A model generated the notes under the pieces. The model saw nothing but the letters and a program-made list of their open reading frames with translations, was not told the origin of the DNA and ran no database searches. This document shows, piece after piece, positions 1 through 64,000 of a stretch of 64,000 nucleotides of DNA (positions are counted from its first letter, which is position 1; each line of letters starts with the position of its first letter). Made by a program: the position numbers and the translations under genes. The DNA is from Salarchaeum sp. JOR-1 (GTDB taxonomy: Archaea > Halobacteriota > Halobacteria > Halobacteriales > Halobacteriaceae). Where the stretch lies: positions 2,232,001 through 2,296,000 of the forward strand of contig NZ_CP042241.1 of assembly GCF_007833275.1 (NCBI RefSeq). The letters run 5' to 3'.

Positions 1-349
1 ACGACACGCCCTCGGGGAGTCGCGCGAGCTGGTCGGGGCGCGCGACCGCGTACTCCGCGTACGTCCCCTGCTGGGTGCGCCCGAGTCCGGTGCCGAACAC
101 GCGGTCGCCCTCGCCGAAGTCGGTGACGTTCGCGCCGACCGACTCGACGACGCCCGCGAGGTCGGCGCCCGGCGTCATCGGGAACGCGGGCGGCTCGCGC
201 TTCCCTCGGCGGCCGTACGTGTCCACGGGGTTCACGCCCGCGGCCGCCACCCGCACCAGCACCTCGTCCGGATCGGGCGTCGGCGTCGGCGCGTCCTCCA
301 CTTGAAGCACGTCCTCGCCGCCGGTCTCGCGGAATCTGACTGCGCGCAT
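1..349 (-). CDS. Zinc-independent quinone oxidoreductase, N-terminal part
   Basis: The reverse strand from ATG at 349 encodes about 116 residues before the window ends. The start MRAVRF, the segment [16 protein letters not shown] and [10 protein letters not shown] with a following GDRVFG turn are the GroES-like N-terminal domain of NADPH:quinone reductase / medium-chain reductase proteins. Family knowledge: these enzymes reduce quinones or enones with NADPH in the cytoplasm. The zinc-ligand cysteines of alcohol dehydrogenases are absent, which favours the quinone reductase branch. The Rossmann domain lies outside the window. It is divergent from sucC, 108 bp away. Confidence 0.8.
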
Positions 350-423
350 ACACCCGAGAGTCGCCGCGAATCCGGATAAGTGTTCGTCGTTTCCGGGGTG
401 GTACGTTCCCACAAATGGACGGC

Positions 424-429
424 TTTAAG
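424..429 (+). promoter_or_regulatory. TATA-like box of sucCD
   Basis: A TTTAAG element sits about 29-34 nt upstream of the sucC ATG at 458. That spacing is what a haloarchaeal leaderless transcript would need (TATA about 25 nt before the start site). Position and sequence are seen; promoter function is inferred. Confidence 0.45.
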
Positions 430-457
430 CGACGCCCGACGGGAGTAACGAACGCAC

Positions 458-1600
458 ATGAGGCTTCACGAATATCAGGCGAAGGACGTGTTCGCCGACG
501 CCGGCATCCCGACGCCGGGGTCGGAGGTCGCGTCCACCGTCGACGACGTCGTCTCCATCGCGGAGCGACTCGGGTATCCTGTCGCGGTGAAGGCGCAGGT
601 CCACGTCGGCGGCCGGGGGAAAGCCGGCGGTATCAAGCTCGCCGAGGACAGCGACGAAGCCCGCGAGGCGGCCGAGGACATCCTCGGGATGGATCTCAAG
701 GGCTACACCGTCGAGAGGGTTCTCGTCGAGGAAGCGGTCGACTTCACGAACGAGCTCTACGTCGGCGTGACGATGGACCGCGGCGAGGGCAAGCCCGTCG
801 CGATGGTCTCCACGAAGGGCGGCGTCAACATCGAGGAGGTCGCCGAGGAAGACCCCGACGCCATCGCCCGCGAACACATCGACCCCGCGTTCGGCATGCA
901 TCCCTATCAGGCGCGGAAGGTCGTCTACGACGCCGGCGTCGACAAGGCCGTCGCGCGCGACGTCTCGAGCGTCCTCACGACCCTCTACGACCTCTGGGAG
1001 GACAAGGACGCGTCCGACGCCGAAATCAACCCGCTGATGGTCACGAGCGACGACGAAGTCGTCGCCGCGGACGCCGTCCTCAACATCGACGAGGACGCGC
1101 TCTTCCGCCACCCCGACCTCGCGGAGATGGAGGACGAGGCCGCCGGGGACGAACTCGAAGCGAAGGCGAACGAGTACGGCTTCGACTACGTCCGCCTGGA
1201 CGGCAACGTCGGCATCATCGGGAACGGCGCGGGCCTCGTGATGACCACGCTCGACCTCGTGGACTACTACGGAGGCGAGCCCGCAAACTTCCTCGACATC
1301 GGCGGCGGCGCGAAAGCCGAACGCGTCGCGAACGCGCTCGACATGGTGTTCAGCGACGAGAACGTCGATTCCGTCGTGTTCAACATCTTCGGTGGTATCA
1401 CGCGCGGCGACGAGGTCGCGAAGGGCATCAACGAAGCCCTCGAACAGTTCGACGAGATCCCGAAGCGCGTCGTCGTCCGGCTCGCGGGAACGAACGCCGC
1501 GGAGGGCCGCGAAATCCTGAACGACGAGCTCGTCACCGTCGAAGAGACCCTCGAAGGCGCCGTGCAGCGCGCCGTCGAATACGCGGAGGAAGACCAATGA
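458..1600 (+). CDS. sucC: Succinyl-CoA synthetase beta subunit
   Basis: A 380-residue protein starting [12 protein letters not shown], the standard N-terminus of SucC. It has an ATP-grasp domain (about residues 1-235) and a C-terminal CoA-ligase domain with [13 protein letters not shown] near residue 310. With SucD it interconverts succinyl-CoA and succinate with formation of a nucleoside triphosphate in the citric acid cycle. Length fits the family (about 388 in E. coli). It overlaps sucD in an ATGA arrangement, so the two are cotranscribed and probably translationally coupled. Identification is certain; ADP versus GDP preference is not visible. Confidence 0.97.
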
Positions 1601-2466
1601 GTATCCTAGTTGACGAAGACACCCGCGTCGTGGTACAGGGTATCACGGGCGGCGAAGGCAAGTTCCACACCGAACAGATGCTCGAATACGGGACGAACGT
1701 CGTCGCCGGCACCTCGCCCGGCAAGGGCGGGCAGGAAGTCGCCGGCGTCCCCGTCTACGACACGGTCGACGAAGCCGTCGAAGAAGAGGACGCCGACGCG
1801 TCCGTCGTGTTCGTCCCGCCCGCGTTCGCCGCGGACGCCATCTTCGAGGCGCTCGACACGAGCCTCGACCTCGTCGTCGCCATCACGGAAGGCATCCCGA
1901 CGCAGGACATGGCGAAAGTGAACAAGCGCCTGAGCGAGGTGGACACGCGCCTCCAGGGTCCGAACTGTCCCGGCATCATCACGCCCGGCGAGAGCAAGCT
2001 CGGCATCCTCCCCGGCAACATCTTCGAGTCGGGGAACGTCGGCCTCGTCTCCCGCTCCGGCACCCTCACCTACCAGGTCGTCGACACCCTCACCAGCCGC
2101 GGCATCGGCCAGACCACCGCCATCGGCATCGGCGGCGACCCGATCATCGGCACGGACTTCATCGACGCCCTCGAAGCGTTCGAGAACGACCCCGAGACGG
2201 ACGCCGTCGTGATGTGCGGCGAAATCGGCGGCGAGGACGAGGAGGAAGCCGCCGCCTACATCGCGGAGAACATGGACACGCCGGTCGCCGGCTTCATCGC
2301 CGGTCGCACCGCACCCCCGGGTAAACGCATGGGTCACGCCGGCGCAATCGTCTCCGGCTCCGGGACGGGTACCGCGGAGTCCAAGATCAACGCCCTCAAC
2401 GACGCCGGCGTCCCCGTCGGCGACACCCCCGCGGAAGTCGTCGACCACATCGAAGACCTGCTCTAG
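1597..2466 (+). CDS. sucD: Succinyl-CoA synthetase alpha subunit
   Basis: A 289-residue protein beginning [15 protein letters not shown]. The start is the ATG whose last two bases lie in the sucC stop (ATGA), which matches the family N-terminus. It has an N-terminal CoA-binding Rossmann fold ([13 protein letters not shown]) and the phosphohistidine loop [13 protein letters not shown], with His247 equivalent to the active-site His246 of E. coli. It forms the catalytic heteromer with SucC. A strong hairpin follows its stop codon. No irregularities. Confidence 0.97.
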
Positions 2467-2473
2467 CAACCCC

Positions 2474-2500
2474 TAAACGGTCGCCGGAGGCGACCGTTTA
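2474..2500 (+). terminator. Hairpin after sucD
   Basis: A perfect 12-bp inverted repeat (2474-2485 against 2489-2500) with a 3-nt GGA loop begins 8 nt after the sucD stop. No long T-run follows directly; a T6 run occurs at 2555-2560. It separates sucCD from the convergent regulator gene. The hairpin is seen; a terminator or RNA-stabilising role is inferred. Confidence 0.6.
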
Positions 2501-2640
2501 CCCGTTGCAGATCCCCACCCGACCGCACGGTGGTTGGCTGGACTTTCGAGTCCGTTTTTTGTTGCGTCGTGCGTGACCAGCACGGATGCCAGTCTCGTGG
2601 AGCGTCGAGCAGTCGAGAACGTCGAACTCGGTCGTGCTGG

Positions 2641-3789
2641 CTACTCGGCGAGGAGTTCGTCGAGGAGGTTGCGGTGGGCGGCGCGGAGGTGCTGGTGGAA
2701 GGTCGCGGGCGCGATGTCGAGGTCGGCGGCGAGGTCGTCGCCGCTCGTGTCGCGCGGCCACTCGAAGTAGCCGCTCTCGTAGGCGGCGGTGAGGACGGTT
2801 CGCTGGCGGTCGGTGAGCGCGTCGAGCGCGCCCTCGCGGGTCGCGTCCGCGCGGTCGATTTCGCGCTTCGACGCGACCGAAACCGTGGCCGCGACGGCGT
2901 CAAGGCGATCCACGACCGCGGGGATCGTCGCGCCGGGCGCGAGTCGCGCCGTGAGTCTGGCGGTGCCGTTCTCGACGCTCCCGTCGGCGAGCGTCGCACC
3001 CACGTCCGCGAGCGCGCCGAGCACCGACCCGGCGGATCGAGTCGTCTCCACGACCAGACCGCCCGACGGCGGTTCGTACACGCGAACACAGTCGTCCGCC
3101 GCCTCACGCACGCGCTCGGCGGTCGCATCCGAGCCGGTGACCGCAAACGTCACCGTGAACGCTCCGTCGTCGTCCGTGTACCCGAGCATCGTCGCGCGAC
3201 AGTCCAACGCGCGGGTCGTGTCGTAGGGGAACAGCCCGCAGTCCGTGACACGGAGGTCGAGTTCCACGAGGCGGCCCGCGTGGAGGCGGCGGCGGCGTTC
3301 CGACGCGGCGAGCGCCGCCCCGACGAGCGCGCCGACCTCGGACAGCACGCTCACGAACTCCCCCGCGAGCGCGGCCTCGCGAGACGCGTGCGCCACGAGA
3401 ACGCCGTAGAGCGCGTCACTCCACAGGAGCGGAACGGCCGCGACCTGTTCGGCGCCACGGGCCGTCGCGGCGTTCCGGCGTTCCTCGTCCGCGACTGCGT
3501 CGACGGCCATGACGGCGGGTTCGCGGTCGGAGAGCGCGCGCCCGACCGGGCCGTCGCCGCCGGCAGTCGGTTCCAGCGCGCGCTCGACACGGTCGTCGGG
3601 CGGCGCGGACGCCTGCGGCGCGACGGTCTCCGTCATCCGCCGCGTCCCGAGCCACGCGTACGACACACCGTCGACGCCCGCGACCGCCTCGCAGACGCCG
3701 TCCTCGAGGTCGGTTCGGTCGGACGCGTTCACGAGGCGGTCGCACACCCGGTGGAGGAGCGCGTTCTCCCGGGAGAGCCGCGAGTCCAT
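2641..3789 (-). CDS. Bat-like GAF / HTH_10 transcriptional regulator
   Basis: A 382-residue protein read from ATG at 3789 (MDSRLSREN). The first 150 residues look like a GAF sensor domain (DGVSYAWLGTRR; RNAATARGAEQVAAVPL). The middle is the bacterio-opsin-activator type region common in haloarchaea. The last 60 residues (LTDRQRTVLTAAYESGYF, then DLAADLDIAPATFHQHLRAA) are an HTH_10 DNA-binding domain. Proteins of this architecture regulate genes in response to redox, light or small ligands. The target cannot be told from neighbours. Convergent to sucCD, divergent from 3878. Confidence 0.85.
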   Translation of the reverse strand: MDSRLSRENALLHRVCDRLVNASDRTDLEDGVCEAVAGVDGVSYAWLGTRRMTETVAPQASAPPDDRVERALEPTAGGDGPVGRALSDREPAVMAVDAVADEERRNAATARGAEQVAAVPLLWSDALYGVLVAHASREAALAGEFVSVLSEVGALVGAALAASERRRRLHAGRLVELDLRVTDCGLFPYDTTRALDCRATMLGYTDDDGAFTVTFAVTGSDATAERVREAADDCVRVYEPPSGGLVVETTRSAGSVLGALADVGATLADGSVENGTARLTARLAPGATIPAVVDRLDAVAATVSVASKREIDRADATREGALDALTDRQRTVLTAAYESGYFEWPRDTSGDDLAADLDIAPATFHQHLRAAHRNLLDELLAE

Positions 3790-3877
3790 ACCGGGCGTGC
3801 GGCGCGCCGACACTTAGGCGCGTTGTCCGGCCCGCGAAACCGCACCACACTTCTCCCCCCGCCGCGTACCGCGCGGC

Positions 3878-4162
3878 ATGTCCGTGCTCGGCTCGGTTCG
3901 CGCGTTCCTCGACCGGTTCGTCCACCCCTGGATCGCCGCCATCGTGCTCTCCGGGCTCTCCCTCATCACCGTCGCCGCAGTCGCGGCCATCGTCGCGGTC
4001 GCCGCGGGGAACATCGGGTACTACCGGTTCGAGGCGCGGTTCGTCCCGCTCTCCGCGCTCGTCTCCCTCCTCGGCATCCTCGTCATCGCCGTCTGCACGC
4101 TCTACCTCGGCGTCCTCCGCGCCCTCCAGGTCGCGGGACTGGCCGAGAGGAAAACCCCATAG
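3878..4162 (+). CDS. Small two-helix membrane protein
   Basis: A 94-residue protein starting MSVLGSVRAFLDR. Two hydrophobic segments, about residues 18-43 and 56-83, are joined by a short charged loop (GYYRFEARF), and the C-terminus ends in charged residues (AERKTP). Codon use matches the chromosome. It lies 26 bp before the methyltransferase start on the same strand and may share its transcript. I do not recognise the family; it could be a small haloarchaeal membrane protein of unknown role. Confidence 0.7.
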   Translation: MSVLGSVRAFLDRFVHPWIAAIVLSGLSLITVAAVAAIVAVAAGNIGYYRFEARFVPLSALVSLLGILVIAVCTLYLGVLRALQVAGLAERKTP

Positions 4163-4188
4163 GGCGGGCGCGCCGACTAGGCGAACGA

Positions 4189-5208
4189 ATGCAGACAACC
4201 CACCGCACGCTCGCCGCGGACGCCCGCGACATGGCCGCCCTCCCGGACGGCTCGGTGGATCTCGTCGTCACCTCGCCCCCGTACCCCATGATAGAGATGT
4301 GGGACGACCTCTTCCGCGAGGACGACCCCGCGGTCGGTGACGCGCTCGACGACGGCGACGGCGAGGCGGCGTTCGAGTCCATGCACGCCCAGTTGGACGC
4401 GGTCTGGGACGAGGTCGCGCGCGTCCTCGCGGACGGCGGTATCGCGTGCGTGAACGTCGGGGACGCCACTCGCACGCTCGACGAGTTCCGCGTGTACCCG
4501 AACCACGCGCGCGTCACGAGCGCGCTCACGGCGCGCGGCCTCAGCCCGCTCCCCGAGATCGTCTGGCGGAAACCGACGAACAGCGCCGCGAAGTTCATGG
4601 GAAGCGGAATGCTGCCGCCGAACGCGTACGTCACGCTCGAACACGAGTACGTCCTCGTCTTCCGGAAGGGCGAGAAACGCGAGTTCGAGCCGATGGACGA
4701 CGACCGCTACGCCTCCGCGTACTTCTGGGAGGAACGAAACGAGTGGTTCAGCGACCTCTGGACGGACATCACGGGCGAACTCCAGGCCGTCGAGAACGCC
4801 GACCGCGAGCGCTCCGCCGCGTTCCCGTTCGAGCTTCCATACCGACTCGTGAACATGTACTCCACCCGCGGCGACCTCGTCCTCGACCCCTTCTGGGGGA
4901 CGGGAACCACCACGACCGCCGCGATGTGCGCCGCGCGGAACTCCGTCGGGTACGAACTCGACGCGTCGCTCGTCGAACGGTTCGCTGACACGGTGAGCGA
5001 GATCCCTGAACGGTCGCGGACGGTCGCGCGCGAGCGCCTCGCCGCCCACCGCGCGTACGTCGAACGAACCGACGACGACCTCGCGTACACCGCGGCGAAC
5101 TACGACCTCCCCGTCCGTACCAAGCGCGAACGCGACATCCAACTCTACGCGGTCGACGACGTCGCGGACGTCGCGGACGGCTACCGCGCCAGCCACACCC
5201 CCGTCTGA
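4189..5208 (+). CDS. Site-specific DNA methyltransferase, N4-cytosine type
   Basis: A 339-residue protein from ATG 4189. Motif IV is TSPPYP near residue 24; the SPPY form is typical of N4-cytosine methylases. Motif I, DPFWGTGTTTTAA followed by GYELD, lies near residue 227, so the order IV-I is the beta class. No restriction endonuclease gene is adjacent, so it looks like an orphan methylase. Haloarchaea carry a conserved orphan CTAG N4-cytosine methylase (Zim); size and motif order are compatible with that, but the recognition domain cannot be matched by eye. Confidence 0.88.
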   Translation: MQTTHRTLAADARDMAALPDGSVDLVVTSPPYPMIEMWDDLFREDDPAVGDALDDGDGEAAFESMHAQLDAVWDEVARVLADGGIACVNVGDATRTLDEFRVYPNHARVTSALTARGLSPLPEIVWRKPTNSAAKFMGSGMLPPNAYVTLEHEYVLVFRKGEKREFEPMDDDRYASAYFWEERNEWFSDLWTDITGELQAVENADRERSAAFPFELPYRLVNMYSTRGDLVLDPFWGTGTTTTAAMCAARNSVGYELDASLVERFADTVSEIPERSRTVARERLAAHRAYVERTDDDLAYTAANYDLPVRTKRERDIQLYAVDDVADVADGYRASHTPV

Positions 5209-5283
5209 CCGACCGCGTCGACCGCCCCGAGTGCGAAACGCGGTGATCGCGACACGCGCCTCGACGCCGAATCCGGCGGAAAG

Positions 5284-5601
5284 CTAGTCCAGTCGCCGCC
5301 AGCGCGACGACGCGCTGAGCCCCGTCACCACGCCCTGCACGTCCCGCTGCGTCGTCTCGTAGAACCGCTCGCGGCCGACCGGTGTCCGCACCCGCAACAA
5401 CACCGTCTCCCGGGTCGCCACGAACACCGACACCTCCCACGACGACCCCACGGTACCCCAGCGCCCGCGGAGCGACGACGCGTCCGCCGCAGCGACTCGT
5501 GACCCGTTCTCCCAGTTCTCGCGCGACACCCGAGACACCTCGAACGGCACCACCTCGGGCAGCCGCACACGCGACCCACCAGCGGAACCACGACTAGTCA
5601 T
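5284..5601 (-). CDS. Conserved-looking small hypothetical protein
   Basis: A 105-residue protein from ATG 5601 (MTSRGSAGG). It is rich in Arg, Ser, Val and Trp, including WENGSRVAAADASSLRG and a C-terminal SSRWRRLD. There is no signal peptide, membrane segment or cysteine motif. Base composition is that of the core chromosome. A longer reading upstream to 5805 adds unlikely Cys/Gly-rich sequence and is not used. I do not recognise it. It stands alone, 75 bp beyond the convergent methyltransferase. Confidence 0.55.
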   Translation of the reverse strand: MTSRGSAGGSRVRLPEVVPFEVSRVSRENWENGSRVAAADASSLRGRWGTVGSSWEVSVFVATRETVLLRVRTPVGRERFYETTQRDVQGVVTGLSASSRWRRLD

Positions 5602-5864
5602 ACCACACCAACCGCACTCCACCGACAAAAATTGTCGGAAGTCACGGCGCGCCCACACGACACACCGGACACGACTCCCGACAGGAAAACCCGACGCGAG
5701 AACCGACGCCCGCCGGCCACCCACCCCACCACAGTTCCAGAGTGGTGCGCCGACAAGTGGGACGGGGTTGGCTGTAATGCGTACGGCGACCGATAGTCGC
5801 TGCAACGCGCCGTTCGCGCTCTGACTCAGTATACACCGATTGATACACGGGAGTGAGAATCAGA

Positions 5865-6581
5865 TTATCCGAGTCCGAATGCGACGACGACGATGTACCC
5901 CCAGAGGTTGTTGAGTTGATGCACGAGCCAGGCCCCGCTGAGGTTGTCGAATCGAAGGCGGATAGCAGTCGAGACAATCGCCCACGCACACATCGTGAGT
6001 ACGCCGGCGATACCGAGCAATGCGACGTGGATAAGTCCGAACGCGAGGATTGCCAGTCCACCGGCCACTACCGGGTGAATGCCTCGCCCGAGCAGCGATC
6101 CGAGCACCATACCACGGAACAGGATTTCTTCAGCAAGCGGCGAAACCAGTACTGCACCGAACACGACTGCCGCGATAGTAAGCGGGTCAGACAAGGTGTA
6201 TTCGTATCCACGCATCGTGAGCCCCGCCGCTTCTGTCGCCGCGGTTGCACCGAGATACAGCGCTGTGCCAATCGGAAAACCTAACAGTGCCCACGCAAGT
6301 TCGTCCTTGCGCGGGCGGTCAAATCGAAACGCAACCGCTCGCGCTGCCGGACTGAACAAGGCATATACACCGCCAATCACGAACAGGGACGCGAGGCCGT
6401 AGCTGAAGTTTTTCCCAACTACACCATACGCTGTTCCGGGGATGAGCTCCTGGTATCCTAGTCCGAGACCGATAGCTAACGGTACAGGGAGTGCCGCGGC
6501 GACGAGACTGAGGCGTAGCCGGTCGTTAAGTGGAGCCGCAGAGCGTTGGAGCTGCCGGTCTTGAAGTCCGTCACCCACCAT
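5865..6581 (-). CDS. CPBP-family intramembrane metalloprotease
   Basis: A 238-residue polytopic membrane protein from ATG 6581. About six hydrophobic segments carry the CPBP (CAAX protease / bacteriocin-processing) motifs: AEEILFR with Glu151, Glu152 and Arg156, then FGLIHV with His185, then HQLNN with His221 and Asn225. Members cleave substrates inside the membrane. The gene starts the lower-GC stretch of the window. A TATAAAA-like sequence at 6592-6598 lies only about 11 nt upstream of the ATG, closer than expected, so the true start could be further in. Confidence 0.88.
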   Translation of the reverse strand: MVGDGLQDRQLQRSAAPLNDRLRLSLVAAALPVPLAIGLGLGYQELIPGTAYGVVGKNFSYGLASLFVIGGVYALFSPAARAVAFRFDRPRKDELAWALLGFPIGTALYLGATAATEAAGLTMRGYEYTLSDPLTIAAVVFGAVLVSPLAEEILFRGMVLGSLLGRGIHPVVAGGLAILAFGLIHVALLGIAGVLTMCAWAIVSTAIRLRFDNLSGAWLVHQLNNLWGYIVVVAFGLG

Positions 6582-6887
6582 CTCTGTCAGTTTTTATATC
6601 TGAGCAATACCACTACTATGACTCTACTGGAATCTGATCGAATAGACGGGGCTTTCTTGGAATTCCCACTACCCAACAGTATCAGCGTGACCAGCTCAGA
6701 GGGCGCTTTGAGTGGTCTTCGGACGTGAGTAGTACAACCCACGGACGGGCGAGACGATAGGCGAAACGCAGAACGAGGGCATCATAGAGCAGTTCACACA
6801 CTGCGGCTACACTCTCGTTGAATCGACACGTACAGTCCTCCGTTGACCCTCCGAGTTACTTAACTCAAACCCGTTGATGAATCCGAT
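6582..6887. other. Gene-free stretch, AT-richer
   Basis: Apart from the TATA-like sequence of the protease gene near 6592-6598, I see no coding, RNA or repeat signal here. A 36-codon open frame at 6618-6728 lacks coding character. Confidence 0.5.
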
Positions 6888-7169
6888 ATGGTTCCTCAGC
6901 TAACTCGTGCACAGAAGTTTGACCGCTCGATCCTCCGCGGAGCGTTCCTCGCGCTGTATTGGATACTGTACGTTGATCCGCTGACCGGGGAGGTACTCGG
7001 TCTCGCGCTCGGAAGCCTGCCGGTGCTTGTTGGGGTCTACCGCTACGTTGAGTCTGATCAGTATGTTGTCCAGACGCTCGCCGGTCTGGCGGCGGTCGCA
7101 CTCGGCGGTGGGGCTCCAGCAACACGTCTCTACCAGACCCCCGCTGGCAACTGGCTGGCTGGGAGTTAA
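6888..7169 (+). CDS. Small membrane protein of unknown function
   Basis: A 93-residue protein, MVPQLTRAQKFDRS, with two or three hydrophobic stretches (about residues 17-28, 34-50 and 63-78). It carries a conserved-looking ILYVDPLTGEVLG and ends in NWLAGS. Codon use is less GC-biased than the core genes, like its neighbours in the 5.8-9.1 kb stretch. Orientation and isolation give no functional clue. It could be a small phage- or plasmid-type membrane protein. Confidence 0.5.
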   Translation: MVPQLTRAQKFDRSILRGAFLALYWILYVDPLTGEVLGLALGSLPVLVGVYRYVESDQYVVQTLAGLAAVALGGGAPATRLYQTPAGNWLAGS

Positions 7170-7475
7170 CCGCTCCCACTGGCGTTGGGCATTATGCGTG
7201 TTGTAGTGACCCTTACGCTCGTCTGGCGACGCGATGTTCGATTGACTGCAACGATGAGTGAGCAACGCCACTAGATGGACGTCTAGTATCGAATCTTCCT
7301 GTTCAGACACTATCTGCTGTGAAACAACGGATAAGTGGGATTGCGAACGTACCACCGAATCATCCCCAGATTCCGTTGCTGTTCTCGGCGTTTCGCTGAA
7401 TACAGAGAGCACAGCTAACAACTAGGTCGTCTAATCTATGGACGCTGTCAGGTGTCTGCTGTTAAATATAGCGGA
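7170..7475. other. Gene-free stretch
   Basis: The interval between the small membrane protein and the end of the CapA-like gene holds no frame or structure I can support. It is AT-richer than the chromosome average. Confidence 0.5.
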
Positions 7476-8843
7476 TTATGCAGAATCGATGACGCCAACC
7501 CCATCCTCAGTATGAATGGTTGTTCCAAATCGTTTTGAACGGGTAGCGATCTTCTGGAGGATTGTACGCGCCTGCTCACCAGTTGCGAGTACCGGTGTGC
7601 CACGCTGGGGCGGTTCCGCATCTGGTTGAAGAGTACACGGATACAGAGTCACCTGATCGAGGTGCCCTCGGTCGTCAAACACGATCTCTGGAATGATGGA
7701 TTGCCAGTTGTCCGCATCGTGATCACCGTCCGAATCAACCTCTGTCGATGCATCGTCACCGCGAACGTCCGGGACAGTCGAGTCCAGATCCGCATCGGCA
7801 GTCTTCGGAATCCGAAAGATGGCCTCTTCTTGGAAAAAGAAATTCCCGAGCGAGTAACAGATCGGTCGTTGCTGGTAGATCTCGATACCACGAGTCGTGT
7901 GTGGCCCGGTCACAACGACAGCGTCAGCCCCGGCGTCAACACACGTATGCGCATACTGCTGGAGGAACACTGGTATCTCGTTGGTGTTCCGGTTGCCATC
8001 CCGTGCTTGGTGAGAGTGAAGCGCCATCACGACCCAATCCGCATTCGCGTTTGCTGTCTCCACTTGAGAGAGGATTGCCTGGCTATCACGTCGATGGAGG
8101 GACTGATAGATGCCTGACGGTCGCTCAGCAGTTGCCGGAGCAAACCGCATCTGCATGAAGTAGTAGGCGTCGTCGGTGTGCCAGTCCGGATTCTCCCGGC
8201 GGAGCCACTCGTTTTTGACGTCCTCAATACCGACAGTCTCAGCGATTGCTCGCAGCTGGTCGAGTTGTTCGGGCGGGATCCGGTACGTCCATTCGACGTG
8301 GAGTGGATTGATCCCGCATTCAGCGCTGAACGTCGATGTTGACACGCCCGCCTCACCACCCGGAGGAACACTAGTCGATGCGTCGATTACCCCCACGCGA
8401 CCGGCTTCTGTTTCCAGATAAGTGGGTTCCCGTGCGTCGGCCAGGTCTTCGCCGATTCCCGCGAACGGCAACTCGCGTTCCCGCATAGCAGCGAGCGTTG
8501 TTCGGAGCCCGTCTTGGCCGAAATCAAGTGCATGGTTTGAGGCGACTGTGAACAGATTCAGCCCCATTTTGGTCAACTCATCGAGCACTGCGGGCGGCGC
8601 TCCCATGATAGCTCCCGGGAACGGCCCGAGATACTGGTATTGGTCGGTCACCTGCCGAAGTGAGGCATGGTGGGTGCCTTCGTCCACCAAGACGGGCTCA
8701 ACTTGGGCTATCGAAGCGTCTGCTCTCCGGAGAACGTTGAGTAGCGCGTTGAAAGATTCGGGTTGATCTTCGAATTCGACGCCTTGGGGTGTGAGAATTG
8801 CGTCACCGGTTGCGGCGAGGATAAATTCACCGAGAGGCATCAA
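7476..8843 (-). CDS. CapA-family (poly-gamma-glutamate synthesis type) protein
   Basis: A 455-residue protein beginning MMPLGEFILAATGDAIL. It is a PGA_cap metallophosphatase-like fold: ATGD with Asp14 near the N-terminus, then VASNHALDFGQDG, VMALHSHQ, and GADAVVVTGPHTTRG followed by YSLGNFFF. These are the metal-binding and family motifs of CapA, which in bacilli takes part in capsule polymer export. Here no other capsule genes are adjacent, so the role is open (polymer or cell-surface hydrolase). A negatively charged stretch near residues 340-370 looks like a halophilic linker. There is no obvious signal peptide. GC is lower than in core genes. Confidence 0.85.
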   Translation of the reverse strand: MMPLGEFILAATGDAILTPQGVEFEDQPESFNALLNVLRRADASIAQVEPVLVDEGTHHASLRQVTDQYQYLGPFPGAIMGAPPAVLDELTKMGLNLFTVASNHALDFGQDGLRTTLAAMRERELPFAGIGEDLADAREPTYLETEAGRVGVIDASTSVPPGGEAGVSTSTFSAECGINPLHVEWTYRIPPEQLDQLRAIAETVGIEDVKNEWLRRENPDWHTDDAYYFMQMRFAPATAERPSGIYQSLHRRDSQAILSQVETANANADWVVMALHSHQARDGNRNTNEIPVFLQQYAHTCVDAGADAVVVTGPHTTRGIEIYQQRPICYSLGNFFFQEEAIFRIPKTADADLDSTVPDVRGDDASTEVDSDGDHDADNWQSIIPEIVFDDRGHLDQVTLYPCTLQPDAEPPQRGTPVLATGEQARTILQKIATRSKRFGTTIHTEDGVGVIDSA

Positions 8844-8899
8844 TTGCTCTCGATGACGTGAAAATACATAGTATCTTTGTGGCGAGTACGCGCGTTGTA

Positions 8900-8917
8900 T
8901 TCAGCAAGACTGCTGAA
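8900..8917. repeat. Perfect short inverted repeat upstream of capA-like gene
   Basis: TTCAGCA (8900-8906), AGAC, TGCTGAA (8911-8917) form a perfect 7-bp palindrome in the 256-bp gap between the CapA-like gene and the tRNA-Val gene. It could be an operator or a mobile-element remnant. No function can be assigned. Confidence 0.4.
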
Positions 8918-9099
8918 ACCCATCACTGGTTGAGGATTTCAACAGAGCCGAGCGGGTACAGTTTCATATAAACGCTGACCCAGAAACAGCGTGTCGTTTC
9001 AGAACCAGGTCTTTCAGTACCATAGCAGCCCGGCCGAGCAGTACCTGTCCGAGACCACGCAGCGCACAGCCGATGGATAGTGGCTACGCACGTCAGAAA

Positions 9100-9174
9100 T
9101 GGGCTGGCCAAGAGTTGAACTTGGGGCCTGCTCCGTGTGAAGGAGCCGTCATAACCGGACTAGACCACCAGCCC
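9100..9174 (-). tRNA. tRNA-Val (anticodon CAC), divergent copy
   Basis: The reverse strand folds as a full tRNA: acceptor GGGCTGG paired with CCAGCCC, D-arm GTC/GAC with a GG-containing loop, anticodon stem GCTCC/GGAGC around loop TTCACAC (anticodon CAC), variable AGGCC, T-arm CCAAG/CTTGG around TTCAACT, and discriminator A. The 5' half is nearly identical to the copy at 9404, but acceptor and T-stems differ while remaining fully paired. It looks functional and not degenerate. No CCA is encoded. Confidence 0.88.
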
Positions 9175-9403
9175 TCACCAGTGAGTAGCGCGCGCCACTT
9201 GTTAAATGAACTGGAATGCTGGCTGGTTTCCCAGAAACGAAGGGCTCCTTCAACGAGATTGGTAGACGTGCCCGTGGCTCGACACAGTATCGTTTACCAA
9301 GTAGGTGAATGCAGATCGGCGCGAATTCTGCCGGGCGGGATATCGGGGGCGAGAGCGCTAATGGGGGGTGTGTTCGCTCCTTCGAGAACGGTTAGCAGTC
9401 GTA

Positions 9404-9478
9404 TGGGTCGGGGCGGATTCGAACCGCCGGCCTGCTCCGTGTGAAGGAGCCGTCATAACCGAACTAGACCACCGACCC
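9404..9478 (-). tRNA. tRNA-Val (anticodon CAC)
   Basis: The reverse strand folds as a canonical tRNA: acceptor GGGTCGG/CCGACCC, D-arm GTC/GAC, anticodon stem GCTCC/GGAGC with loop TTCACAC (CAC, reading GTG codons), variable AGGCC, T-arm GGCGG/CCGCC around TTCGAAT, discriminator A. No intron and no encoded CCA. It matches the expected haloarchaeal tRNA-Val layout and is probably the native gene. Confidence 0.95.
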
Positions 9479-9622
9479 TCGTTCACAGGTAGTCGGGTGG
9501 AAAACTTAAGACTGCTTATTCGGAGCGGGATTTCCGGAGTGGGTTGCGGGCGTCGGTGTGTGTGTGAAGCGTTCGTTCATAGTTGTGGAGAGTGGTCTCG
9601 CGGAGAGCCCTCCCGGAGCGGT

Positions 9623-9638
9623 TTTAGCCTGGCCTAAA
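9623..9638. promoter_or_regulatory. Imperfect iron-box-like palindrome upstream of ade
   Basis: TTTAG (9623-9627) and CTAAA (9634-9638) flank CCTGGC, resembling the TTAGGC/GCCTAA operators bound by DtxR/IdeR/Idr-type metal regulators. It lies 21 bp from a better copy at 9659. Similarity is seen; binding is inferred. Confidence 0.45.
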
Positions 9639-9658
9639 TCAGAACGCTTTAGTCGTTG

Positions 9659-9672
9659 TTAGGCGTGCCTAA
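9659..9672. promoter_or_regulatory. Iron-box-like operator (TTAGGC-GT-GCCTAA) upstream of ade
   Basis: Perfect 6-bp arms with a 2-nt centre, the same sequence class as the site at 15155 in front of an iron-type binding protein. Between this and the site at 9623 is a CTTTAG TATA-like element, so both palindromes would flank the promoter of the adenine deaminase gene. The next + strand start codon is ATG 9766. Confidence 0.6.
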
Positions 9673-9765
9673 AACTAGCGTCGGTTGGCATCACTCCCGG
9701 CGTTGTCTGTCCCACTCCGGCGGCTATCACAACCGCTTTCACGCCGCCGGGACATCCCATTTCCT

Positions 9766-11493
9766 ATGTCCGACACGGAGGTCTCCGCGAGCGCCGTCCA
9801 GCGCGTCGCACGCGGCGACCAGCACGCCGACCTCGTCGTCCGCGGCGGCCGCGTCTACCTCCCCGAAACCCGGCAGTTCGACGCCGTATCCGTCGCCGTC
9901 GTGAACGGCACCGTCGCCGCGCTCACCGACGACCCCGACCGCGTCACCGGCCCCGACACCACCGTCGTCGAGGCGAGCGAGAAAGCCGTCGTCCCCGGAT
10001 TCGTGGACGCGCACACCCACCTCGACCTCCACCAGGCGTTCGACCACTCCTACCAGTACGCGCTCCGCGGCGGCACCACCACGCTCGTCACGGAACTCGC
10101 GTCGTGGAGCGAACTTGCGGGCGCGGACGCCGTCGACGCGATGCTCGACGCCACCCGCGACCTCCCCGTCTCCGTCTACGCGACCGTCCCGCCTGGCCCG
10201 TGTCTCGACACGTTCACCAGTCCGCTCTGCAGTCCGGACGACCTCGCCGCCGCGCTCGACCGCGACCGCGTCGTCGGCGTCGGCGAAGCCGCCTGGGTGC
10301 ACGCCGTCGGCGAGCCGAGCCCCGTCCACGACCTCTACGACGCCGCGCACGACCGCCAGAAGACCGTCGGCTCCCACGCCGCCGGCTGTCGCGGCGACGC
10401 GCTCGCGGAACTCGCCACCTGGGTGGACGACGACCACGAGTCCATCAGCGGCCGCGATCACGTCGCCCGCGTCGAGAACGGCATCCACAGCATCGCGCGC
10501 GTCGGCACAATCCGCGACGACGCGCACGCACTCGGCGAGGCCTACGCCGAAGTCGGGGACGCGGACTTCTCGCTGTCCACGGACGGCACGTGGCCGCGCG
10601 ACCTCGTCGACGGCGCGATGGACGCCGCCGTCGAGCGCGCCATCGAGGAGGGCGTCGAACCCGTGGACGCCCTGCGGATGGCGACTCTCACACCCGCGAC
10701 CCACTTCGGACTCGACGGGAAGGGAACGCTCGCGCCCGGCGCGGACGCCGACATCCTCGTCCTCGACTCCCTCGACGACGTGGACGTCTCCACCGTCGTC
10801 GCCGGCGGCGAGGTCGTCGTGGACACTCACGACCTCCAGGTCGGGCCGCAGCCCCACGACTACCCCGAGCGCGCGTACGACACCACGCCACGGCTGCCCG
10901 ACGGCTTCCTCTCGGTTCCGGCCCCCGACGACCCAGAGGCGGTGCGAGCCATCGAACACGACGGCGGCCTCCTCACTTCCGAAACCACCGTCTCCCCGAG
11001 GGTTCGGGACGGCGAACTGCACGCTGACCCGGACGCCGACGTATTGAAGGCCGCGCTGTACGACCGCAGTCCCGTAAACAGGGGCGGGTTCGTCGGCTTC
11101 CTCACCGGCGTCGGGATGGACGCGGGCGCGGTCGCGACCACCATCACGTGGGAGACCGCGGGCGTGCTCGCCGTCGGCGCGAACGACGCCGACATGCGAA
11201 CCGCGGCCGACCGCCTCGCCGAACTCGGCGGCGGCTGGGTCGTCGTCGAAGACGGCGAGGTAGTCACGGAACTCCCCGCACCGCTCTACGGCTTCTGCAC
11301 CACGCGGGACGTGACGGAAACCGAGCAACACATCGGCGCGGTCGAGGAAGCGCTCCGCGGCCTCGGCGTCACCGCCGACAGGCCGTTCCTCGCGCTCCAG
11401 ACGCTCACGTTCGTCGGCGTGCCGTCGCTCAAGCTCACCCCTGAGGGATACGCGGACGTGAAAAACCGGGAAACGGTCGGCCTCAGTACGTAG
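9766..11493 (+). CDS. ade: Adenine deaminase
   Basis: A 575-residue amidohydrolase from ATG 9766. Metal-binding HTH lies at residues 83-85 after VPGFVDA, followed by VGVGEAAW, GSHAAG and STDG, the order of the TIM-barrel metal ligands. The C-terminal domain (NRGGFVGFLTGVGM, ITWETAGVLAVG, LKLTPEGYADVKNR) is the adenine deaminase C-terminal module. The enzyme deaminates adenine to hypoxanthine for purine salvage and is an Mn/Fe metalloenzyme in characterised members. Two metal-regulator-like palindromes precede it. An alternative TTG start at 9685 would add a basic 27-residue leader; I prefer the ATG. Confidence 0.87.
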   Translation: MSDTEVSASAVQRVARGDQHADLVVRGGRVYLPETRQFDAVSVAVVNGTVAALTDDPDRVTGPDTTVVEASEKAVVPGFVDAHTHLDLHQAFDHSYQYALRGGTTTLVTELASWSELAGADAVDAMLDATRDLPVSVYATVPPGPCLDTFTSPLCSPDDLAAALDRDRVVGVGEAAWVHAVGEPSPVHDLYDAAHDRQKTVGSHAAGCRGDALAELATWVDDDHESISGRDHVARVENGIHSIARVGTIRDDAHALGEAYAEVGDADFSLSTDGTWPRDLVDGAMDAAVERAIEEGVEPVDALRMATLTPATHFGLDGKGTLAPGADADILVLDSLDDVDVSTVVAGGEVVVDTHDLQVGPQPHDYPERAYDTTPRLPDGFLSVPAPDDPEAVRAIEHDGGLLTSETTVSPRVRDGELHADPDADVLKAALYDRSPVNRGGFVGFLTGVGMDAGAVATTITWETAGVLAVGANDADMRTAADRLAELGGGWVVVEDGEVVTELPAPLYGFCTTRDVTETEQHIGAVEEALRGLGVTADRPFLALQTLTFVGVPSLKLTPEGYADVKNRETVGLST

Positions 11494-12016
11494 GCGACTC
11501 CTCGCGCACGCCCTCGCGGGCGTTCACGAGGCGCGCGAACTCGAACAGCGCGTCCGACAGCCGGTTCAGGTACGCGACCGCCGCCTCGTTGATCTCCTCC
11601 TCGCCCGCGAGCGCGACCACGCGGCGCTCCGCCCGCCGACACACCGACCGCGCGTGGTGAAGCTTCGCCCCCGGCTCGCTCCCTCCAGGAAGAATGAACC
11701 GCTGGAGGGGTTCCAGTTCTTCCGCTGCCGTGTCGATGTACTCCTCGACCTGCGCCGTGTGCTCCTCCTCGACGACCGGGTCGCCCTCCTCGGGTTCGGG
11801 GTTCGCGAGGTCGGCCTGCACCACGTGCAGGTGGTTCTGCACCGTCTCCAACCACTCGTCCACGTCCTCGTAGCCCGTCGGCCGCACCGTCCCGACCAGC
11901 GAGTTCACCTCGTCCACGGTGCCGTACGCCTCGATGCGGTGGCTCGTCTTCGACACCCGCGACATGTCCCGGAGATCCGTCTTCCCCTCGTCTCCCCGCT
12001 TCGTGTAAATCTTCAT
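11483..12016 (-). CDS. Cob(I)alamin adenosyltransferase, PduO type
   Basis: A 177-residue protein from ATG 12016. MKIYTKRGDEGKTDL is the ATP-binding N-terminal signature of PduO-type transferases, and SVCRRAERRVVAL plus AYLNRLSDALFEFAR is the C-terminal helical signature. It transfers the adenosyl group of ATP to cob(I)alamin, making coenzyme B12. Its last 11 bp overlap the end of the convergent ade gene. No other cobalamin genes are adjacent, although the nearby binding protein at 13922 could serve B12 or iron. Confidence 0.94.
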   Translation of the reverse strand: MKIYTKRGDEGKTDLRDMSRVSKTSHRIEAYGTVDEVNSLVGTVRPTGYEDVDEWLETVQNHLHVVQADLANPEPEEGDPVVEEEHTAQVEEYIDTAAEELEPLQRFILPGGSEPGAKLHHARSVCRRAERRVVALAGEEEINEAAVAYLNRLSDALFEFARLVNAREGVREESPTY

Positions 12017-12075
12017 CCTAGGCCTCCGCCCGCGGCGCGAGCGTCCGCTCGACGTACTCCAGAATGTTCCCACGC
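12017..12075 (-). pseudogene. Duplicated 3' end of the glutaredoxin-like gene
   Basis: The reverse strand encodes GNILEYVERTLAPRAEA and a stop, closely matching the NILEYVERTLVPQAEA tail of the intact gene at 12134-12397. It lacks the rest of the protein. The two copies differ at several bases and sit about 115 bp apart, so this is an old partial tandem duplication or the trace of a recombination with a second paralogue. It lies 1 bp upstream of the adenosyltransferase start and may now serve as its leader. Confidence 0.6.
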
Positions 12076-12133
12076 GTTGGCTGCGACGCGAGCAGGCGCG
12101 CGGTCGCTCCGCGACCGCACGACGAGGAAACCG

Positions 12134-12397
12134 TCATCGCCCCGCCTCCGCCTGCGGTACGAGCGTCCGCTCGACGTACTCCAGAATGTTCGCGCTCTCG
12201 GCCATCGTCACGCCCCGGTCGTCGTCCACGACGACGGGGACGGCGCGCTGGCCGCTCACGCGCCTGACCTCGTTGCGCTTCGAGTGCAGGCCCTCCACCC
12301 ACTTCGTGTCGTAGTCGATGTCGTGCTCGTCGAGGGCGTCGTGTACCCTCTCGCAGTACGGACAGCCGTCGAGCGAGTACAGCACGAGGTCACTCAT
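12134..12397 (-). CDS. Glutaredoxin-like thiol protein
   Basis: An 87-residue protein from ATG 12397 with the redox motif CPYC at residues 12-15, the cis-Pro segment RAVPVVVDDDRG and NILEYVERTL near the C-terminus. It matches the glutaredoxin / glutathione-S-transferase N-terminal thioredoxin fold. Haloarchaea lack glutathione and use gamma-glutamylcysteine, so it probably reduces disulphides with that thiol or a protein partner (family knowledge plus inference). It precedes the cobalamin adenosyltransferase on the same strand. Confidence 0.85.
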   Translation of the reverse strand: MSDLVLYSLDGCPYCERVHDALDEHDIDYDTKWVEGLHSKRNEVRRVSGQRAVPVVVDDDRGVTMAESANILEYVERTLVPQAEAGR

Positions 12398-12482
12398 ACC
12401 TCCCTCTCGGACGGCCGGCCACATAGAAGTTTCCGGCGGAGATAGCAGTAGTCAAGTGGACGAGTAGACTACGCGACTGTAG

Positions 12483-13793
12483 ATGATAGACCGCACTTAC
12501 ACCGGCGACGTGACGCCGGAGATGGACGGCGAGACCGTCGCCGTCGCGGGGCACGTCCACGAACTCCGCGACCTCGGCGGCCTCGTCTTCGTCATCGTCC
12601 GCGACCGCGAAGGCCTCCTGCAGGCCGTGTTCAAAGAAGACCGCGAACCCGACCTGTTCGAGGAAGCGGAAGACCTCGGCGCGGAGGACGTCGTCCGAAT
12701 CGAGGGCGAAGTCACCGAGTCCGGGCAGGCCCCGGGCGGCGTCGAACTCGTCCCCGAATCGCTCGAACTCATCGACGAGGCGGACGCGCCGCTCCCGCTC
12801 GAAATCTCGAAGGACGTCGAGGCCGACCTCTCCACCCGATTGGACAACCGCGGCATCGACCTCCGCCAGCCCGAAGTGAAGGCCATCTTCACGCTGAAGT
12901 CCGTGCTGATGGACGCGATGGAGGACTGGTTCGAGCGAGAGGGCTTCGTCGACGTGGCCACCCCCCTCATCTCGAAGGGCGGCGCGGAGGGCGGCGCGGA
13001 ACTGTTCCCCGTCGTCTACTACGAGGAGGAAGCCTTCCTCTCCCAGAGCCCCCAGCTCTACAAGCAGATACTGATGGCGTCGGGCTTCGACAAGATTTAC
13101 GAGACCGGAACGGCGTTCCGCGCGGAGGACTTCGCGACCAGCCGCCACGTCTCCGAAATCGCGATGTTCGACGTCGAACTCGCGTACATCGAAGACCACG
13201 ACGACGTGATGGACGTGCAGGAGGAAAGCCTCCGGTACGCCCTCGAACAGGTCGCGGAGCACGCCGAACACGAACTCGACGAACTCGACGTGGATCTCAC
13301 GGTTCCCGAGGACGACTTCCCCCGCATCACGTTCGACGAGGCGCTCGACATCCTCGAAGACGAGTTCGGGCACTTCCCGGACGACCCGACCGACCTCGAC
13401 ACGAAGGGCGAGAAACTGCTCGGCGAGCACTTCGAAGACCAGGGCCACCCCGCGTTCTTCGTCGTTGGCTACCCCGACGAGAAGTTCTACTACATGCAGG
13501 ACGTCGAGGGCGACGACATCGCCTCCCGGAAGTTCGACCTCATCTACAAGGGCCAAGAGCTCTCCTCGGGCGGCCAGCGCCAGCACGACGTCGACGCGAT
13601 GCGCGAGGTGATGCAGGCGGAGGGCGTCGACGAGTCGAACTTCGCGTTCTACCTCGACGCCCTGAGCTACGGCACGCCGCCACACGGCGGGTACGGCCTC
13701 GGCATCGACCGACTGGTGCAGCAGGTCTGTGAGTTGGACAACATCAAGGAAGCGATCCTGTTCCCGCGCGACCCGAACCGGCTCGCGCCCTGA
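12483..13793 (+). CDS. aspS: Aspartyl-tRNA synthetase
   Basis: A 436-residue class IIb synthetase. The N-terminal OB-fold anticodon domain ([15 protein letters not shown]) covers roughly residues 1-105. The catalytic core has motif 2 ([10 protein letters not shown], near 215) and motif 3 ([10 protein letters not shown], near 410). It charges tRNA-Asp. Archaeal-type enzymes of this length may also charge tRNA-Asn where no AsnRS exists; that cannot be decided from this window. Divergent from the glutaredoxin-like gene, 85 bp away. Complete and unremarkable. Confidence 0.97.
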
Positions 13794-13921
13794 CGCCGAC
13801 AGCGAACGACGCTCCCGGTTCCATTTTCGCGGCGATGCATCAGCGGACTTGCACGCGCTACTGGACGAGAGCCGAATCAGTACTGAATCAGGGACAGCGA
13901 GAGTGAGACCGGCGGCGTCGG

Positions 13922-15151
13922 CTACGACAGATCGCCGTTCACGATGGCCGCGACCTCGTCGCGGTCGAACAACTGCTCGTCTTCGGGTATCTCGGGGTAC
14001 GGGCCGCCGTCGTAGCCCGGCCACTCGCCGAACTGTTCCGGGTAGAGCTGTTTCGCCGTCATCTCGAGCTGGAAGAGATTCATCACGGGCCCCTGGAGGG
14101 GGTTGCCGCCCGCGTACACGCGGTCGTTCTCCACCGCCGTGAGACGGCTCCCGACCGCGCTCTCCGCCAGTGTCTGTCGAACGCTCGTGATGTCGTAGTA
14201 CGAGTAGCTGTAGCGGTTGATGATGACGTCGGGGTCGACTTCGAGCATCGTCTCGTAATCGTACGCGGACCGATAGGAGACGTCGCTCTCGGCGAACGCG
14301 CCCGGCGCCCGCATCGGTCGGGTGTGGGCGTGCGCGAACCCGTCGGCGTTGAACGTGGAGGGGTAGAAGGTGCCGTCGATGAAGATGACGGACGCGACGG
14401 TCGGTCGCTCGGACTCCGGCGGGAGGGTCGACTGAATCGTGGCGACCACGTCGTCGTGAATCGCGGCGAGCGCGTCGTAGCGCGCCTGCGCCTGGAACAC
14501 CTGCGAGACCGTCTCCGCTATCTCCCAGAGCGTGTAGTACTCGTAGCTGTCGGCGTAGGCTTCCGGCGGTTCGGTGTTCCGGCGGCTGTAGACGTTCCCG
14601 AACCAGGGCGCGACGTCGTCGGCTATCTGCTGTACGTCGGAGGCCTCCCAGCCGTCGAAGGAGACGACGAGCGCGGGGTCGATGAGGTGGAGGTCGCTGT
14701 TGAGGTCGTAGAACACCTCCTTGTCCACGGTGATGCCGGAGCCGCCCTGATTGAGCTGGGTGAGGCCAGACTGGTCGAAGGAGACGCCGTCGAGGCGGTC
14801 GTAGTAGGCGTGGAGAGAGCCGGCGGCGTTCGTGCTGAACCCGAGGGAGTTGACGGCGTCACCGTGGCCGTACGCGACCGCCATGTCCGCGTACAGGAGG
14901 CTGTACACCATCACGTTCGAGGGCGGTTCCTCGAACGCGACCTCGCCGACGGGAGCCATCGACACCGAGTACGCCCCCGAGTCGGTCGTCGCCCGGGTGG
15001 TGGCGTCCGTTGTCGTGCTGGTCGTTCCGTCAGTCGTCGCATCGCTCTCGCTCTGACAGCCGGCGAGCAGGGCGCTGCCGGCGAGCGCGCCGGTGGCTGC
15101 GAGGTATCTCCTGCGCGTCGTGTCGTCTCGTTCGCCCGAGTCCGAAGCCAT
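13922..15151 (-). CDS. Iron-siderophore/cobalamin-type ABC substrate-binding lipoprotein
   Basis: A 409-residue protein from ATG 15151. TRRRYLA at residues 12-18 is a twin-arginine signal and LLAGC ends at lipobox Cys32, so it is exported folded and anchored by lipid. A Ser/Thr/Asp-rich linker follows. The mature part (NVMVYSLLYADMAVAYGH; LDGVSFDQSG) fits the helical-backbone binding proteins of the FepB/BtuF class. No permease or ATPase is adjacent. An iron-box palindrome covers the positions just upstream of the start, so repression by a DtxR-like regulator is likely and iron is the likelier ligand. Confidence 0.83.
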   Translation of the reverse strand: MASDSGERDDTTRRRYLAATGALAGSALLAGCQSESDATTDGTTSTTTDATTRATTDSGAYSVSMAPVGEVAFEEPPSNVMVYSLLYADMAVAYGHGDAVNSLGFSTNAAGSLHAYYDRLDGVSFDQSGLTQLNQGGSGITVDKEVFYDLNSDLHLIDPALVVSFDGWEASDVQQIADDVAPWFGNVYSRRNTEPPEAYADSYEYYTLWEIAETVSQVFQAQARYDALAAIHDDVVATIQSTLPPESERPTVASVIFIDGTFYPSTFNADGFAHAHTRPMRAPGAFAESDVSYRSAYDYETMLEVDPDVIINRYSYSYYDITSVRQTLAESAVGSRLTAVENDRVYAGGNPLQGPVMNLFQLEMTAKQLYPEQFGEWPGYDGGPYPEIPEDEQLFDRDEVAAIVNGDLS

Positions 15152-15154
15152 ATT

Positions 15155-15170
15155 TTTAGGCGGGCCTAAA
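15155..15170. promoter_or_regulatory. Iron-box operator at the binding-protein start
   Basis: TTTAGGC (15155-15161), GG, GCCTAAA (15164-15170): perfect 7-bp arms, 3 bp upstream of the ATG at 15151. This is the TTAGGC-class palindrome recognised by DtxR/Idr-type metal repressors. Being inside or just after the promoter of a leaderless transcript it would block initiation. Palindrome seen; regulator inferred. Confidence 0.68.
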
Positions 15171-15226
15171 GAAGTAAAGGTGTTACTGTCCCGGCCTACC
15201 CACTGTTTTGTATAGTCGAATGAGAT

Positions 15227-16498
15227 TTATCGGAGGGGGCGTTCACCGCGGGCGAGGAAGTAGAGGACGCCGACCGCTCCGACGACGGACGCAACGGTAA
15301 ACGCGAGGACGGGACTGCGGTCGTAGAGCACCCCGCCGAGGAGCGCGCTCGGAACCACGGCGACGTTCCGCACGAGGTAGTACGCGCCCGTGACGCTCCC
15401 GCTCTCGTCGCGGGCGGCAGGCCCGACGATCAGCGCCTTATGCGCGGGTAGACCGGCGAACCGAAGCCCGGAGAACGCGAACAGCGCGACGAACACCCAC
15501 TGGTCGGCGGGCGCGAACACGACGAGAACGGGGAAGACGGCGTACACCGCGAAACCGAGCGCGACGACAGGCGTGAGGCCGACGCGGTCGGCGAGGCGGG
15601 CGACGGGGAGCATGCTGAGGAGCGCGACGGCCATCTCGACGGCGAGCAGGACGCCGAAGAACGCCGCCGGGGCGAGAGTGACGCCGAACACCGTGAGGGA
15701 GACACTGCGGAGATCGGTAACGACGAGCACGAAGAACACGTACACCATGCCGTTCCCGAAGCGGACGAGTGTGTCTGCGACGAGAAGCCGGCGGAGTTCG
15801 CTCGGAAGCCCACGGAGGTCGTCGAGGACGGCGGAGACACCCGAGAACGACTTCCCGAGGGAGTCCCTGCTGGCGTCGTACAGCAGGTGTTGCCCGAATG
15901 TGGCGACGAGGGCGAACGCGGCTCCGACGAGGAGAATCCACCGGAATCCCGCCGTGAAACCCGCGGTGAGGGCGAGGACGGCGGCGGCGAGCAACGGACC
16001 GAGGAGGAAGCCGACTCGACGGAAGGTTTCCGTGCTCGCGAACCCGGTGGCGAGCCGGTCCTGCGTGACGCTCTGCTTCACGATGGCGAACGTCGCGCCC
16101 AGCCCGAGGGACTTCCACGCCTGCGTGAGGAACAGGCCGAGAAATATCCAGAGCCACGCGGGAATCGTCGGAGTCGCGAGGAGGGGCGCGGCCCACCAGA
16201 CGAGGAACCCGAACGTGGAGAGCGCGCCGAACAGCGTGAGCGCGCGCCGCGAACCGACGCGGTCGGAGAGTCGGCCGCCCGGGTAGGGATAGACGGCGCT
16301 CACGAGGTTGCCGACGCTCCCGTAAAGTCCGACGACACCGGCGCTCGCGCCGAGCGCGGTGAGGTACTCGGGAATATAGCGGCCGGTCATCTGGAAGGCG
16401 AGGCTGAACGCGAACATCGCCACGGAGACGACGAGGACGCCGCGTTCGAGCGCCGCGAACTGCCGGAACGCGCCCAGCGAGTCCGGAGTATCGGCCAT
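15227..16498 (-). CDS. Major facilitator superfamily transporter
   Basis: A 423-residue membrane protein from ATG 16498 with about twelve hydrophobic helices and the MFS loop GRLSDRVGSRRAL between helices 2 and 3, repeated in weaker form as ARLADRVGLTPV in the second half. No cargo-specific motif is visible. It lies directly upstream of, and on the same strand as, the iron-box-controlled binding protein, with that operator in the 75-bp gap. A siderophore or metal-chelate exporter is therefore possible, but this is inference. Confidence 0.85.
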   Translation of the reverse strand: MADTPDSLGAFRQFAALERGVLVVSVAMFAFSLAFQMTGRYIPEYLTALGASAGVVGLYGSVGNLVSAVYPYPGGRLSDRVGSRRALTLFGALSTFGFLVWWAAPLLATPTIPAWLWIFLGLFLTQAWKSLGLGATFAIVKQSVTQDRLATGFASTETFRRVGFLLGPLLAAAVLALTAGFTAGFRWILLVGAAFALVATFGQHLLYDASRDSLGKSFSGVSAVLDDLRGLPSELRRLLVADTLVRFGNGMVYVFFVLVVTDLRSVSLTVFGVTLAPAAFFGVLLAVEMAVALLSMLPVARLADRVGLTPVVALGFAVYAVFPVLVVFAPADQWVFVALFAFSGLRFAGLPAHKALIVGPAARDESGSVTGAYYLVRNVAVVPSALLGGVLYDRSPVLAFTVASVVGAVGVLYFLARGERPLR

Positions 16499-16575
16499 CA
16501 GGTGGGTGCTCGCGTCCCCGAGTATTGAATGGTCGGATCGAACGATTCAACACGACACGGTTCGAGACGCCGAGT

Positions 16576-16740
16576 ATGGCCCGTGAACTCGACCACGAGT
16601 GTCCGGAGTGCGACGAGGAGCGCGAGTTCTATCGCGCAGCCGCCACGCACCTCCACCTCGGCCTGAAAACGAAGTGGCACTGCCCCGAATGCGGCTTCGG
16701 GTTCGTCCGCATCAACGGAATCGACTCCACAGCAGTCTAG
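16576..16740 (+). CDS. Small zinc-ribbon protein
   Basis: A 54-residue protein from ATG 16576 with two CPEC knuckles, Cys9/Cys12 and Cys36/Cys39, spaced as in a rubredoxin-like zinc ribbon. The segment between them (HLHLGLKTKWH) is basic, unusual for a haloarchaeal protein and consistent with nucleic-acid contact. Small CPxCG zinc-finger proteins are common in haloarchaea and mostly uncharacterised. Divergent from the MFS gene. Function unknown. Confidence 0.75.
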   Translation: MARELDHECPECDEEREFYRAAATHLHLGLKTKWHCPECGFGFVRINGIDSTAV

Positions 16741-17019
16741 GACGGCGCTTCTCTCTGTTTTCATCGGTAAGCCGCTGGCTCGCGCACCACCTAATAAACC
16801 GCTTTCTGCGATATAGAATACCGGGAGGTGGGGCAGACGGTCGATCCGACGGAGGGCGGCGGTCACCGTCGTCTCCACGGGAGAGCTATCGTTCGGCTAC
16901 GACCAGCCCACGCACGTCGGCGTTCCACGTCGCGCAGTCAGTGATACCGGCCATCTCTGTCGCGAGGGAAACCCATAGACCCCTGGCGTCCGAGCGGTCG
17001 GGTATGGCACAGCAGTCCA

Positions 17020-17280
17020 GTGGTCGTTTTTGTCGAATCACGTATTGAGTCCCTCCCGCCGAGCGCGAAGCTCGTGTACAAGGTTCTGGAGACCGACTCG
17101 CCGTTAACGCAGGCCGATATCAGAGAGCGCAGCCGCCTTTCGAAGCGCACCACGAGGCACGCTATCGGATTGCTCGCGGACGCGGGCCTGGTGGACGAAC
17201 GCGTGTATCCGCTCGACGCGCGGAAGAAACTGTACGCGCCTCAGAGGCCGGCGAAGCCGTCGACGGGGATGACGGAGTAG
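17020..17280 (+). CDS. Winged-helix (MarR-like) regulator, start uncertain
   Basis: The frame encodes [19 protein letters not shown], then [34 protein letters not shown], a compact winged helix of the haloarchaeal DNA-binding type, about 80 residues. The only in-frame early start is GTG 17020. An ATG at 17004 would give the more natural N-terminus MAQQSSGR but is one base out of frame across a run of five T (17027-17031). Either the GTG is used or a one-base insertion has occurred in the T-run. The last 40 bp overlap the convergent nikR gene. Confidence 0.7.
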
Positions 17281-17657
17281 TCGACGGTGAGCGTGTCCTG
17301 GGTCGCGCGGACGCGTCCGACGAACTCCGATATCTCTTCGAGCGCACCGTCGAGGATGAACAGTTCCATGCAGTAGTGGTCGCCGACGTGGTTGTGGACG
17401 TTCGAGGAGACGAGTCCCTCGTACTCGTGGCGCAATCGAATCATGCGTTCCTCGACGGTCGTGCTCTGGTAGTCGAAGAGGACGGTGACGACGCCGAGGA
17501 GTTCGCGGTCTTCGAGGCGCTTGTCCTCGAATTCGCCGAGGAGGTTGCGCGTGGCTTCCCGGAACACTTCGCTGCGGCCGGTGTAGCCGTGTGAGTCCGC
17601 GAAGTCGTCGATTCGTTCCAGGAGTTCGTCCGGCAGGGAGACGCTGACGACGGCCAT
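17241..17657 (-). CDS. nikR: NikR-type CopG-family metal regulator
   Basis: A 138-residue protein. Residues 1-45 ([33 protein letters not shown]) are a ribbon-helix-helix DNA-binding domain. The C-terminal ACT-like domain contains [16 protein letters not shown], giving the His-X-His / Cys pattern that binds nickel in NikR. It would repress nickel uptake genes when nickel is plentiful. No nickel transporter is adjacent in this window, so its targets lie elsewhere. Its 3' end overlaps the convergent winged-helix gene. Confidence 0.88.
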
Positions 17658-17689
17658 ATGCTAACTGAGGCGGACGAGATTATTAATCC

Positions 17690-19114
17690 TTAGTTATCGA
17701 GGGCGTGCCAGGAGAGGCGGGGGTCGCGCGCGGCTTCCGTCTGGTCGATCCGGCGCGCGGTCGTCCGTTCCGGCGCGCTCTCGATAGTTTCGGTGTCCTC
17801 GTCGGCGACGGCGTTGAACGCGGCGGCGAGCTGGTCGAGCGTGCGCTTTCCCTCCACCTCGGTCGGTTCAGTCATCAGCGCCTCGCTGACGATCTCCGGC
17901 CACTTCGTCGTCGGCGGGTGGACGGCGTAGTCGAGCATGCGTTTAGCTACGTCCGCGGCGTCCTGGTCGCCCGCGGACGCGACGAACTCGTGGTGGAACG
18001 GCCCGAACGGAACGTCGTAGTCGACCTGTTCGGCGAGGTAGTTCGCGTTCAGCACGGCCTTCGCCGAGGCGTCGCTGAGCCCGTCGTCGCCGAGCCGGGC
18101 GATGTACGCGTACGCCTTCACGAGCACGAGCCAGTTCCCGTAGAACCCGTGGACTTTCCCGATGCTGGACGCGGGTTCGAAGAACTCGAAGCCGGAGTCG
18201 GTCTCCCTGACCTGGGGGTTCGGGAGGAACGACGCGAGGTCTTCGGTGACGCCGACGGGGCCCGCGCCGGGGCCGCCGCCGCCGTGCGGGGTGGCGAACG
18301 TCTTGTGGACGTTGAAGTGCATGATGTCGAAGCCCATGTCGCCGGGACGGGCGCGGCCGAGGAGCGCGTTCAGGTTCGCGCCGTCGTAGTAGAGCAACCC
18401 GCCGGCGTCGTGGACGATGTCCGCGATTTCCTCGATGTCGCGCTCGAACAGCCCGAGCGTGTTCGGGTTCGTGAGCATCAACGCGGCGGTGTTCTCGCCG
18501 ACCGCGGCGTCGAGGGCGTCAAGGTCGACACGGCCGTCGTCAGCGGACGGGAGTTCGACCACGTCGTACCCGCCGAGCGCGGCGGACGCGAAGTTCGTGC
18601 CGTGCGCCGAGTCGGGGATGACGATTTCGTCGCGTTGTGCGCCCTCACCCTGGGACTCGTGGTACGCCTTCGCGAGCAGGATGCCGGCGAACTCGCCGGC
18701 CGCGCCCGCGGGCGGCTGGAGCGTCACCGCGTCCATCCCGCCGATCTTCTTCAGCTGTTCCTGGAGGCCGTGGAGGAGGCCGAGCGTTCCCTGCACGCTC
18801 TCCTCGGAGCGGTCGGGGTGGACGGCCGCCTCGGGGCGGGCCGCGAGGTCTTCGGTGAACTTCGGGTTGTACTTCATGGTGCACGACCCGAGCGGATAGG
18901 GGCCGGTGTCCACGCCGTAGTTCTGCTGGCTCAGTCTGACGTAGTGCCGGGCGAGTTCGGGTTCGGAGAGGGCGGGGAGTTCGAGCGAGTCCCGCGTGAG
19001 GTCGTCCGGGAGCGAGGACTCGACCTGGACTTCCTCGGTGCTCTTCTCGGAGAGCAGGGGTTCGTACTCGCCGTCGTCTTCCTGACTGAAGCGCGCCTGG
19101 TCGTAGCGCTCCAT
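17690..19114 (-). CDS. gcvPB: Glycine dehydrogenase (decarboxylating) subunit 2
   Basis: A 474-residue P-protein half. The PLP lysine is Lys271 in FNVHKTFATPHGGGGPG, the invariant P-protein site. PYPLGSCTMKYNP near residue 74 is the other family landmark. With GcvPA it decarboxylates glycine and passes the aminomethyl group to GcvH. It follows gcvPA directly (1 bp between the gcvPB start and the gcvPA stop), so the two are cotranscribed. Complete. Confidence 0.97.
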   Translation of the reverse strand: MERYDQARFSQEDDGEYEPLLSEKSTEEVQVESSLPDDLTRDSLELPALSEPELARHYVRLSQQNYGVDTGPYPLGSCTMKYNPKFTEDLAARPEAAVHPDRSEESVQGTLGLLHGLQEQLKKIGGMDAVTLQPPAGAAGEFAGILLAKAYHESQGEGAQRDEIVIPDSAHGTNFASAALGGYDVVELPSADDGRVDLDALDAAVGENTAALMLTNPNTLGLFERDIEEIADIVHDAGGLLYYDGANLNALLGRARPGDMGFDIMHFNVHKTFATPHGGGGPGAGPVGVTEDLASFLPNPQVRETDSGFEFFEPASSIGKVHGFYGNWLVLVKAYAYIARLGDDGLSDASAKAVLNANYLAEQVDYDVPFGPFHHEFVASAGDQDAADVAKRMLDYAVHPPTTKWPEIVSEALMTEPTEVEGKRTLDQLAAAFNAVADEDTETIESAPERTTARRIDQTEAARDPRLSWHALDN

Positions 19115-19115
19115 C

Positions 19116-20444
19116 TCAGGCCACCTCCTCGAACGCCGCGACGAGGTCGGGAATCGCGGGCTCGTTCGCGTCGGTCACGCACACCTGGAGTTCGTGGTCG
19201 CCGACGGCGTGCACGGCGAACCCCTCGGCTTCGAGGTCGGCGGCGACGGCGGGCGCGGGCTGGTCGGTGTGCGCGACGAACTCGCGGAAGTGGTGGCCGT
19301 CGTTGACGGGCGCGCGGACGCCCCGCACGTCGTCGAGTTCGCCGGCCAGCTCGCGGGGGAGTTCGACCATCTGTTCTGCGAGGTCGACGAGCCCCCCGGG
19401 GCCGAGTTGGGCGGCGTGAATCGCGGTGCGGAGCGCGACCCACGCCTGGTTCGTGCAGATGTTGGAGGTCGCGCGCTCGCGGCGGATGTGTTGCTCGCGC
19501 GTCTGGAGCGTCAGCGTGTACGCGCGCTTGCCCGCCGCGTCCTCGCTCGCGCCCACGAGGCGGCCGGGGACCTGCCGGAGGAAGTCCTCCCGGCAGGCGA
19601 ACAGGCCGAGCCCCATGCCGTAGCTCGTGGGCATCCCGAGGACGGCGGCGTCCCCGACGACCACGTCCGCACCCACGTCCGCAGGGCGCTGGAGGAGGCT
19701 GAGCGCGACCGGGTCAGAGCCGAGGCAGAACAGAGCGTCGTGGTCGTCCGCGACCGCGCCGATCTCGTTCAGCGACACTTCGATGACGCCCTCGGTGCTG
19801 GGGTTCTCGGCGTACACGAACAGGGTGTCGTCGTCCACGGTCTCGCGGAGCGCGTCGAGGTCGACCATGCCGTCCTCCGTGGGGTAGGTCTCGACGGTGA
19901 GGTCGTTGCCGGCGACGTAGTTCTCGACGACGCTCACGCGCTCCTCGCGGGTGTTCTCGGGGAGGAGGACGCGCGTGCCGTCCGCCTGCCGGACGCGCTT
20001 CGCGAGCAACGCGGCTTCAGCGAGCGCGGTCGCGGCGTCGTACATCGAGCAGTTCGCGATTTCGAGGCCCGTGAGTTCGACGAGGAGGCTCTGGTACTCG
20101 AACAGCACCTGCAGGAAGCCCTGCGTGATTTCGGGCTGGTACTGCGTGTACGAGGTGATGAACTCGGAGCGCTGGCTGATGGTGTCCACCAGCGAGGGGA
20201 CGTAGTGGTCGTAGTGCCCGCGCCCGAGGAACTCCGTCAGGTCGTCGTTGCGCGCGAGCAACGCCCCGATTTCGCGTCGCGTCTCCTGTTCCGTCCGGGC
20301 GTCGAGACCGTACTCGTCCGTGAACCGAACCGACTCGGGGATGTCGAAGAGGTCCTCGACGGAGTCAGCGTCGACGGCCGCGAGCATCTCCGCCGTCTCG
20401 TCGGGCGTGTGGGGCGCGTACGGGCTCCCTCCCGCGCCGCTCAT
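19116..20444 (-). CDS. gcvPA: Glycine dehydrogenase (decarboxylating) subunit 1
   Basis: A 442-residue protein with the N-terminal P-protein features [15 protein letters not shown] and [16 protein letters not shown], then [10 protein letters not shown]-like [15 protein letters not shown], and [13 protein letters not shown]. It is the partner half of the two-subunit archaeal/Gram-positive type P-protein and lacks the PLP lysine, which is in GcvPB. Third gene of the gcvT-H-PA-PB cluster, 154 bp after gcvH. That gap may hold a secondary promoter. Complete. Confidence 0.97.
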
Positions 20445-20598
20445 CGCGTCTCACCACAGTGCGTTCGCATACGTGTCTCATGCGAGCGAGCGGATATCAT
20501 ACTCCCGGTTCCGGAACGCGAACCACTCCGGAATTAATACACGCCCGTGCATTACTCCGTCGCCAGTCAGGCGCAGAGTGGGCACGGACGCCGCAGAA

Positions 20599-20976
20599 TC
20601 ACTCGATTTGGTCGCGGTACTCCTCGGCGGTGAGGAGGTCGTCGAGGTCGCTCTCGTCGACGCCGTCGACTTCGAGCATCCAGCCGTCGCCAAAGGGTTC
20701 GTCGTTCACGAGTTCGGGCGCGTCTTCGAGGTCCGTGTTCGTGTCCGAAACCTCGCCGGAGACGGGGCTGTAGAGGTCGCTGACGGCCTTGATGGACTCC
20801 ACGATGCCGAACTGGTCGTCCTGTTCGAGGTCGTCGCCCTCGTCGGGGAGTTCGACGAACACCACGTCGCCGAGTTCGTCCTGCGCGAAGTCGCTGATTC
20901 CCACCCGTCCGGTGTCGGGGTCGTACCATTCGTGCGATTCGAGGTAGTACAGGTCGCTGGGTACGTCGAAGCTCAT
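20599..20976 (-). CDS. gcvH: Glycine cleavage system H protein
   Basis: A 125-residue acidic carrier protein. The lipoylation site is Lys63 in [21 protein letters not shown]-like sequence, the invariant H-protein context. The lipoyl arm shuttles the aminomethyl group from P-protein to T-protein. It starts 3 bp after the gcvT stop, showing cotranscription and coupling. Length is normal. Confidence 0.97.
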
Positions 20977-20979
20977 GGT

Positions 20980-22059
20980 TCAGTCGAGGAAGCGGGGTGT
21001 CCTAAGTTCTGCCTTCTTCTCGTCGCCGCGAATCACGACGCCGACCCGGTCGCCGGGCTCGAAGTCGGTGGAGACGTAGCCCAGTCCGATGGGTTCGTCG
21101 AGCGTCGGACTCATCGTGCCGCTCGTGAGTTCGCCGATGACGCGGCCGTCGCCGTCGGTCACGTCGTAGCCGTGTCGGGGGACGCCGCGCTCGCGCAGGA
21201 CGACGCCGCGGAACTTCTCCTCGACGCCTTCCTCCTTCGCGCGTTCGAGCGCGTCCCGTCCGACGAACTCCGTGTCGAGCTTGACCGTCCAGCCGATGCC
21301 GGCCTCGTAGGGCGTCCGGGGGTTCGACTCGGCATTGAAGTCCTGCCCGGAGAGCAGGAGGCCCGCCTCCATGCGGAGGGTGTCGCGCGCGCCGAGACCG
21401 CAGGGCTGGCAGTCGAACGCGTTCCAGACGGTTTCGGCGTGCTCGTTGTCGTAGACGAGTTCGAAGCCGTCCTCGCCCGTGTACCCCGACCGGGAGACGA
21501 GGCAGGAGACCCCGGCGACCTCGGTGCGCGTGGTCTCGAACATCGAGAGGTCGAGCACGGCCCCGGCGCTCGCGTCCGCGACGAGGTCGGGCGCGTTCGG
21601 CCCCTGCACGGCGACCATCCCGTACGCCGTGGTGCGGTTCTCGACGGTCGCGTCCAGCCCCCAGTCGTCCCGGTGGGCCGTCCAGCGGTCGGCCATCTGT
21701 TCGTCGTGGCCGGCGTTCGGCACGAAGAGGAAGCCGTCGCGGTCGGGGCGGTCGTAGACGACGGTGTCGTCGAGGAGGGATCCCTCGGCGGTGACGATGC
21801 TGGAGTAGTGGGCGTCGCCGGGGTCGAGCGCGCTCACGTCGTTCGTGGTGAGGCGCTGCATCAACTGTTCGGCGTCCGGGCCGGAGACTTCGATTTGGCC
21901 CATGTGAGAGACGTCGAAGACGCCGGCGTCCTCGCGGACGGCCGTGTGTTCCTCGCGGATGGAGTCGAACTCGACGGGCATCTCCCAGCCGCCGAAGTCG
22001 GTGAACGTCGCGCCGGCGGCGTCGTGGACGTCGCGGAGCGGTGGAGTCCGCAGTGACAT
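20980..22059 (-). CDS. gcvT: Aminomethyltransferase (glycine cleavage T protein)
   Basis: A 359-residue protein with the folate-binding GcvT fold: FGGWEMPVEF near residue 21, VFDVSHMGQIEV near 48, SRSGYTGEDGFEL near 190 and LTSGTMSPTLDEPIGLGYV near the C-terminus. It releases ammonia from the lipoyl-bound intermediate and makes methylenetetrahydrofolate. First gene of the gcv operon, which runs leftwards to 17690. Complete. Confidence 0.97.
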   Translation of the reverse strand: MSLRTPPLRDVHDAAGATFTDFGGWEMPVEFDSIREEHTAVREDAGVFDVSHMGQIEVSGPDAEQLMQRLTTNDVSALDPGDAHYSSIVTAEGSLLDDTVVYDRPDRDGFLFVPNAGHDEQMADRWTAHRDDWGLDATVENRTTAYGMVAVQGPNAPDLVADASAGAVLDLSMFETTRTEVAGVSCLVSRSGYTGEDGFELVYDNEHAETVWNAFDCQPCGLGARDTLRMEAGLLLSGQDFNAESNPRTPYEAGIGWTVKLDTEFVGRDALERAKEEGVEEKFRGVVLRERGVPRHGYDVTDGDGRVIGELTSGTMSPTLDEPIGLGYVSTDFEPGDRVGVVIRGDEKKAELRTPRFLD

Positions 22060-22101
22060 ACCCGTGTCGTCTCGCGCGGGGGTGAAAACTACGCGGGTTC
22101 G

Positions 22102-22266
22102 TTACGCTGGTTCGATGACGATCTTCTCCCCGACCTTCTTGAACACGACCTGGTCGCCGACCTCGACGTTCTCGCCCTGTGCGTCGAACTCTTCTCTGAC
22201 GGCTTTGATGAGGCTCATCCGCCAGCGATCCGTCACTTTCGTCGTTCCGAGAATCCGCTCGTCCAT
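22102..22266 (-). CDS. AbrB/SpoVT-like small DNA-binding protein
   Basis: A 54-residue protein from ATG 22266: MDERILGTTKVTDRWRMSL at the start and VEVGDQVVFKKVGEKIVIEPA at the end (read in two parts). The pattern of a short strand, an Arg/Ser-containing turn, then GDxVVFxxxxxxIVI is the swapped-hairpin AbrB DNA-binding domain. Such single-domain proteins act as transition-state regulators or antitoxins. No toxin partner is evident; the next gene upstream on the other strand is unrelated. It lies 42 bp before gcvT on the same strand and may be cotranscribed. Confidence 0.75.
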   Translation of the reverse strand: MDERILGTTKVTDRWRMSLIKAVREEFDAQGENVEVGDQVVFKKVGEKIVIEPA

Positions 22267-22330
22267 ACCACGGATAGACCGGGCGGCAGCCTTATGGCCT
22301 TGTAGCTATTTAGACGAAATAGTCACACAG

Positions 22331-22666
22331 GTGTCCGGGAACGTTCACTTCCGCGGCGGTGAAGAAGCGGCCGACGAGACGCGTGTCGTCGTCCTCAGGC
22401 CGGGTTCGACAGTCGTCCGCGACGGCGCGACCGTGGACGCGACCGTCCGCGTCGACATCGAGACCGGAACCGAGCGCACGAGCGTCTATCGGGGAACGAG
22501 CCTCGCCGACGCGACGGACGCGGCGGTCGAGGCGCTCGACGACCTCGACGCGCTCGGCGACGGCGGACTGGTCACCGTTCGGCGGCGCGAGTACTTCAGG
22601 CAGTACTGGTCTGCGAACCGGGTAGCGGACGTGACGCGCCGCCTCCGCGCCGCCGCCTACAAGTAA
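22331..22666 (+). CDS. Hypothetical haloarchaeal protein, 111 residues
   Basis: From GTG 22331 the frame gives SGNVHFRGGEEAADETRV, then VRVDIETGTERTSVYRGT and a C-terminal REYFRQYWSANRVADVTRR. There is no ATG nearby, so GTG is the best start. Codon use is strongly G/C-ending in this frame, supporting coding. It has no cysteines, membrane segments or signal peptide. I do not recognise it. Its last 10 bp overlap the convergent zinc-ribbon gene. Confidence 0.6.
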   Translation: MSGNVHFRGGEEAADETRVVVLRPGSTVVRDGATVDATVRVDIETGTERTSVYRGTSLADATDAAVEALDDLDALGDGGLVTVRRREYFRQYWSANRVADVTRRLRAAAYK

Positions 22667-22866
22667 TCGCGGAGCGCATCGAGGGGGTCGCCGTCGACCG
22701 CGAGGCTGTCGCAGCGGCGACACTGGAGGGAGACCGACACCGCGGGTCGGCCGTCGGCGGTGGCGTCTATCGGGAGCGTGTGCGAGAGCGTGAGCGAGAA
22801 CGCGGTGGTGTTGTCGCAGTTCGTGCAGTGCATGGTGCGCCAGCGGGTGTGTTCCGGGGCTGGCAT
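22657..22866 (-). CDS. Small zinc-ribbon protein
   Basis: A 69-residue protein from ATG 22866 with CTNC (Cys14, Cys17) and CRRC (Cys49, Cys52), a two-knuckle zinc ribbon. An internal ATG at residue 12 (MHCTNC) is an alternative start that keeps the whole zinc site. The middle segment is hydrophobic beta-like (AFSLTLSHTLPIDA; AVSVSLQ). No partner identified; such ribbons commonly bind nucleic acid or proteins in haloarchaea. Confidence 0.72.
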   Translation of the reverse strand: MPAPEHTRWRTMHCTNCDNTTAFSLTLSHTLPIDATADGRPAVSVSLQCRRCDSLAVDGDPLDALRDYL

Positions 22867-22890
22867 CCCGCGCTGGGTCGGCTTCCGCCT

Positions 22891-24576
22891 TCAATCCTCG
22901 CCCCGGTCGGGGACGTCGAGGCCGAGGTCGTCCGCGCGTTCGCGCCAGAACTCCTCGAACCCCTCCTCGTCGCTGCCGACGGTGGTTTCGCCGTCGCGGA
23001 CGCGGTTGAGTTTGAGGTTCACCTCTTCGAGGAGCTGTTCGCCCACGTCGTCGCTCACGATGCCCTCGCGCATCACGTCCATCACGGCGGATTTCTCCTG
23101 TTTGAGGATGCGGCGTTCGCCCGTGAGCTGTTGTTCACGCCGGATTTCGGGGTTGGTCTGGAGGAGTTCGTCGATGGCGTCTTCGAGCGCGGCTTCCTCG
23201 GCCTCGTACTCGTCGGAGAAGTCGCGGTAGACGGACGCGGGGAGTTCGCCGCGGCGGCGGAGGGACTCGGCGGCGTCGAGCGCGTCCTCGACGGCTCGCT
23301 TGCGTCCGGTGAGGAGCTCGTAGAGCCGCTGGGCGTCCGTTCGGGTGACGACGCCGAGGCGGTCGAGCACGCGCCCCATCGTGAGCCCCTGGACGACGAG
23401 GCTGAAAGCGGCGACGCCGAACACGAGCGCGCGGAGTTCCTCGCGGTAGGGCGTGCCGGCGGGGAGCCCGAGGACGAGCGCGACGGGGATGGACGCGTGG
23501 AGGCCGCCCCAGACGAGCACGTGCTGGTAGGCGAACGGGATGTCGCGGTCGACGAGGCGGTTGAGCGCGGCGCAGATGGGGTAGACGGCGAGTGCGCGCG
23601 CGAGCAGGACGAGCGGGATGGCGAGCGCGATGAGCGCGGCGTGTTCGACGAGCACGTCGATGGGGGTCGTGATGCCGATCATGAGGAAGATGAAGGTGTT
23701 CGCGAGGAACGCACCCGTCTCCAGAGTGTTGAACACCGTTATCTTCGTCTGGGGACTCATCGCGTTCTCGGCGGCGCGGTCGCCGACGAAGAGACCGGCG
23801 ACGACGACGGCGATGACGCCGGAGACGCCGAGGTAGTGTTCGGCGACGAGGAAGCTCCCGTACGCGAGGACGATTGCGAGCACGGTCTCGGTCATGTGCT
23901 CGTCGAGGTTGTACATCACGCGGTAGACGGCGTAGCCCGCGACGAGGCCGACGACGAGGCCGCCGCCGCTCACGACGAGGATTTCGAGCGCGACCGACCC
24001 GAGGCGGCCGGGCGTGAGGAGGTCGCTCGCGGTGAAGCCCGTCTGCTGGGACTCCTGCACGAGCTCGAGGAGAGTCATGAAGAGGACGACGCCGAGGCCG
24101 TCGTTGATGAGGCTCTCGCCCTCGACGAGCACGCTGAGGCGGTCGGGCGCGCCGAGCTCCTTGAAGAGCGCGAGCACGCTCACGGGATCCGTGGGGAGGA
24201 TCATCGCCGCGAACAGCAGCGCGACGAGGAGCGGGAAGTCGAAGGCGGTCGTTCCGACGTACCCGAGGACGGCGATGGAGACGACGAGGCCGACGCCCGC
24301 GAGCGCGAGAATCGGGAGGAGGTTCTCTCGGAAGCGTTCGAGCTCCGTGTTCACCGCGCCCTCGAAGAGGAGGGGTGGGAGGAGGACGAACAGGATGAGG
24401 TCGTGACTGATGGGGATGCCGGGATGCACGCCGAGGACGGACGCGGCGAGACCCGCGAGCAGGAGCGCGATGGTGTACGGGAACCGTCCGACCTTCGCGA
24501 CGAACACGCCGACCGCGGCGGCGATGATGAAGATGCCGACGAGGTCGAGCAACTGGGCTTCGATTCCGGTCGCCAT
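22891..24576 (-). CDS. Na+/H+ antiporter, CPA1 family
   Basis: A 561-residue protein. About twelve membrane helices fill residues 1-400, with the CPA1 hallmarks ILPTDPVSVLALF and VEGESLINDGLGVVLF, which contain the ion-binding Asp residues. A 150-residue acidic cytoplasmic tail follows, with coiled-coil-like helices (DEYEAEEAALEDAIDELLQ). Family members exchange Na+ (or K+) for H+ and support salt and pH homeostasis. Start MATGIEAQLL fits the first helix. Stands alone, close behind the zinc-ribbon gene on the same strand. Confidence 0.93.
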   Translation of the reverse strand: MATGIEAQLLDLVGIFIIAAAVGVFVAKVGRFPYTIALLLAGLAASVLGVHPGIPISHDLILFVLLPPLLFEGAVNTELERFRENLLPILALAGVGLVVSIAVLGYVGTTAFDFPLLVALLFAAMILPTDPVSVLALFKELGAPDRLSVLVEGESLINDGLGVVLFMTLLELVQESQQTGFTASDLLTPGRLGSVALEILVVSGGGLVVGLVAGYAVYRVMYNLDEHMTETVLAIVLAYGSFLVAEHYLGVSGVIAVVVAGLFVGDRAAENAMSPQTKITVFNTLETGAFLANTFIFLMIGITTPIDVLVEHAALIALAIPLVLLARALAVYPICAALNRLVDRDIPFAYQHVLVWGGLHASIPVALVLGLPAGTPYREELRALVFGVAAFSLVVQGLTMGRVLDRLGVVTRTDAQRLYELLTGRKRAVEDALDAAESLRRRGELPASVYRDFSDEYEAEEAALEDAIDELLQTNPEIRREQQLTGERRILKQEKSAVMDVMREGIVSDDVGEQLLEEVNLKLNRVRDGETTVGSDEEGFEEFWRERADDLGLDVPDRGED

Positions 24577-24657
24577 TACCAGGGGATTCGCCCGGCCGGG
24601 TGTAGTGTCTTGGGGCGGATCGGAACCGTTAGGCGGAGTCGGCTCCCTCCCCGTGGT

Positions 24658-25098
24658 ATGGGACTGCGCGACCTCGTTGACGGCGGGCGGCGGGTGGGCC
24701 TGTTCGTGGACGGGCCGAACGTGTTGCGCGAGGAGTTCGACGTGGACTTAGACGACGTGCGGGAGGCCGCCGCGGACGCGGGGACGCTCGCGGTCACTCG
24801 TCTCTACCTCGACCAGCACGCGACGCCGGGATTGATTCAGGCGGGCGAGGCACGGGGGTACGACGTGCGGGTGACGAGCGGGGACGTGGACGTGAAGCTC
24901 GCGGTGGACGCGACCGAGCTCGCGGTGACGGGCGATATCGACGTGCTCGCAATCGCGTCCCGCGACATCGACTTCAAGCCCGTGCTCGAGAAAGCGGCGC
25001 GCGGGGGCGTGGACACGCTCGCGGTCACGCCGGGCGAACACGGAAGTTCGGACGCGCTGCGGAACGCGGCGACGGACGCGGTACTGCTCGAAGAGTAG
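24658..25098 (+). CDS. NYN-domain (PIN-like) nuclease-fold protein
   Basis: A 146-residue protein from ATG 24658. VGLFVDGPNVL places Asp18 as the first metal ligand, DVDVKLAVDA in the middle supplies others, and LAIASRDIDFKPVLEKA is the last motif. This is the NYN/LabA-like PIN fold, whose members are predicted Mg-dependent RNases. No antitoxin partner is seen. It starts 81 bp from the divergent antiporter and is followed 32 bp later by the TatD-like hydrolase on the same strand. Confidence 0.85.
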   Translation: MGLRDLVDGGRRVGLFVDGPNVLREEFDVDLDDVREAAADAGTLAVTRLYLDQHATPGLIQAGEARGYDVRVTSGDVDVKLAVDATELAVTGDIDVLAIASRDIDFKPVLEKAARGGVDTLAVTPGEHGSSDALRNAATDAVLLEE

Positions 25099-25130
25099 GT
25101 TCTTCAGGCGGCCGCCCGCTATCCGTGAGT

Positions 25131-25973
25131 ATGCGCGACCTCGGCACGCCGGTTCTCGACGACCACATGCACCTCGACCCCGAGCACGCGCGGGGCATCG
25201 AGGCGGTGACGGACTTCGCGCGGAGCGGCGGCACCCACTTGCTCGTGGTGAACAAGCCCTCGTGGCACCTCGGCCCCCTCCCTGAGTCGCGGGAGGACTT
25301 CGAGCACGTGTTCGAGACGACCATCGAAATCGTGGAGCGGGCGACCGAAGAACTCCGGGGGCGGGCGTGGCCCGTGCTCGGCGTCCACCCCGGTCTGGTG
25401 TCGCAGTTGGTCGAGGACGGCCACAGTCCCGCGGACGCGGGCGACCTGATGCGGGCGGGACTGGAGGTTGCCGCGGAGTACGCCGCGTCGAGCGACGCGG
25501 TGGCGTTGAAGTCGGGGCGGCCGCACTACGACGTGTCCGAGGACGTGTGGGCGGCGTCGAACGACGTGATGCGGCACGCGTTCGCGCTCGCGGCCGACCG
25601 CGACCTCGCGGTGCAACTCCACACCGAGGCGACCGAAGACCTGACCGCGGTCGGGGAGTGGGCGGAAGCGGAGGGATTGGGGGCAGAGCGCGTGGTGAAG
25701 CACTACGCGGCGGGCGAACTCGCGGGCGTGACGCCGAGCGTGATGAGCGAGAAGGATCGACTGGAGCGCGCCGCAGAGCGCGGCGCGCCGTTCCTGATGG
25801 AGACTGATTTCGTGGACGACCCCGAGCGCCCGGGGATGGTGATGGGGCCGAAGACCGTTCCCCGTCGGGTGAACTGGCTACTCGAACACGGGTTCGAGGA
25901 CGCCGTCAGGAACGCGCACGTGGAGACGCCGCGAGCGGTCTACGGTATCGACACCCAGGCCTCCCTGGCCTAA
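25131..25973 (+). CDS. TatD-like metal-dependent hydrolase
   Basis: A 280-residue TIM-barrel protein. DDHMHLDPEHARG gives the first metal pair, GVHPGLV and AVQLHTEATEDL further ligands, VKHYAAG another, and LMETDFVDDPERPG the closing Asp. This matches the archaeal branch of TatD-type hydrolases (predicted COG1099). Substrate unknown. ATG 25131 is chosen over an in-frame GTG six bases earlier because MRDLGTPVLDDHMH matches the family start better. It probably shares a transcript with the NYN gene. Confidence 0.85.
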   Translation: MRDLGTPVLDDHMHLDPEHARGIEAVTDFARSGGTHLLVVNKPSWHLGPLPESREDFEHVFETTIEIVERATEELRGRAWPVLGVHPGLVSQLVEDGHSPADAGDLMRAGLEVAAEYAASSDAVALKSGRPHYDVSEDVWAASNDVMRHAFALAADRDLAVQLHTEATEDLTAVGEWAEAEGLGAERVVKHYAAGELAGVTPSVMSEKDRLERAAERGAPFLMETDFVDDPERPGMVMGPKTVPRRVNWLLEHGFEDAVRNAHVETPRAVYGIDTQASLA

Positions 25974-26011
25974 AAGAAAGGACTTTCACCCGGGCGGCCG
26001 GCGTTCTGGGT

Positions 26012-26590
26012 ATGAGTGAGAACGAAGAAGAGTACTACGCGGACGAACGCTGGCAGAACTGGCTCGACCGGCTTCGGGACGAAGACCTCGACCCCGAGGA
26101 AGAGGACTCCGCCCGCCTCCTCCTGAACCTCCAGGACGACGTGGCCATCGCCGTCGCGAAAATCGTCACCGACCACCAGGACGGCGACCTGGACGCGGAG
26201 GAGACGCTGGACGAACTCGCGAAGATTCGGGAGACCGTGCTCGCGGAACCCGACATCGCGGACGAGGACACGCTGATGCTCGTGGACGGCGTGCAGACGA
26301 GCCTCGTCGCCGTGTTCTACTCCGCCGAGCAGTACGTCGCGGACGGCGTCGCGGACGAAGCGAGCGTCGAGGAGTACGTGCAGGCCGCCGCGGGCGCGGA
26401 GGACGAAGAGGACTTCGACCGCGCGCTCGGCCTCGCCGCCTGCGCCGGCACCCGCATCATCGACGGCGACGACCTCCCGATGGAGCTCGCGGACGACCTC
26501 GAATACGGACTGGTCGTCGAGTGGGTGAACGGCCTGGACAGCCTCCAGAGCGCGCTCGCACAGCCCGAAGTCGTCGAAGAAGACGAGTAA
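26012..26590 (+). CDS. DUF2150-like acidic protein
   Basis: A 192-residue, very acidic helical protein: YYADERWQNWLDRL near the start, LNLQDDVAIAVAKIV at about 45, then FYSAEQYVADGV and VVEWVNGLDSLQSAL at the end. It has no cysteines, signal or membrane segment. The pattern matches the haloarchaeal family I know as DUF2150, of unknown function. It precedes the pilin-like gene by 33 bp on the same strand, so they may be cotranscribed. Confidence 0.75.
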   Translation: MSENEEEYYADERWQNWLDRLRDEDLDPEEEDSARLLLNLQDDVAIAVAKIVTDHQDGDLDAEETLDELAKIRETVLAEPDIADEDTLMLVDGVQTSLVAVFYSAEQYVADGVADEASVEEYVQAAAGAEDEEDFDRALGLAACAGTRIIDGDDLPMELADDLEYGLVVEWVNGLDSLQSALAQPEVVEEDE

Positions 26591-26623
26591 GGATTTATCC
26601 CGCTCGGACGGAAAGCAGAGGTA

Positions 26624-28456
26624 ATGCGACTCCCGGAGGACGAGCGCGGGGTGACCGTGCAGATCGGCGCCATCCTGCTGTTCGCCATCCTCGTCATCTT
26701 CCTCTCCACTTACCAGGCGTACGTCGTCCCCCAGGAGAACAAGGCCATAGAGTTCCAGCACAGTCAGGCCGTCCAGTCCGACCTCGTGACGGTCCGGAAC
26801 TCCATTCTCAGCGCCGCGGGCTCCGGTGCGGGCCGGCCAGAATCGGTGAAGCTCGGCACACGGTATCCCGTGCGAGCGTTCTTCGTGAACCCGCCACCAG
26901 CGACGGGGACGCTCAAGACTAACAAGAGCGGCACCGTCACCATCGCGAACGCGACGTATGCGGGTAGCAACCCCGAAACGAAGGATTTCTTCGAAGAAGA
27001 CAACGTTCTTAACTACACGACGAAGTCGCTCGTGTACGAGCCACAGTATAACCTCTACAATACCGCGCCGTCTTCCGTCCTTGAGTACGGCTTGCTCTAC
27101 AACGACTTCGGGTCTGTCGAGACCGTGCCGGCGATAACGGATCAGAAACTCGTTACCAACCAATCCGGCAATCCGACGATTACGCTGGTCACGCTGAACG
27201 GCACGTACTTCCAGAACGGCGTCGGCGCGACCGCGATCGACCCTGAAGTCCTAAGCGGCCCGTACGACAGCGAGCAAACGATCGAGTTGACGGGGAACGA
27301 CCGCGCTCCGATTACGATCACGTTCCCGTCGCGGATGTCGGCAGGCCGCTGGGAGAACAGCACGTCACTCGACCCCCCGAACAATCCGCACGTCAAGGAC
27401 GTGGAGCGGGCTAACGGTCGCGTACAGGTGACGTTGAACGCGACGTACAATTACACGTTCCGGGCGGCTCGCGTCGGCGTCGGCTCGAAGACGGAATCTC
27501 CGGATCCGGCGTACATCACCACGGACGCCGAGACGGCGACAGTGGGAGAAACGGTGACGTTCGAGGTGCGGGATAAGTACCAGAATCTGGTGAAGAAGAA
27601 CGTCTCTGTAACGATGGATCCACCGAGCATCGTCGGAGAGGATGTGAAGTGGACTGGGGGAGATGGCCGGGTCAGTTTCGAGTTCACGGGTACTGCTCAA
27701 AACGCCACCGCGCGCATCACGAACAATCCAGCGCCTGCCGAATACGTCGATTTCGATGTGAAACCGGCGAGAGAGGAACCTAACGGTGGCGTTGGGAATG
27801 ACACGTCTCCCTATACGGTAGCGTGGAACACCTCCTGGATTGTTAATAACAATAACGGAATCCAGTATAGTAGCAGTAACAATACATTAGTTATCGATCC
27901 CGATACGGCACCGGATCCGATTTCGGTGACCGCGAACGTCACACAGAATGACGATTCTCTCGCCGGCGTCTTCGTCGACTACGCGTCGAACTCCACTGGA
28001 ATCGTCACAGGGTTCTCCCCGTCCGAGGCCACGACGGATGAGACTGGGCAGGCGATCGTCGACATGGGATGGAACAGTGGGAGCGGGGCTACAACGATCT
28101 ATGCGACCGCTGGGGGAAGCGATAACCTGACGGTGAAGACCGTCAGTCCTGGAGCGATTAAGTCACCTCCCTCTATCGATTCGGTGTCGGTAACGGCGAC
28201 CGGGGGAAGTGGGAAGATTACAGTCTCAGCGGGTCTGAGTGACCCAGACGGTGATCTGAAAAATGCTACGATCACCGTCGTTAACGTCAATACTGGAAAC
28301 GAAGTATACACCACCGGAATTCCCAGTGTCAGTGGCGGAAGTGACTCGTTCACACGCGAAATCAGGATAGACAAAAAGCAAGAGTACAACGTGACAATCA
28401 CGGTTTATGATCAAGCAGGTGCTAGCGTCAGTGAATCCCGGACTGTCAGCACATGA
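26624..28456 (+). CDS. Large pilin-like surface protein with Ig-like repeats
   Basis: A 610-residue protein. The N-terminus DERGVTVQIGAILLFAILVI resembles a class III (type IV pilin) signal with one hydrophobic helix, followed by a long extracellular part rich in N-X-S/T sequons. Two Ig-like (Big-type) domains are visible: around residues 295-380 (TATVGETVTFEVRDKYQN) and 420-510 (DPISVTANVTQNDDSLAGV), then a third beta domain (PPSIDSVSVTATGGSG). From about 27.8 kb codons become AT-richer than in neighbours, suggesting recent acquisition of the C-terminal domains. The frame ends at TGA 28454, but coding character continues in another frame. Confidence 0.78.
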   Translation: MRLPEDERGVTVQIGAILLFAILVIFLSTYQAYVVPQENKAIEFQHSQAVQSDLVTVRNSILSAAGSGAGRPESVKLGTRYPVRAFFVNPPPATGTLKTNKSGTVTIANATYAGSNPETKDFFEEDNVLNYTTKSLVYEPQYNLYNTAPSSVLEYGLLYNDFGSVETVPAITDQKLVTNQSGNPTITLVTLNGTYFQNGVGATAIDPEVLSGPYDSEQTIELTGNDRAPITITFPSRMSAGRWENSTSLDPPNNPHVKDVERANGRVQVTLNATYNYTFRAARVGVGSKTESPDPAYITTDAETATVGETVTFEVRDKYQNLVKKNVSVTMDPPSIVGEDVKWTGGDGRVSFEFTGTAQNATARITNNPAPAEYVDFDVKPAREEPNGGVGNDTSPYTVAWNTSWIVNNNNGIQYSSSNNTLVIDPDTAPDPISVTANVTQNDDSLAGVFVDYASNSTGIVTGFSPSEATTDETGQAIVDMGWNSGSGATTIYATAGGSDNLTVKTVSPGAIKSPPSIDSVSVTATGGSGKITVSAGLSDPDGDLKNATITVVNVNTGNEVYTTGIPSVSGGSDSFTREIRIDKKQEYNVTITVYDQAGASVSESRTVST

Positions 28457-28848
28457 GGAGGAGGAGCGCCGCAAGCACATCGAAGCGCTGAACGACCCAT
28501 CGACGGATAGTGACCTCGGTAATAACATCTCGTTCGACAGCGTGAACGGGTTCGCAAATGGAGAGTACCAGATCGGAACATCGCCGAAGAACCTCGCAGA
28601 ATCTGCAACGATCGGGAACAACGACGAAACGGACGTTAACTTCAGATCATTCCAGACCGGGAACGGTAACGAGGTCAACATAGATGATGTGTCGGCGCTA
28701 GAAAGCGGAGAGCGTGCAGAGATAAAGGCCACATTCTACACGAGCAATGGGGGAGCCACTCGTGCTATACTTCAACACCACCTAAGTTTCGACGTTCGTC
28801 GAACGTCCTATCGACAAACCCATATAGCTAGTGTCTGTAGACGCGAGT
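28457..28848 (+). pseudogene. Frameshifted continuation of the pilin-like gene
   Basis: No normal gene starts here, yet the frame that overlaps the end of the preceding gene from 28407 onward encodes halophile-like sequence with G/C-ending codons: EEEERRKHIEALNDPSTDSD, then GNNISFDSVNGFANGEYQIG and SALESGERAEIKATFYTSN. It has no credible start of its own. The simplest reading is that the surface protein once continued about 110 residues further and a one-base change near 28.44 kb now ends it early. A separate small gene with a GTG start inside the upstream gene is the alternative. Confidence 0.45.
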
Positions 28849-30186
28849 ATGACAGCAGTCGGTATCGACGCGGTCGAAATCTGGACGGGGAAACTGAAGC
28901 TCGACCTGCCGGAGACGTTCGCGCCGCAGAAGGGCGACGACCCGGAGAAGTACACGAAGGGACTCGGGCTGCGGGCGTCGAGTTTCCCGGACGCGTACGA
29001 GGACATCGTGACGATGGCGTCGAACGCGGCGTACAAGCTGATGGAGCGGAAGGGCCTCGAACCCGACGACATCGGGCGTATCGACGTGGCGACGGAGTCC
29101 GCGTTCGACAACTCGAAGCCGGTTTCGACGTACGTCGCTGGCTGCCTCGAAGAGGTGTACGACGAGGACTTCCATCACGCGAACAAGGGCGAGCGGAAGT
29201 TCGCGTGTATTTCGGGGACGCAGTCGGTCGACGACGCGTACAACTGGATCAAGGCGGGCCGGAATCGGGGTCGTGGCGCGCTGGTCGTCGCGACGGACAC
29301 GGCGCTGTACGCGCGCGGCGACGCGGGTGAGGCGACGCAGGGCGCGGGCGCGGTGGCGATGTACATCACGGAAGACCCGAGCCTCGTCGAACTCAGTCAC
29401 GCGCAAGGCTACGGGTCGGCGGACGAGACGGACTTCCTCAAGCCGAACCAGCAGTTCCCGAGCGTGGACGGAAAGCGCTCGGTGCAGGTGTATCTCGCGC
29501 GGATGCGCGAAGCCCTCGAAGACTACGAGTCCGTCGCGGGCGACGTGGAGCTGGAGAACTTCGAGTACGCGCCGTTCCACACGCCGTTCCCGGGGATGGT
29601 GCGGAAAGCCGCGCTGCTCGCGTACCGCCACGTCGTCCGGGACACGGAGCACGAGGACTCGCTCGCGGACGAGATCGGCCGCCAGCCGCGTCCCGGCGAG
29701 TTCGAGGACGAGGAATCCTACCAGGAGGCGATTCGGGAGTACATGGACGCGCTCGGGGACACCGAGCAGTACCAGGACTGGTATGGCGAGGTCATCGACC
29801 CGACGCTCTCCATCAGCCGCGAAGTCGGGAACTGGTACACCGGATCCGTGCACATCGCGCGGATGAGCGCGCTCCTCGAAGCCGCCGAGGACGGCACGGA
29901 GATGGCGGGCGAAACCCTCCTCGTGGGCTCGTACGGTTCGGGCGCGCAGGCCGAGATTCACGCCGAGACCGTGGCCGACGACTGGAAGGACGAGATCGAG
30001 GCGTGCGACATCTACGACCAGATAGACGACCGCTACGACATCTCCTTCGGCGAGTACGAGCAGGTGCACGACCGCCACAACCACGAGAAGCGCGTGGAAC
30101 TGGAGCCGTTCACGCAGCCCGAGGGCGAGTTCGTGTTCGACGGCTGGGGGCCGATGAACGAGCGGAAGTACACGTTCGTCGAGTAG
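28849..30186 (+). CDS. Hydroxymethylglutaryl-CoA synthase
   Basis: A 445-residue thiolase-fold protein from ATG 28849 (MTAVGIDAVEIW). The catalytic cysteine is Cys120 in RKFACISGTQS; YAPFHTPFPGMVRKA carries the conserved active-site His, and VGSYGSGAQAEI the C-terminal glycine-rich loop. It condenses acetyl-CoA with acetoacetyl-CoA to HMG-CoA, the entry to the mevalonate pathway for archaeal isoprenoid lipids. Stop at 30186; convergent with the HTH regulator. Complete. Confidence 0.96.
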   Translation: MTAVGIDAVEIWTGKLKLDLPETFAPQKGDDPEKYTKGLGLRASSFPDAYEDIVTMASNAAYKLMERKGLEPDDIGRIDVATESAFDNSKPVSTYVAGCLEEVYDEDFHHANKGERKFACISGTQSVDDAYNWIKAGRNRGRGALVVATDTALYARGDAGEATQGAGAVAMYITEDPSLVELSHAQGYGSADETDFLKPNQQFPSVDGKRSVQVYLARMREALEDYESVAGDVELENFEYAPFHTPFPGMVRKAALLAYRHVVRDTEHEDSLADEIGRQPRPGEFEDEESYQEAIREYMDALGDTEQYQDWYGEVIDPTLSISREVGNWYTGSVHIARMSALLEAAEDGTEMAGETLLVGSYGSGAQAEIHAETVADDWKDEIEACDIYDQIDDRYDISFGEYEQVHDRHNHEKRVELEPFTQPEGEFVFDGWGPMNERKYTFVE

Positions 30187-30365
30187 CTCAGCGTTCTGTT
30201 TTCCACCGTACGCCCGAGCGCGCGAGCGCTACACTCACGCAATCGGTCGGCGAGAGTTCATCGGGAAAGCCGACGCCAGCGAGCAGTGTGACGTGACGAG
30301 TGCGTCGCGGGCGCGAGCGAAATCCGCCGACAGCGCCCGTGACCGAACGGTGTCGGCGTGCAAGC

Positions 30366-31073
30366 CTACGGGAACTCGCGGAGTTCGTCCAGCATGTCTT
30401 CCGTGTCCTGGTTCGTGATGGCGAGCGAGAATCCGTCGCGCTGTGCGAGCGCGGATGCGTGCTCCCAGAGGTCGTCTTCGTCGATACCGTGGAGGAGCAC
30501 GGCGTTCGGCGTGGGGTTGACGACGCGGAGCGCGACCAAGGGAGATTCGCCCCGAGAGACCTGTGTGAACACGAGCACGCGGTTCGTGCTCTGGCCGTAA
30601 AGCCGGTAGAAGTCCTCGGCAGAGAGCCGCGTGATGGCCTCGATGCTGTTGATGACGGTGTGGCCGCTCACGCGGTCGCGGTCGCCGGCAGCGACTTCCG
30701 TCGCACCGACGGCGTCGTAGAGGTCGGCGAGCGGGACGGTGGTCGCGTACTCGCGGAGGTCGAGCACCACGTCGCTCTCGAACCCCGCGGAGAGCACGCG
30801 GCCGTACTGGCGGATGCGGTCGCCGCCCCGGGCTTCGTCGATGTCGAGGAGGCCCGCGACAAGACGGCTGACGAGGCCGATGCCGGGCGAGTCGCGGCGG
30901 CCGCTCTCGTAGTCCGAGATGACGGACGAAGAGATGTCGAGTTCGTCGGCGAGCGCGGTCTGGGAGACGCCGAAGTCCGTCCGCCACTTCCGGAGGGTTG
31001 CGCCGGGGTCGTCGCTCAGCGTGACTTCGCCGGCGATGCGTTCTGCGAGGTGCGCGCGAGCGTCCCTGTCCAT
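30366..31073 (-). CDS. HTH (Xre-type) transcriptional regulator with C-terminal domain
   Basis: A 235-residue protein from ATG 31073. Residues 35-85 (LRKWRTDFGVSQTALADELDISSSVISDYE) are a lambda-repressor type HTH. The C-terminal 130 residues (STNRVLVFTQVSRGESPLVAL, then NAVLLHGIDEDD) form an alpha/beta domain seen in archaeal one-component regulators of the COG1709 type. Ligand and targets are unknown. It is convergent to HMG-CoA synthase and divergent from the GNAT gene, 99 bp away. Confidence 0.82.
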   Translation of the reverse strand: MDRDARAHLAERIAGEVTLSDDPGATLRKWRTDFGVSQTALADELDISSSVISDYESGRRDSPGIGLVSRLVAGLLDIDEARGGDRIRQYGRVLSAGFESDVVLDLREYATTVPLADLYDAVGATEVAAGDRDRVSGHTVINSIEAITRLSAEDFYRLYGQSTNRVLVFTQVSRGESPLVALRVVNPTPNAVLLHGIDEDDLWEHASALAQRDGFSLAITNQDTEDMLDELREFP

Positions 31074-31172
31074 ACCGTCCTGTTCGTCCGACAGCGAAAA
31101 AGCGTATCGACGGGCGACGAATCCGGGGTTCGAGAGCGCCAGCGCTAACTCCACCGACGGGAGACGAGTCGT

Positions 31173-31658
31173 ATGGTCACGGTACGCGAGTACGACGACG
31201 ACACGGAGGAACTCTGGCGGTTGAAGCGCGCGTTCGAGACCGGACTCGGCGAGGGAACCGGTGGCGACGCGAAGGAGGCGGCGTACGAGGCGAAACTCAC
31301 CGACGGGTACCGCGCGGAGTACCTGTCCTGGGTCGCGGACTGCGTCGCGGAGAACCCGCGCTGTGTGCAGGTCGCGGTCGAGGACGGTGGGCTCGTCGGG
31401 TACGTGTTCGTGCTCCCCGAGTCGCTCGCCTACATCTGGGATTCGGCCGTGCTGAACGAGGTATTCGTCGCTGAACCCTATCGAGGAACGGGCGTTGCGG
31501 ACGACCTGATGGAGGCCGCGCTGGACGCCGCGCGCGACATGGATCTTCCGCTCGACCGGATAGTGCTGGACGTGGATTCGGCGAACGAGCGCGCGCGGGA
31601 GTTCTACGACCGGTACGGGTTCAGTTCCTGGGGAGAGCTGGTTGCGCGCGACCTCTGA
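31173..31658 (+). CDS. GNAT-family N-acetyltransferase
   Basis: A 161-residue protein. The acetyl-CoA binding segment is VFVAEPYRGTGVADDLMEAAL near residues 98-118 (motif A, R-G-T-G-V-A), and LDVDSANERAREFYDRYGF is motif B. The substrate is not predictable; the family acetylates amines on small molecules or protein N-termini. The last 38 bp overlap the convergent membrane-protein gene. Complete and typical in length. Confidence 0.9.
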   Translation: MVTVREYDDDTEELWRLKRAFETGLGEGTGGDAKEAAYEAKLTDGYRAEYLSWVADCVAENPRCVQVAVEDGGLVGYVFVLPESLAYIWDSAVLNEVFVAEPYRGTGVADDLMEAALDAARDMDLPLDRIVLDVDSANERAREFYDRYGFSSWGELVARDL

Positions 31659-32172
31659 GCCAGCTGGCGAGTGCGCCGCCGGCCGTCGCGAACACGAGCG
31701 GATAGAGCGCGCCCGCGGCAACGGCGAGCGCGGGGTCGGGGCGGACGGTGAGGTCGCCGCGCGTGACGGTGAACGCGAAGGCGCCGAGGACGACCAGCGG
31801 GAGGAAGCCGAGCGCGACCGTGACGCCGGCGCGCGCACCCGCAGTCGGCGTTCGTGCCGTCCCGGAGCGTGCGACACCGGCGCCCGCGAGCGCGAGCAGG
31901 ACGCCCGGAACGAGGTGGACGAGGGGGTTGGCGTCGGCGAGGAGGTTCTGCGTGGTGTTCCAGTAGGCGAGCGGGACGTACATCGCGCTGTAGGCGAGCC
32001 AGCCGACCGCCGTCCACGTCGGTACCGCGTCCTGGCCGAACACGCCGAGGACGAAGTTCAGCACCGCGAGTTCGTCCTCAATATCGCCGCTCGCCGTCGC
32101 GTACGCGAACGCGTACCCGATGGTGTACGTCAGCGCGCCGGCGACGACGCCGCGGATGGAGAGTCGAGTCAC
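31621..32172 (-). CDS. Polytopic membrane protein of unknown function
   Basis: A 183-residue protein with about five hydrophobic helices: VVAGALTYTIGYAFAYA near 10-26, WTAVGWLAYSAMYVPLAYW near 55-75, then three more up to GALYPLVFATAGGALASWL. The start is taken as GTG 32172 (VTRLSIRG) because the longer reading to 32310 runs through AT-rich non-coding-looking DNA. No family motif recognised. The last 38 bp overlap the GNAT gene. Confidence 0.65.
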   Translation of the reverse strand: MTRLSIRGVVAGALTYTIGYAFAYATASGDIEDELAVLNFVLGVFGQDAVPTWTAVGWLAYSAMYVPLAYWNTTQNLLADANPLVHLVPGVLLALAGAGVARSGTARTPTAGARAGVTVALGFLPLVVLGAFAFTVTRGDLTVRPDPALAVAAGALYPLVFATAGGALASWLRGRAQPALPRN

Positions 32173-32203
32173 ACTCGAGACTGGGCGGGAGCGACCGTAG
32201 CCG

Positions 32204-32500
32204 TTACGACCGATACACTCTTTTTCGCGATAGGAAATTGGGGTCGGTGGTGTGTTCGCAACCACTAAAGCATCCTGTCGATGCGCGTGTAATGAATCTT
32301 GTACTTGCACAATTCTTTTTTAACTCATCAATTGCACCAGTCAATTCTGACGCATCGAATTGAACAGAATCGTTTGAACTATCTGAAGAGTGTCTTTCTT
32401 GGTCTACTGATTTTCGGATAAGGTCAGAGACTGAATCATATTCGTGAGAGGTTCCCACATAGTCGTTCCAGCGGTCTTTTGGCGCATCGTCTACTACTAG
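32204..32500 (-). pseudogene. 5'-truncated remnant of a plasmid/virus-type protein
   Basis: On the reverse strand a frame reads DDAPKDRWNDYVGTSHEYDS then VSDLIRKSVDQERHSSD and ELTGAIDELKKN. This resembles the N-terminal KxRWxxYVEESxEYxSLSDLIRxxVE pattern that I associate with small haloarchaeal plasmid and virus proteins. Upstream of DDAP the frame soon meets a stop with no start codon, so the beginning is missing; an ATG inside (32458) gives an 84-residue frame. The DNA is much AT-richer than its neighbours. It is best read as a decayed insertion between two core genes. Confidence 0.45.
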
Positions 32501-32565
32501 CTGAGTATATGCTATTTACAGAGAGACAGACGAGCGAACAATCAGTAAGTCGTGGTGATTGTTGA

Positions 32566-34011
32566 ATGGATTGGACGGAGAAGTACCGCCCGTCGTCGCT
32601 CTCGGAGGTTCGGGGCAACGACAAGGCCCGGGACGCCCTGAAGGAGTGGGCGGAGACGTGGGACGACCACCGGGAGGCGGTCATCGTCCACGGGTCGCCG
32701 GGCGTAGGGAAGACGTCGGCGGCGCACGCGCTCGCCAGCGACATGGGCTGGGACACCATCGAGTTGAACGCGAGCGACAGCCGGACGAAGGACGTCATCG
32801 AGCGCGTCGCGGGCGAGGCGGCGAAATCGGGGACGCTCACCGGCGGGTCGGGCGGGCGGAAACTCATCGTGATGGACGAGGCGGACAACATCCACGGGAA
32901 CGCCGACCGCGGCGGGGCGCGCGCGGTGACACGCCTGGTGAAGGAGGCGAGTCAGCCGATGGTGCTCATCGCGAACGAGTACTACGACATGTCGAACGGC
33001 CTCCGGAACGCGTGCCGGGAGATCGAGTTCCGGGACGTCTCCCGGCGCAGCATCGTTCCCGTTCTGCGCGACATCTGTCGGCGGGAGGGCGTGGAGTACG
33101 AGGACGCCGCGCTGGACGCGCTCGCGCGGAAGAACGCGGGCGACCTGCGATCCGCGGTGAACGACCTGCAGGCGCTCGCGGAGACCGACGACGTGCTCGA
33201 AGCGGAGGACGTGGTGACGGGCGACCGGGACACGACGGAGGGCATCTTCGACTTCCTCGACGACGTCATCAAGAACAAGGGCGCGCAGGAGTCCCTGCAG
33301 GCGGCGTACGACGTGGACGAGACGCCGGACGACCTCCTGAACTGGGTGGAGGACAACGTCCCGAAGGATTATTCTGGATCTGAGTTGGCGGACGCCTACG
33401 GCTTCCTGTCGAACGCCGACAAGTGGCTGGGGCGGGTGCGCGCGACCCAGAACTACTCGTACTGGCGGTACGCGACCGACAACGTCGCGGCGGGCGTCGC
33501 TGCCGCGCGGCAGGGCGACCACGGCGGCTGGACGCGGTACGGTCCGCCGTCGTACTGGTCGAAGCTCGGGAGTTCGCGCGGCACGCGGGAGAAGCGGGAT
33601 TACGTCGCGCGACACATCGCTGAGTCCGCGGGCGTGAGCATGGGGAGCGCGCGCCGCGAACTGATACCGTTCCTCGCGGCGATGACGCACCACTGCAAGA
33701 ACCGCGAGCTCACGGTGGCGATGGCCGCCGCCTACGAGATGAGCGAGGAACACGTCGCGTTCGTCACGGGCAGCGGGAAGACCACGAACAAGGTCGAGTC
33801 CATCGTCGCTGACGCAGCGGAACTCCGCGAGGAGCGCGCGGTCGAGCACTCGGGCGGCGCGTTCGAGGGGCAAGCCGACCTCGCGGACGCGGACGCCGCG
33901 GACGGCGAACCGGACGCGGAAGACGACGTGTTCGTCGAAGAGGAGGAGTCGGCGAACGCCGACGATGAGGGCGCGGACGACGCGCAGTCCGGGCTGGAGG
34001 ACTTCTTCTAG
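32566..34011 (+). CDS. rfcL: Replication factor C large subunit
   Basis: A 481-residue AAA+ clamp loader subunit: MDWTEKYRPSSLSEVRG at the start, Walker A GSPGVGKT at residues 43-50, Walker B KLIVMDEADN near 104, and the archaeal RFC-L helical domains after. A 60-residue acidic linker leads to a C-terminal PCNA-binding PIP box, QSGLEDFF, at residues 474-481. With RFC small subunit it loads PCNA at primer ends. Complete. It is convergent to the NhaC antiporter, with a 4-bp overlap of the two stops. Confidence 0.97.
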   Translation: MDWTEKYRPSSLSEVRGNDKARDALKEWAETWDDHREAVIVHGSPGVGKTSAAHALASDMGWDTIELNASDSRTKDVIERVAGEAAKSGTLTGGSGGRKLIVMDEADNIHGNADRGGARAVTRLVKEASQPMVLIANEYYDMSNGLRNACREIEFRDVSRRSIVPVLRDICRREGVEYEDAALDALARKNAGDLRSAVNDLQALAETDDVLEAEDVVTGDRDTTEGIFDFLDDVIKNKGAQESLQAAYDVDETPDDLLNWVEDNVPKDYSGSELADAYGFLSNADKWLGRVRATQNYSYWRYATDNVAAGVAAARQGDHGGWTRYGPPSYWSKLGSSRGTREKRDYVARHIAESAGVSMGSARRELIPFLAAMTHHCKNRELTVAMAAAYEMSEEHVAFVTGSGKTTNKVESIVADAAELREERAVEHSGGAFEGQADLADADAADGEPDAEDDVFVEEEESANADDEGADDAQSGLEDFF

Positions 34012-35678
34012 TACGGTATCACGCGGAAGCCTTCGGGGAGGAGGACGCCGAGAATCAAGAAGAGCACGGCGGCGACCGTCGCCGACGCGATGGCGTACGG
34101 AATCTGGGTGCGGACGTGGACGAGGTGGTCGCTGCCGCTCGTGGAGGACGCGAGGACGGTGGTGTCGCTGATGGGGCTGGAGTGGTCGCCGAAGATGCCG
34201 CCGGAGAACACCGCGCCGAGGACGAGGGGGAGGTTCGCGCCGGTCGCGAACGCGACGGGAATCGCGATGGGGAACATGATGCCGTACGTCGACCACGAGG
34301 AGCCGTCGCTGAAGCTGATGAAGCTCGTGGCGAGGAAGACGAGGACGGGGATGAACGCGGGCGGGATGCCGGCGAACCAGTCGGTGACGAAGCTGCTGAT
34401 GCCGAGGACGGTGACGCTGTTCTGGATGCTTGACGCGAGCATGAGGATGACGGCGGCGAGGAAGATGCCCTTGAAGCCGGTGAGCAGGGCGTCGGTGCCG
34501 TCGTCGTTCGAGGGGATGTCGCCGCGGACGCGGTAGAGGACGAACGCGACGACCATCGCGGTCGTGGCGGCGAGGCCGAGTTGGACGCCGCCGATGTGGA
34601 GCGCGAACGTGCCGGCCGCGGTCTCGATGAGCGCGCGGCCCGTCCAGAACATCGCGCCGAGCGCGACGAGAACCATCACGGCGAGCGGAATCGCGAAGTT
34701 CGTCCAGCGCGGGGTCGCGCCCTCGTACATGGCGTACTCCTCCATCTCCTCGGAGATCATGGGATCCGCGTCGGGGCCGACGACGCCGTCGCCGGCGCGG
34801 GCGCGTTCCTCCTCGGTCTTCATGCCGAAGGCGTTCGGGAGCACCTGCCAGGCGACGAGCGCGGCGACGAGGAGCGCGGTCCACGAGTAGAACCCGAACG
34901 CGATGCTGTTGAAGAAGAGCGGCCAGAGGGCGTCCGTGACGACTTGAACGCCGTCGCCGCTCCGGGTGACGTACGAGGAGAGCGCGTCCGGAAGTTGGCC
35001 CTGCTGGGCGGCTTGTTTGACGCCAGCGGCGATGAAGGAGATGAGGGCGGCGCCCCACGTGGAGTAGAACGCGAGGCGGGCGGCGGGACTGCCGGCCGAG
35101 TCGACGTAGTACGCGAGTTTCGCCCGCGACACCTGATACTTGTCGGTGAGCGGGCGCATCATCGACCCGACGACGAGGCAGTTGAAGTAGTCGTCAATGT
35201 GGATGAGGATGCCGGCGAGGAAGGTCGCCTTCTCGGCGTCCGCGGCGGAGTCGACGCGGGACGCGAGCGCGTCGAGGACGCCCTGGATGGCCCCGGCGCG
35301 AATCATCAACCCCATCATGCCGCCGATAGCGAAGATGGCGACGAGGACGTTCTCGACGTACCAGGCGCTGCTGAACAGCGGCGAGGTGGCGACGAGCGTC
35401 GGCAGAACCTTCAACCCGAAGAGCGCGCCGAGGGCGTTCCCGGCGTTCACGGGCCCGAGTTCCACGCCGAGAACGCGAACGACGGGGACGAGCTGGGTCG
35501 CGACGACGGTTCCGGGCACGCCGACGACTGTCGGTTGGAGCGCGCCGTAGACGACCGCTGCGCTCGCGACGCCGACGAACAGTCCGACGAGCGCGTCCTT
35601 CGTGTACCACGCGAGGGAGATCGCGAAGAGCGCCGGGACGAGCGACCACGGACCGGCTGTAATCGATTCGAGCGCCAT
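34008..35678 (-). CDS. Na+/H+ antiporter, NhaC family
   Basis: A 556-residue membrane protein from ATG 35678 (MALESITAGPWSLVPALF). About twelve helices; NhaC-type signatures include YFNCLVVGSMMRPLTDKYQVSRAK (split in two helices' ends), FISFSDGSSWSTYGIMFPIA and GGIFGDHSSPISDTTVLAS. The GDHSSPISD motif is diagnostic for the NhaC/arginine-ornithine fold. It exchanges internal Na+ for H+ in haloadaptation. It is the second antiporter of a different family in this window (compare 22891). Confidence 0.93.
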   Translation of the reverse strand: MALESITAGPWSLVPALFAISLAWYTKDALVGLFVGVASAAVVYGALQPTVVGVPGTVVATQLVPVVRVLGVELGPVNAGNALGALFGLKVLPTLVATSPLFSSAWYVENVLVAIFAIGGMMGLMIRAGAIQGVLDALASRVDSAADAEKATFLAGILIHIDDYFNCLVVGSMMRPLTDKYQVSRAKLAYYVDSAGSPAARLAFYSTWGAALISFIAAGVKQAAQQGQLPDALSSYVTRSGDGVQVVTDALWPLFFNSIAFGFYSWTALLVAALVAWQVLPNAFGMKTEEERARAGDGVVGPDADPMISEEMEEYAMYEGATPRWTNFAIPLAVMVLVALGAMFWTGRALIETAAGTFALHIGGVQLGLAATTAMVVAFVLYRVRGDIPSNDDGTDALLTGFKGIFLAAVILMLASSIQNSVTVLGISSFVTDWFAGIPPAFIPVLVFLATSFISFSDGSSWSTYGIMFPIAIPVAFATGANLPLVLGAVFSGGIFGDHSSPISDTTVLASSTSGSDHLVHVRTQIPYAIASATVAAVLFLILGVLLPEGFRVIPY

Positions 35679-35730
35679 ACGGGCGGCGTCACACCGGGAG
35701 CGTGAAAACGTTGTGCACGAAGCCGGTAGT

Positions 35731-36786
35731 ATGCGAGCCGCAGTCCTGCGCGAGTACGGGGAACCGCTCGACGTCACGGAAGTCGACCGACCGACGGCCG
35801 CCCCGCACGGGGTCGTGGTCGAGGTGGACGCCTGTGGGGTGTGTCGGAGCGACTGGCACGCGTGGAAGGGCCACGGGGAGTGGGCGGACGACGACGTTCC
35901 CACGGGGCAGATTCTGGGCCACGAACCCGCGGGACGAGTCGTCGAGGTCGGCGACCGGGTGTCGGAGTTCGCGGTCGGCGACGCGGTGGCGGTGCCGTTC
36001 TGCCTCGGCGACGGGTCGTGTCCGCGGTGTCTCGCGGGGCACGGGAACCGCTGTGAGGACGGGTACGCGCTCGGGTTCGAGCCCGCGGTTCCGGGCGCGT
36101 TCGCGGAGTACGTCGCGGTGCCGCACGCTGACTACAACGTCACGCACCGCCCCGAGTCCGTGTCGGCGCGCGCGGCGGCGGCGCTCGGCTGTCGGTTCAT
36201 GACGGCGTTCCACGCGCTCGCGCACCGCGCGCCGCTCGACGCGGGCGACTGGGTCGCCGTCCACGGCTGCGGCGGCGTCGGGCTGTCGGCGGTGCAGGTC
36301 GCGAGCGCGCTCGGCGCGCGCGTCGTCGCGGTCGACATCCGGGACGACGCGCTCGACGCCGCGGCCCGGATGGACGCGGCCGAAACAGTGAACGCCGCCG
36401 AGGCGGACGCCGCCGCGGAGATCCAGGAACGCGTCGGCGGCGCGCACGTGTCGCTGGACGCGCTCGGGAGCGCGGAGACGTGCCGGGCGTCCGTCGAGAG
36501 CCTGCGGTCGGGCGGCACGCACGTCCAGCTCGGCCTCACCACGGACGCCGAGAAGGGGGAGGTGAGTCTGCCGACGGACTACATGACCCGGCACGAACTC
36601 TCCTTCCTCGGGTCGCGGGGGATGTCGCCGACGAGCTACGACGAACTGTTCGCGCTCATCGACGCCGAGAAGGTAGACCCGGGCGCGCTCGTCACGCGCG
36701 AACTCTCGCTGGACGCGGTTCCGGAGCGGCTGGCGGCGATGGACGACTACGGGACGAACGGCGTGGAAGTGGTGACGGAGTTCTAG
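35731..36786 (+). CDS. Zinc-dependent alcohol dehydrogenase (MDR family)
   Basis: A 351-residue protein from ATG 35731. DACGVCRSDWHAW supplies the catalytic zinc Cys35 or Cys38 and neighbouring His, LGHEPAGRVVEVGDRV the GHE motif, and CPRCLAGHGNRC the structural-zinc cysteines. The Rossmann NAD(P) site is VHGCGGVGLSAVQVA. It oxidises alcohols or reduces aldehydes; the substrate is not predictable. Its end overlaps the convergent ABC ATPase gene by 4 bp. Confidence 0.93.
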   Translation: MRAAVLREYGEPLDVTEVDRPTAAPHGVVVEVDACGVCRSDWHAWKGHGEWADDDVPTGQILGHEPAGRVVEVGDRVSEFAVGDAVAVPFCLGDGSCPRCLAGHGNRCEDGYALGFEPAVPGAFAEYVAVPHADYNVTHRPESVSARAAAALGCRFMTAFHALAHRAPLDAGDWVAVHGCGGVGLSAVQVASALGARVVAVDIRDDALDAAARMDAAETVNAAEADAAAEIQERVGGAHVSLDALGSAETCRASVESLRSGGTHVQLGLTTDAEKGEVSLPTDYMTRHELSFLGSRGMSPTSYDELFALIDAEKVDPGALVTRELSLDAVPERLAAMDDYGTNGVEVVTEF

Positions 36787-37523
36787 ACTTCGAGGAACTT
36801 CGAGAGGAACTGTTGGGCGCGATCCGTCTCCGGGTTCTCGAAGAACTCCGCGGGAGGGGCTTCCTCGACCTTCTCGCCGTCCGCCATGAGCACGATGCGG
36901 TCTCCGACCTCGCGCGCGAACCCCATCTCGTGGGTGACGACCATCATCGTCATCCCCTCGTCCGCGAGGTCGCGCATCACGGACAGCACTTCCCCGACGA
37001 GTTCGGGGTCGAGCGCGCTCGTCACCTCGTCGAACAGCATCACGTGCGGATGCATCGCGAGCGCTCTGGCGATGGCGACGCGTTGCTGTTGGCCGCCGCT
37101 GAGCTGGTGGGGATACGAGTCGGCCTTCCGTTCGAGCCCGACGCGGCTCAGGAGGTCGCGCGCCGTGCGTTCGGCCTCGTCTCCCGAGACACCCTTGACC
37201 TTTCGCGGGGCGAGCGTGATGTTTTCGAGCGCGGTCTTGTGCGGGAAGAGGTTGAACGACTGGAACACCATGCCGATTCGCTGGCGGAGGCGGTTGATGT
37301 CCGTCTCGGGGTCGGTGAGGGAGACCCCCTCCAGTCGGATCTCGCCGGACTGAATCTCCTCGAGGCGGTTCGTACACCGAAGGAGTGTGGATTTCCCGCT
37401 CCCCGAGGGGCCGACGACGACGACGACTTCGCCGTCCTCGACGTCGAGGTCGATATCCTTCAGGACGTGGTTCTCGCCGAAGTACTTGTTCACGCCGTCG
37501 AAGACGAGCTGTGCCTCGCTCAT
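36783..37523 (-). CDS. Polar amino-acid ABC transporter ATP-binding protein
   Basis: A 246-residue ATPase from ATG 37523 (MSEAQLVFDGVNKYFG). Walker A GPSGSGKST, signature LSGGQQQRVAIARALA, Walker B VMLFDEVTSALDPE and the H-loop VVTHEMGFA are all present. The GlnQ/HisP-like sequence SFNLFPHKTALENI identifies the polar amino-acid subclass. Third gene of a leftward operon: binding protein (39170), permease (38338), ATPase; the ATPase start overlaps the permease stop by 4 bp. Confidence 0.95.
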   Translation of the reverse strand: MSEAQLVFDGVNKYFGENHVLKDIDLDVEDGEVVVVVGPSGSGKSTLLRCTNRLEEIQSGEIRLEGVSLTDPETDINRLRQRIGMVFQSFNLFPHKTALENITLAPRKVKGVSGDEAERTARDLLSRVGLERKADSYPHQLSGGQQQRVAIARALAMHPHVMLFDEVTSALDPELVGEVLSVMRDLADEGMTMMVVTHEMGFAREVGDRIVLMADGEKVEEAPPAEFFENPETDRAQQFLSKFLEV

Positions 37524-38338
37524 TCGTGGCCACCTCCCGGGGTCGCGCGGCGTTCCATGTACCGCACGAGCGCGCCGAGCGGCACCGTGAGCGCGAGGTA
37601 GGCGACGGCGACGATGATGATCGGCGTCCACGCGTCGAACGTCGCCGAGTAGATGCTCCGGAACGCGTCGATGAGTTCGGGGACGGCGATGAACGTCAAC
37701 AGGGACGTGTCCTTGATGACGATGACGAGGTCGTTTCCGATTGCGGCGAGCGCGTTCCGCCACGCCTGGGGGAGGACGACCTCCCGCATCGACTGGACGT
37801 AACCCATCCCGAGCGACCGCGCGGCCTCCATCTGGCCGTCGGGGACGGCGTCGATGCCGCCGCGGACGGCCTCACCGATGTACGCGGAGTGGTTGAGCGT
37901 GAGCGCGAGAACGGCGGCCGGGTACTTCCAGTCCGGCGGGAACGCGCCCGGCCAGAGCTCCGGAATCCCGAAGTAGACCATCACGAGCTGGAAGAGAAGT
38001 GGCGTTCCGCGGAAGAACTCGACGTAGACGGTCGAGACGCCGTACGTGATGCGAGTGTTCGAGACGCGTCCCAGCCCGACGAGCACGCCACCGACGAGCG
38101 ACGTGAACGCGCTGACGACGAAGATGCCGAGCACGATGAGGAACGCGTTGACGAACTGCGGGTAGATGACCTCGACGAGGAGCGACGGGTCGACCTGGAG
38201 AACTGCAGCGCCGAGGAACAGAGCCGTTACAGCCGAGAACGCGACCGCTGCGGCGATACCGATCGCACGATACGTGCTGTCCGAGGGCGCGTCCGAGCCG
38301 TGACCGTCCGCCGCCGTGGTGGGCGATAGCTGGGACAT
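37520..38338 (-). CDS. Polar amino-acid ABC transporter permease
   Basis: A 272-residue membrane protein. After a polar 25-residue N-terminus it has about five helices and the HisM/GlnP EAA loop region SAYIGEAVRGGIDAVPDGQMEAARSLG (given here only to mark the family; G-rich loop near residue 165). FFRGTPLLFQLVMVYFG is the usual GlnP segment. It forms the channel for the ATPase at 36783 and the binding protein at 38346, separated by 7 bp and a 4-bp overlap respectively. Confidence 0.95.
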   Translation of the reverse strand: MSQLSPTTAADGHGSDAPSDSTYRAIGIAAAVAFSAVTALFLGAAVLQVDPSLLVEVIYPQFVNAFLIVLGIFVVSAFTSLVGGVLVGLGRVSNTRITYGVSTVYVEFFRGTPLLFQLVMVYFGIPELWPGAFPPDWKYPAAVLALTLNHSAYIGEAVRGGIDAVPDGQMEAARSLGMGYVQSMREVVLPQAWRNALAAIGNDLVIVIKDTSLLTFIAVPELIDAFRSIYSATFDAWTPIIIVAVAYLALTVPLGALVRYMERRATPGGGHE

Positions 38339-38345
38339 CGAGCGA

Positions 38346-39170
38346 TTAGCCCGCGAAGTACTCGTTGTATATCTCGTCGTACGTGCCGTTCTCGCGGATG
38401 GTCGCGAGCGCCTCGTTCACGTCAGCGCGGAGGTCGTCGTCGTCCTGGCGGAACGCGATACCGTAGTCCTCGACGGTGAGCGTGAGGTACGGCGGGGCCT
38501 CCCGGCCCTGTTCGGTCGCCGCGCCCTCCCCCTCGACGAACCGGAGGTCTTCGGGGTTCTTGCTGACGTACTCCGCGCTGACCGTGTTGTCGTTGATCAC
38601 CGCGACGACCTGATTGTTGAGGAGGCTGCTGAACGCGGCCGCGATCTGGTCGTAGGAGTTAATCTGGAGGTCGCCGTTGAACTCGGCCTTGAGTTCCTGC
38701 GCGGCGCTCTCTCCCGTGGTTCCCTTCTGCACGCCGACGGTCTTCCCCTTGAGGTCGGACTTCTCGTCGATCGGGGAGTCCTGCCGAACGACGATGGTCT
38801 GGTACGCCGTGAAGTACGGGTCGGAGAAGTCCACGCTCTCCGCGCGCGTCTCCGTGATGGTCATCGCGGACATGATGACGCGGAAGTTCTTCGCCTTGAG
38901 CGAGTTGATGATGGTGTCGAACGAGGTGTCCTGGAAGTTCGGGTTCATGCCGAGCTGGTCGCCGAACACGGCCTCCGCGATGTCCACGTCGAACCCGCGG
39001 AGCTCTCCTTCCGTGGTGGTGTACTCGAACGGCGGGTAGGGGATGTCGCTCCCGATCTGGATGGTGTTTTCGCCGCTGCCGCCGCCGAACCCGAGGCAGC
39101 CGGCGAGGCCGAGCGTGGCCGCTCCGGCTGCGGTTCCTTTGAGGTACGTACGCCTGCTCGTTTCGTCCAT
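38346..39170 (-). CDS. Polar amino-acid ABC transporter substrate-binding lipoprotein
   Basis: A 274-residue protein from ATG 39170. The twin-arginine motif SRRTYLK at residues 5-11 and lipobox LAGC with Cys25 give a Tat-exported lipoprotein. The mature domain is the SBP_bac_3 fold: IPYPPFEY, GFDVDIAEAVF, and YAVVINDNT-like VVAVINDNTVSAEYV. It captures an amino acid outside the cell for the following permease and ATPase. First gene of the operon. A longer in-frame reading to 39935 is a shadow of the ctaA region. Confidence 0.94.
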   Translation of the reverse strand: MDETSRRTYLKGTAAGAATLGLAGCLGFGGGSGENTIQIGSDIPYPPFEYTTTEGELRGFDVDIAEAVFGDQLGMNPNFQDTSFDTIINSLKAKNFRVIMSAMTITETRAESVDFSDPYFTAYQTIVVRQDSPIDEKSDLKGKTVGVQKGTTGESAAQELKAEFNGDLQINSYDQIAAAFSSLLNNQVVAVINDNTVSAEYVSKNPEDLRFVEGEGAATEQGREAPPYLTLTVEDYGIAFRQDDDDLRADVNEALATIRENGTYDEIYNEYFAG

Positions 39171-39223
39171 ACTACCCGTATTAAACGCCATCTCGTATAA
39201 ACTGTTTACCCCTGCCGCAACGT

Positions 39224-40087
39224 TCACTCGGCGGTCGGGCGGGCGCGATCCCCGCGGTCGGGAGTGCGTGCGGCGACACCGGCGGCGACGAGCGCGAGCG
39301 CGGCGGCGACGTAGGCGGCGAGTTCGACGGGCGTCGTGACGAGTACCAGTCCGACGGTGAGCGCGGTTTCGCCGAGGTAGAACCCGATTGCAGCGCCAGC
39401 GGCGGTGCGGGCGCGTGCGGAGAGGCCGGTGTTCCAGCAGAGCGCGGCGAACAGCGCGGCGAACCCGAGGAGGGCGGCGAAGTGGTAGAGCGTCTGGGCG
39501 GTCGCGGTGTAGGCGAAGAGGAGGTCGCGGGCGAGCAGGAGGTGCGCGAGGAACGCGCCCGCGCCGACGGTGAGTGCGGTCTGGGAGGCGTTCGGGCCGA
39601 CGCGCCCGGCGCGCTGGTACGCCCACGCGGTCGCGGCGACGAGCGCGGCGAAGATAGCGAACGCGGCGACGAAGTGCAGGGACTGCACGGGCGGCGCGTA
39701 CCCGCCCTCGACGAGTCCGGCGAAGGTGACGGTGGTGCCGCCGAGCACGACCTGAAGCGGGAGGATGAAGAGCGCTATCCAGCCGGAGCGACTCGCGTTC
39801 GTGTCCGGGAACCGATGCTGGAGAACGAGCGCGTTCCCGAAGATGACGAAGCCGACAGCCATCGCGACGAACCGGTGGAACCACTCGATGAACTGCGGGA
39901 GCGTGAGACCGATCGGGGAGAGCTGTCCGGCGCACCCGGGGTACGTCTCGTTACAGGTCGCGCCCGCGCCGACGGCGGCCGTGTAGAGGCCGAGCAGGAG
40001 GAGGAAGAACGTCACGCCGGTAGTGGCGAGCGCGATCTCGGGGGCGTGGTCGTCCAGCCACGCGACGGCCCGTCGAAGGGAAGCCAT
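39224..40087 (-). CDS. ctaA: Heme A synthase, CtaA/COX15 type
   Basis: A 287-residue protein with eight predicted helices. Conserved histidines occur in FIEWFHRFVAM, VQSLHFVAAF and TLYHFAALLG, the pattern of heme-binding CtaA. ETYPGCAGQLSP in the first outer loop carries a Cys pair (CNETYPGC) as in bacterial CtaA. It converts heme O to heme A for terminal oxidases. No oxidase genes are adjacent. Divergent from the malic enzyme gene. Confidence 0.93.
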   Translation of the reverse strand: MASLRRAVAWLDDHAPEIALATTGVTFFLLLLGLYTAAVGAGATCNETYPGCAGQLSPIGLTLPQFIEWFHRFVAMAVGFVIFGNALVLQHRFPDTNASRSGWIALFILPLQVVLGGTTVTFAGLVEGGYAPPVQSLHFVAAFAIFAALVAATAWAYQRAGRVGPNASQTALTVGAGAFLAHLLLARDLLFAYTATAQTLYHFAALLGFAALFAALCWNTGLSARARTAAGAAIGFYLGETALTVGLVLVTTPVELAAYVAAALALVAAGVAARTPDRGDRARPTAE

Positions 40088-40202
40088 AGACGGTGGTTCG
40101 CCGGCGTCCTACTTAGGAACACAGGTCCTGTATTCGTCGTCTGTCGAAACGGCCTTCGACGGGTTCGGGTAGTTTTTTGGCGTTCGGTGTCGGGGAGTCG
40201 GT

Positions 40203-42449
40203 ATGGGACTCGACGAGGACGCCTTAGACTACCACCGCGAAGACCCGCCAGGGAAGATAGAGATATCGACGACGAAACCGACGAACACGCAGCGAGACCT
40301 CTCGCTCGCGTACTCGCCCGGGGTCGCCGCGCCCTGCGAGCGCATCGCGAGCAATCCCGACGACGCCTACCAGTACACGGCGAAGGGGAACCTCGTCGGC
40401 GTCGTCTCGAACGGCTCGGCCGTGCTCGGCCTCGGCGACATCGGCGCGCAGGCGTCGAAGCCCGTGATGGAGGGCAAGGGCGTGCTGTTCAAGCGGTTCG
40501 CGGACATCGACGTGTTCGACATCGAACTCGACCAGAGCGACGCCGAGGACATCGTCACGTCCGTCTCCGCGATGGAACCGACGTTCGGCGGCATCAACCT
40601 TGAGGACATCAAGGCCCCCGAGTGCTTCGTCATCGAGAACCGCCTGCGGGAGGAGATGGACATCCCGGTGTTCCACGACGACCAGCACGGGACGGCCATC
40701 ATCTCGGGCGCGGCGCTCCTGAACGCCGCCGACATCTCCGGGAAAGACCTCGAAGACGTGGAGGTCGTGTTCTCGGGCGCGGGTGCGTCCGCCATCGCGA
40801 GCGCGCGGTTCTACGTCTCGCTCGGCGTGCGCAAGGAGAACATCACGATGTGCGACTCCTCCGGCCCCATCACGCCCGGCCGCGAGGACGTGAACGAGTA
40901 CAAGCAGGAGTTCGCGCGCGAGACCGACGCGGACGACCTCGCGGACGCGATGGCGGGCGCGGACGTGTTCGTCGGGCTCAGCGTCGGCGGCATCGTGAGC
41001 GAGGAGATGGTGGCGTCGATGGCGGACGACCCCATCATCTTCGCGATGGCGAACCCCGACCCCGAGATCGGGTACGACGAGGCGAAGTCCGCGCGCGACG
41101 ACACGGTCATCATGGCGACCGGGCGCTCCGACTACCCGAACATGGTGAACAACGTCCTCGGGTTCCCGTTCATCTTCCGGGGCGCGCTCGACGTGCGCGC
41201 GACGGACATCAACGAGGAGATGAAGGTCGCGGCGGCGGAGGCGCTCGCCGACCTCGCGCGCCAGGACGTGCCGGACGCGGTCGTGAAGGCGTACGGCGAC
41301 CAGCCCCTGCAGTTCGGCTCCGAGTACATCATCCCGAAGCCGCTCGACCCCCGCGTGCTGTTCGAGGTCGCGCCCGCGGTCGCGGACGCCGCGATGGAGA
41401 CCGGGGTCGCCCGGGAGTCCGTCGACCTCGAAGAATACAGGGAACGCCTCGAAGCCCGCCTCGGCAAATCGCGGGAGATGATGCGGGTCGTGTTGAACAA
41501 GGCGAAGAGCGACCCGAAGCGCGTCGCGCTCGCGGAGGGCGACAACGAGAAGATGATTCGCGCGGCGTACCAGCTCCAGGAGGAAGGCATCGCGGAGCCC
41601 GTTCTCCTGGGAGACCGCGGCACCATCGAGGGGACGGTCGGCGGCCTCGGACTGGACTTCGACCCCGAAATCGTCGACCCGGACGAGGGCGACCACGACG
41701 CGTACGCCGACCGCCTCCACGAACTCCGCAAGCGCAAGGGCGTGACGCGGAGCGAAGCGGGCGAACTCGTGGCGAAGGACTCGAACTACCTCGGGAGCGT
41801 GATGGTCGAGGAGGGCGACGCGGACGCGCTCCTCACCGGCCTCACCCACCACTACCCGAGCGCGCTCAAGCCGCCGCTCCAGGTCATCGGCACCGCGCCG
41901 GACGCGGACTACGTCGCGGGCGTCTACATGCTGACGTTCAAGAACCGCGTCGTGTTCGCCGCGGACACCACGGTGAACCAGGATCCCTCGAAGGAGGTGC
42001 TGGCGGAGGTCGCGGAGCACACCGCGGACCTCGCGCGCCGCTTCAACGTCGACCCGCGCGTCGCGATGCTCTCCTACTCGAACTTCGGCAGCGTCGACAC
42101 AGAGGGCACGCGGAAGGTGCGTGACGCCGCGAAGTCCCTGCGCGAGAACCCCGAGGTCGACTTCCCGGTGGACGGCGAGATGCAGGCGGACACCGCCGTC
42201 GTCGAGGATATCCTCTCCGGAACGTACGACTTCGCGGAGCTCGAGGAGGCCGCGAACGTCCTCATCTTCCCGAACCTCGAAGCCGGAAACATCGGGTACA
42301 AACTCCTCCAGCGTCTCGGTGGCGCGGACGCCATCGGCCCGATGCTCGTCGGGATGGACGAACCCGTCCACGTCCTCCAGCGCGGCGACGAAGTCAAAGA
42401 TATCGTCAACCTCGCGGGAGTTGCGGTCGTCGACGCGCAAGAGGAGTAA
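40203..42449 (+). CDS. maeB: Malic enzyme fused to phosphotransacetylase-like domain
   Basis: A 748-residue fusion. Residues 1-430 are malic enzyme: [21 protein letters not shown] at the start (first 20 residues only indicative), [20 protein letters not shown], and [19 protein letters not shown] as the NAD(P) site. Residues 430-748 are a phosphotransacetylase-type domain ([39 protein letters not shown]). It decarboxylates malate to pyruvate; in characterised MaeB proteins the Pta domain is regulatory and lacks activity. This length is the family norm. Complete. Confidence 0.95.
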
Positions 42450-42483
42450 CCGCGGTTTCTCGGTTTCGTCGGTTCTCCGCTCG

Positions 42484-43083
42484 TTAGACGCCGAGCCACT
42501 CGTCGTCTCGCACCGCGTAGTCGTTCGAGCGACAGAATTTCGCGGCGCGTCGGCGAACGTCTCTCGACCCGGGGAGGGCGTTCTTCTGGCTGATGCGTTC
42601 GACGATCCAGTCGGTGACGACGTCGATTCCCTCGTCCTCGTCGTCCTCGTCGATGTCCTCGAGCGCGCGGAGGGTCTTCTCGTAGGCGTGGCGGCGCTCC
42701 CGGTCGAAGTCGAGGTTCTGAATCGGTCTGCTGGCTTCGACGATGCGCTTCATCGCCGCGGCGATTGTCGGTCGCTGGACTCGGACGCGGACGGCCCGGG
42801 GCGACGGGAAGGTCTCCGCGTCGGTGTCGGGAACGAGATCCGAGACGGTGTACGTGGCGTTCGAGGCGACGACCTCGCGGTCGCCGACCGCCGCGACCAC
42901 TTCGGTTCCCGTCGCCGGGAAGTCGACGGCGTCGAGGGCCGCGTCGAGTTCGTCGAGCACGGATTCGTCGACGGGCGGTTCGGTCTCGTGCCAGCGTTCG
43001 AGTTCCGTCGCGATGTTCCGCTCGTCCTGCTGGCGTTCGGCGTCACGCGCTTTCTTGTCTCGTCCGCTCTTATCATCGGCCAT
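42484..43083 (-). CDS. Conserved haloarchaeal protein of unknown function
   Basis: A 199-residue protein from ATG 43083 (MADDKSGRDKKARDAERQ). A charged N-terminus is followed by VLDELDAALDAVDFPATGTEV and TYTVSDLVPDTDAETFPSP, and a helical C-terminal half (KTLRALEDIDEDDEDEGID; SRDVRRRAAKFCRS). The first domain resembles small haloarchaeal DUF5789-like proteins; that match is tentative. No signal or membrane segment. Convergent to maeB, 34 bp apart. Confidence 0.65.
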   Translation of the reverse strand: MADDKSGRDKKARDAERQQDERNIATELERWHETEPPVDESVLDELDAALDAVDFPATGTEVVAAVGDREVVASNATYTVSDLVPDTDAETFPSPRAVRVRVQRPTIAAAMKRIVEASRPIQNLDFDRERRHAYEKTLRALEDIDEDDEDEGIDVVTDWIVERISQKNALPGSRDVRRRAAKFCRSNDYAVRDDEWLGV

Positions 43084-43363
43084 TCCTAACACTTCGTGGT
43101 CGAGTCGGATAGTCCTGTGGTCGGTCGCGGCGCACGCGGCTATCGCGGAGGCAGGACAGTCGTTATACGATAGTGGTTCGACACGTTCGGTAGAGTACTA
43201 TCGGAGTTCGTCTCGTCCTGGGCTCCGGTCGCGGTTCCGTTCGCCGTGGTGCTTGCGTACGTCGTGGCGAAAGTCATGCTCCAAGCGCCCTTTGAGGGGA
43301 AGCGACCGAATCTCGGCGATATCGGCCAGTGGGAAACGGTAAGGACGGCTGACCACCGGCGTA

Positions 43364-43411
43364 TCTGAATCAGCGTTCAGACAGTAACGCCTATCTGAAT
43401 GGTGATTCAAT
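43364..43411. promoter_or_regulatory. Two ArsR-type operators in front of arsR
   Basis: TCTGAA-N6-TTCAGA (43364-43381) is a perfect palindrome and TCTGAA-N6-TTCAAT (43394-43411) a near copy, 30 bp apart centre to centre, the second ending 9 bp before the arsR ATG at 43421. Thirty bp is close to three helical turns, so two ArsR dimers could bind on the same DNA face. Repeats seen; binding inferred. Confidence 0.7.
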
Positions 43412-43420
43412 CAGTGAGTG

Positions 43421-43801
43421 ATGAGTGAGAGTGAGCGGCTCCGTCGGAAGGTCGACGCCGACCTCGGCGGGTGCTGCGACGCGGACGTGGCGAACCGACT
43501 GAGCGAACTGCGCGCGCTCGCGGACGACGCCGACGAGCGCGCCGGAACGAGAGCGGTGTTCGCCGTGCTCGGAGACGAGACGCGAAACCGCCTCGTGCGC
43601 GTGCTCGCGGCGAGCGACGACCGGCTCTGTGTCTGCGAACTCGAACCGCTCTTCTCGGTGAGCGAGAGCGCGCTGAGCCACGCGCTCTCCGACCTCGCGG
43701 ACGCCGGCCTCGTCACGCGGGAGAAGGAGGGGAACTGGCGGTACTACGAGACGACAGAGCGCGCCGAGCGCCTGCTCGCCGCCGCGGAGGCCGACGCGTG
43801 A
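43421..43801 (+). CDS. arsR: ArsR-family arsenic-responsive repressor
   Basis: A 126-residue winged-helix protein. The metalloid site is probably LCVCELEPLF (two cysteines of the CVC motif at the start of the recognition region), and an extra cysteine pair GGCC lies near residue 18. The DNA-recognition helix is SVSESALSHALSDLADAGLV. It should repress its own operon until arsenite binds. ATG 43421 is preferred to an in-frame GTG three bases earlier. Acr3 follows after 55 bp. Confidence 0.93.
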   Translation: MSESERLRRKVDADLGGCCDADVANRLSELRALADDADERAGTRAVFAVLGDETRNRLVRVLAASDDRLCVCELEPLFSVSESALSHALSDLADAGLVTREKEGNWRYYETTERAERLLAAAEADA

Positions 43802-43856
43802 TCCACGTCGAACCGACGGCTCGACTACCGCACACTCGCCACCCGGAGGGGCTCGC

Positions 43857-44909
43857 GTGAGCGACAGCCTCGGGGTCTTAGACCGGTATCTCACGCTCTG
43901 GATCGCGCTCGCGATGCTCGTCGGGGTCGGACTCGGGCGGTTCGCGCCGGGGTTCGTGGACGTGCTGAACGCGGTGCAGTTCCACGGCACCAGCGTCCCC
44001 ATCGCCGTCGGGCTGTTCGTGATGATATTCCCCATCATGGCCGAAATCGAGTACGACCGCATCCCGCGCGTCACGCGAACTGCACGTCGCGAAATCGGGC
44101 TGACGCTCGCGTTCAACTGGCTCGTCGCGCCGTTCGTGATGTACGGACTCGCGACGCTCTTCCTCGGCGGCCACCCGGGCTACATCACGGGCCTCGTCCT
44201 GGTGGGTATCGCGCCCTGCATCGCGATGGTGCTCGTCTGGAACGAACTCGCGTCCGGGAACCAGGAGCTCTGCGCGGTCTGCGTCGGCGTGAACAGCCTG
44301 CTCCAGATCGCGCTGTTCGTCCCGTACGCGTTCCTCTTCCTCACGGTACTCCGGGGGACGAGCGTCGACGTGTCCATCCCGCTGGTCGCGACGATGGTCG
44401 GGGTCTTCCTCGGCCTCCCGCTCCTGCTCGGCTACCTCGTTCAGCGCACCGCCTTCCGTACGGTCGGCCGGCGCGCGTACTACGACCGCGTCATCCCTCG
44501 CATCAGTCCGTTCGGACTGCTCGGACTCCTGTTCACCGTCGTGGTGATGTTCGCGCTGAAGGGCGACTACATCGTCTCCAACCCCGGCGAAATCGCGCTC
44601 ATCGCGCTCCCGCTCCTCCTGTTCTTCGTCGGGCTCTGGGCGCTCGCGTACGGAACCAGCGCACTCCTCGGGTTCGACTACACCGAAGCGATCAGCGTCG
44701 CGTTCACCGCGTCCTCGAACAACTTCGAACTCGCCATCGCCGTCGCGGTCGCCGTCTTCGGCATCGGAAGCGACGTGGCGCTCGCGACCGTCGTCGGCCC
44801 CCTCATCGAGGTGCCCGTGATGCTCGCGCTCGTCCGCGTCGCACTCGCCACCCGCGGACGACTGTTCGGCGACGAAACGGAGGTGACGGGCGTTGCCTAC
44901 ACCGACTAA
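43857..44909 (+). CDS. acr3: Arsenite efflux transporter, ACR3 type
   Basis: A 350-residue membrane protein with ten hydrophobic helices. VGIAPCIAMVLVWNELASG contains the essential cysteine of ACR3 transporters, and SSNNFELAIAVAVAVFG the conserved C-terminal region. It exports arsenite. The start is GTG 43857; no ATG fits. The gene is second in arsR-acr3-arsC, and overlaps arsC by 17 bp. Confidence 0.95.
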   Translation: MSDSLGVLDRYLTLWIALAMLVGVGLGRFAPGFVDVLNAVQFHGTSVPIAVGLFVMIFPIMAEIEYDRIPRVTRTARREIGLTLAFNWLVAPFVMYGLATLFLGGHPGYITGLVLVGIAPCIAMVLVWNELASGNQELCAVCVGVNSLLQIALFVPYAFLFLTVLRGTSVDVSIPLVATMVGVFLGLPLLLGYLVQRTAFRTVGRRAYYDRVIPRISPFGLLGLLFTVVVMFALKGDYIVSNPGEIALIALPLLLFFVGLWALAYGTSALLGFDYTEAISVAFTASSNNFELAIAVAVAVFGIGSDVALATVVGPLIEVPVMLALVRVALATRGRLFGDETEVTGVAYTD

Positions 44910-45324
44910 GAACGACGAACCGACCACCGTCGCGTTCGTCTGCGTGCAGAACGCGGGCAGAAGCCAGATGGCGTACGCGTTCGCGGAGCGCGAGAAGCGC
45001 GAGCGCGGCCGCGACGACCTCGAATTCGTGACGGGCGGGACGCGGCCGGCCGACCACGTCCATCCCGGGGTCGTGGAGGCGATGCAGGCGGCGGGAATCG
45101 ACATCTCGGCGCGCGTGCCGCGTGAGGTGTCGTTCGCGGAGATTCAGGACGCCGACGTGGTGATAACGATGGGGTGTTCGGCGGAGGACGTGTGTCCGGC
45201 GAACTGGTCGGGGGAGAACCGGGACTGGAACCTCGACGACCCGGACGGGAAGTCCCCCGAAGAAGTCGCGCGGATTCGGGACGACATCGAGGCCAGGGTG
45301 CAGGAGTTGTTCGAGGAGTTCTAG
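44893..45324 (+). CDS. arsC: Arsenate reductase, low-molecular-weight phosphatase type
   Basis: A 143-residue protein. The P-loop is FVCVQNAGRSQMAYAFAE, with nucleophile Cys17 and the CX5R-type loop of thioredoxin-/mycothiol-linked arsenate reductases. DVVITMGCSAEDVCP supplies the two further cysteines used in the disulphide relay. It reduces arsenate to arsenite for export by Acr3. The only in-frame start before the P-loop is TTG 44893, inside acr3, implying coupled translation. Confidence 0.9.
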   Translation: MPTPTKNDEPTTVAFVCVQNAGRSQMAYAFAEREKRERGRDDLEFVTGGTRPADHVHPGVVEAMQAAGIDISARVPREVSFAEIQDADVVITMGCSAEDVCPANWSGENRDWNLDDPDGKSPEEVARIRDDIEARVQELFEEF

Positions 45325-45929
45325 CGGTTCGCGCGGCTCGGCGGCGGGATCTGCGGTTCCGGTTCGTCGAGTCCGGGGAGGAGGCACTTCGGGGGCTCGT
45401 CGTTGACGTGCGCGTACTCGTTGGGCGCGTTCGCGAGGACGTGCGCGGGGTTCCGGCCGCTGGGGAGGGCGGCGGCGCGGAGTTCCGTGAAGGAGGCGAC
45501 GCGTGCGCGGATACCGCGCCAGTGATGGCCGACCGTCGACGGGACGGAGACGTCGCGGAGCGGCCGGTAATCGGGGCCGTTCGCGGCGAGCGCGGCGAGG
45601 TTGACGTTCGCGGCGACCTCGTCGTGGTCGACGAGCACGCCGACGCGGGCGTCGCGGGGCGCGCGTGCGGCGAGTACGTCGAGACCGAGGTGGAGCGCGC
45701 GGTACTCCGCGACGTTGTTGTCCGGAACGCGGTCGGGGACGGCGAGGCGGGCGACGCGCTCGCCGCTCCGTGATTCGATGATGACGCCGAGACCGCCCGT
45801 TCCGTCCACGTACGAACCGTCGGTGGCGACGTAGAAGTCTCGATGATGGGTGTGCGGGGGATGGGCGATGTGGGGAGTCGGCGCGTCGTCGAAGAGTGTC
45901 CTGAGGCTCGAGCGCCCGGCGTGCGCCAT
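45321..45929 (-). CDS. rnhA: Ribonuclease H (type HI fold)
   Basis: A 202-residue protein. Residues 31-125 carry the RNase HI core: YVATDGSYVDGTGGLGV with Asp37, NNVAEYRALHLGL with Glu75, and VLVDHDEVAANVN with Asp101. A basic/proline-rich N-terminus and a C-terminal extension (NAPNEYAHVNDEPPKCLLPG) flank it. It degrades RNA in RNA-DNA hybrids. The last 4 bp overlap the convergent arsC stop. Typical of haloarchaeal RNase HI. Confidence 0.9.
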   Translation of the reverse strand: MAHAGRSSLRTLFDDAPTPHIAHPPHTHHRDFYVATDGSYVDGTGGLGVIIESRSGERVARLAVPDRVPDNNVAEYRALHLGLDVLAARAPRDARVGVLVDHDEVAANVNLAALAANGPDYRPLRDVSVPSTVGHHWRGIRARVASFTELRAAALPSGRNPAHVLANAPNEYAHVNDEPPKCLLPGLDEPEPQIPPPSRANR

Positions 45930-46045
45930 GTGTCGTGATTGGGGTGATAGAACTTAAATCGTGCGCCGGTTTGTCCTCCACGACGCCGTGTACATCAGCG
46001 GATATAGCACAGCGTATATATGCGTCGGCCGTGTCAGAGTGCGGT

Positions 46046-47656
46046 ATGGCAGGTACTGACGAACAAAATTCGACGAGCCGGCGGACGTTCCTGACCGGCG
46101 TCGGTGGCGCGGCAGTGACCACCGCGCTCGCCGGCTGTCAGGGCGGCGGCGACACGACGACCGACACGACGACCCAGGGGACGACCCAGGGGACGACGAA
46201 CGAGCTTCAGGATTTCCCCGTGACCATCACGCAGGGTCAGATGCCGACGACGCTCGACCCGCAGGACCACCGGTCGACGCCGACGGACAACGTCGTGCTG
46301 CACACGTACGAGGGGCTGCTGTCCCGCAGCCGCACCGGGCAGATGCAGGCGCAACTCGCGACCGACTGGGAGCGCATGGAGGACGGCCGGGTCCGCTTCC
46401 AGATTCGGGACGGCCCGACGTTCCACAGCGGGAACGACCTCACGCCCGGTGACGTGGCGTACTCCATCAACCGCATCGTCAAGCCCGACGTCGGCATCAA
46501 CAGCCCGCAGTCGGACCAGCTCGCGGGCGTGACGGGTGCGGAAGTCGTCGACGGTGAGCGCGCGGTCGACGTCATGTCGAGCGGCCTGAACCCCATCGTG
46601 TTCTCGCTGTTCGCGACGTACGGCGACGTGATGGAGCAGGCGTGGGTCGAGGAGAACAGCACGGACTACATCGCGACCCACATGAACGGCACGGGACCGT
46701 TCGAGTTCAGTGACTACGAGCAGGGCGTCAACGTCGTGCTCGAACGCTACAACGACTACTGGCAGGAACCCGCGGCGGTCTCCGAACTGACGTTCAACGC
46801 AGCAAAGGAGTCCAGCACGCGCGTGAACCAGCTCATCGCGGGCGAGACGGACGTGGTCGTGAACGTCCCGCCGCAGGACATCGCGCGCGTCCAGAACGGC
46901 GAGAACACGCGCATCGACGCCGTGTCGAGTTCGCGCGTCATCTACAACGCGATGCGGTACGACGTGGAGCCGTTCGACTCGCCGCAGTTCCGGCAGGCGA
47001 TGAACTACGCCGTGGACATGCAAGCGATCATCCAGAGCGTGCTCGACACGTTCGGGGACGCGACGAGCCAGCCGACACTCGAAGGGTTCGTCGGGTTCAA
47101 CGAGGAGCTCACCCCGTACCCCCACGACCCCGCTCAGGCCGAACAGCTCGTGGAGGACAGCGGGTACGCGGGCGCAGAAATCGAACTCCACACGCCGGTC
47201 GGTCGCTACCTGAAGGACGTGGAAATCGCGCAGGCGGTCGTGAACCAAATCGACGAACTCCCGAACGTCTCCGCGACCCTGAATCAGCGCGAGTTCGCGT
47301 CGCTCGCGGGCGAACTCACGGACGGCGACATCACGACGAGTCCGCACTGGTACCTCATCGGCTGGGGGAACGCGACGTTCGACGCGAGCCAGACGCTGGT
47401 TCCGCTGCTGACGAGCAACGGCGCGCTAACCTCGTACAAGAACGACGAGTTCGACTCGCTCGTCGAGCAGGCGCAGAGCGAGTCCGACCCCGCCCAACGC
47501 AAGCAGTACCTCGAAGACGCGAACGCACACGCGAACGAGCAGGCGCCGTGGATCTTCCTGAACCGCCAGTACAGCGTGTACGGTGTCTCCCAGCGCGTGT
47601 CGTGGCGGGCGCGTCGTGACGAGCGGATCGACGCGTACGCGATGAGCCAAACGTAA
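46046..47656 (+). CDS. Dipeptide/oligopeptide ABC transporter binding lipoprotein
   Basis: A 536-residue protein from ATG 46046. SRRTFLTG is the twin-arginine motif and ALAGCQ the lipobox, followed by a Thr-rich linker. The mature part is an SBP_bac_5 protein: TLDPQDHRSTPTDNVVLHTY, RFQIRDGPTFHSGNDLTPGD, and NGTGPFEFSDYEQGVNVVLE. It binds peptides or similar solutes. First gene of a five-gene operon (46046-52182) with two permeases and two ATPases, 10 bp before the first permease. Confidence 0.95.
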   Translation: MAGTDEQNSTSRRTFLTGVGGAAVTTALAGCQGGGDTTTDTTTQGTTQGTTNELQDFPVTITQGQMPTTLDPQDHRSTPTDNVVLHTYEGLLSRSRTGQMQAQLATDWERMEDGRVRFQIRDGPTFHSGNDLTPGDVAYSINRIVKPDVGINSPQSDQLAGVTGAEVVDGERAVDVMSSGLNPIVFSLFATYGDVMEQAWVEENSTDYIATHMNGTGPFEFSDYEQGVNVVLERYNDYWQEPAAVSELTFNAAKESSTRVNQLIAGETDVVVNVPPQDIARVQNGENTRIDAVSSSRVIYNAMRYDVEPFDSPQFRQAMNYAVDMQAIIQSVLDTFGDATSQPTLEGFVGFNEELTPYPHDPAQAEQLVEDSGYAGAEIELHTPVGRYLKDVEIAQAVVNQIDELPNVSATLNQREFASLAGELTDGDITTSPHWYLIGWGNATFDASQTLVPLLTSNGALTSYKNDEFDSLVEQAQSESDPAQRKQYLEDANAHANEQAPWIFLNRQYSVYGVSQRVSWRARRDERIDAYAMSQT

Positions 47657-47666
47657 CTCCTCCATC

Positions 47667-48713
47667 ATGTCTTTCGCTCGTTTCATCTCGAAACGGATAC
47701 TCCAGGGTATCCTCGTCATCTGGGGCGTGGTGACGGTGGTGTTCCTGCTGCGGTACCTGACGCCGGGGAATCCGGTGTCGTTCATCGCGCCGCTCGACGC
47801 GGGGCCGGAACTCCGGGCGCGTATCGCCGCGGAGCTCGGGCTGAACCAACCCATCCACGTCCAGTACTGGAACTACCTCACGGGCGTCATGCAGGGCGAC
47901 TTCGGACAGTCCTACATCGTCGCGAAGGGACTGCCCGTCTCGGAGGTCGTGCTCGGACGGCTGCCGGCGACTATCGAGATGGCGGTCGCGGCGTCCGTCG
48001 TCGCCATCATCCTCTCGATTCCGCTCGGCGTCATCAGCGCGACGAACCGCCACGAGCCGAGCGACTACCTCGCGACGACGTTCTCCCTCGTCGGTATCAG
48101 CACGCCGAACTTCTGGCTCGGCATCATGCTCGTGCTCGTACTGTCGATTCAGCTCGACCAGCTCTCGGGCGCGTGGGCGTGGCTCGGCTGGTTCAGTCCG
48201 CCGACGAGCGGGATGGCTCGCTACGAGGGGAATCCCATCCTGTTCTACGACGGTCTTCGGTATCTCGTGATGGGGAACGTACAACCGATGATTTCGTGGT
48301 TCCAGCACATGGCGCTCCCCGCGATAACGCTGGGGACGTACTTCACCGCGCTCATCACGCGACTCACGCGGAGCGGGATGCTGGACGAACTCGGGCAGTC
48401 GTACGTGCAGGCGCTGCGAGCGAAAGGGCTCCCGGAGACCCGAACGCGGTACCGGCACGTCCTCAAGAACACGCTCATCCCCATCATCACGGTGCTCGGC
48501 CTCCAGTTGGGGACGCTCATCGGTGGTGCGGTCATCACGGAGAGCGTGTTCGACTGGCCGGGACTCGGCACCCTCCTCATCGACGCCATTAATCGGCGTG
48601 ACTGGACGGTTATCCAGGGGTCGCTCATCGTTATCGGCTGTGGTTTCGTCCTCATCAACATCCTCGTGGACGCGCTGTACGCGTACGTCAACCCCCAGGT
48701 GGTGAACGAGTAA
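47667..48713 (+). CDS. Dipeptide-type ABC transporter permease 1 (DppB-like)
   Basis: A 348-residue membrane protein with six helices. MSFARFISKRILQGILVIWG is the usual DppB start, and the EAA loop is YVQALRAKGLPETRTRYRHV near residue 250. It pairs with the second permease at 48713, whose ATG overlaps this stop by one base (TAATG). Substrate set by the binding protein upstream. Confidence 0.95.
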   Translation: MSFARFISKRILQGILVIWGVVTVVFLLRYLTPGNPVSFIAPLDAGPELRARIAAELGLNQPIHVQYWNYLTGVMQGDFGQSYIVAKGLPVSEVVLGRLPATIEMAVAASVVAIILSIPLGVISATNRHEPSDYLATTFSLVGISTPNFWLGIMLVLVLSIQLDQLSGAWAWLGWFSPPTSGMARYEGNPILFYDGLRYLVMGNVQPMISWFQHMALPAITLGTYFTALITRLTRSGMLDELGQSYVQALRAKGLPETRTRYRHVLKNTLIPIITVLGLQLGTLIGGAVITESVFDWPGLGTLLIDAINRRDWTVIQGSLIVIGCGFVLINILVDALYAYVNPQVVNE

Positions 48714-49789
48714 TGAGTCTCCTCAGTGATTTCTTCGACTGGCTGTTCGGCGGTATCGCCGCGGTGCTCGGAAAGGCCGCGTCGCCGCGGACGATTCGAA
48801 ACCTCAAATCCGAGCTATCGCGGAGTCTGCTCGCGAAACTCGGCGTGGCGTTGCTCGCCGTCATCGTGCTGGCGGCGGTGTTCGCGCCGTTCATCGCACC
48901 GAACAACCCGACCGCACAGCACTTGAACCAGACGCACCTGCCGCCGCTCGGGTTCAGCGCGGAGCAGACGCAGACGACGTCTAAGGTCGTGAATGGCACG
49001 GTGACTATCGTCAAGGAAACCGTGTACGTGAGTGCGGACGCGACGTACCCGCTCGGCACGAACTCGCTCGGGCAAGGAATGTTCTCGCGAATGCTGTACG
49101 GGGCGCGCGTGAGCCTGCTCGTCGGCCTGCTCGGTTCCGGTATCGCGGCGTTCGTCGGCGTGGCGGTCGGACTGTCGGCGGGCTACTACGGCGGGAAGGT
49201 CGACGACGCGCTAATGCGGGGGGCGGACGTGATGCTCGCGTTCCCGTCGCTCGTGCTCGCGGTGGCGCTCGTCGGTCTGTTCGGAAAGCAAGGCGTTCCG
49301 GTGCCGGACCCGTTCGTCGCGCTCGGACTCGCGCCCGGGATGCCGGAGTCGTTCAAGATTCCGGGGACCGTTATTCTCGTGGTCGCGCTCGTGAACTGGG
49401 TGTGGTTCGCGCGGGTGGCTCGCGGCGAAGCCCTCACGCTCGTCGACCAGGAGTACGTGAAAGCGGCGCGCAGCGTCGGGGCGAGCAACTTCCGCATCCT
49501 GCGGTCGCACGTCCTTCCGAACGCCATCACGCCGATTCTCGTGCTGGCGACGATTCAGGTCGCGGCCATCATCCTCCTCGAATCCTCGCTGTCCTTCCTC
49601 GGGTTCTCCGGCACCACGCTCTCGTGGGGCTTCGACATCTCGCAGGGACGCCAGTACCTCGCAACCTCGTGGTGGATTTCGACCGTTCCGGGTATCGCCA
49701 TCGTGCTGTCCGTCATCGGCATCAACCTCATCGGGGACTGGCTCCGGGACGCCCTCGACCCCGGTATCGAGGGGGAGGGGGGTGTCTGA
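48713..49789 (+). CDS. Dipeptide-type ABC transporter permease 2 (DppC-like)
   Basis: A 358-residue membrane protein. The N-terminal cytoplasmic helix and first membrane helix (LLAKLGVALLAVIVLAAVFA) are followed by an outer loop and the core TYPLGTNSLGQGMFSRMLYG, typical of DppC. The EAA loop is VKAARSVGASNFRILRSHVL. Forms the translocation pore with the preceding permease. Confidence 0.95.
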   Translation: MSLLSDFFDWLFGGIAAVLGKAASPRTIRNLKSELSRSLLAKLGVALLAVIVLAAVFAPFIAPNNPTAQHLNQTHLPPLGFSAEQTQTTSKVVNGTVTIVKETVYVSADATYPLGTNSLGQGMFSRMLYGARVSLLVGLLGSGIAAFVGVAVGLSAGYYGGKVDDALMRGADVMLAFPSLVLAVALVGLFGKQGVPVPDPFVALGLAPGMPESFKIPGTVILVVALVNWVWFARVARGEALTLVDQEYVKAARSVGASNFRILRSHVLPNAITPILVLATIQVAAIILLESSLSFLGFSGTTLSWGFDISQGRQYLATSWWISTVPGIAIVLSVIGINLIGDWLRDALDPGIEGEGGV

Positions 49790-49790
49790 G

Positions 49791-50975
49791 ATGACGGACG
49801 TGCTTCGCGTCGAGGGACTCTCGACCCGGTTCTTCACGGAGAAGGGCCAGGTGAACGCCGTCGAGGACGTGAGCTTCACCATCGAGAGCGGGGAAGTGTT
49901 CGGGGTCGTCGGGGAGTCCGGGAGCGGGAAGTCCGTCACCGCGCTCTCCATCGTCGACCTCGTCGAGAACCCCGGAAAGGTGACGGACGGCGAAATCTGG
50001 TATCGGCATCCCGACCTCGCCGAGCGCGCACGCGAGGAGTACGACGACGAGACGGTGGACGGCGAGTACGTCGATCTCCTCCAGTTGCCGGAGCGAGAGC
50101 GCCGCGCGCTGCGTGGGCCGGACTTCGGGATGATATTCCAGGATCCGATGAGCAGCCTCAATCCCTCCGTGACGGTCGGCGAGCAGATAGCGGAGGCGGT
50201 GGAGGTGCAGCGTCGCGCGGAGGCGAACCCGCGCGCCACTCGGTCGCGCACGCAGGGCTACGGACTGGGGTCGCTGTTCGCGGACGCGCTGTTGCCGACG
50301 AAGAGCTACGTGTCCGAGGAGGCGCGGTCGCGCGCAATCGAACTCCTCGACCTCGTGGGGATTCCGGATCCGGAGGAGCGCTACGACGAACACCCCCACC
50401 AGTTCAGCGGCGGGATGCTGCAGCGCGCGATGGTCGCGCAGGCGCTCGCCGGCGAGCCGGACGTGCTCATCGCGGACGAGCCGACGACCGCGCTGGACGT
50501 GACGATTCAGGCGCAAATCCTCGACCTATTGAAGGATTTACAGGAGGAGCGCGGGATGAGCGTGTTGCTCATCACGCACAACCTCGGCGTCATCGCGCGG
50601 ATGGCCGATCGCGTCGGCGTGATGTACGCGGGAGAGATCGCGGAACGCGGAACGCTCGCGGACGTGTTCGAAGAGCACGTCCACCCGTACACGGCGGGCT
50701 TGCTGGGGAGTATTCCAGACCTGGACGACCCCGCGCCGCGGTTGAACCCCATCGAGGGGAACGTCCCGAGCCTCCTCGATTCGGAGATGGGGAGCGGGTG
50801 TTACTTCGCAGACCGGTGTCCGAAGGCGATGGAGGAGTGCCTCGAAAAGCCGCCGGAGTTCGCGTGCGAGAGCGGAACCGGCGAGCACGCGGCGAAGTGC
50901 TACCTCGCGGACCACGAGTACGACGAGACGACTGCGCTCCCGGACGACTACTTCACGGGTGATAGCGATGAGTGA
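49791..50975 (+). CDS. Dipeptide-type ABC transporter ATPase 1 (DppD-like)
   Basis: A 394-residue ATPase: Walker [13 protein letters not shown], signature [15 protein letters not shown], Walker [16 protein letters not shown]-loop [11 protein letters not shown], and a C-terminal oligo-HPY domain with [12 protein letters not shown]. An insertion near residues 145-175 between Q-loop and signature is longer than usual. ATG 49791 follows the permease stop by one base; an in-frame GTG at 49782 overlaps it and is the alternative. Confidence 0.94.
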
Positions 50976-52182
50976 GACGTTACTCTCGGTAGACAGTTTG
51001 GAGAAGTACTACTACGAGCGGGACAGCCTCCTCGACACCGTGCTGCGGCGGGAGCCGAACGCGGTGCAGGCCGTGGACGGCGTGTCGTTCGACGTGACGG
51101 AAGGCGAGACGCTCGGGCTCGTCGGCGAGTCCGGCTGCGGGAAGTCCACGACGGGCGAGACCGTACTCCGACTCCGCGAACCGACGGGCGGCACGGTGGA
51201 GTTCGACGGGACGGACGTCAGCGACCTGTCGGGCGAGGCGTTGAAGGAGTTCCGGCGGCGCGCCGGCATCGTCTTCCAGGATCCGTTCGCGAGCCTCGAC
51301 CCCCGGATGACGGTCGGCCAAATCGTCCGCGAGCCGCTTGACGTACACGGCGTCGCGAACGCGGACGAGCGCGTGCGCGACCTCCTGGAGCGCGTTGGGT
51401 TGTCGGCAGACCAGTTCGACCGCTATCCGCACGAGTTCTCGGGCGGGCAGCGCCAGCGCGTCGGCATCGCCCGCGCGCTCGCCCTCGAACCCGACTTCCT
51501 CGTACTGGACGAGCCGGTGTCGGCGCTCGACGTGAGCGTGCAGGCGCAGATCCTGAACCTCCTCGAAGACCTCCAGGACGACCTCGGGCTGACGTACCTG
51601 TTCATCGCGCACGACCTCTCCGTGGTGCGTCACATCAGCGACCGCGTCGCCGTGATGTACCTCGGGGAGATCGTGGAGACGGGGGACGTGGACGACATCT
51701 TCGAGAACCCGCGGCATCCGTACACGCAAGCGTTGCTGGAGAGCGTGCCGCGCGCAGACACCCGGGAGTCCGAGCGCGAGGTGCGGACGCTGAGCGGGGA
51801 CGTGCCGTCGCCCCGCGACCCGCCGTCCGGGTGTCGGTTCCGCACGCGGTGTCCGCACGTCATTCCGCCGGACGACCTCGACATCGAGCAGGAGGCGTTC
51901 CGGGCGGTGATGGACGTGCGCGACCGCCTGGAGCGCGGGGACTTCAGCCACGAAGACGTGGCGTCCGCAGACGAGTGGACCGAGCACGTCCCGGAGTTGT
52001 CCGGGCGCTCGCGCGAAGCGATGGCGGACGCGTTCGCGTCGCTGGCGGCGGGAGACGAAGACGCGGCGCGTGAGCGGTTGCGGGAGACGTTCGAGTCGAT
52101 CTGTGAGACGGACGACCCCGAACTCGAGGGCGGCGAGCAGCCCGCGGCCTGCCACCTGGACGACCCCGCAACCACTACGTAG
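50968..52182 (+). CDS. Dipeptide-type ABC transporter ATPase 2 (DppF-like)
   Basis: A 404-residue ATPase from ATG 50968 that overlaps the previous stop by 8 bp. Walker [13 protein letters not shown], signature [16 protein letters not shown] and Walker [15 protein letters not shown] are intact. In the C-terminal oligo-HPY domain the segments FRTRCPHVI and ICETDDPEL...AACHLDD are separated by about 85 acidic helical residues ([20 protein letters not shown] and following), an insertion not found in enterobacterial DppF. Last gene of the operon. Confidence 0.94.
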
Positions 52183-52203
52183 CGGGGCGTCGTCGGCTCT
52201 TGT

Positions 52204-52704
52204 ATGACACTGCTCGCGCGTGACGTGATGACGGCAGACGTCGAGACCGTCGATGCGGACGACGAGGTCGCGGACGTCCTCGGGAAGCTCTCTCGACGCA
52301 AGTTCAACGGGTTCCCCGTGCTGGAGGACGGCGAGCTCGTTGGCGTGGTGACGCAGCGGGACTTCGTAGATCTGTTCGAGCCGAGCGACCGCACGCTCTG
52401 GATTCCGGTCGGCCTCCCGCCGTTTTTGGAGACTGTCGAGTACGCCATCGACCTGTCGTGGGACGAACTCGACGCGGAACTCGATCTGGCGGCGGCCGCC
52501 GGGAAGGCCGTCCGGGAGGTGATGACGCGGGACGTGGAAACGGTGTCGCCGGACGCATCCATCGACGACGTGCTCGACATCCTCGCGAGCGACGACCCGA
52601 ACGTGAACCGCGTGCCCGTGCTGGACGACGGCGACATCGTGGGCATCATCACGCGCGAGGACGTGGTGCGTGCGCTCCGAGACGAGCGCGCATCGAAACC
52701 CTGA
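52204..52704 (+). CDS. Two-CBS-domain protein
   Basis: A 166-residue protein made of a CBS pair: ARDVMTADVETVDADDEVAD with FNGFPVLEDGELVGVVTQRD, then REVMTRDVETVSPDASIDDV with NRVPVLDDGDIVGIITREDV. CBS pairs bind adenosyl ligands and sense energy status. A hydrophobic stretch between the repeats (LWIPVGLPPFLETVEYAIDL) is typical of stand-alone archaeal CBS proteins. Partner unknown. Confidence 0.9.
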   Translation: MTLLARDVMTADVETVDADDEVADVLGKLSRRKFNGFPVLEDGELVGVVTQRDFVDLFEPSDRTLWIPVGLPPFLETVEYAIDLSWDELDAELDLAAAAGKAVREVMTRDVETVSPDASIDDVLDILASDDPNVNRVPVLDDGDIVGIITREDVVRALRDERASKP

Positions 52705-52729
52705 CTTCTCGGGCGGTTCGATTCCGGAT

Positions 52730-53638
52730 GTGTCCCGGTATCGGAACCTCTCGTTGTTCCTCGTGCTCGCCGCGGCGTGGGGAGCGGCGTTCATGGCCAT
52801 CAAGGCGGGGTTGGCGTACTTTCCGCCAGTACTGTTCGCGGCGGTGCGGTACGACGTCGCCGGCGTGTTGATGTGTGCGTACGCGTGGTACGCGACCGAC
52901 CACCCCCGGCCCGAGAGCCGGGGGGAGTGGCTGCTCGTCGGAGTCGGCGCGACGTTCATCATCGCGGGCTATCACGCGTTCCTGTTCGTGGGGGAGACGA
53001 GTCCGGAGGTGTCGAGCGCCGCGGCCGCGGTGGTGGTGAGCCTGAGTCCCGTGCTGACCACGGGGTTCAGTCGCGGCCTCCTGCCGTCGGAGCGCCTCGC
53101 GCCCGCGGGCGTGCTCGGACTGCTCTTCGGGCTGGCGGGCGTGGTCGTGCTCGCCACCGGCGGCAGTGCCGCGCTCGGCGACGTCGGGTCGGGGGAGGCG
53201 CTAGTGTTCGCGGCGGCCGCGTGCTTCGCGCTCGGGAGCGTGCTCACCGAGCGCATCGACGCGTCGCTCCCCATCGAGACGATGGAGGGCTGGTCGATGC
53301 TCCTCGGCGCGCTCCTGATGCACGCCGCGAGCCTCGCCGTCGGCGAACCCCTCGAGGTTCGGTGGACGTGGGAGGCCGTCGCCGCGCTCGCCTACCTCTC
53401 GCTCGCCGCGAGCGCCCTCGGGTTCCTCATCTACTTCGACCTCCTCGACCGACTCGGGCCCATCCAGATCAACCTCGTCTCCTACGTCGCCCCCGTCTTC
53501 GCCGCCATCACGGGCTTCCTCGTCCTCGGCGAAGAACTGGACTGGACGACCGGCGCGGGCTTCCTCGTCATCTTCGCGGGGTTCTGCCTCGTGAAACGCC
53601 GCGCGATACGCGACGAACTCGCGTCCTGGCGGACGTGA
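52730..53638 (+). CDS. DMT-superfamily (EamA) transporter
   Basis: A 302-residue protein with ten helices in two EamA repeats: FLVLAAAWGAAFMAIKAGLA at the start and ALAYLSLAASALGFLIYFD to the end. The start is taken as GTG 52730 (VSRYRNLSLF), 26 bp after the CBS gene; a GTG at 52670 inside that gene would add 20 polar residues. Likely exports a metabolite; substrate unknown. Last intact core gene before the gene-poor region. Confidence 0.88.
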   Translation: MSRYRNLSLFLVLAAAWGAAFMAIKAGLAYFPPVLFAAVRYDVAGVLMCAYAWYATDHPRPESRGEWLLVGVGATFIIAGYHAFLFVGETSPEVSSAAAAVVVSLSPVLTTGFSRGLLPSERLAPAGVLGLLFGLAGVVVLATGGSAALGDVGSGEALVFAAAACFALGSVLTERIDASLPIETMEGWSMLLGALLMHAASLAVGEPLEVRWTWEAVAALAYLSLAASALGFLIYFDLLDRLGPIQINLVSYVAPVFAAITGFLVLGEELDWTTGAGFLVIFAGFCLVKRRAIRDELASWRT

Positions 53639-54065
53639 CTACAGAGCTAATATGACTACGGCGACAGCTGTGGACTGATGATTAATAGAACGGTACTGGG
53701 GGGTAGCTGTGGCAGGCGGCTATGTCCACACTGAGCGCGGACGATCGTTCGAGTTCTAGGTAGTTCTGCTGATTGTGAATTCGCGGTGAGCCGGAGAAAC
53801 AGGTACAGGAATAGAGCATCGAGAGAAGAGCCCGATCTCAAAACGATGGTCGATGAGGTCTCCCTATCAATGTGAGACTCACTACGAGTGACTACTGACC
53901 AAGCACGTTCACATGGTATCTCCGAAACTAGACTGTTCGGCCAGCAGGTTGAGTTTCCGCCTGTTTCGCTAGGTCTATAGCGATTTCAACTACCTATTCG
54001 GATTGGTTGGTCAGAGCTGGCGATTCAATTACATACATACTCACCAAGCCAACTGGAGTAGATTG
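53639..54065. other. Gene-free transition stretch
   Basis: No coding frame with halophilic codon use is seen. A perfect palindrome TCGCTA-GGTCTA-TAGCGA lies at 53966-53983. The DNA is AT-richer than the flanking transporter gene, and may be an old mobile-element edge. Confidence 0.4.
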
Positions 54066-54140
54066 GCCGAACACATCCGCTCCTCGCCGAACACCCCACC
54101 CCACACCCCCACCCCCAACGACATAATAAACTACCAAAAT
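54066..54140 (+). repeat. Left arm of a long diverged inverted repeat
   Basis: Positions 54080-54113 are the exact reverse complement of 56226-56259 (34 bp). Allowing three mismatches the match extends from 54066 to 56273. Inward, 54118-54137 matches 56200-56220 with three mismatches, and further similarity (GAGTTAT, GGGGACTGG, GTGGTGGGGT elements) continues to about 54.25 kb on the left and back to about 56.05 kb on the right. The arms enclose about 2.2 kb. Confidence 0.8.
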
Positions 54141-54159
54141 AGGGGCTTTGGAGTTATAG

Positions 54160-54660
54160 TAATCGGGGTGGGGGACTGGTGGGTGTGGGGGAGGTGGTGG
54201 GGTGGATGGGTGGTTGGGAGGGTGGTTGGGAGTGGATTTGTGTGGGGTGGGGTGTGTGTGTGGGTAGTTGTGGTATTTGGGCGAGTGGGTTGTGGGGTGT
54301 TTGGGTTCGATTTGAAATTGTGGGGTGTAGTTCTGAGGGACGGTTTCTGTGGTGGGGTGCTGGTCTGTGGGGGTGTTGGGTGGGTTTTGTGTGGTATTTT
54401 TTTGTGGTGTCTATGCTGGGTGGTGGGTTGTGTTTCATGGTGGTGGATTGGCTTTTTATGTGGAGTTGGTTGGTGTAGTTTTGGGGTGTTCGTATTTTTT
54501 GGGTGGGAGGGCGGGGTGGTTGCTGTTGTGGGGTTGGGTGGGGTGTGTGTCTGTCGGGGGGGTTGGGGTGTCTGGGAGGAAGTTGTGTTGGATCTGGTGT
54601 ATCTGTGGCGGTAGTGTGAACCTCATGGGTTTATGTGGTGGTCGGTAATTGGGTGGTTTT
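54160..54660 (+). other. G+T-only-like tract
   Basis: For about 500 nt the + strand is composed almost entirely of G and T with very few A and C, and holds many GGG runs. Frames in it code only for low-complexity Trp/Val/Gly or Pro/Thr/His protein and carry no start or ribosome signals I trust. It is not explained by any gene. Many runs could form G-quadruplexes. Confidence 0.7.
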
Positions 54661-54685
54661 GATGGGGTTTAGTAGTTCATTGTCA

Positions 54686-54790
54686 TTGACAGCCTCCTTT
54701 GCGTGAGGGAGGGAGGGGCTCAAGCGGTGGGCGTGTCGGGTTTGTCAGTTCCATTTCATCGGACAGCCGGTCAGTTCGAATCTGGCAGGT
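54686..54790 (-). mobile_element. Solitary right-end relic of an IS605-family (tnpB) element
   Basis: On the reverse strand a KPDTPTA-stop tail (stop at 54720-54722) is followed by hairpin CCTCC/GGAGG (54693-54697 with 54708-54712) and then TCAA (TTGA at 54686-54689 on +). The + strand 54718-54739 matches the end of the tnpB copy at 59053-59074 in 20 of 22 positions. This is the 3' end of a tnpB with its end hairpin, without the rest of the element. Confidence 0.5.
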
Positions 54791-55930
54791 TGTTCAGGGA
54801 CTGGGAGGGGATGGGATGGGGGGGCGGTTGGGAGTGTTAGGCTCTGGGTACTTCTAGGTTCTATTGGATGTGGACTCTCAGAGTTGGTTGTGCCTTTGGG
54901 AGTTTGGCAGTTGTCGGTGGATGGGGAGGTTCTTCTGGTGGTGGTTGCTAGTGGTCTGGCATTGCGCTGAGTCTGTGTGGGAGTTAGTTGTTTATTGACT
55001 GGTTCTAGATTCTGTTTCTTTGTTTGGGGTGGATTGGTCGCCGTCGTAGGGGAGGGTTGGGAATCTGGTCTGGTTTGGCAAATTCGTATGGTCTCGTATG
55101 GCGGCTTGGCACGTTACTGTCCACGTTGCACGGGACTGTCCATGATGGGGACTCGGAGGGGTGTTTGAGCGGTGGTCTGTTGTCACATGTGATGGCGTGT
55201 CTTCATGCCGTGACTGGGTGGTATTGGGTTCGGTTCGCCGAGTAGTGCTGTACGTTCTCGTGTTTGGCCGGCTGTCCTGTGTCCTGTTGGCGAGCAATCG
55301 TCCGCTGGTGAGCGCCGTTACAGGGTGGCGTCGTTGCTGTAGCGTCCGGCCAGCAGGTACTGTGCCGTGCCGACTCTCTCGGGCTGTCTCGCCCTTCGGA
55401 CATGCATGGCTATGCGTTCTCGCCAGCGGTAGACCGGGCCACGGCGAGCACGCACACCGCCAGGCTGCCTGTGCGATCGTGCTATCCCGACTAGCATGGC
55501 CAACACGTGGGTTCTTGGTGGTAGATGTTGTCGGTGAGAACCCTGTAAGCGCGTTTGCCCCGACACATGGACAGTATTGGTGAGGATGCGGAGAGGGGGA
55601 GGGGGCAGCACCTGTATGAGGGGTGCGGTCAACTCGGTGGCGTTCCGTGTGTGCGACCGCGGTCTGCGCACCTAGCGGGTGGTTCGGAGCCGCGACGCCT
55701 GCCATACCAATGGGACGTGTGGCTGGTGGTGTTGGTGTACGTGAAGGCGCCGATCCGCTGCGCAGTCAGTGGGTCGGCCATATACGCGGTGTCTCAATCG
55801 CCATGGTAGCGTCCAGCCTCTCACCCCCGCTCCATCCGGCCCCATCACCACCTACTCAGCCAGTCGGTCATCTATTCAGAACTACCCTCTCGCCAACGTG
55901 AAACTAGCTGCATAGAGCCATGCTGATCAC
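54791..55930. other. Gene-free centre of the inverted-repeat block
   Basis: Base composition returns towards balance between about 55.2 and 55.9 kb. Open frames on both strands exist (for example 55203-55705 reverse), but they have arginine/threonine-rich, non-acidic composition unlike haloarchaeal proteins. I cannot support a gene. A structured RNA is possible but no known RNA signature is recognised. Confidence 0.5.
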
Positions 55931-55939
55931 TCAACGCCG

Positions 55940-56150
55940 CGTATTCCAGTGTTCAGCAACCACCACCAACCCCGGGCCCAGCCAATCAACCACTCCGCAT
56001 CATCCCCTCCTCTTCCTTGCCCAGGCAAGTCGCTCCACTCTGAACCACCACCGACCCACTTCACACACCCTCACGCTCCGCATTGCAACCCCACCACCAC
56101 TCCACTCCAGTCCCCACTCTCCCCACTCTCTCCAGTCCCCACTCCATAAC
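55940..56150 (+). other. C+A-rich tract (complement of a G+T tract)
   Basis: The + strand is dominated by C and A, with many CCACC and CCCC runs. In the context of the inverted repeat it is the mirror of the G+T tract at 54160, so the whole block is roughly symmetric. No coding signal beyond Pro/Thr/His low complexity. Confidence 0.6.
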
Positions 56151-56199
56151 TCGTTGGTTGTGTTTCATTTCGGTATACTTGGGGCTCTACTGCCTGTGT

Positions 56200-56273
56200 G
56201 TTGGTGGTGTATTGTGTCGTGGGGTGGTGGGGGTGTGGGGTGGGGTGTTCGGCGAGGAGTGGGTGTGTTTGGC
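56200..56273 (-). repeat. Right arm of the long diverged inverted repeat
   Basis: The exact 34-bp core is 56226-56259, reverse complement of 54080-54113. Towards the inside, 56200-56220 also matches 54118-54137 with three differences. Outside 56273 similarity stops. A further G+T-rich stretch runs from here to about 56350. Confidence 0.8.
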
Positions 56274-57507
56274 GGGCTGGGTGGTGTGTGGGTGGGTGTG
56301 GTGGATGTAGCTGCTGGGGTGGCTGCGTGGTATGGTGGGGGGCGGTGTGGGTGAAACAGTGGGAGTCGGCGTGAGCCGAGTGGAGCTGGTGTGTCGTGGG
56401 TGAACACGGGACAGGAGAGAGGGGTGCGTTGACGGGTGGGCCGCAGGGTGTGAGCAGCCCGCCAAGCGGGCGGCGCGGGAGGGAGAGAGAGAGAGAGAGG
56501 GGGTGGGCGGTGAGTGGGAGTAGCTGAAAGGTGATTGTCGTCCGCGACGTCGGCGGGCCGGCGTTTCACCATGTAGTTCGATATTGTCGAACGGGTCGAT
56601 CGCAACGCTGTCGCCCGTGAGCAGCTCATCAGCAGAACGACCGGTGTTTCAGCGGTCGTTCGGCCAGGCGGTGTCGCTGTGAGTCAGTGGGCTGGGTAGG
56701 GAGTGGATCTGGCGCAGCGGCTAGAAGGCGGCCTCGAGGTAACGGGCGAAGGGTGCCCCCACGGTGGGTGTGCCCGTTCGGTGACTTGCGGTGCCTGCGG
56801 ACCGCCACGAGGAGCGCTCCGAGCACCGTGGCGCTGCGTGTCAGTCATGCGGCCAGGACGATCGTGGCGGCAGCTCTGGTGACGCGTGTTCGCAGCCCGA
56901 CGCGGACAGTGCTGCCGCCCAGCTAGTATTTCCTGTCTGCCCGTCGGCACCACGATCTCGAACACGACGGTCGGTACAGCCTCGGTGACGGGTACTGGCC
57001 CATTCGGGCGTGGGTTCGACGACGCACTCGCAGTCAGCCGCGACGGTGTCCAAGGCCACCCAGCGTGGCACCGCCACCGTCGCCCCACCACCCATCGCCA
57101 CCCGAACCACGCGCATCCAAGACCGCCGCCACCTCCTCGCCCCCCACGCCACCCACCAACTCACTAACTCACTACCTCACCCACCGCACCGACTGGCCCA
57201 CCCCACAGTACCCCCGCCGCCGCCACACTCCGAAGACGATACACAGGCACCGCACCGGATCGGATCGGATCGGATCGGACCGCATTGCACGGTGCTCACC
57301 TTTAATTTAGCAGACTATCCCTGCCTGCTCTTGGTATGTCCGGGGTGACCATCGGTGGCCGGGTGTTTCCAAGGGGTGGCACGACGTGTGACGGGTGTGG
57401 CGGCCGGACTCAAGGAGTGGCTGCCGGAGGTGTTGTCGGTGATTGCTTGTGTGGGAAAGCCCGGGGGTTTTTACCTGTGGGTGGGTGCACCGAGAGGTAC
57501 CGGAGCC
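56274..57507. other. Gene-free stretch with simple repeats
   Basis: No supported gene. It holds a GA dinucleotide repeat (about 56483-56499), a C+A-rich tract (about 57060-57240) and four tandem CGGAT units (57256-57275). On the reverse strand near 56570-56640 a short frame (ADELLTGDSVAIDPFDNI) and near 57000-57070 another (ALDTVAADCECVVEPTPEWA) look like protein fragments in different frames, suggesting decayed genes. A TTTAATTTA element at 57301 may be the promoter of the next gene. Confidence 0.5.
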
Positions 57508-57765
57508 ATGGATCGGACGCAACTCGTGGCATGGGCGCGCCAGCCAGACACGCCGCTCGAAGAAGACTTGTTCACAGCACTCGACCACGCCAACGTCGAT
57601 CTCGACTCACAGCGCCCGCCAATCGTCGAATTCGTTGATTTGGATGCCCTCGAGAAGCTGACCTGGGCGAACCCCGCGCTCGAAGTGCAGACCGCCGTGT
57701 GGGGGTATCCACTCGAAATTACGGCCGCCGAAATCCGCGTCTACGCACGCGACACCACCCTGTGA
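57508..57765 (+). CDS. Small HalOD1-domain-like protein
   Basis: An 85-residue protein from ATG 57508. RPPIVEFVDLDALEKLTW followed by VQTAVWGYPLEITAAEIRVY matches the haloarchaeal output domain 1 pattern (PPL.....DPDAL, then a short beta hairpin), found alone or at the end of sensory proteins. N-terminal MDRTQLVAWARQPDTPLEED is helical and acidic. Codon use is coding-like, unlike the surrounding DNA. Possibly the last intact gene of a degraded signalling cluster. Function of HalOD1 is not established. Confidence 0.65.
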   Translation: MDRTQLVAWARQPDTPLEEDLFTALDHANVDLDSQRPPIVEFVDLDALEKLTWANPALEVQTAVWGYPLEITAAEIRVYARDTTL

Positions 57766-58469
57766 CGGCCAGCCACCACGCCACAACCCGAACAAGCGAA
57801 CGGAGACGCCACCGCCAGCACCACTCCCCCACCCCCCAATGGAGAACCGAGGCCGGGGAGAGGTCGTCAGTCGGCGCGGGCGTCGCCGTGCAGCCCCGCC
57901 ACGCGAGGCCGTGGGGATACAGCGCCAACGACGAGCTGAAAGATTTCCGCAACGGAAAATAATTAGTACGGCGTGGAACAGTTCTATCTGGGTTCGCAGC
58001 GGCCACGACTGTTGCCAGGCAGTCACGCGATGCAATCGGCCCCACACCCAGTGAGCAACCCACAGAGGCACACCCCACACCCAGTGAACAACCCACAGAG
58101 GCACACCCCACACACAACCGGCGCCTGCCCTCGCCATCAACACCACCCATCCCCCCTTTCCCGCTTTCCCGTTCCGTTTCCCCAGTTCACTCCGTATCGG
58201 CACCACACGCAGAGTGTCCCAAGAGAACTGATCAGCGTATCAACGTTTCGTAGACGGCCACTCGCCACCCCGGGGCGGGCAGACTCGCACGATCCAGCGG
58301 CGACCAGGCCACGACGCATACCGATCGCCGGCCGCCCCGCAGTCACGCGACCGCACGCAACCGGCGATAATCGAAGCCGACAGCCCACACGTGTGGCTGC
58401 CGGGCGACCCACGAAACGATGTGACCGTCGGGGAACAGCGGCTTCACTGAACAGTGGGTAGGTCGGGCT
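57766..58469. other. Gene-free stretch between HalOD1 gene and stress-protein pseudogene
   Basis: Contains C+A-rich tracts (57780-57840 and 58041-58160) and the 33-bp tandem repeat. Open frames such as 57607-58206 on the reverse strand translate the repeat into Trp/Val-rich sequence and are not convincing. Confidence 0.5.
58041..58119 (+). repeat. 33-bp tandem repeat
   Basis: Two full copies (58041-58073, 58074-58106) differ at one base (GTGAG versus GTGAA) and a partial third begins at 58107 with CCCACAC. The unit is C+A-rich and has no internal dyad. There are no spacers, so it is not a CRISPR array. Confidence 0.85.
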
Positions 58470-58915
58470 GTGACAATCGTCGTTCCGTTTGCCATGTCGG
58501 AGCTGGCTGAAACGGCGTTGGTTCGCGCAGACGAACTCACTCAGGTCTTCGACGAAACCATGCTTGTGCTCACTGTGATTCCAACGGGGGATGATGAGTA
58601 TGCCCGCGAGAAAGGGTGGCTGAACAGTGGGGCGGAGTATGCCGTCGAGCGAGATCGTCGCACAGCGTCACGACCGGGTCGGCAGCCTCGTGCCGGCCGC
58701 TGAGTTCCGCGAGCGCACCGTCAGCGCCCCGGCATGCGGCGGCGCACTCGCAAACGACCTGCGGATCGGCGGCAGTTGCTGCCGACGCGTCCATCATCGA
58801 TCGCGGCAGTACAGCTGCTGGCCACATCGTCGCCGGCGCTGGCGCCGTCGGCCCATCAATCGCCGCCGAAGACGCCTACGACGGCCACATCGTCCGCCAC
58901 CCCCGCCCCTGCGAA
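58470..58915 (+). pseudogene. Universal stress protein (UspA family), frameshifted
   Basis: GTG 58470 opens TIVVPFAMSELAETALVRAD and continues to NSGAEYAVE; the sequence then carries on in the +1 frame as EIVAQRHDRVGSLVPAAEFRE, and again in the next frame as AVAADASIIDRGSTAAGHIV and DAYDGHIVRHPRP. Each piece aligns in order with a UspA domain, including the final G-rich ATP loop region. Two single-base insertions, near 58652 and near 58770, break it. It is probably inactive, unless the assembly has indel errors. Confidence 0.7.
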
Positions 58916-59037
58916 AATCCACGCCCGTGCCACCACACCACCAGACACACCGCCGCACAACGCCACCGACCAGTGACGTCCTCCGACGGTTCAACGAGCT
59001 GAAACCCAAGTCACGTACAAGGCCAAACAACACGAAG

Positions 59038-60015
59038 TCAGCTACCCACCGCTGAAGCGGTGGGCTTGTCGGTGGACTCCCGTTCTGCCGACACAGGCGT
59101 GTCGGACGCCACTTCAGTAGCGTTCACGGTCATTATCCCCGACTTCAGGGCGTACTGACAGAACGCCCCTCCAGCGAGGGGCTTCTGCCCTCGCTGGAGT
59201 CTCAGCGCCAGTTTCCGGGCTACGTTTTTCGCCGCGTTGTAATCGGCGTTCACCGAGTACGAACAGTCCAAGCAGGCGAAACGTTGCCCGTCGCGGTTTT
59301 CTTCGAGGGTACAGCCACACTTCGAGCATTGCTGGCTCGTGTAGGACGGTTCGACTGTCTCAACCACAATGCCGTGCTCGTCGGCTTTATACGCGACTTG
59401 GTCCTGCAACGCACGGAACGTCCACTGCTGGAATTTCTTGCCGTCGCTAATGCGCTCTCGAATCTGCTCCAAATCCTCGAACGCGATGTGCGTACAGCCA
59501 TGGCGTTTGGCCTCTGCAATAATTTCTTTAGAACACCGATGGAGGGAGTCTTCGCTCCACCGTCCGAACCTGTCACCGATACGCTGGTAGGTCAAGTGGG
59601 CGCTTCGCGTGCCGGTCTGTTGGAGGCTGGCTCGCCGTTTCTCGAACTCGCGGCGTTGATGATTGAGGTAGTCAGCGTTACCGACGAACCTGCCCGTTGA
59701 GGTCACGGCGATGTGGTCGTCAACGTTGCAGTCCACGCCAAGGACTCTCGAATCCTCGGCTTTCTCAGGACTGGCAACGTCGAGTTCCCGTTCCATCGCG
59801 GCGTGCAGGTAGAACTCGTCGGCTTTGCTGTCGTAGTGGACAGTACTCGTACTGAACGAGTAGTCGTCGTTCAGCAGGTACTCGCCGTGTGGTGTGCCTT
59901 CGGGGTTGTCGGGCAGATCGTATTCGCATTCGACTCTGCCGGTGACAGTGGCGAGACTCACCTTGTCGCGGTAGTAGGTAGCGGCTCGCTTGTCGTAGAC
60001 GATGCTGAACGTATC
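59038..60015 (-). pseudogene. tnpB: N-terminally truncated tnpB (copy 1)
   Basis: The RuvC part of a TnpB is intact: GVDCNVDDHIAV, HIAFEDLEQIRERI with the RuvC-II Glu, YTSQQCSKCGCTLEENRDGQ zinc finger with a later CLDC, and NADYNAAKNVA with the last Asp. About 90-100 N-terminal residues are missing; at 60015 the frame runs into the right end of the IS element at 60016, whose bases supply a meaningless MNLNIPTLG start. TnpB is an RNA-guided endonuclease of IS605-family elements. Its 3' end overlaps the hairpin at 59045-59064. Confidence 0.85.
59045..59064 (-). ncRNA. Right-end hairpin / probable omega-RNA 3' scaffold of tnpB copy 1
   Basis: CCCACCGC (59045-59052), TGAA, GCGGTGGG (59057-59064): an 8-bp perfect hairpin inside the last codons of tnpB copy 1. 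In IS605-family elements the guide RNA overlaps the tnpB 3' end and finishes with such an end hairpin. Presence is seen; RNA is inferred. Confidence 0.5.
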
Positions 60016-60075
60016 TTGACCTCCTCCCACCCGTGAACGGGTGGGATTCCCAAGCGTTGGGATATTAAGGTTCAC
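60016..60075 (-). ncRNA. Probable omega-RNA scaffold at the right end of the IS
   Basis: From the tnpB stop region to the terminal TCAA the reverse strand holds an inner dyad (CCCAACGC.TTGGG region, 60048-60060) and the end hairpin CCCACCCG-TTCA-CGGGTGGG (60026-60045). In TnpB systems the RNA scaffold ends at the element boundary and the next 16-20 nt outside form the guide; here that is 59996-60015, inside tnpB copy 1. The transcript is inferred. Confidence 0.45.
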
Positions 60076-61334
60076 GGAACGACCTGTTCTTGTGGGGCGA
60101 CTTGCCCCGTGGATTTGTCGAACAGGCGTACCGATGGCTGAGCCAAGCAGCCGTTACTCCTATCCTGTGAGGGACTCGGAGTTACCGTCGCTCGCATATT
60201 CTCCGCCGCGTTCAGGTCGCTATTGGCGACCAACTCGCAATTCTCACAGACGTACAGCCCACGCTCAACACGATTCGAGTCAGCTTCTGTCCCACACTCA
60301 CAGCAGGTTTTCGATGTTTTCAGATCGGCTTCATCCACACGGTCTACGTCGATACCGCGCTCTTGGGCTTTGTACTCGATGTGACTGAGAAGCGTCTCAA
60401 AGGCCCAGTCGTGGAGACGTTTGTTGCCGTGTCTCCCCCAGTCTTCATCGTTACGGATGTTCTTTGGATGACCGACTGCTATCGTCCCAATATCACGGGC
60501 GGCACATTGCTCGACGATGTCTTTCGACACCGCATGCAGGAAATGGTCTTGTCGCCGGGATTTCTTCTGTCTTACCCACTCTGCGTGATCGCTCGGCCCG
60601 TTCTCACCGTCCGTGTCGTATTCTTGCTGGCGGAAGTAGTGGGCGTCTTCTTTCAGGGCATTGCCCGGATACAGCAGTGTCTCGTCACCGACAGAGACAG
60701 CCGCCGTGTTGCAGATGCCGAGGTCGATACCGGCTGTTTTCTCACCAGGAGTATCGGCTGTCTCGATCCGGCGTTTGCAGACGAAGTGGAGTTCCCACTC
60801 GTCGCCAGTCCAGACAGCACGCACCGTCTGGACGGTTTCGACAGCGTCGAGTGTCTGCTCGTCTATTTGGAGCGTGTACTCACAGAGGATGTAGTCTGGG
60901 GCGTAGCGCGACTCTTTCATGTTCGTGCCTTTCGAGAGCCGGACACGGTTGTACTGGGTGTCGAGCTTGAAGCCCTGATTTTTCCACGTCACGGTCGAGC
61001 GTGGGTGGTCGTCGCCGTGTTTGCGGTAGCCGGGTGGGTTCGCGTCCGGGTCGTCCTGTTCGTACCACGAGACGAACGCCTCACCGAGTTCCTGAAGAAC
61101 TCGTTGACTGGATTGTGAGTGCAAATCCGCATAGCGTTCGTGGGATTTGAGGTACGCACAGAGTTCGTCGGCGTCTGGAATGTGGTCGATAGCGTTCCAG
61201 ACTCGTTGAATCGTCCACCGCCCGACGTTCCACAATTTCGACGCGGCAAAGCCATGCGAATCGAGGTCGCCACCGACTTGCGAATGGTTACGGATACTCG
61301 CTTTGAGTGTCCGAGTGACGACCTGATTCGACAT
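60072..61334 (-). CDS. tnpB: TnpB RNA-guided nuclease, IS605 family (copy 2)
   Basis: A 420-residue TnpB: RuvC-I Asp in AGIDLGICNTAAV, zinc finger SKTCCECGTEADSN with CENC, and RuvC-III Asp in NSDLNAAENM. At the RuvC-II position the sequence is TIAVGHPKNIR, lacking the usual Glu of IxxEDL. Some TnpB groups are known to have a displaced catalytic acid, so loss of activity should not be assumed. ATG 61334 touches a perfect palindrome. Intact length for the family. No IS200-type tnpA nearby. Confidence 0.9.
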   Translation of the reverse strand: MSNQVVTRTLKASIRNHSQVGGDLDSHGFAASKLWNVGRWTIQRVWNAIDHIPDADELCAYLKSHERYADLHSQSSQRVLQELGEAFVSWYEQDDPDANPPGYRKHGDDHPRSTVTWKNQGFKLDTQYNRVRLSKGTNMKESRYAPDYILCEYTLQIDEQTLDAVETVQTVRAVWTGDEWELHFVCKRRIETADTPGEKTAGIDLGICNTAAVSVGDETLLYPGNALKEDAHYFRQQEYDTDGENGPSDHAEWVRQKKSRRQDHFLHAVSKDIVEQCAARDIGTIAVGHPKNIRNDEDWGRHGNKRLHDWAFETLLSHIEYKAQERGIDVDRVDEADLKTSKTCCECGTEADSNRVERGLYVCENCELVANSDLNAAENMRATVTPSPSQDRSNGCLAQPSVRLFDKSTGQVAPQEQVVP

Positions 61335-61362
61335 ATGTAAGCACAGTATTTGTGCTTACATA
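61334..61362. promoter_or_regulatory. Perfect palindrome at the tnpB copy 2 start
   Basis: TATGTAAGCACA (61334-61345), GTATT, TGTGCTTACATA (61351-61362): 12-bp perfect arms directly upstream of and including the start codon region. It could be an operator limiting tnpB expression or an RNA hairpin over the start. It is distinct from the left-end transposition hairpin at 61440. Confidence 0.6.
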
Positions 61363-61560
61363 AGCGTTGGACATCTCGACGTGGAATATCCAGCCGTGGC
61401 TACGAGCGTGGAGAGATTCCCAATTGTCGGCTTCATCCACACCCGTGAACAGGTGGGCTTTCGCCTCGCTACCGCCGTAAACTTACCAATATGGGAACTT
61501 GGCGGGGTGGGAGGGTTTCATGTGAGTTCAGAACGTGTTCGCGGAGTCTGGATACGCTCG

Positions 61561-62670
61561 CTACGACCGCCAGCGCTCTCGATGGACTTCTTCTGCGTTA
61601 CCACCGGCCGGGTATGTAACGACCACCTCGTCTCCGTCCGGGTCAACGCCCACTACGAGGTAGTCAAGCGACTTGGCAGGCCCAACCTCCGTACTCCCGC
61701 CCTTCACGGTTGATGCTACGCGGACGCGACCGTCCATATCGACATCGTTGAAATTGACACGCGCGATGGCGTTTCGGGCATCCGTCTTGGGCTGCATGAC
61801 GAATTCGACGTCGTCCACAAGGCGGTCCCTCTCGGGGTAGCGCTCACGGTGAACGATCCTTCGTTCGCCCTCGAGAGTCGCGGACACTACGACCTCATCA
61901 CCTCCTGACGCAACGTCCACGTTGAGCGTCGTTACGCTTTCTGGCGTGTCCGTCGTCTTGGACGATCCTGACTGCACCGCCTCGACGGTTACGGACTCCG
62001 CAATCACGTGGTCGACGAACTGTACATTTGCGACGCCTGCCGCTCTGTCGAAAGTGATGTCCTCAACTACCCACGCCGACAGGGCGCCCGAGTCGTTCTC
62101 ACTAGGTGCGGGCAGTCCCTGTGCGAGAATTAGCCAACCGCCGTCCCGCTTGATGGTGACAAACTCGACGGTCTGGGTGCCGGAGTCAGTTTCCGCGGTC
62201 GCTTCGACGACCGATGTCTCTGCATCCGCGAGCGCATCCTCAATGGCGCTCCGGTTGACGCCTGACCCGGGAAGTGTGGCGGATACAACGAGGTCGACGG
62301 TTACCTCGCGGTTGACGCGCCTGACACTGGTTAGTTGGCTAGCGTTCTTGTAGAGGGCCTTCGCATTCTCTCGGGACATCCGCTTGATGCTGAATGGATG
62401 CAGGGGATGGAACCGCGACTGGAACCCGTTGACTGTCTCGGCTCTGAACGCTGACCGCACAGCGACTAGGGGGCTTGACGCAGGGTTGATTGAGCGGTCG
62501 CCATCCGCGGTCGTCTGCGTCGTCTCAGTGGCCTTGGTTGTGGAATGTTCGGGGGTCGTTCTTGTCGTGTCGTTGTCGCCGTTAGTGCCGCCTGTACAGC
62601 CGGCGACAGCGGGGATGCTGGCAGTCGCGAGCGCGCTTAACGCTGCTCGCCGCGAGATCTTGGGGACCAT
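61561..62670 (-). CDS. Tat-exported lipoprotein of unknown function
   Basis: A 369-residue protein from ATG 62670. SRRAALSA at residues 6-13 and AVAGC with Cys25 mark a twin-arginine lipoprotein; a Thr-rich linker with many Asp follows. The mature part has two beta-rich segments: RREVTVDLVV-like VNREVTVDLVVSATLPGSG and QTVEFVTIKRDGGWLILAQG, the latter resembling DUF4878/NTF2-like lipoproteins that end in a WLIL strand. The C-terminal part (VNFNDVDMDGRVRVASTVKG) is a second beta domain. No partner gene. Specific role unknown. Confidence 0.78.
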   Translation of the reverse strand: MVPKISRRAALSALATASIPAVAGCTGGTNGDNDTTRTTPEHSTTKATETTQTTADGDRSINPASSPLVAVRSAFRAETVNGFQSRFHPLHPFSIKRMSRENAKALYKNASQLTSVRRVNREVTVDLVVSATLPGSGVNRSAIEDALADAETSVVEATAETDSGTQTVEFVTIKRDGGWLILAQGLPAPSENDSGALSAWVVEDITFDRAAGVANVQFVDHVIAESVTVEAVQSGSSKTTDTPESVTTLNVDVASGGDEVVVSATLEGERRIVHRERYPERDRLVDDVEFVMQPKTDARNAIARVNFNDVDMDGRVRVASTVKGGSTEVGPAKSLDYLVVGVDPDGDEVVVTYPAGGNAEEVHRERWRS

Positions 62671-62779
62671 CGCTTTCGCGTAGCGTCCTCCAGTACTTAA
62701 GTCCTTGAAGGGTGTTTCTCCGAGCGTTACACGTGAATTGCGTACAATACTAACTGGAGGAACTTGGTAGTGAACAACG

Positions 62780-63589
62780 ATGACCGACCTCGGCGAACTT
62801 GGACTCTCCAGCTACGAAGGGAAGGTTTACCGCACTCTTTTGGTGACTGGTGCAGCGACAGCATCTGACCTGTCCGATGCCAGCGAGGTACCTAAAGGCC
62901 GAATTTACGATGTCCTCAACAGTCTCAACGCTCACCAACTCATCCGCACCAAAGCGACTGATCCGACCCGATATGTCGCAGAATCACCTGAGACCGCGGG
63001 TTGACAGGCTCCTCGACGAGCGACTGCTGAACTCCAACAGGAATGGGGCCGGTATCGTGACGTAGCTAACTCTGTCCGTTCGAACCTCCTTCCGACCCTG
63101 CCGTCTGACGGGAGCTTCTGGCTTGGAACACTCGGCAGTGAGGAAATGCAAACTGCGCTTGAAGAGCATATACGGACAGCAACACAGTCAATTCATGCCA
63201 CGGTTGGGCCGCCCTACGAGTTTGCTCCGTGGGAGCCCCTCAAACAGGAGGTTGATGCGTTTTTTGATGGAGCAGAGCCAGATATTTCCGTATCGTTGCT
63301 AGTCAGCGAGCAGATTCTCGAAACGGTCCCCGAGACACTCTTCGACGTGGCAGAGGAACACGCAGCAGAGGTGCGAATCAGGGTTCTACCCGAGATCCCA
63401 GTGTCCTTTGACGTGATCGACCAGACAGTAACGACCATTGACATCCCACATCCCCAGATGAGCGCAGACCGTATCGGCATTGTTGCGGTAAACGACAGCG
63501 ACATTGTCGGCGAATTCGAACGCCAGTTTCAGGAGCTGTGGCATGAAGGCGTGCCCCTCCCCGAATTGCTCTACCGTCTCGACGAGTAA
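62780..63589 (+). pseudogene. TrmB-family transcriptional regulator with two compensating frameshifts
   Basis: ATG 62780 opens LGELGLSSYEGKVYRTLLV and SEVPKGRIYDVLNSLNAHQL, a TrmB winged helix. After YVAESPETA one extra G (run at 62998-63000) shifts the frame and makes TGA at 63002-63004; VDRLLDER continues in the second frame; one missing A near 63023 restores the first frame, giving TAELQQEWGRYRDVANS and the C-terminal effector domain to GLU-rich LLYRLDE at 63589. TrmB proteins regulate sugar metabolism. Interrupted by a single short shifted segment, so either a young pseudogene or a sequencing artefact. Confidence 0.8.
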
Positions 63590-63894
63590 TGGTGGGTAGT
63601 TCTTTGGGCGTGTTAGGTTCTGTCTGCCCAGTTAAGTATTATCAGTTGTTTTTCATAAGTGTGGTTTTATTGTTTGTGTCCATCTCTTGATGTGTGTTGT
63701 AGCGGTGTGAACTTCGAGTCGAGAATGCGTGCTGGAAGGTGCAGATCGCCGGATAGCGCGGTGGCTCAGTTCTGAATTGAGTTTGGCGGCGTGACGAGGA
63801 GTGGGCAGATTGTTTCGCCCTACGTATAATTTACCCCTCACTATTATACGAATAGTAACAAGTTTTTACTGTTTCTACCCCCAACACAACACCG
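63590..63894. other. AT-rich gene-free stretch
   Basis: No gene. AT-rich sequence with TATA-like elements (for example around 63828-63850) precedes the gene starting at 63895 and probably contains its promoter. Confidence 0.45.
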
Positions 63895-64000
63895 ATGACA
63901 GACCACTCCACCCAACAACCCCTCACAACATGGACCACCACCAACACCGACACCGAGTCCAAGACTGAGGCCGACGACACCACCACCGACACGACCACCG
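63895..64000 (+). CDS. Start of an unidentified gene, cut by the window end
   Basis: From ATG 63895 at least 35 codons are open: MTDHSTQQPLTTW followed by a Thr/Asp-rich run (TNTDTESKTEADDTTTDTTT). The acidic, Thr-rich start is typical of accessory haloarchaeal proteins. Too little is visible to name it. An AT-rich upstream region supports a real promoter. Confidence 0.5.
   Translation, partial: MTDHSTQQPLTTWTTTNTDTESKTEADDTTTDTTT

Follow-up and report, generated by a model that had tools for sequence, protein, structure and literature searches.

Strand-biased substitution beside a strand-switch point in non-coding DNA at the border of a haloarchaeal accessory region

Introduction

Strand-biased mutation is usually known from weak skews that extend over whole chromosomes. 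Single-stranded DNA provides one setting: in mitochondria the H strand, while single-stranded, is depleted of C and A through deamination (PMC3269012). Transcribed regions are a second setting; in human genes the non-template strand is rich in G+T (PMC10030826). Palindrome-associated transposable elements (PATEs) are IS605-derived mobile elements of haloarchaea, described in Haloquadratum walsbyi (PMC3119063).

The locus reported here brings these subjects together. It is a strongly strand-asymmetric block in a haloarchaeal chromosome, and it contains a PATE that serves as a local recorder: its starting sequence is known, and on one strand half the sites that held A or C have changed. A limited open-access literature search found no haloarchaeal blocks of this kind. 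The window, meaning the whole stretch of 64,000 nucleotides analysed, corresponds to C2:2232001–2296000 of a host genome in two contigs (2,344,456 and 178,915 bases). Coordinates are those of the window unless another locus is named.

Place, composition and coding content of the block

The block consists of non-coding DNA where the core chromosome meets an accessory region. Gene order is shared with the sister species, the one congener compared, as far as the 3' limit of the EamA transporter gene; the block and everything to the right of it are absent from that species. Rightward lies accessory DNA of lower or uneven G+C with TnpB/IS1341-type elements. Two tandem TnpB genes occupy 59038–61334, and a match to the sense-overlapping RNA sot0042 is located at 60025–60187. 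Short repeats in the same region include 4.8 units of CGGAT at 57256–57279, an array present in other haloarchaeal genomes too, and a CA-rich 33-bp tandem repeat at 58040–58113 (2.2 copies, 97%). A run of genes begins at 63895–64000 and continues into L013 (1–6906); its sense strands are strongly A/C-rich, its proteins are rich in Thr, Pro and Asp, and of its three genes the two that were scanned, the outer ones, have no Pfam match. Elsewhere in the window, tRNA-Val (CAC) is predicted twice at 9100–9478, about 300 bp apart, with one prediction only reaching the Rfam gathering score.

G+T on the plus strand amounts to 0.84–0.93 at 54.2–54.6 kb and has fallen to about 0.5 at 55.4 kb. Across the 2.5-Mb host genome, 52-base stretches containing no more than three letters other than G or T occur only at 54177–54576 and 56194–56252. 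Equally skewed 300-bp windows in 1.38 Mb of other haloarchaeal DNA were found only inside open coding frames. Further G/T- or A/C-rich patches in a sample of the host genome were rejected as comparable blocks: they fall within open coding frames whose sense strands are A/C-rich. In the extreme G+T segment, G-quadruplex (G4) motifs take up 130 of 551 bases on the plus strand and none on the minus strand; the value for a genome sample is 0.04%.

The asymmetry changes sides at no fewer than three strand-switch points, at about 54.14, 56.15 and 57.29 kb, all locally AT-rich (table 1). As judged by composition, G/T enrichment points away from every one of them and fades over 0.3–1.2 kb. The strand asymmetry reported in the first-pass annotation is real and exceptional in this genome. 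The approximate mirror symmetry that it also described is not borne out, the DNA at 55.35–55.8 kb being balanced and at least three switches taking the place of a single axis. Nor is the right half the C+A complement of the left: the C+A part is short (55.8–56.13 kb), and G+T returns at 56.15–56.5 kb, through and past the right arm. The statement that the block holds no recognisable gene stands, the six X-masked frames over 55.23–57.5 kb giving no convincing match to Pfam. A known structured RNA was rejected as well, no Rfam match in the block reaching the gathering threshold. For G+T-only blocks in general, composition alone is no ground for calling an element or an RNA gene.

Table 1. Features of the block and its surroundings (window coordinates).
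Feature	Position	Strand	Remarks
EamA-family transporter	52670..53638	+	last core gene left of the accessory region
Left arm	54066..54138		C/A-rich on plus, i.e. G/T-rich on minus reading outward; perfect 34-bp core 54080–54113
Switch point 1	54120..54165		plus strand C/A-rich leftward, G/T-rich rightward; AT-rich; putatively promoter-like
Extreme G+T segment	54150..54683	+	G+T 0.76–0.93; G-quadruplex-capable on plus
Decayed non-coding PATE/IS605-type MITE copy	54684..55246 (~560 bp)	-	'RE' side at 54684
PATE 'LE' side	near 55210–55246	-	remnant of CCACGGCCTGAAGGCCGTGGTATTG
Block middle	55350..55800		balanced, G+T 0.47–0.62
C/A-rich-on-plus segment (G/T-rich on minus)	55800..56130	-	reads leftward from switch point 2
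Switch point 2	56140..56190		AT-rich
Outward G+T segment	56190..56500	+	G+T 0.62–0.90; reaches beyond the block as first annotated
Right arm	56201..56273		5/5 inter-arm transitions give more G/T on the right-arm outward strand
Switch point 3	57280..57320		C/A at 57.08–57.24 kb to weak G/T at 57.32–57.48 kb
TnpB (IS1341-type) element, control	60014..61468	-	same accessory region; no marked strand-biased substitution

The inverted-repeat arms

Two facing arms had been described 2.2 kb apart, with 34 bp perfect and about 75 bp carrying few mismatches. These are confirmed as an inverted repeat of 73 columns with 89% identity, a perfect stretch of 34 bp and one 1-nt gap (BLAST E 5e-19); its score of 104 compares with at most 42 in 500 dinucleotide shuffles. 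The fading similarity said to extend for 200–300 bp was not recovered. Outward it is nil, 419 of the 500 shuffles doing as well, and inward it is marginal (about 65 bp, score 41 against a shuffle maximum of 39). Searches of the host genome, 292 other genomes of the order, plasmids, phages and viral contigs yielded no further copy of the arms. Nothing obvious by eye suggests a target-site duplication beside them; with the accessory region missing entirely from the sister species, no clean empty site is available there.

The arms look like an inverted duplicate of one strand-switch module, comprising an arm and its AT-rich centre. Duplication of this module in inverted orientation would account for the rough mirror symmetry of the block. 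An earlier suggestion, the inverted duplication of a structured RNA gene, is upheld in the look of a duplication and not in the RNA gene: what looks duplicated is a strand-switch module, without a match in Rfam.

A transposable element inside the block

A homology search of 293 genomes of the order identified pieces at 54684–54895, 54818–55050 and 55151–55226, all parts of one element. The parent family is non-coding, 500–590 bp long, with IS605-type near-terminal palindromes, and was found in 72 of the 117 relatives searched. The window copy is assigned to the PATEs by homology over both ends to multicopy haloarchaeal elements, by a near-terminal palindrome and by a length too small for a transposase gene. 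Its relatives carry the near-terminal palindromes CCTCCTCCGCGT..ACGCGGAGG and CCACGGCCTGAAGGCCGTGG, which have decayed in the window copy. The copy resembles the PATEs described previously (PMC3119063) in having near-terminal palindromes, no transposase and no terminal inverted repeats. It differs in that it alone has been rewritten towards G/T on one strand, and a PATE accounts for the insert, not for the block. The proposal of a non-autonomous mobile element thus applies to one piece of about 560 bp; the whole block is not such an element, and the ends of the PATE are not the arms. A match to a known IS family exists for this part of the block only.

Substitutions on the plus strand were counted in two comparisons. 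(i) The window copy was set against 16 other copies, using columns conserved in at least 70% of those. C>T was observed at 55 of 119 sites and A>G at 18 of 63, against G>A at 6 of 116 and T>C at 4 of 93. In total, A/C changed to G/T at 94 of 182 positions and G/T to A/C at 18 of 209 (p 9e-22), and the 16 control copies were all balanced. (ii) Only columns fully conserved in its own subfamily, its closest relatives, were used. Here C>T (28/64) and A>G (15/39) were accompanied by T>G (9/54) and A>T (5/39); G>A (4/79), G>T (3/79) and T>C (0/54) were rare. The totals were 50 of 103 for A/C to G/T and 4 of 133 for the reverse (p ~1e-17). On this strand, C>T and A>G exceed their reverse changes, the pattern of strand-displacement or R-loop-type processes. 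In 36 other PATE copies or fragments, one of them in the same island, the mean asymmetry is -0.05 (sd 0.17); the window copy stands at 51:4. Its changes are mostly transitions, and neither a neighbour-base preference at the changed sites nor a gradient of substitution within the PATE was seen. The arms differ from each other by five transitions in the same direction, towards G/T.

Because a PATE of ordinary composition was converted by C>T and A>G on the plus strand, the G+T of this part was acquired after insertion. The process is local, since the TnpB element 4–6 kb to the right is mostly balanced (e.g. 72:71 and 104:103; largest imbalance 88:61). There is little doubt that local strand-biased substitution rewrote the DNA beside switch point 1 after the PATE had inserted. 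Beyond 55.3 kb, and in the C/A-rich parts, where the mirror-image changes G>A and T>C on the plus strand would be expected, the same bias is deduced from composition, as a single datable insert was found.

Similar blocks in other genomes

A pattern search for G/T runs in 146 genomes, with homopolymers and microsatellites set aside, identified comparable stretches in G050 (two loci) and G180. Among 26 genomes of the family, the 52-base pattern was present only in G000, G050 and G180. The G050 blocks (L194 7655–8200 and L195 7790–8600) have the same form as the window block and start abruptly where GC-rich core meets GC-poorer accessory DNA. A counterpart of the L195 block occupies the same locus in G028. 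Between the two genomes the left flank retains 81% identity, and the right end has also been kept well. In the interior, identity drops to about 67% amid many gaps, and G/T exchanges make up 30 of 61 differences in the first part. This pair, with its edges kept and its fast-evolving interior still G/T, indicates that such a block can outlast speciation while its bases turn over. A small acidic protein (MVLSVWEVFLALFGRGEDPEDEGG...) without a Pfam match is encoded at L195 8608–8830; conservation of its DNA extends to several species within genus g3.

The G180 run (L196, G180:C211, 5970–6205) is G/T-only, lies between inverted origin-type repeats GTTTCCAGTGGAAACCAAGGGGTTGGGGG and adjoins an orc1/cdc6 gene. 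It is read as the strand-asymmetric unwinding region of a haloarchaeal origin. Being short and placed beside orc1/cdc6, it may be a different thing from the window block.

Blocks in L194, L195 and L233 are located at island edges near genes for TraD/HerA-like coupling proteins. These genes (L194 9707–13543, L195 10624–14955, L233 8815–13167) encode 1278–1450 aa and lie at the edges of accessory islands; genes of this type occur in 54 of 117 haloarchaeal genomes and are poorly covered by Pfam and NCBIfam. The coupling gene was rejected as a common cause, and the block as an obligatory component of a conjugation module: 20 regions downstream of homologues, including one (L311) that is N over more than half its length, carry no extreme non-coding block. 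The host genome contains no full coupling-protein homologue.

Proposed mechanism

The process is inferred to act outward from the AT-rich switch points. Moving away from each of them, it would repeatedly leave single-stranded the strand that runs 5'–3' away; alternatively, this strand would be resynthesised inaccurately. C and A on it would then be lost through deamination or G–T wobble mispairing. The likeliest process would be transcription from a divergent, promoter-like switch. G-rich transcripts would form R-loops that expose the RNA-like strand, and the G-runs made by the bias would stabilise more R-loops.

The one-sided G4 motifs fit persistent R-loops, and a strand that is exposed and deaminated, as happens during strand displacement in mitochondria, gains just this combination of C>T and A>G. 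The T>G and C>G changes argue against deamination, as neither is a deamination product. Spontaneous deamination should favour C, yet A>G and C>T are similarly frequent. The lack of a gradient within the PATE speaks against the R-loop account. We know of no general tendency of highly transcribed loci to look like the window block, so that transcription alone cannot suffice. Error-prone resynthesis is a possible source, because T>G and near-equal A>G also fit misincorporation at G–T wobble pairs. The full transcription/R-loop account is one towards which we lean, as somewhat probable.

Alternative explanations

Replication-linked strand displacement is a possible explanation, albeit an unlikely one. 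The switch points would be initiation sites (an origin, a nick or a transfer site of an accessory element), with one strand displaced time and again or copied by an error-prone polymerase, in the manner of the strand-displacement replication of mitochondria. The direction of the bias, with G/T on the strand leaving the switch, fits leading/displaced strand asymmetry, and misincorporation explains T>G and C>G better than deamination does. The short G180 run at an origin adjoining orc1/cdc6, and the island-edge blocks of L194, L195 and L233 near coupling-protein genes, point the same way. However, an ORB-type origin was rejected, the inverted repeats (TTTCCA..GGAAAC plus a G-string) not being found in the window; the block has no visible orc1 neighbour, none of the 20 coupling-gene regions (one N over half its length) carries an extreme non-coding block, and the crowding of several switches into 3 kb is hard to square with origins. 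Selection for a G/T-only strand, as unstructured or G4-forming non-coding RNA or DNA in which changes removing C and A are favoured, would dispense with biased mutation. The kept edges and composition of the G050/G028 pair and the strong, one-sided G4 potential are consistent with it, but the interior of that pair is poorly conserved and exchanges G and T freely, the feature is missing from the sister species and most relatives, and the changes at half of the insert's A/C sites, made without sequence context, have a mutational look. We therefore regard selection as improbable.

Two further readings concern the origin of the sequence itself. A degenerate transposon or MITE spanning the whole block, with the arms as terminal inverted repeats, would suit a 73-bp inverted repeat at 2.2 kb spacing within accessory DNA that the sister species does not have. 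It is nevertheless very improbable: no second copy was detected either in the host genome and the 292 other genomes of the order searched or among plasmids, phages and viral contigs, the six masked frames over 55.23–57.5 kb hold no transposase trace against Pfam, G/T bias continues past the right arm, and no target duplication was seen beside the arms. Growth of low-complexity, microsatellite-like G/T sequence by slippage is scarcely credible. Short tandem units do occur at 54165–54254, but tandem arrays make up only some 110 bp of the G/T part, and within the PATE the order was kept while bases changed, which refutes slippage for that part. Hypermutation by an APOBEC/AID-like deaminase was also rejected, preferred neighbours at mutated C not being found.

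Beyond the transcription/R-loop account, it is conceivable, though we think it rather improbable, that some accessory-region borders in haloarchaea carry dedicated sites of programmed, local, strand-specific hypermutation, at which a specific machinery, be it a deaminase, a polymerase prone to error or a conjugation/R-loop system, would repeatedly expose or resynthesise one strand. The locus turns the matter into a testable archaeal question, namely whether an R-loop, strand displacement or error-prone synthesis is the local process that mutates one strand, and raises a second: why this happens at the edges of acquired DNA.

Comparison with known systems

Kataegis, the strand-coordinated hypermutation of APOBEC/AID type, shares with the block clustered one-strand changes near a fixed point. 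Unlike kataegis, the block shows no sequence context, has A mutated about as often as C, is fixed over evolutionary time and is archaeal. The strand-displacement asymmetry of vertebrate mitochondria resembles it in that one strand loses C and A (C>T, A>G); the block differs in occupying 1–3 kb of a chromosome, in its several switches, in A>G being about equal to C>T and in additional T>G. Transcription and R-loop regions, with their G+T-rich non-template strand, likewise combine GC skew and an excess of G+T with one-sided G4 motifs directed away from a point. Set against these regions the block, whose transcription is putative, has a far stronger asymmetry, reaching 0.93 G+T over 80 bp.

What the first reader, a model, noticed from the sequence alone, without database searches (positions are those of the whole stretch)
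59996..61486. tnpB element whose predicted guide lies inside another tnpB
The IS at 60016-61486 ends in TCAA next to tnpB copy 1. In TnpB systems the guide is the sequence just outside the right end; here that is 59996-60015, part of the copy 1 coding sequence. An RNA-protein complex from this element would therefore be directed at intact relatives of tnpB copy 1, potentially a weapon against a competing element family.
Basis: partly seen in the sequence, partly recalled or inferred. Interest (0 to 1): 0.62.

Follow-up and report, generated by a model that had tools for sequence, protein, structure and literature searches.

The report
TnpB element inside another tnpB remnant
A common archaeal jumping gene carrying a TnpB gene landed in another jumping gene's tnpB, so its predicted guide RNA copies that gene; this follows automatically from where it landed, and there is little sign that it serves as a weapon.

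Summary
A tnpB-only IS200/IS605-type element (minus strand, 61476-60016) ends in TCAA. The next 20 bases outside (60015-59996), where a TnpB guide is read, are in-frame codons of a second tnpB fragment (copy 1). The element has TTAC at its left end (61480-61477), a full-length TnpB and a full Rfam sot0042 omegaRNA scaffold. Copy 1 is only a 3' remnant: codons 1-105 of about 430 are missing and the left flank is unrelated DNA.

An intact copy-1 relative with the expected empty site, TTAC plus the guide (32 bases identical), exists in one haloarchaeal genome, almost certainly Natronomonas pharaonis. Among 49 distinct relative sites only 2 carry TTAC, and only that one also matches the guide exactly. 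The host genome has no other exact match. The interrupted junction occurs in 1 of 391 genomes, the host's own.

The canonical RuvC-II Glu is Gly or Ser throughout the family, but an invariant alternative Glu sits just before the zinc finger (the published Ealt arrangement), so a live nuclease is plausible.

Best reading: ordinary insertion, with a guide that homes to the element's own vacated site. A weapon against a rival element is not excluded but unsupported.

The parts
61477..61480 (-). TTAC target tetranucleotide at the left end (expected TAM motif)
   Evidence: TTAC at this place in 20 of 22 relatives with a recognisable left end
60016..61476 (-). tnpB-only IS200/IS605-type (IS1341-like) element, 'copy 2'
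60072..61334 (-). tnpB copy 2, 420 aa (P0001): D204, D373 conserved; canonical RuvC-II Glu replaced by G288; invariant E335 before the zinc finger
60025..60187 (-). omegaRNA scaffold, Rfam sot0042 (RF02656), full model 1-174, 117.6 bits
   Evidence: folds with z = -4.56
60016..60019 (-). TCAA right-end motif
59996..60015 (-). predicted guide (first 20 nt outside the right end), = codons of copy 1
   Evidence: matches an intact relative next to TTAC
59038..60015 (-). tnpB copy 1, 3' remnant (residues 106-430 of an intact relative; canonical RuvC-II Glu present); a different TnpB family, about 27% identical to copy 2
59045..59064 (-). terminal hairpin near the right end of the copy 1 element; similarity to relatives stops at about 59037

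Best explanation
A tnpB-only IS200/IS605-type element of a family widespread in haloarchaea was inserted, by a Y1 transposase supplied in trans, just 3' of a TTAC in the coding sequence of another element's tnpB (copy 1). Because the omegaRNA is read through the right end into whatever lies outside, its guide became a piece of copy 1. Later the 5' part of copy 1 was lost on the left side, most simply by recombination between two copies of the element or by a deletion ending at its left end. If TnpB is active, the RNP would cut the vacated site (TTAC + guide), and also any incoming copy-1 relative that happens to carry TTAC there, and would copy the element in by repair. Shown: the element anatomy, the junction, the TTAC-bearing empty site in a relative, and the conserved omegaRNA and RuvC residues. 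Inferred: expression, nuclease activity, the TAM, insertion in trans and the deletion mechanism.
For: Exact junction: copy-1 homology begins at the first base after TCAA. A homologous empty site reads TTAC|GATACGTTCAGCATCG... in an open 438-codon tnpB frame (L127), 32 bases identical before the first mismatch. TTAC left ends are the family rule (20 of 22). The omegaRNA family match covers the full model. The TnpB frame is intact with conserved D204, E335 and D373. The host genome has one Y1 transposase with an intact 133-codon frame. Published mechanism: TnpB cuts the TTGAT-flanked donor joint and is proposed to restore the element by repair (PMC8612924, passages); TnpB drives its insertion sequence through plasmid populations (PMC11870625, abstract). 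omegaRNAs of this Rfam family are expressed in Halobacterium salinarum (PMC12558985, passages).
Against: The left flank is not copy 1, so a simple insertion does not explain the present arrangement without a second event. No allele of copy 1 with TTAC was found in the host's own genus: the one other genome of that genus in the calls, G025, had no match to the site pattern. The host's second family copy (L064) is preceded by CTAC, so TTAC may not be strict. No RNA or nuclease data exist. The structure prediction was unusable.
Confidence: 0.83

Rival explanations
1. Anti-element weapon: being lodged in copy 1 is selected because the RNP destroys or converts competing copy-1 elements that enter the cell.
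For: The guide matches copy-1 relatives: 3 of 49 distinct sites have all 25 bases. One of them has TTAC (L127). Cutting of ectopic sites with TAM and guide match was proposed for TnpB in general (PMC8612924, passage). An archaeal TnpB tolerates changes at the two outer TAM positions (PMC11043419, passage), so NTAC sites might be weak targets.
Against: 47 of 49 relative sites lack TTAC. There is no exact target in the host genome. The interrupted junction is in no other genome of 391. No other examined flank of the family lies in a tnpB of the three kinds tested: 1 of 43 flanks, the window's own.
Confidence: 0.06
2. Nuclease-dead TnpB acting as an RNA-guided binder or repressor of its target site (TldR-like).
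For: The canonical RuvC-II Glu is Gly in 47 and Ser in 4 of 51 family rows; HMMER aligns it with the Glu of a Cas12f chain.
Against: An invariant alternative Glu (E335, 50 of 51 rows; the other row is a gap) lies just before the zinc finger, exactly six residues before CxxC in the relatives without a 2-aa insertion. This is the published Ealt arrangement of Fanzors and some TnpBs (PMC10711439, passages and section 23). D204 (51 of 51) and D373 (49 of 51, two gaps) are kept. The element keeps its transposon ends.
Confidence: 0.08
3. The junction arose by rearrangement, not insertion: copy 1 was joined to the right end by a deletion, so the guide is an accident of that event.
For: Only the right side of the element abuts copy 1; the left flank is unrelated.
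Against: The break falls exactly after TCAA, and in a relative the bases before it are TTAC, which is the insertion target. A random deletion would rarely meet both.
Confidence: 0.08

Closest known systems
IS1341-type (tnpB-only) members of the IS200/IS605 family in haloarchaea with sot/omegaRNAs (RF02656)
   Same: tnpB-only organisation, TTAC left end, TCAA right end, full sot0042 scaffold overlapping the 3' end of tnpB
   Different: The insertion site happens to be another tnpB, and one side of that target has been lost
ISDra2 TnpB (Deinococcus), the tested model of the peel, paste and copy mechanism
   Same: Guide taken from outside the right end; TAM equals the target motif; RuvC nuclease plus zinc finger
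   Different: ISDra2 uses TTGAT; here TTAC (inferred). The catalytic Glu is at the alternative position (Ealt). No tnpA in the element
Ealt-type TnpBs and Fanzors (Yoon et al. 2023)
   Same: Canonical RuvC-II Glu lost and a Glu placed directly before the zinc finger; DxG motif with a hydrophobic residue (DLG), as in the published non-Fanzor Ealt clade
   Different: 23 of 51 family rows, the window's protein included, have two extra residues between this Glu and the zinc finger

Membership tests
IS200/IS605-family tnpB-only element | TnpB protein | tested here: met
   NF040570 guided_TnpB 175 bits (cut-off 100); Pfam OrfB_IS605 and Cas12f1-like_TNB above their cut-offs
IS200/IS605-family tnpB-only element | Tetranucleotide target (TTAC) next to the left end | tested here: met
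   TTAC at 61480-61477; 20 of 22 relatives with a recognisable left end
IS200/IS605-family tnpB-only element | Right end with subterminal hairpin and TCAA | tested here: met
   Hairpin and TCAA at 60016; the same in relatives. The regex required TCAA, so its count of 21 is not a test
IS200/IS605-family tnpB-only element | Mobility by a Y1 transposase in trans | tested here: inconclusive
   One Y1 transposase gene in the host genome; compatibility with this element's ends not tested
TnpB-omegaRNA RNA-guided nuclease | omegaRNA overlapping the 3' end of tnpB | tested here: met
   Rfam RF02656, full model
TnpB-omegaRNA RNA-guided nuclease | RuvC D-E-D residues | tested here: inconclusive
   D204 and D373 present; canonical Glu absent; alternative Glu E335 invariant. 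Active-site geometry not modelled (mean pLDDT 34.8)
TnpB-omegaRNA RNA-guided nuclease | RNA-guided DNA cleavage | not testable with these tools
   Needs biochemistry
Element-against-element weapon | Targets with motif and guide match in co-resident rivals | tested here: not met
   No exact target in the host genome; 1 of 49 relative sites fully matches
Ealt TnpB | Glu six residues before the CxxC zinc finger and no canonical Glu | tested here: inconclusive
   Canonical Glu absent in 51 of 51 rows. Spacing is six in the family rows without the 2-aa insertion but eight in P0001

The most novel reading that the evidence does not exclude
By landing in a rival element's tnpB the element has been reprogrammed into a site-specific drive against that rival family. 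When a copy-1 element with TTAC at this codon enters, the RNP cuts its tnpB and repair copies this element in, inactivating the rival's nuclease and spreading this element through the rival's copies.
Probability: 0.1. Interest if true: 0.6.

Novelty: new member of a known kind. Interest (0 to 1): 0.27.

Why it matters
It gives a clean natural case in which one TnpB's guide is another TnpB's gene, with a matching empty site in a haloarchaeal genome (very probably a cultured strain), so ectopic homing between element families can be tested directly. If such homing occurs, RNA-guided elements could suppress or colonise one another. As it stands the case is explained by ordinary insertion.

Tried and rejected
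Rejected: (a) that no intact relative carries the motif. An early set of relatives showed only NTAC with N not T, but the class-wide pattern search found two TTAC sites. (b) That the TnpB is plainly dead for lack of the RuvC-II Glu: the loss is family-wide and an alternative Glu is invariant. (c) That the element family prefers tnpB targets: 1 of 43 flanks, the window's own, against three TnpB proteins only; other TnpB families were not used. (d) That the left flank is the 5' part of copy 1: no similarity. (e) A conserved hairpin at the tnpB start: a 12-bp palindrome in the window, at most 6 bp in 32 relatives.

Led nowhere: AlphaFold model of P0001 alone, mean pLDDT 34.8, discarded. Viral contigs with P0001 or its alignment gave no relative; with copy 1, one relative with GTAC; one viral contig with the motif pattern is unrelated beyond the pattern. 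The flanking lipoprotein region is absent from the other genome of the genus. Two relatives match only to about the end of that gene, so there is no empty site for the left flank. Phage collection: no match. Fanzor paper PMC10432273 (passages): the searched words for a rearranged site were not in it. Literature searches for TnpB competition or nested insertion listed nothing on this arrangement; that covers only this open-licence library, and listings and abstracts were all I saw of those results.

Limits of counts: the flank of only 8 of 45 near matches (up to 3 mismatches) was read; the only one bearing TCAA was the own site, and none of the other 7 had TTAC. The family alignment kept tblastn hits of at least 50% identity and 300 residues, 51 distinct rows including P0001. 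For one search, 79 loci were examined, 11 had no site within 4 mismatches, and the rest gave 49 distinct sites.

Full report
What is there. The window is haloarchaeal: its relatives lie in haloarchaeal genomes and plasmids. On the minus strand a tnpB-only element runs from 61476 to 60016. It follows TTAC (61480-61477), encodes a 420-aa TnpB (61334-60072), contains a full match to the sot0042 omegaRNA family at 60187-60025 (117.6 bits, model 1-174 of 174), and ends in a hairpin and TCAA (60019-60016). The right-end RNA folds far better than shuffles (z = -4.56). RF02656 derives from Halobacterium salinarum sense overlapping transcripts, which are expressed and are regarded as omegaRNAs (PMC12558985, passages).

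The junction. The 20 bases after TCAA are 60015-59996 and are in-frame codons of a second, different tnpB (P0002). Homology of this copy 1 to other genomes starts at its first base. Intact relatives are about 430 aa; residues 106-430 remain here. The missing 5' part was not found in the window or, apart from a 43-base match elsewhere, in the rest of the genome. The left flank resembles nothing in copy 1. So the element sits at the edge of a 3' remnant, not inside an intact gene.

The empty site. In most relatives of copy 1 the base-for-base equivalent of the junction reads NTAC followed by a GAYACN-type sequence. A class-wide pattern search over 391 genomes gave 26 places in 22 genomes; two are TTAC. 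L127 (G112) has TTAC and the guide, 32 bases identical before the first mismatch, in an open 438-codon tnpB frame. L140 (G047) has TTAC with one mismatch in the first 16. Pooling the loci (79 examined, 49 distinct sites within 4 mismatches): GTAC 29, CTAC 7, ATAC 7, CTAT 2, TTAC 2, ATAT 1, CCGT 1; all 25 guide bases match in 3 sites (one each of TTAC, CTAC, GTAC). TTAC arises where a His codon before the Tyr is CAT (sequence of L127); most relatives have GAG, GAA or CAC there, so its scarcity needs no special cause (inference). TTAC + 12 nt of guide occurs in 1 of 391 genomes, G112. G112 is almost certainly Natronomonas pharaonis DSM 2160: its contig 2 carries the copy-2 relative at the same coordinates as plasmid PL131. 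That genome also holds two relatives of this element at 90-91% protein identity.

Does the guide have targets now? In the host genome the only exact 16-base match is the site itself, which is preceded by TCAA and therefore lacks the TTAC motif. The interrupted junction (TCAA before the degenerate site) occurs in no other genome of 391. None of 42 other flanks of family members matched the three TnpB proteins tested. So nothing indicates that the arrangement is recurrent, spreading or selected.

Is the nuclease alive? HMMER aligns G288 with the RuvC-II Glu of a Cas12f chain (that this Glu is catalytic is recalled). In 51 family rows this position is Gly (47) or Ser (4). RuvC-I D204 is present in 51 of 51, RuvC-III D373 in 49 with two gaps, and E335, just before the zinc finger, in 50 with one gap. 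In the family rows lacking a two-residue insertion, E335 stands exactly six residues before CxxC, as in the Ealt arrangement described for Fanzors and a clade of TnpBs (PMC10711439, passages and section 23). 23 of 51 rows, the window's included, have two extra residues in between. I conclude that activity is likely; a structural check failed.

How it most likely works. The established picture is that TnpB cuts the donor joint left by excision, using a motif equal to the insertion target and a guide read from outside the right end, and that repair restores the element; the same authors note that ectopic sites with motif and matching guide could also receive it (PMC8612924, passages). Gene-drive behaviour in plasmids has been reported (PMC11870625, abstract only). 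An archaeal TnpB is relaxed at the outer motif positions but then needs a full guide match (PMC11043419, passages), so CTAC and GTAC sites with a perfect guide (2 of 49) might be weak targets. On this picture the guide here is simply a record of where the element landed. Loss of the left side of copy 1 with retention of TTAC is most simply recombination between two element copies or a deletion ending at the left end (inference).

Verdict. The sequence observation is real and well supported after correction of the left end and of copy 1's status. The weapon interpretation adds an adaptive purpose that the evidence does not require; one real target exists outside the host, so it is not excluded.

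Noticed in passing
61334-61362 (-): A perfect 12-bp palindrome with a 5-nt loop at the tnpB start codon; relatives have at most 6 bp there, so it is not conserved.
   Followed up: yes
L178 (G000:C2:1274129-1274476): The host genome's only Y1 transposase match (133 codons), followed downstream by a 426-codon open frame that may be a TnpB: possibly a complete tnpA-tnpB element and a helper for the tnpB-only ones.
   Followed up: partly
60072-61334 and family: A haloarchaeal TnpB family with the catalytic Glu at the alternative position; 23 of 51 rows have two extra residues between it and the zinc finger, which the published search pattern (exactly six) would miss.
   Followed up: partly
59038-60075 (-): A 345-aa open frame starts (GTG) inside the element's right end and runs in frame into the copy 1 remnant; probably chance.
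   Followed up: no
62780-63589 (+): A TrmB-like helix-turn-helix gene that appears split over two frames (62780-63004 and 63146-63589), perhaps a pseudogene.
   Followed up: no
L064 (G000:C2:1509909-1511380): The host's second, 59% identical family copy is preceded by CTAC instead of TTAC.
   Followed up: partly
54066-54116 and 56223-56273: A 51-nt inverted repeat, 92% complementary, in C- and A-rich DNA.
   Followed up: no
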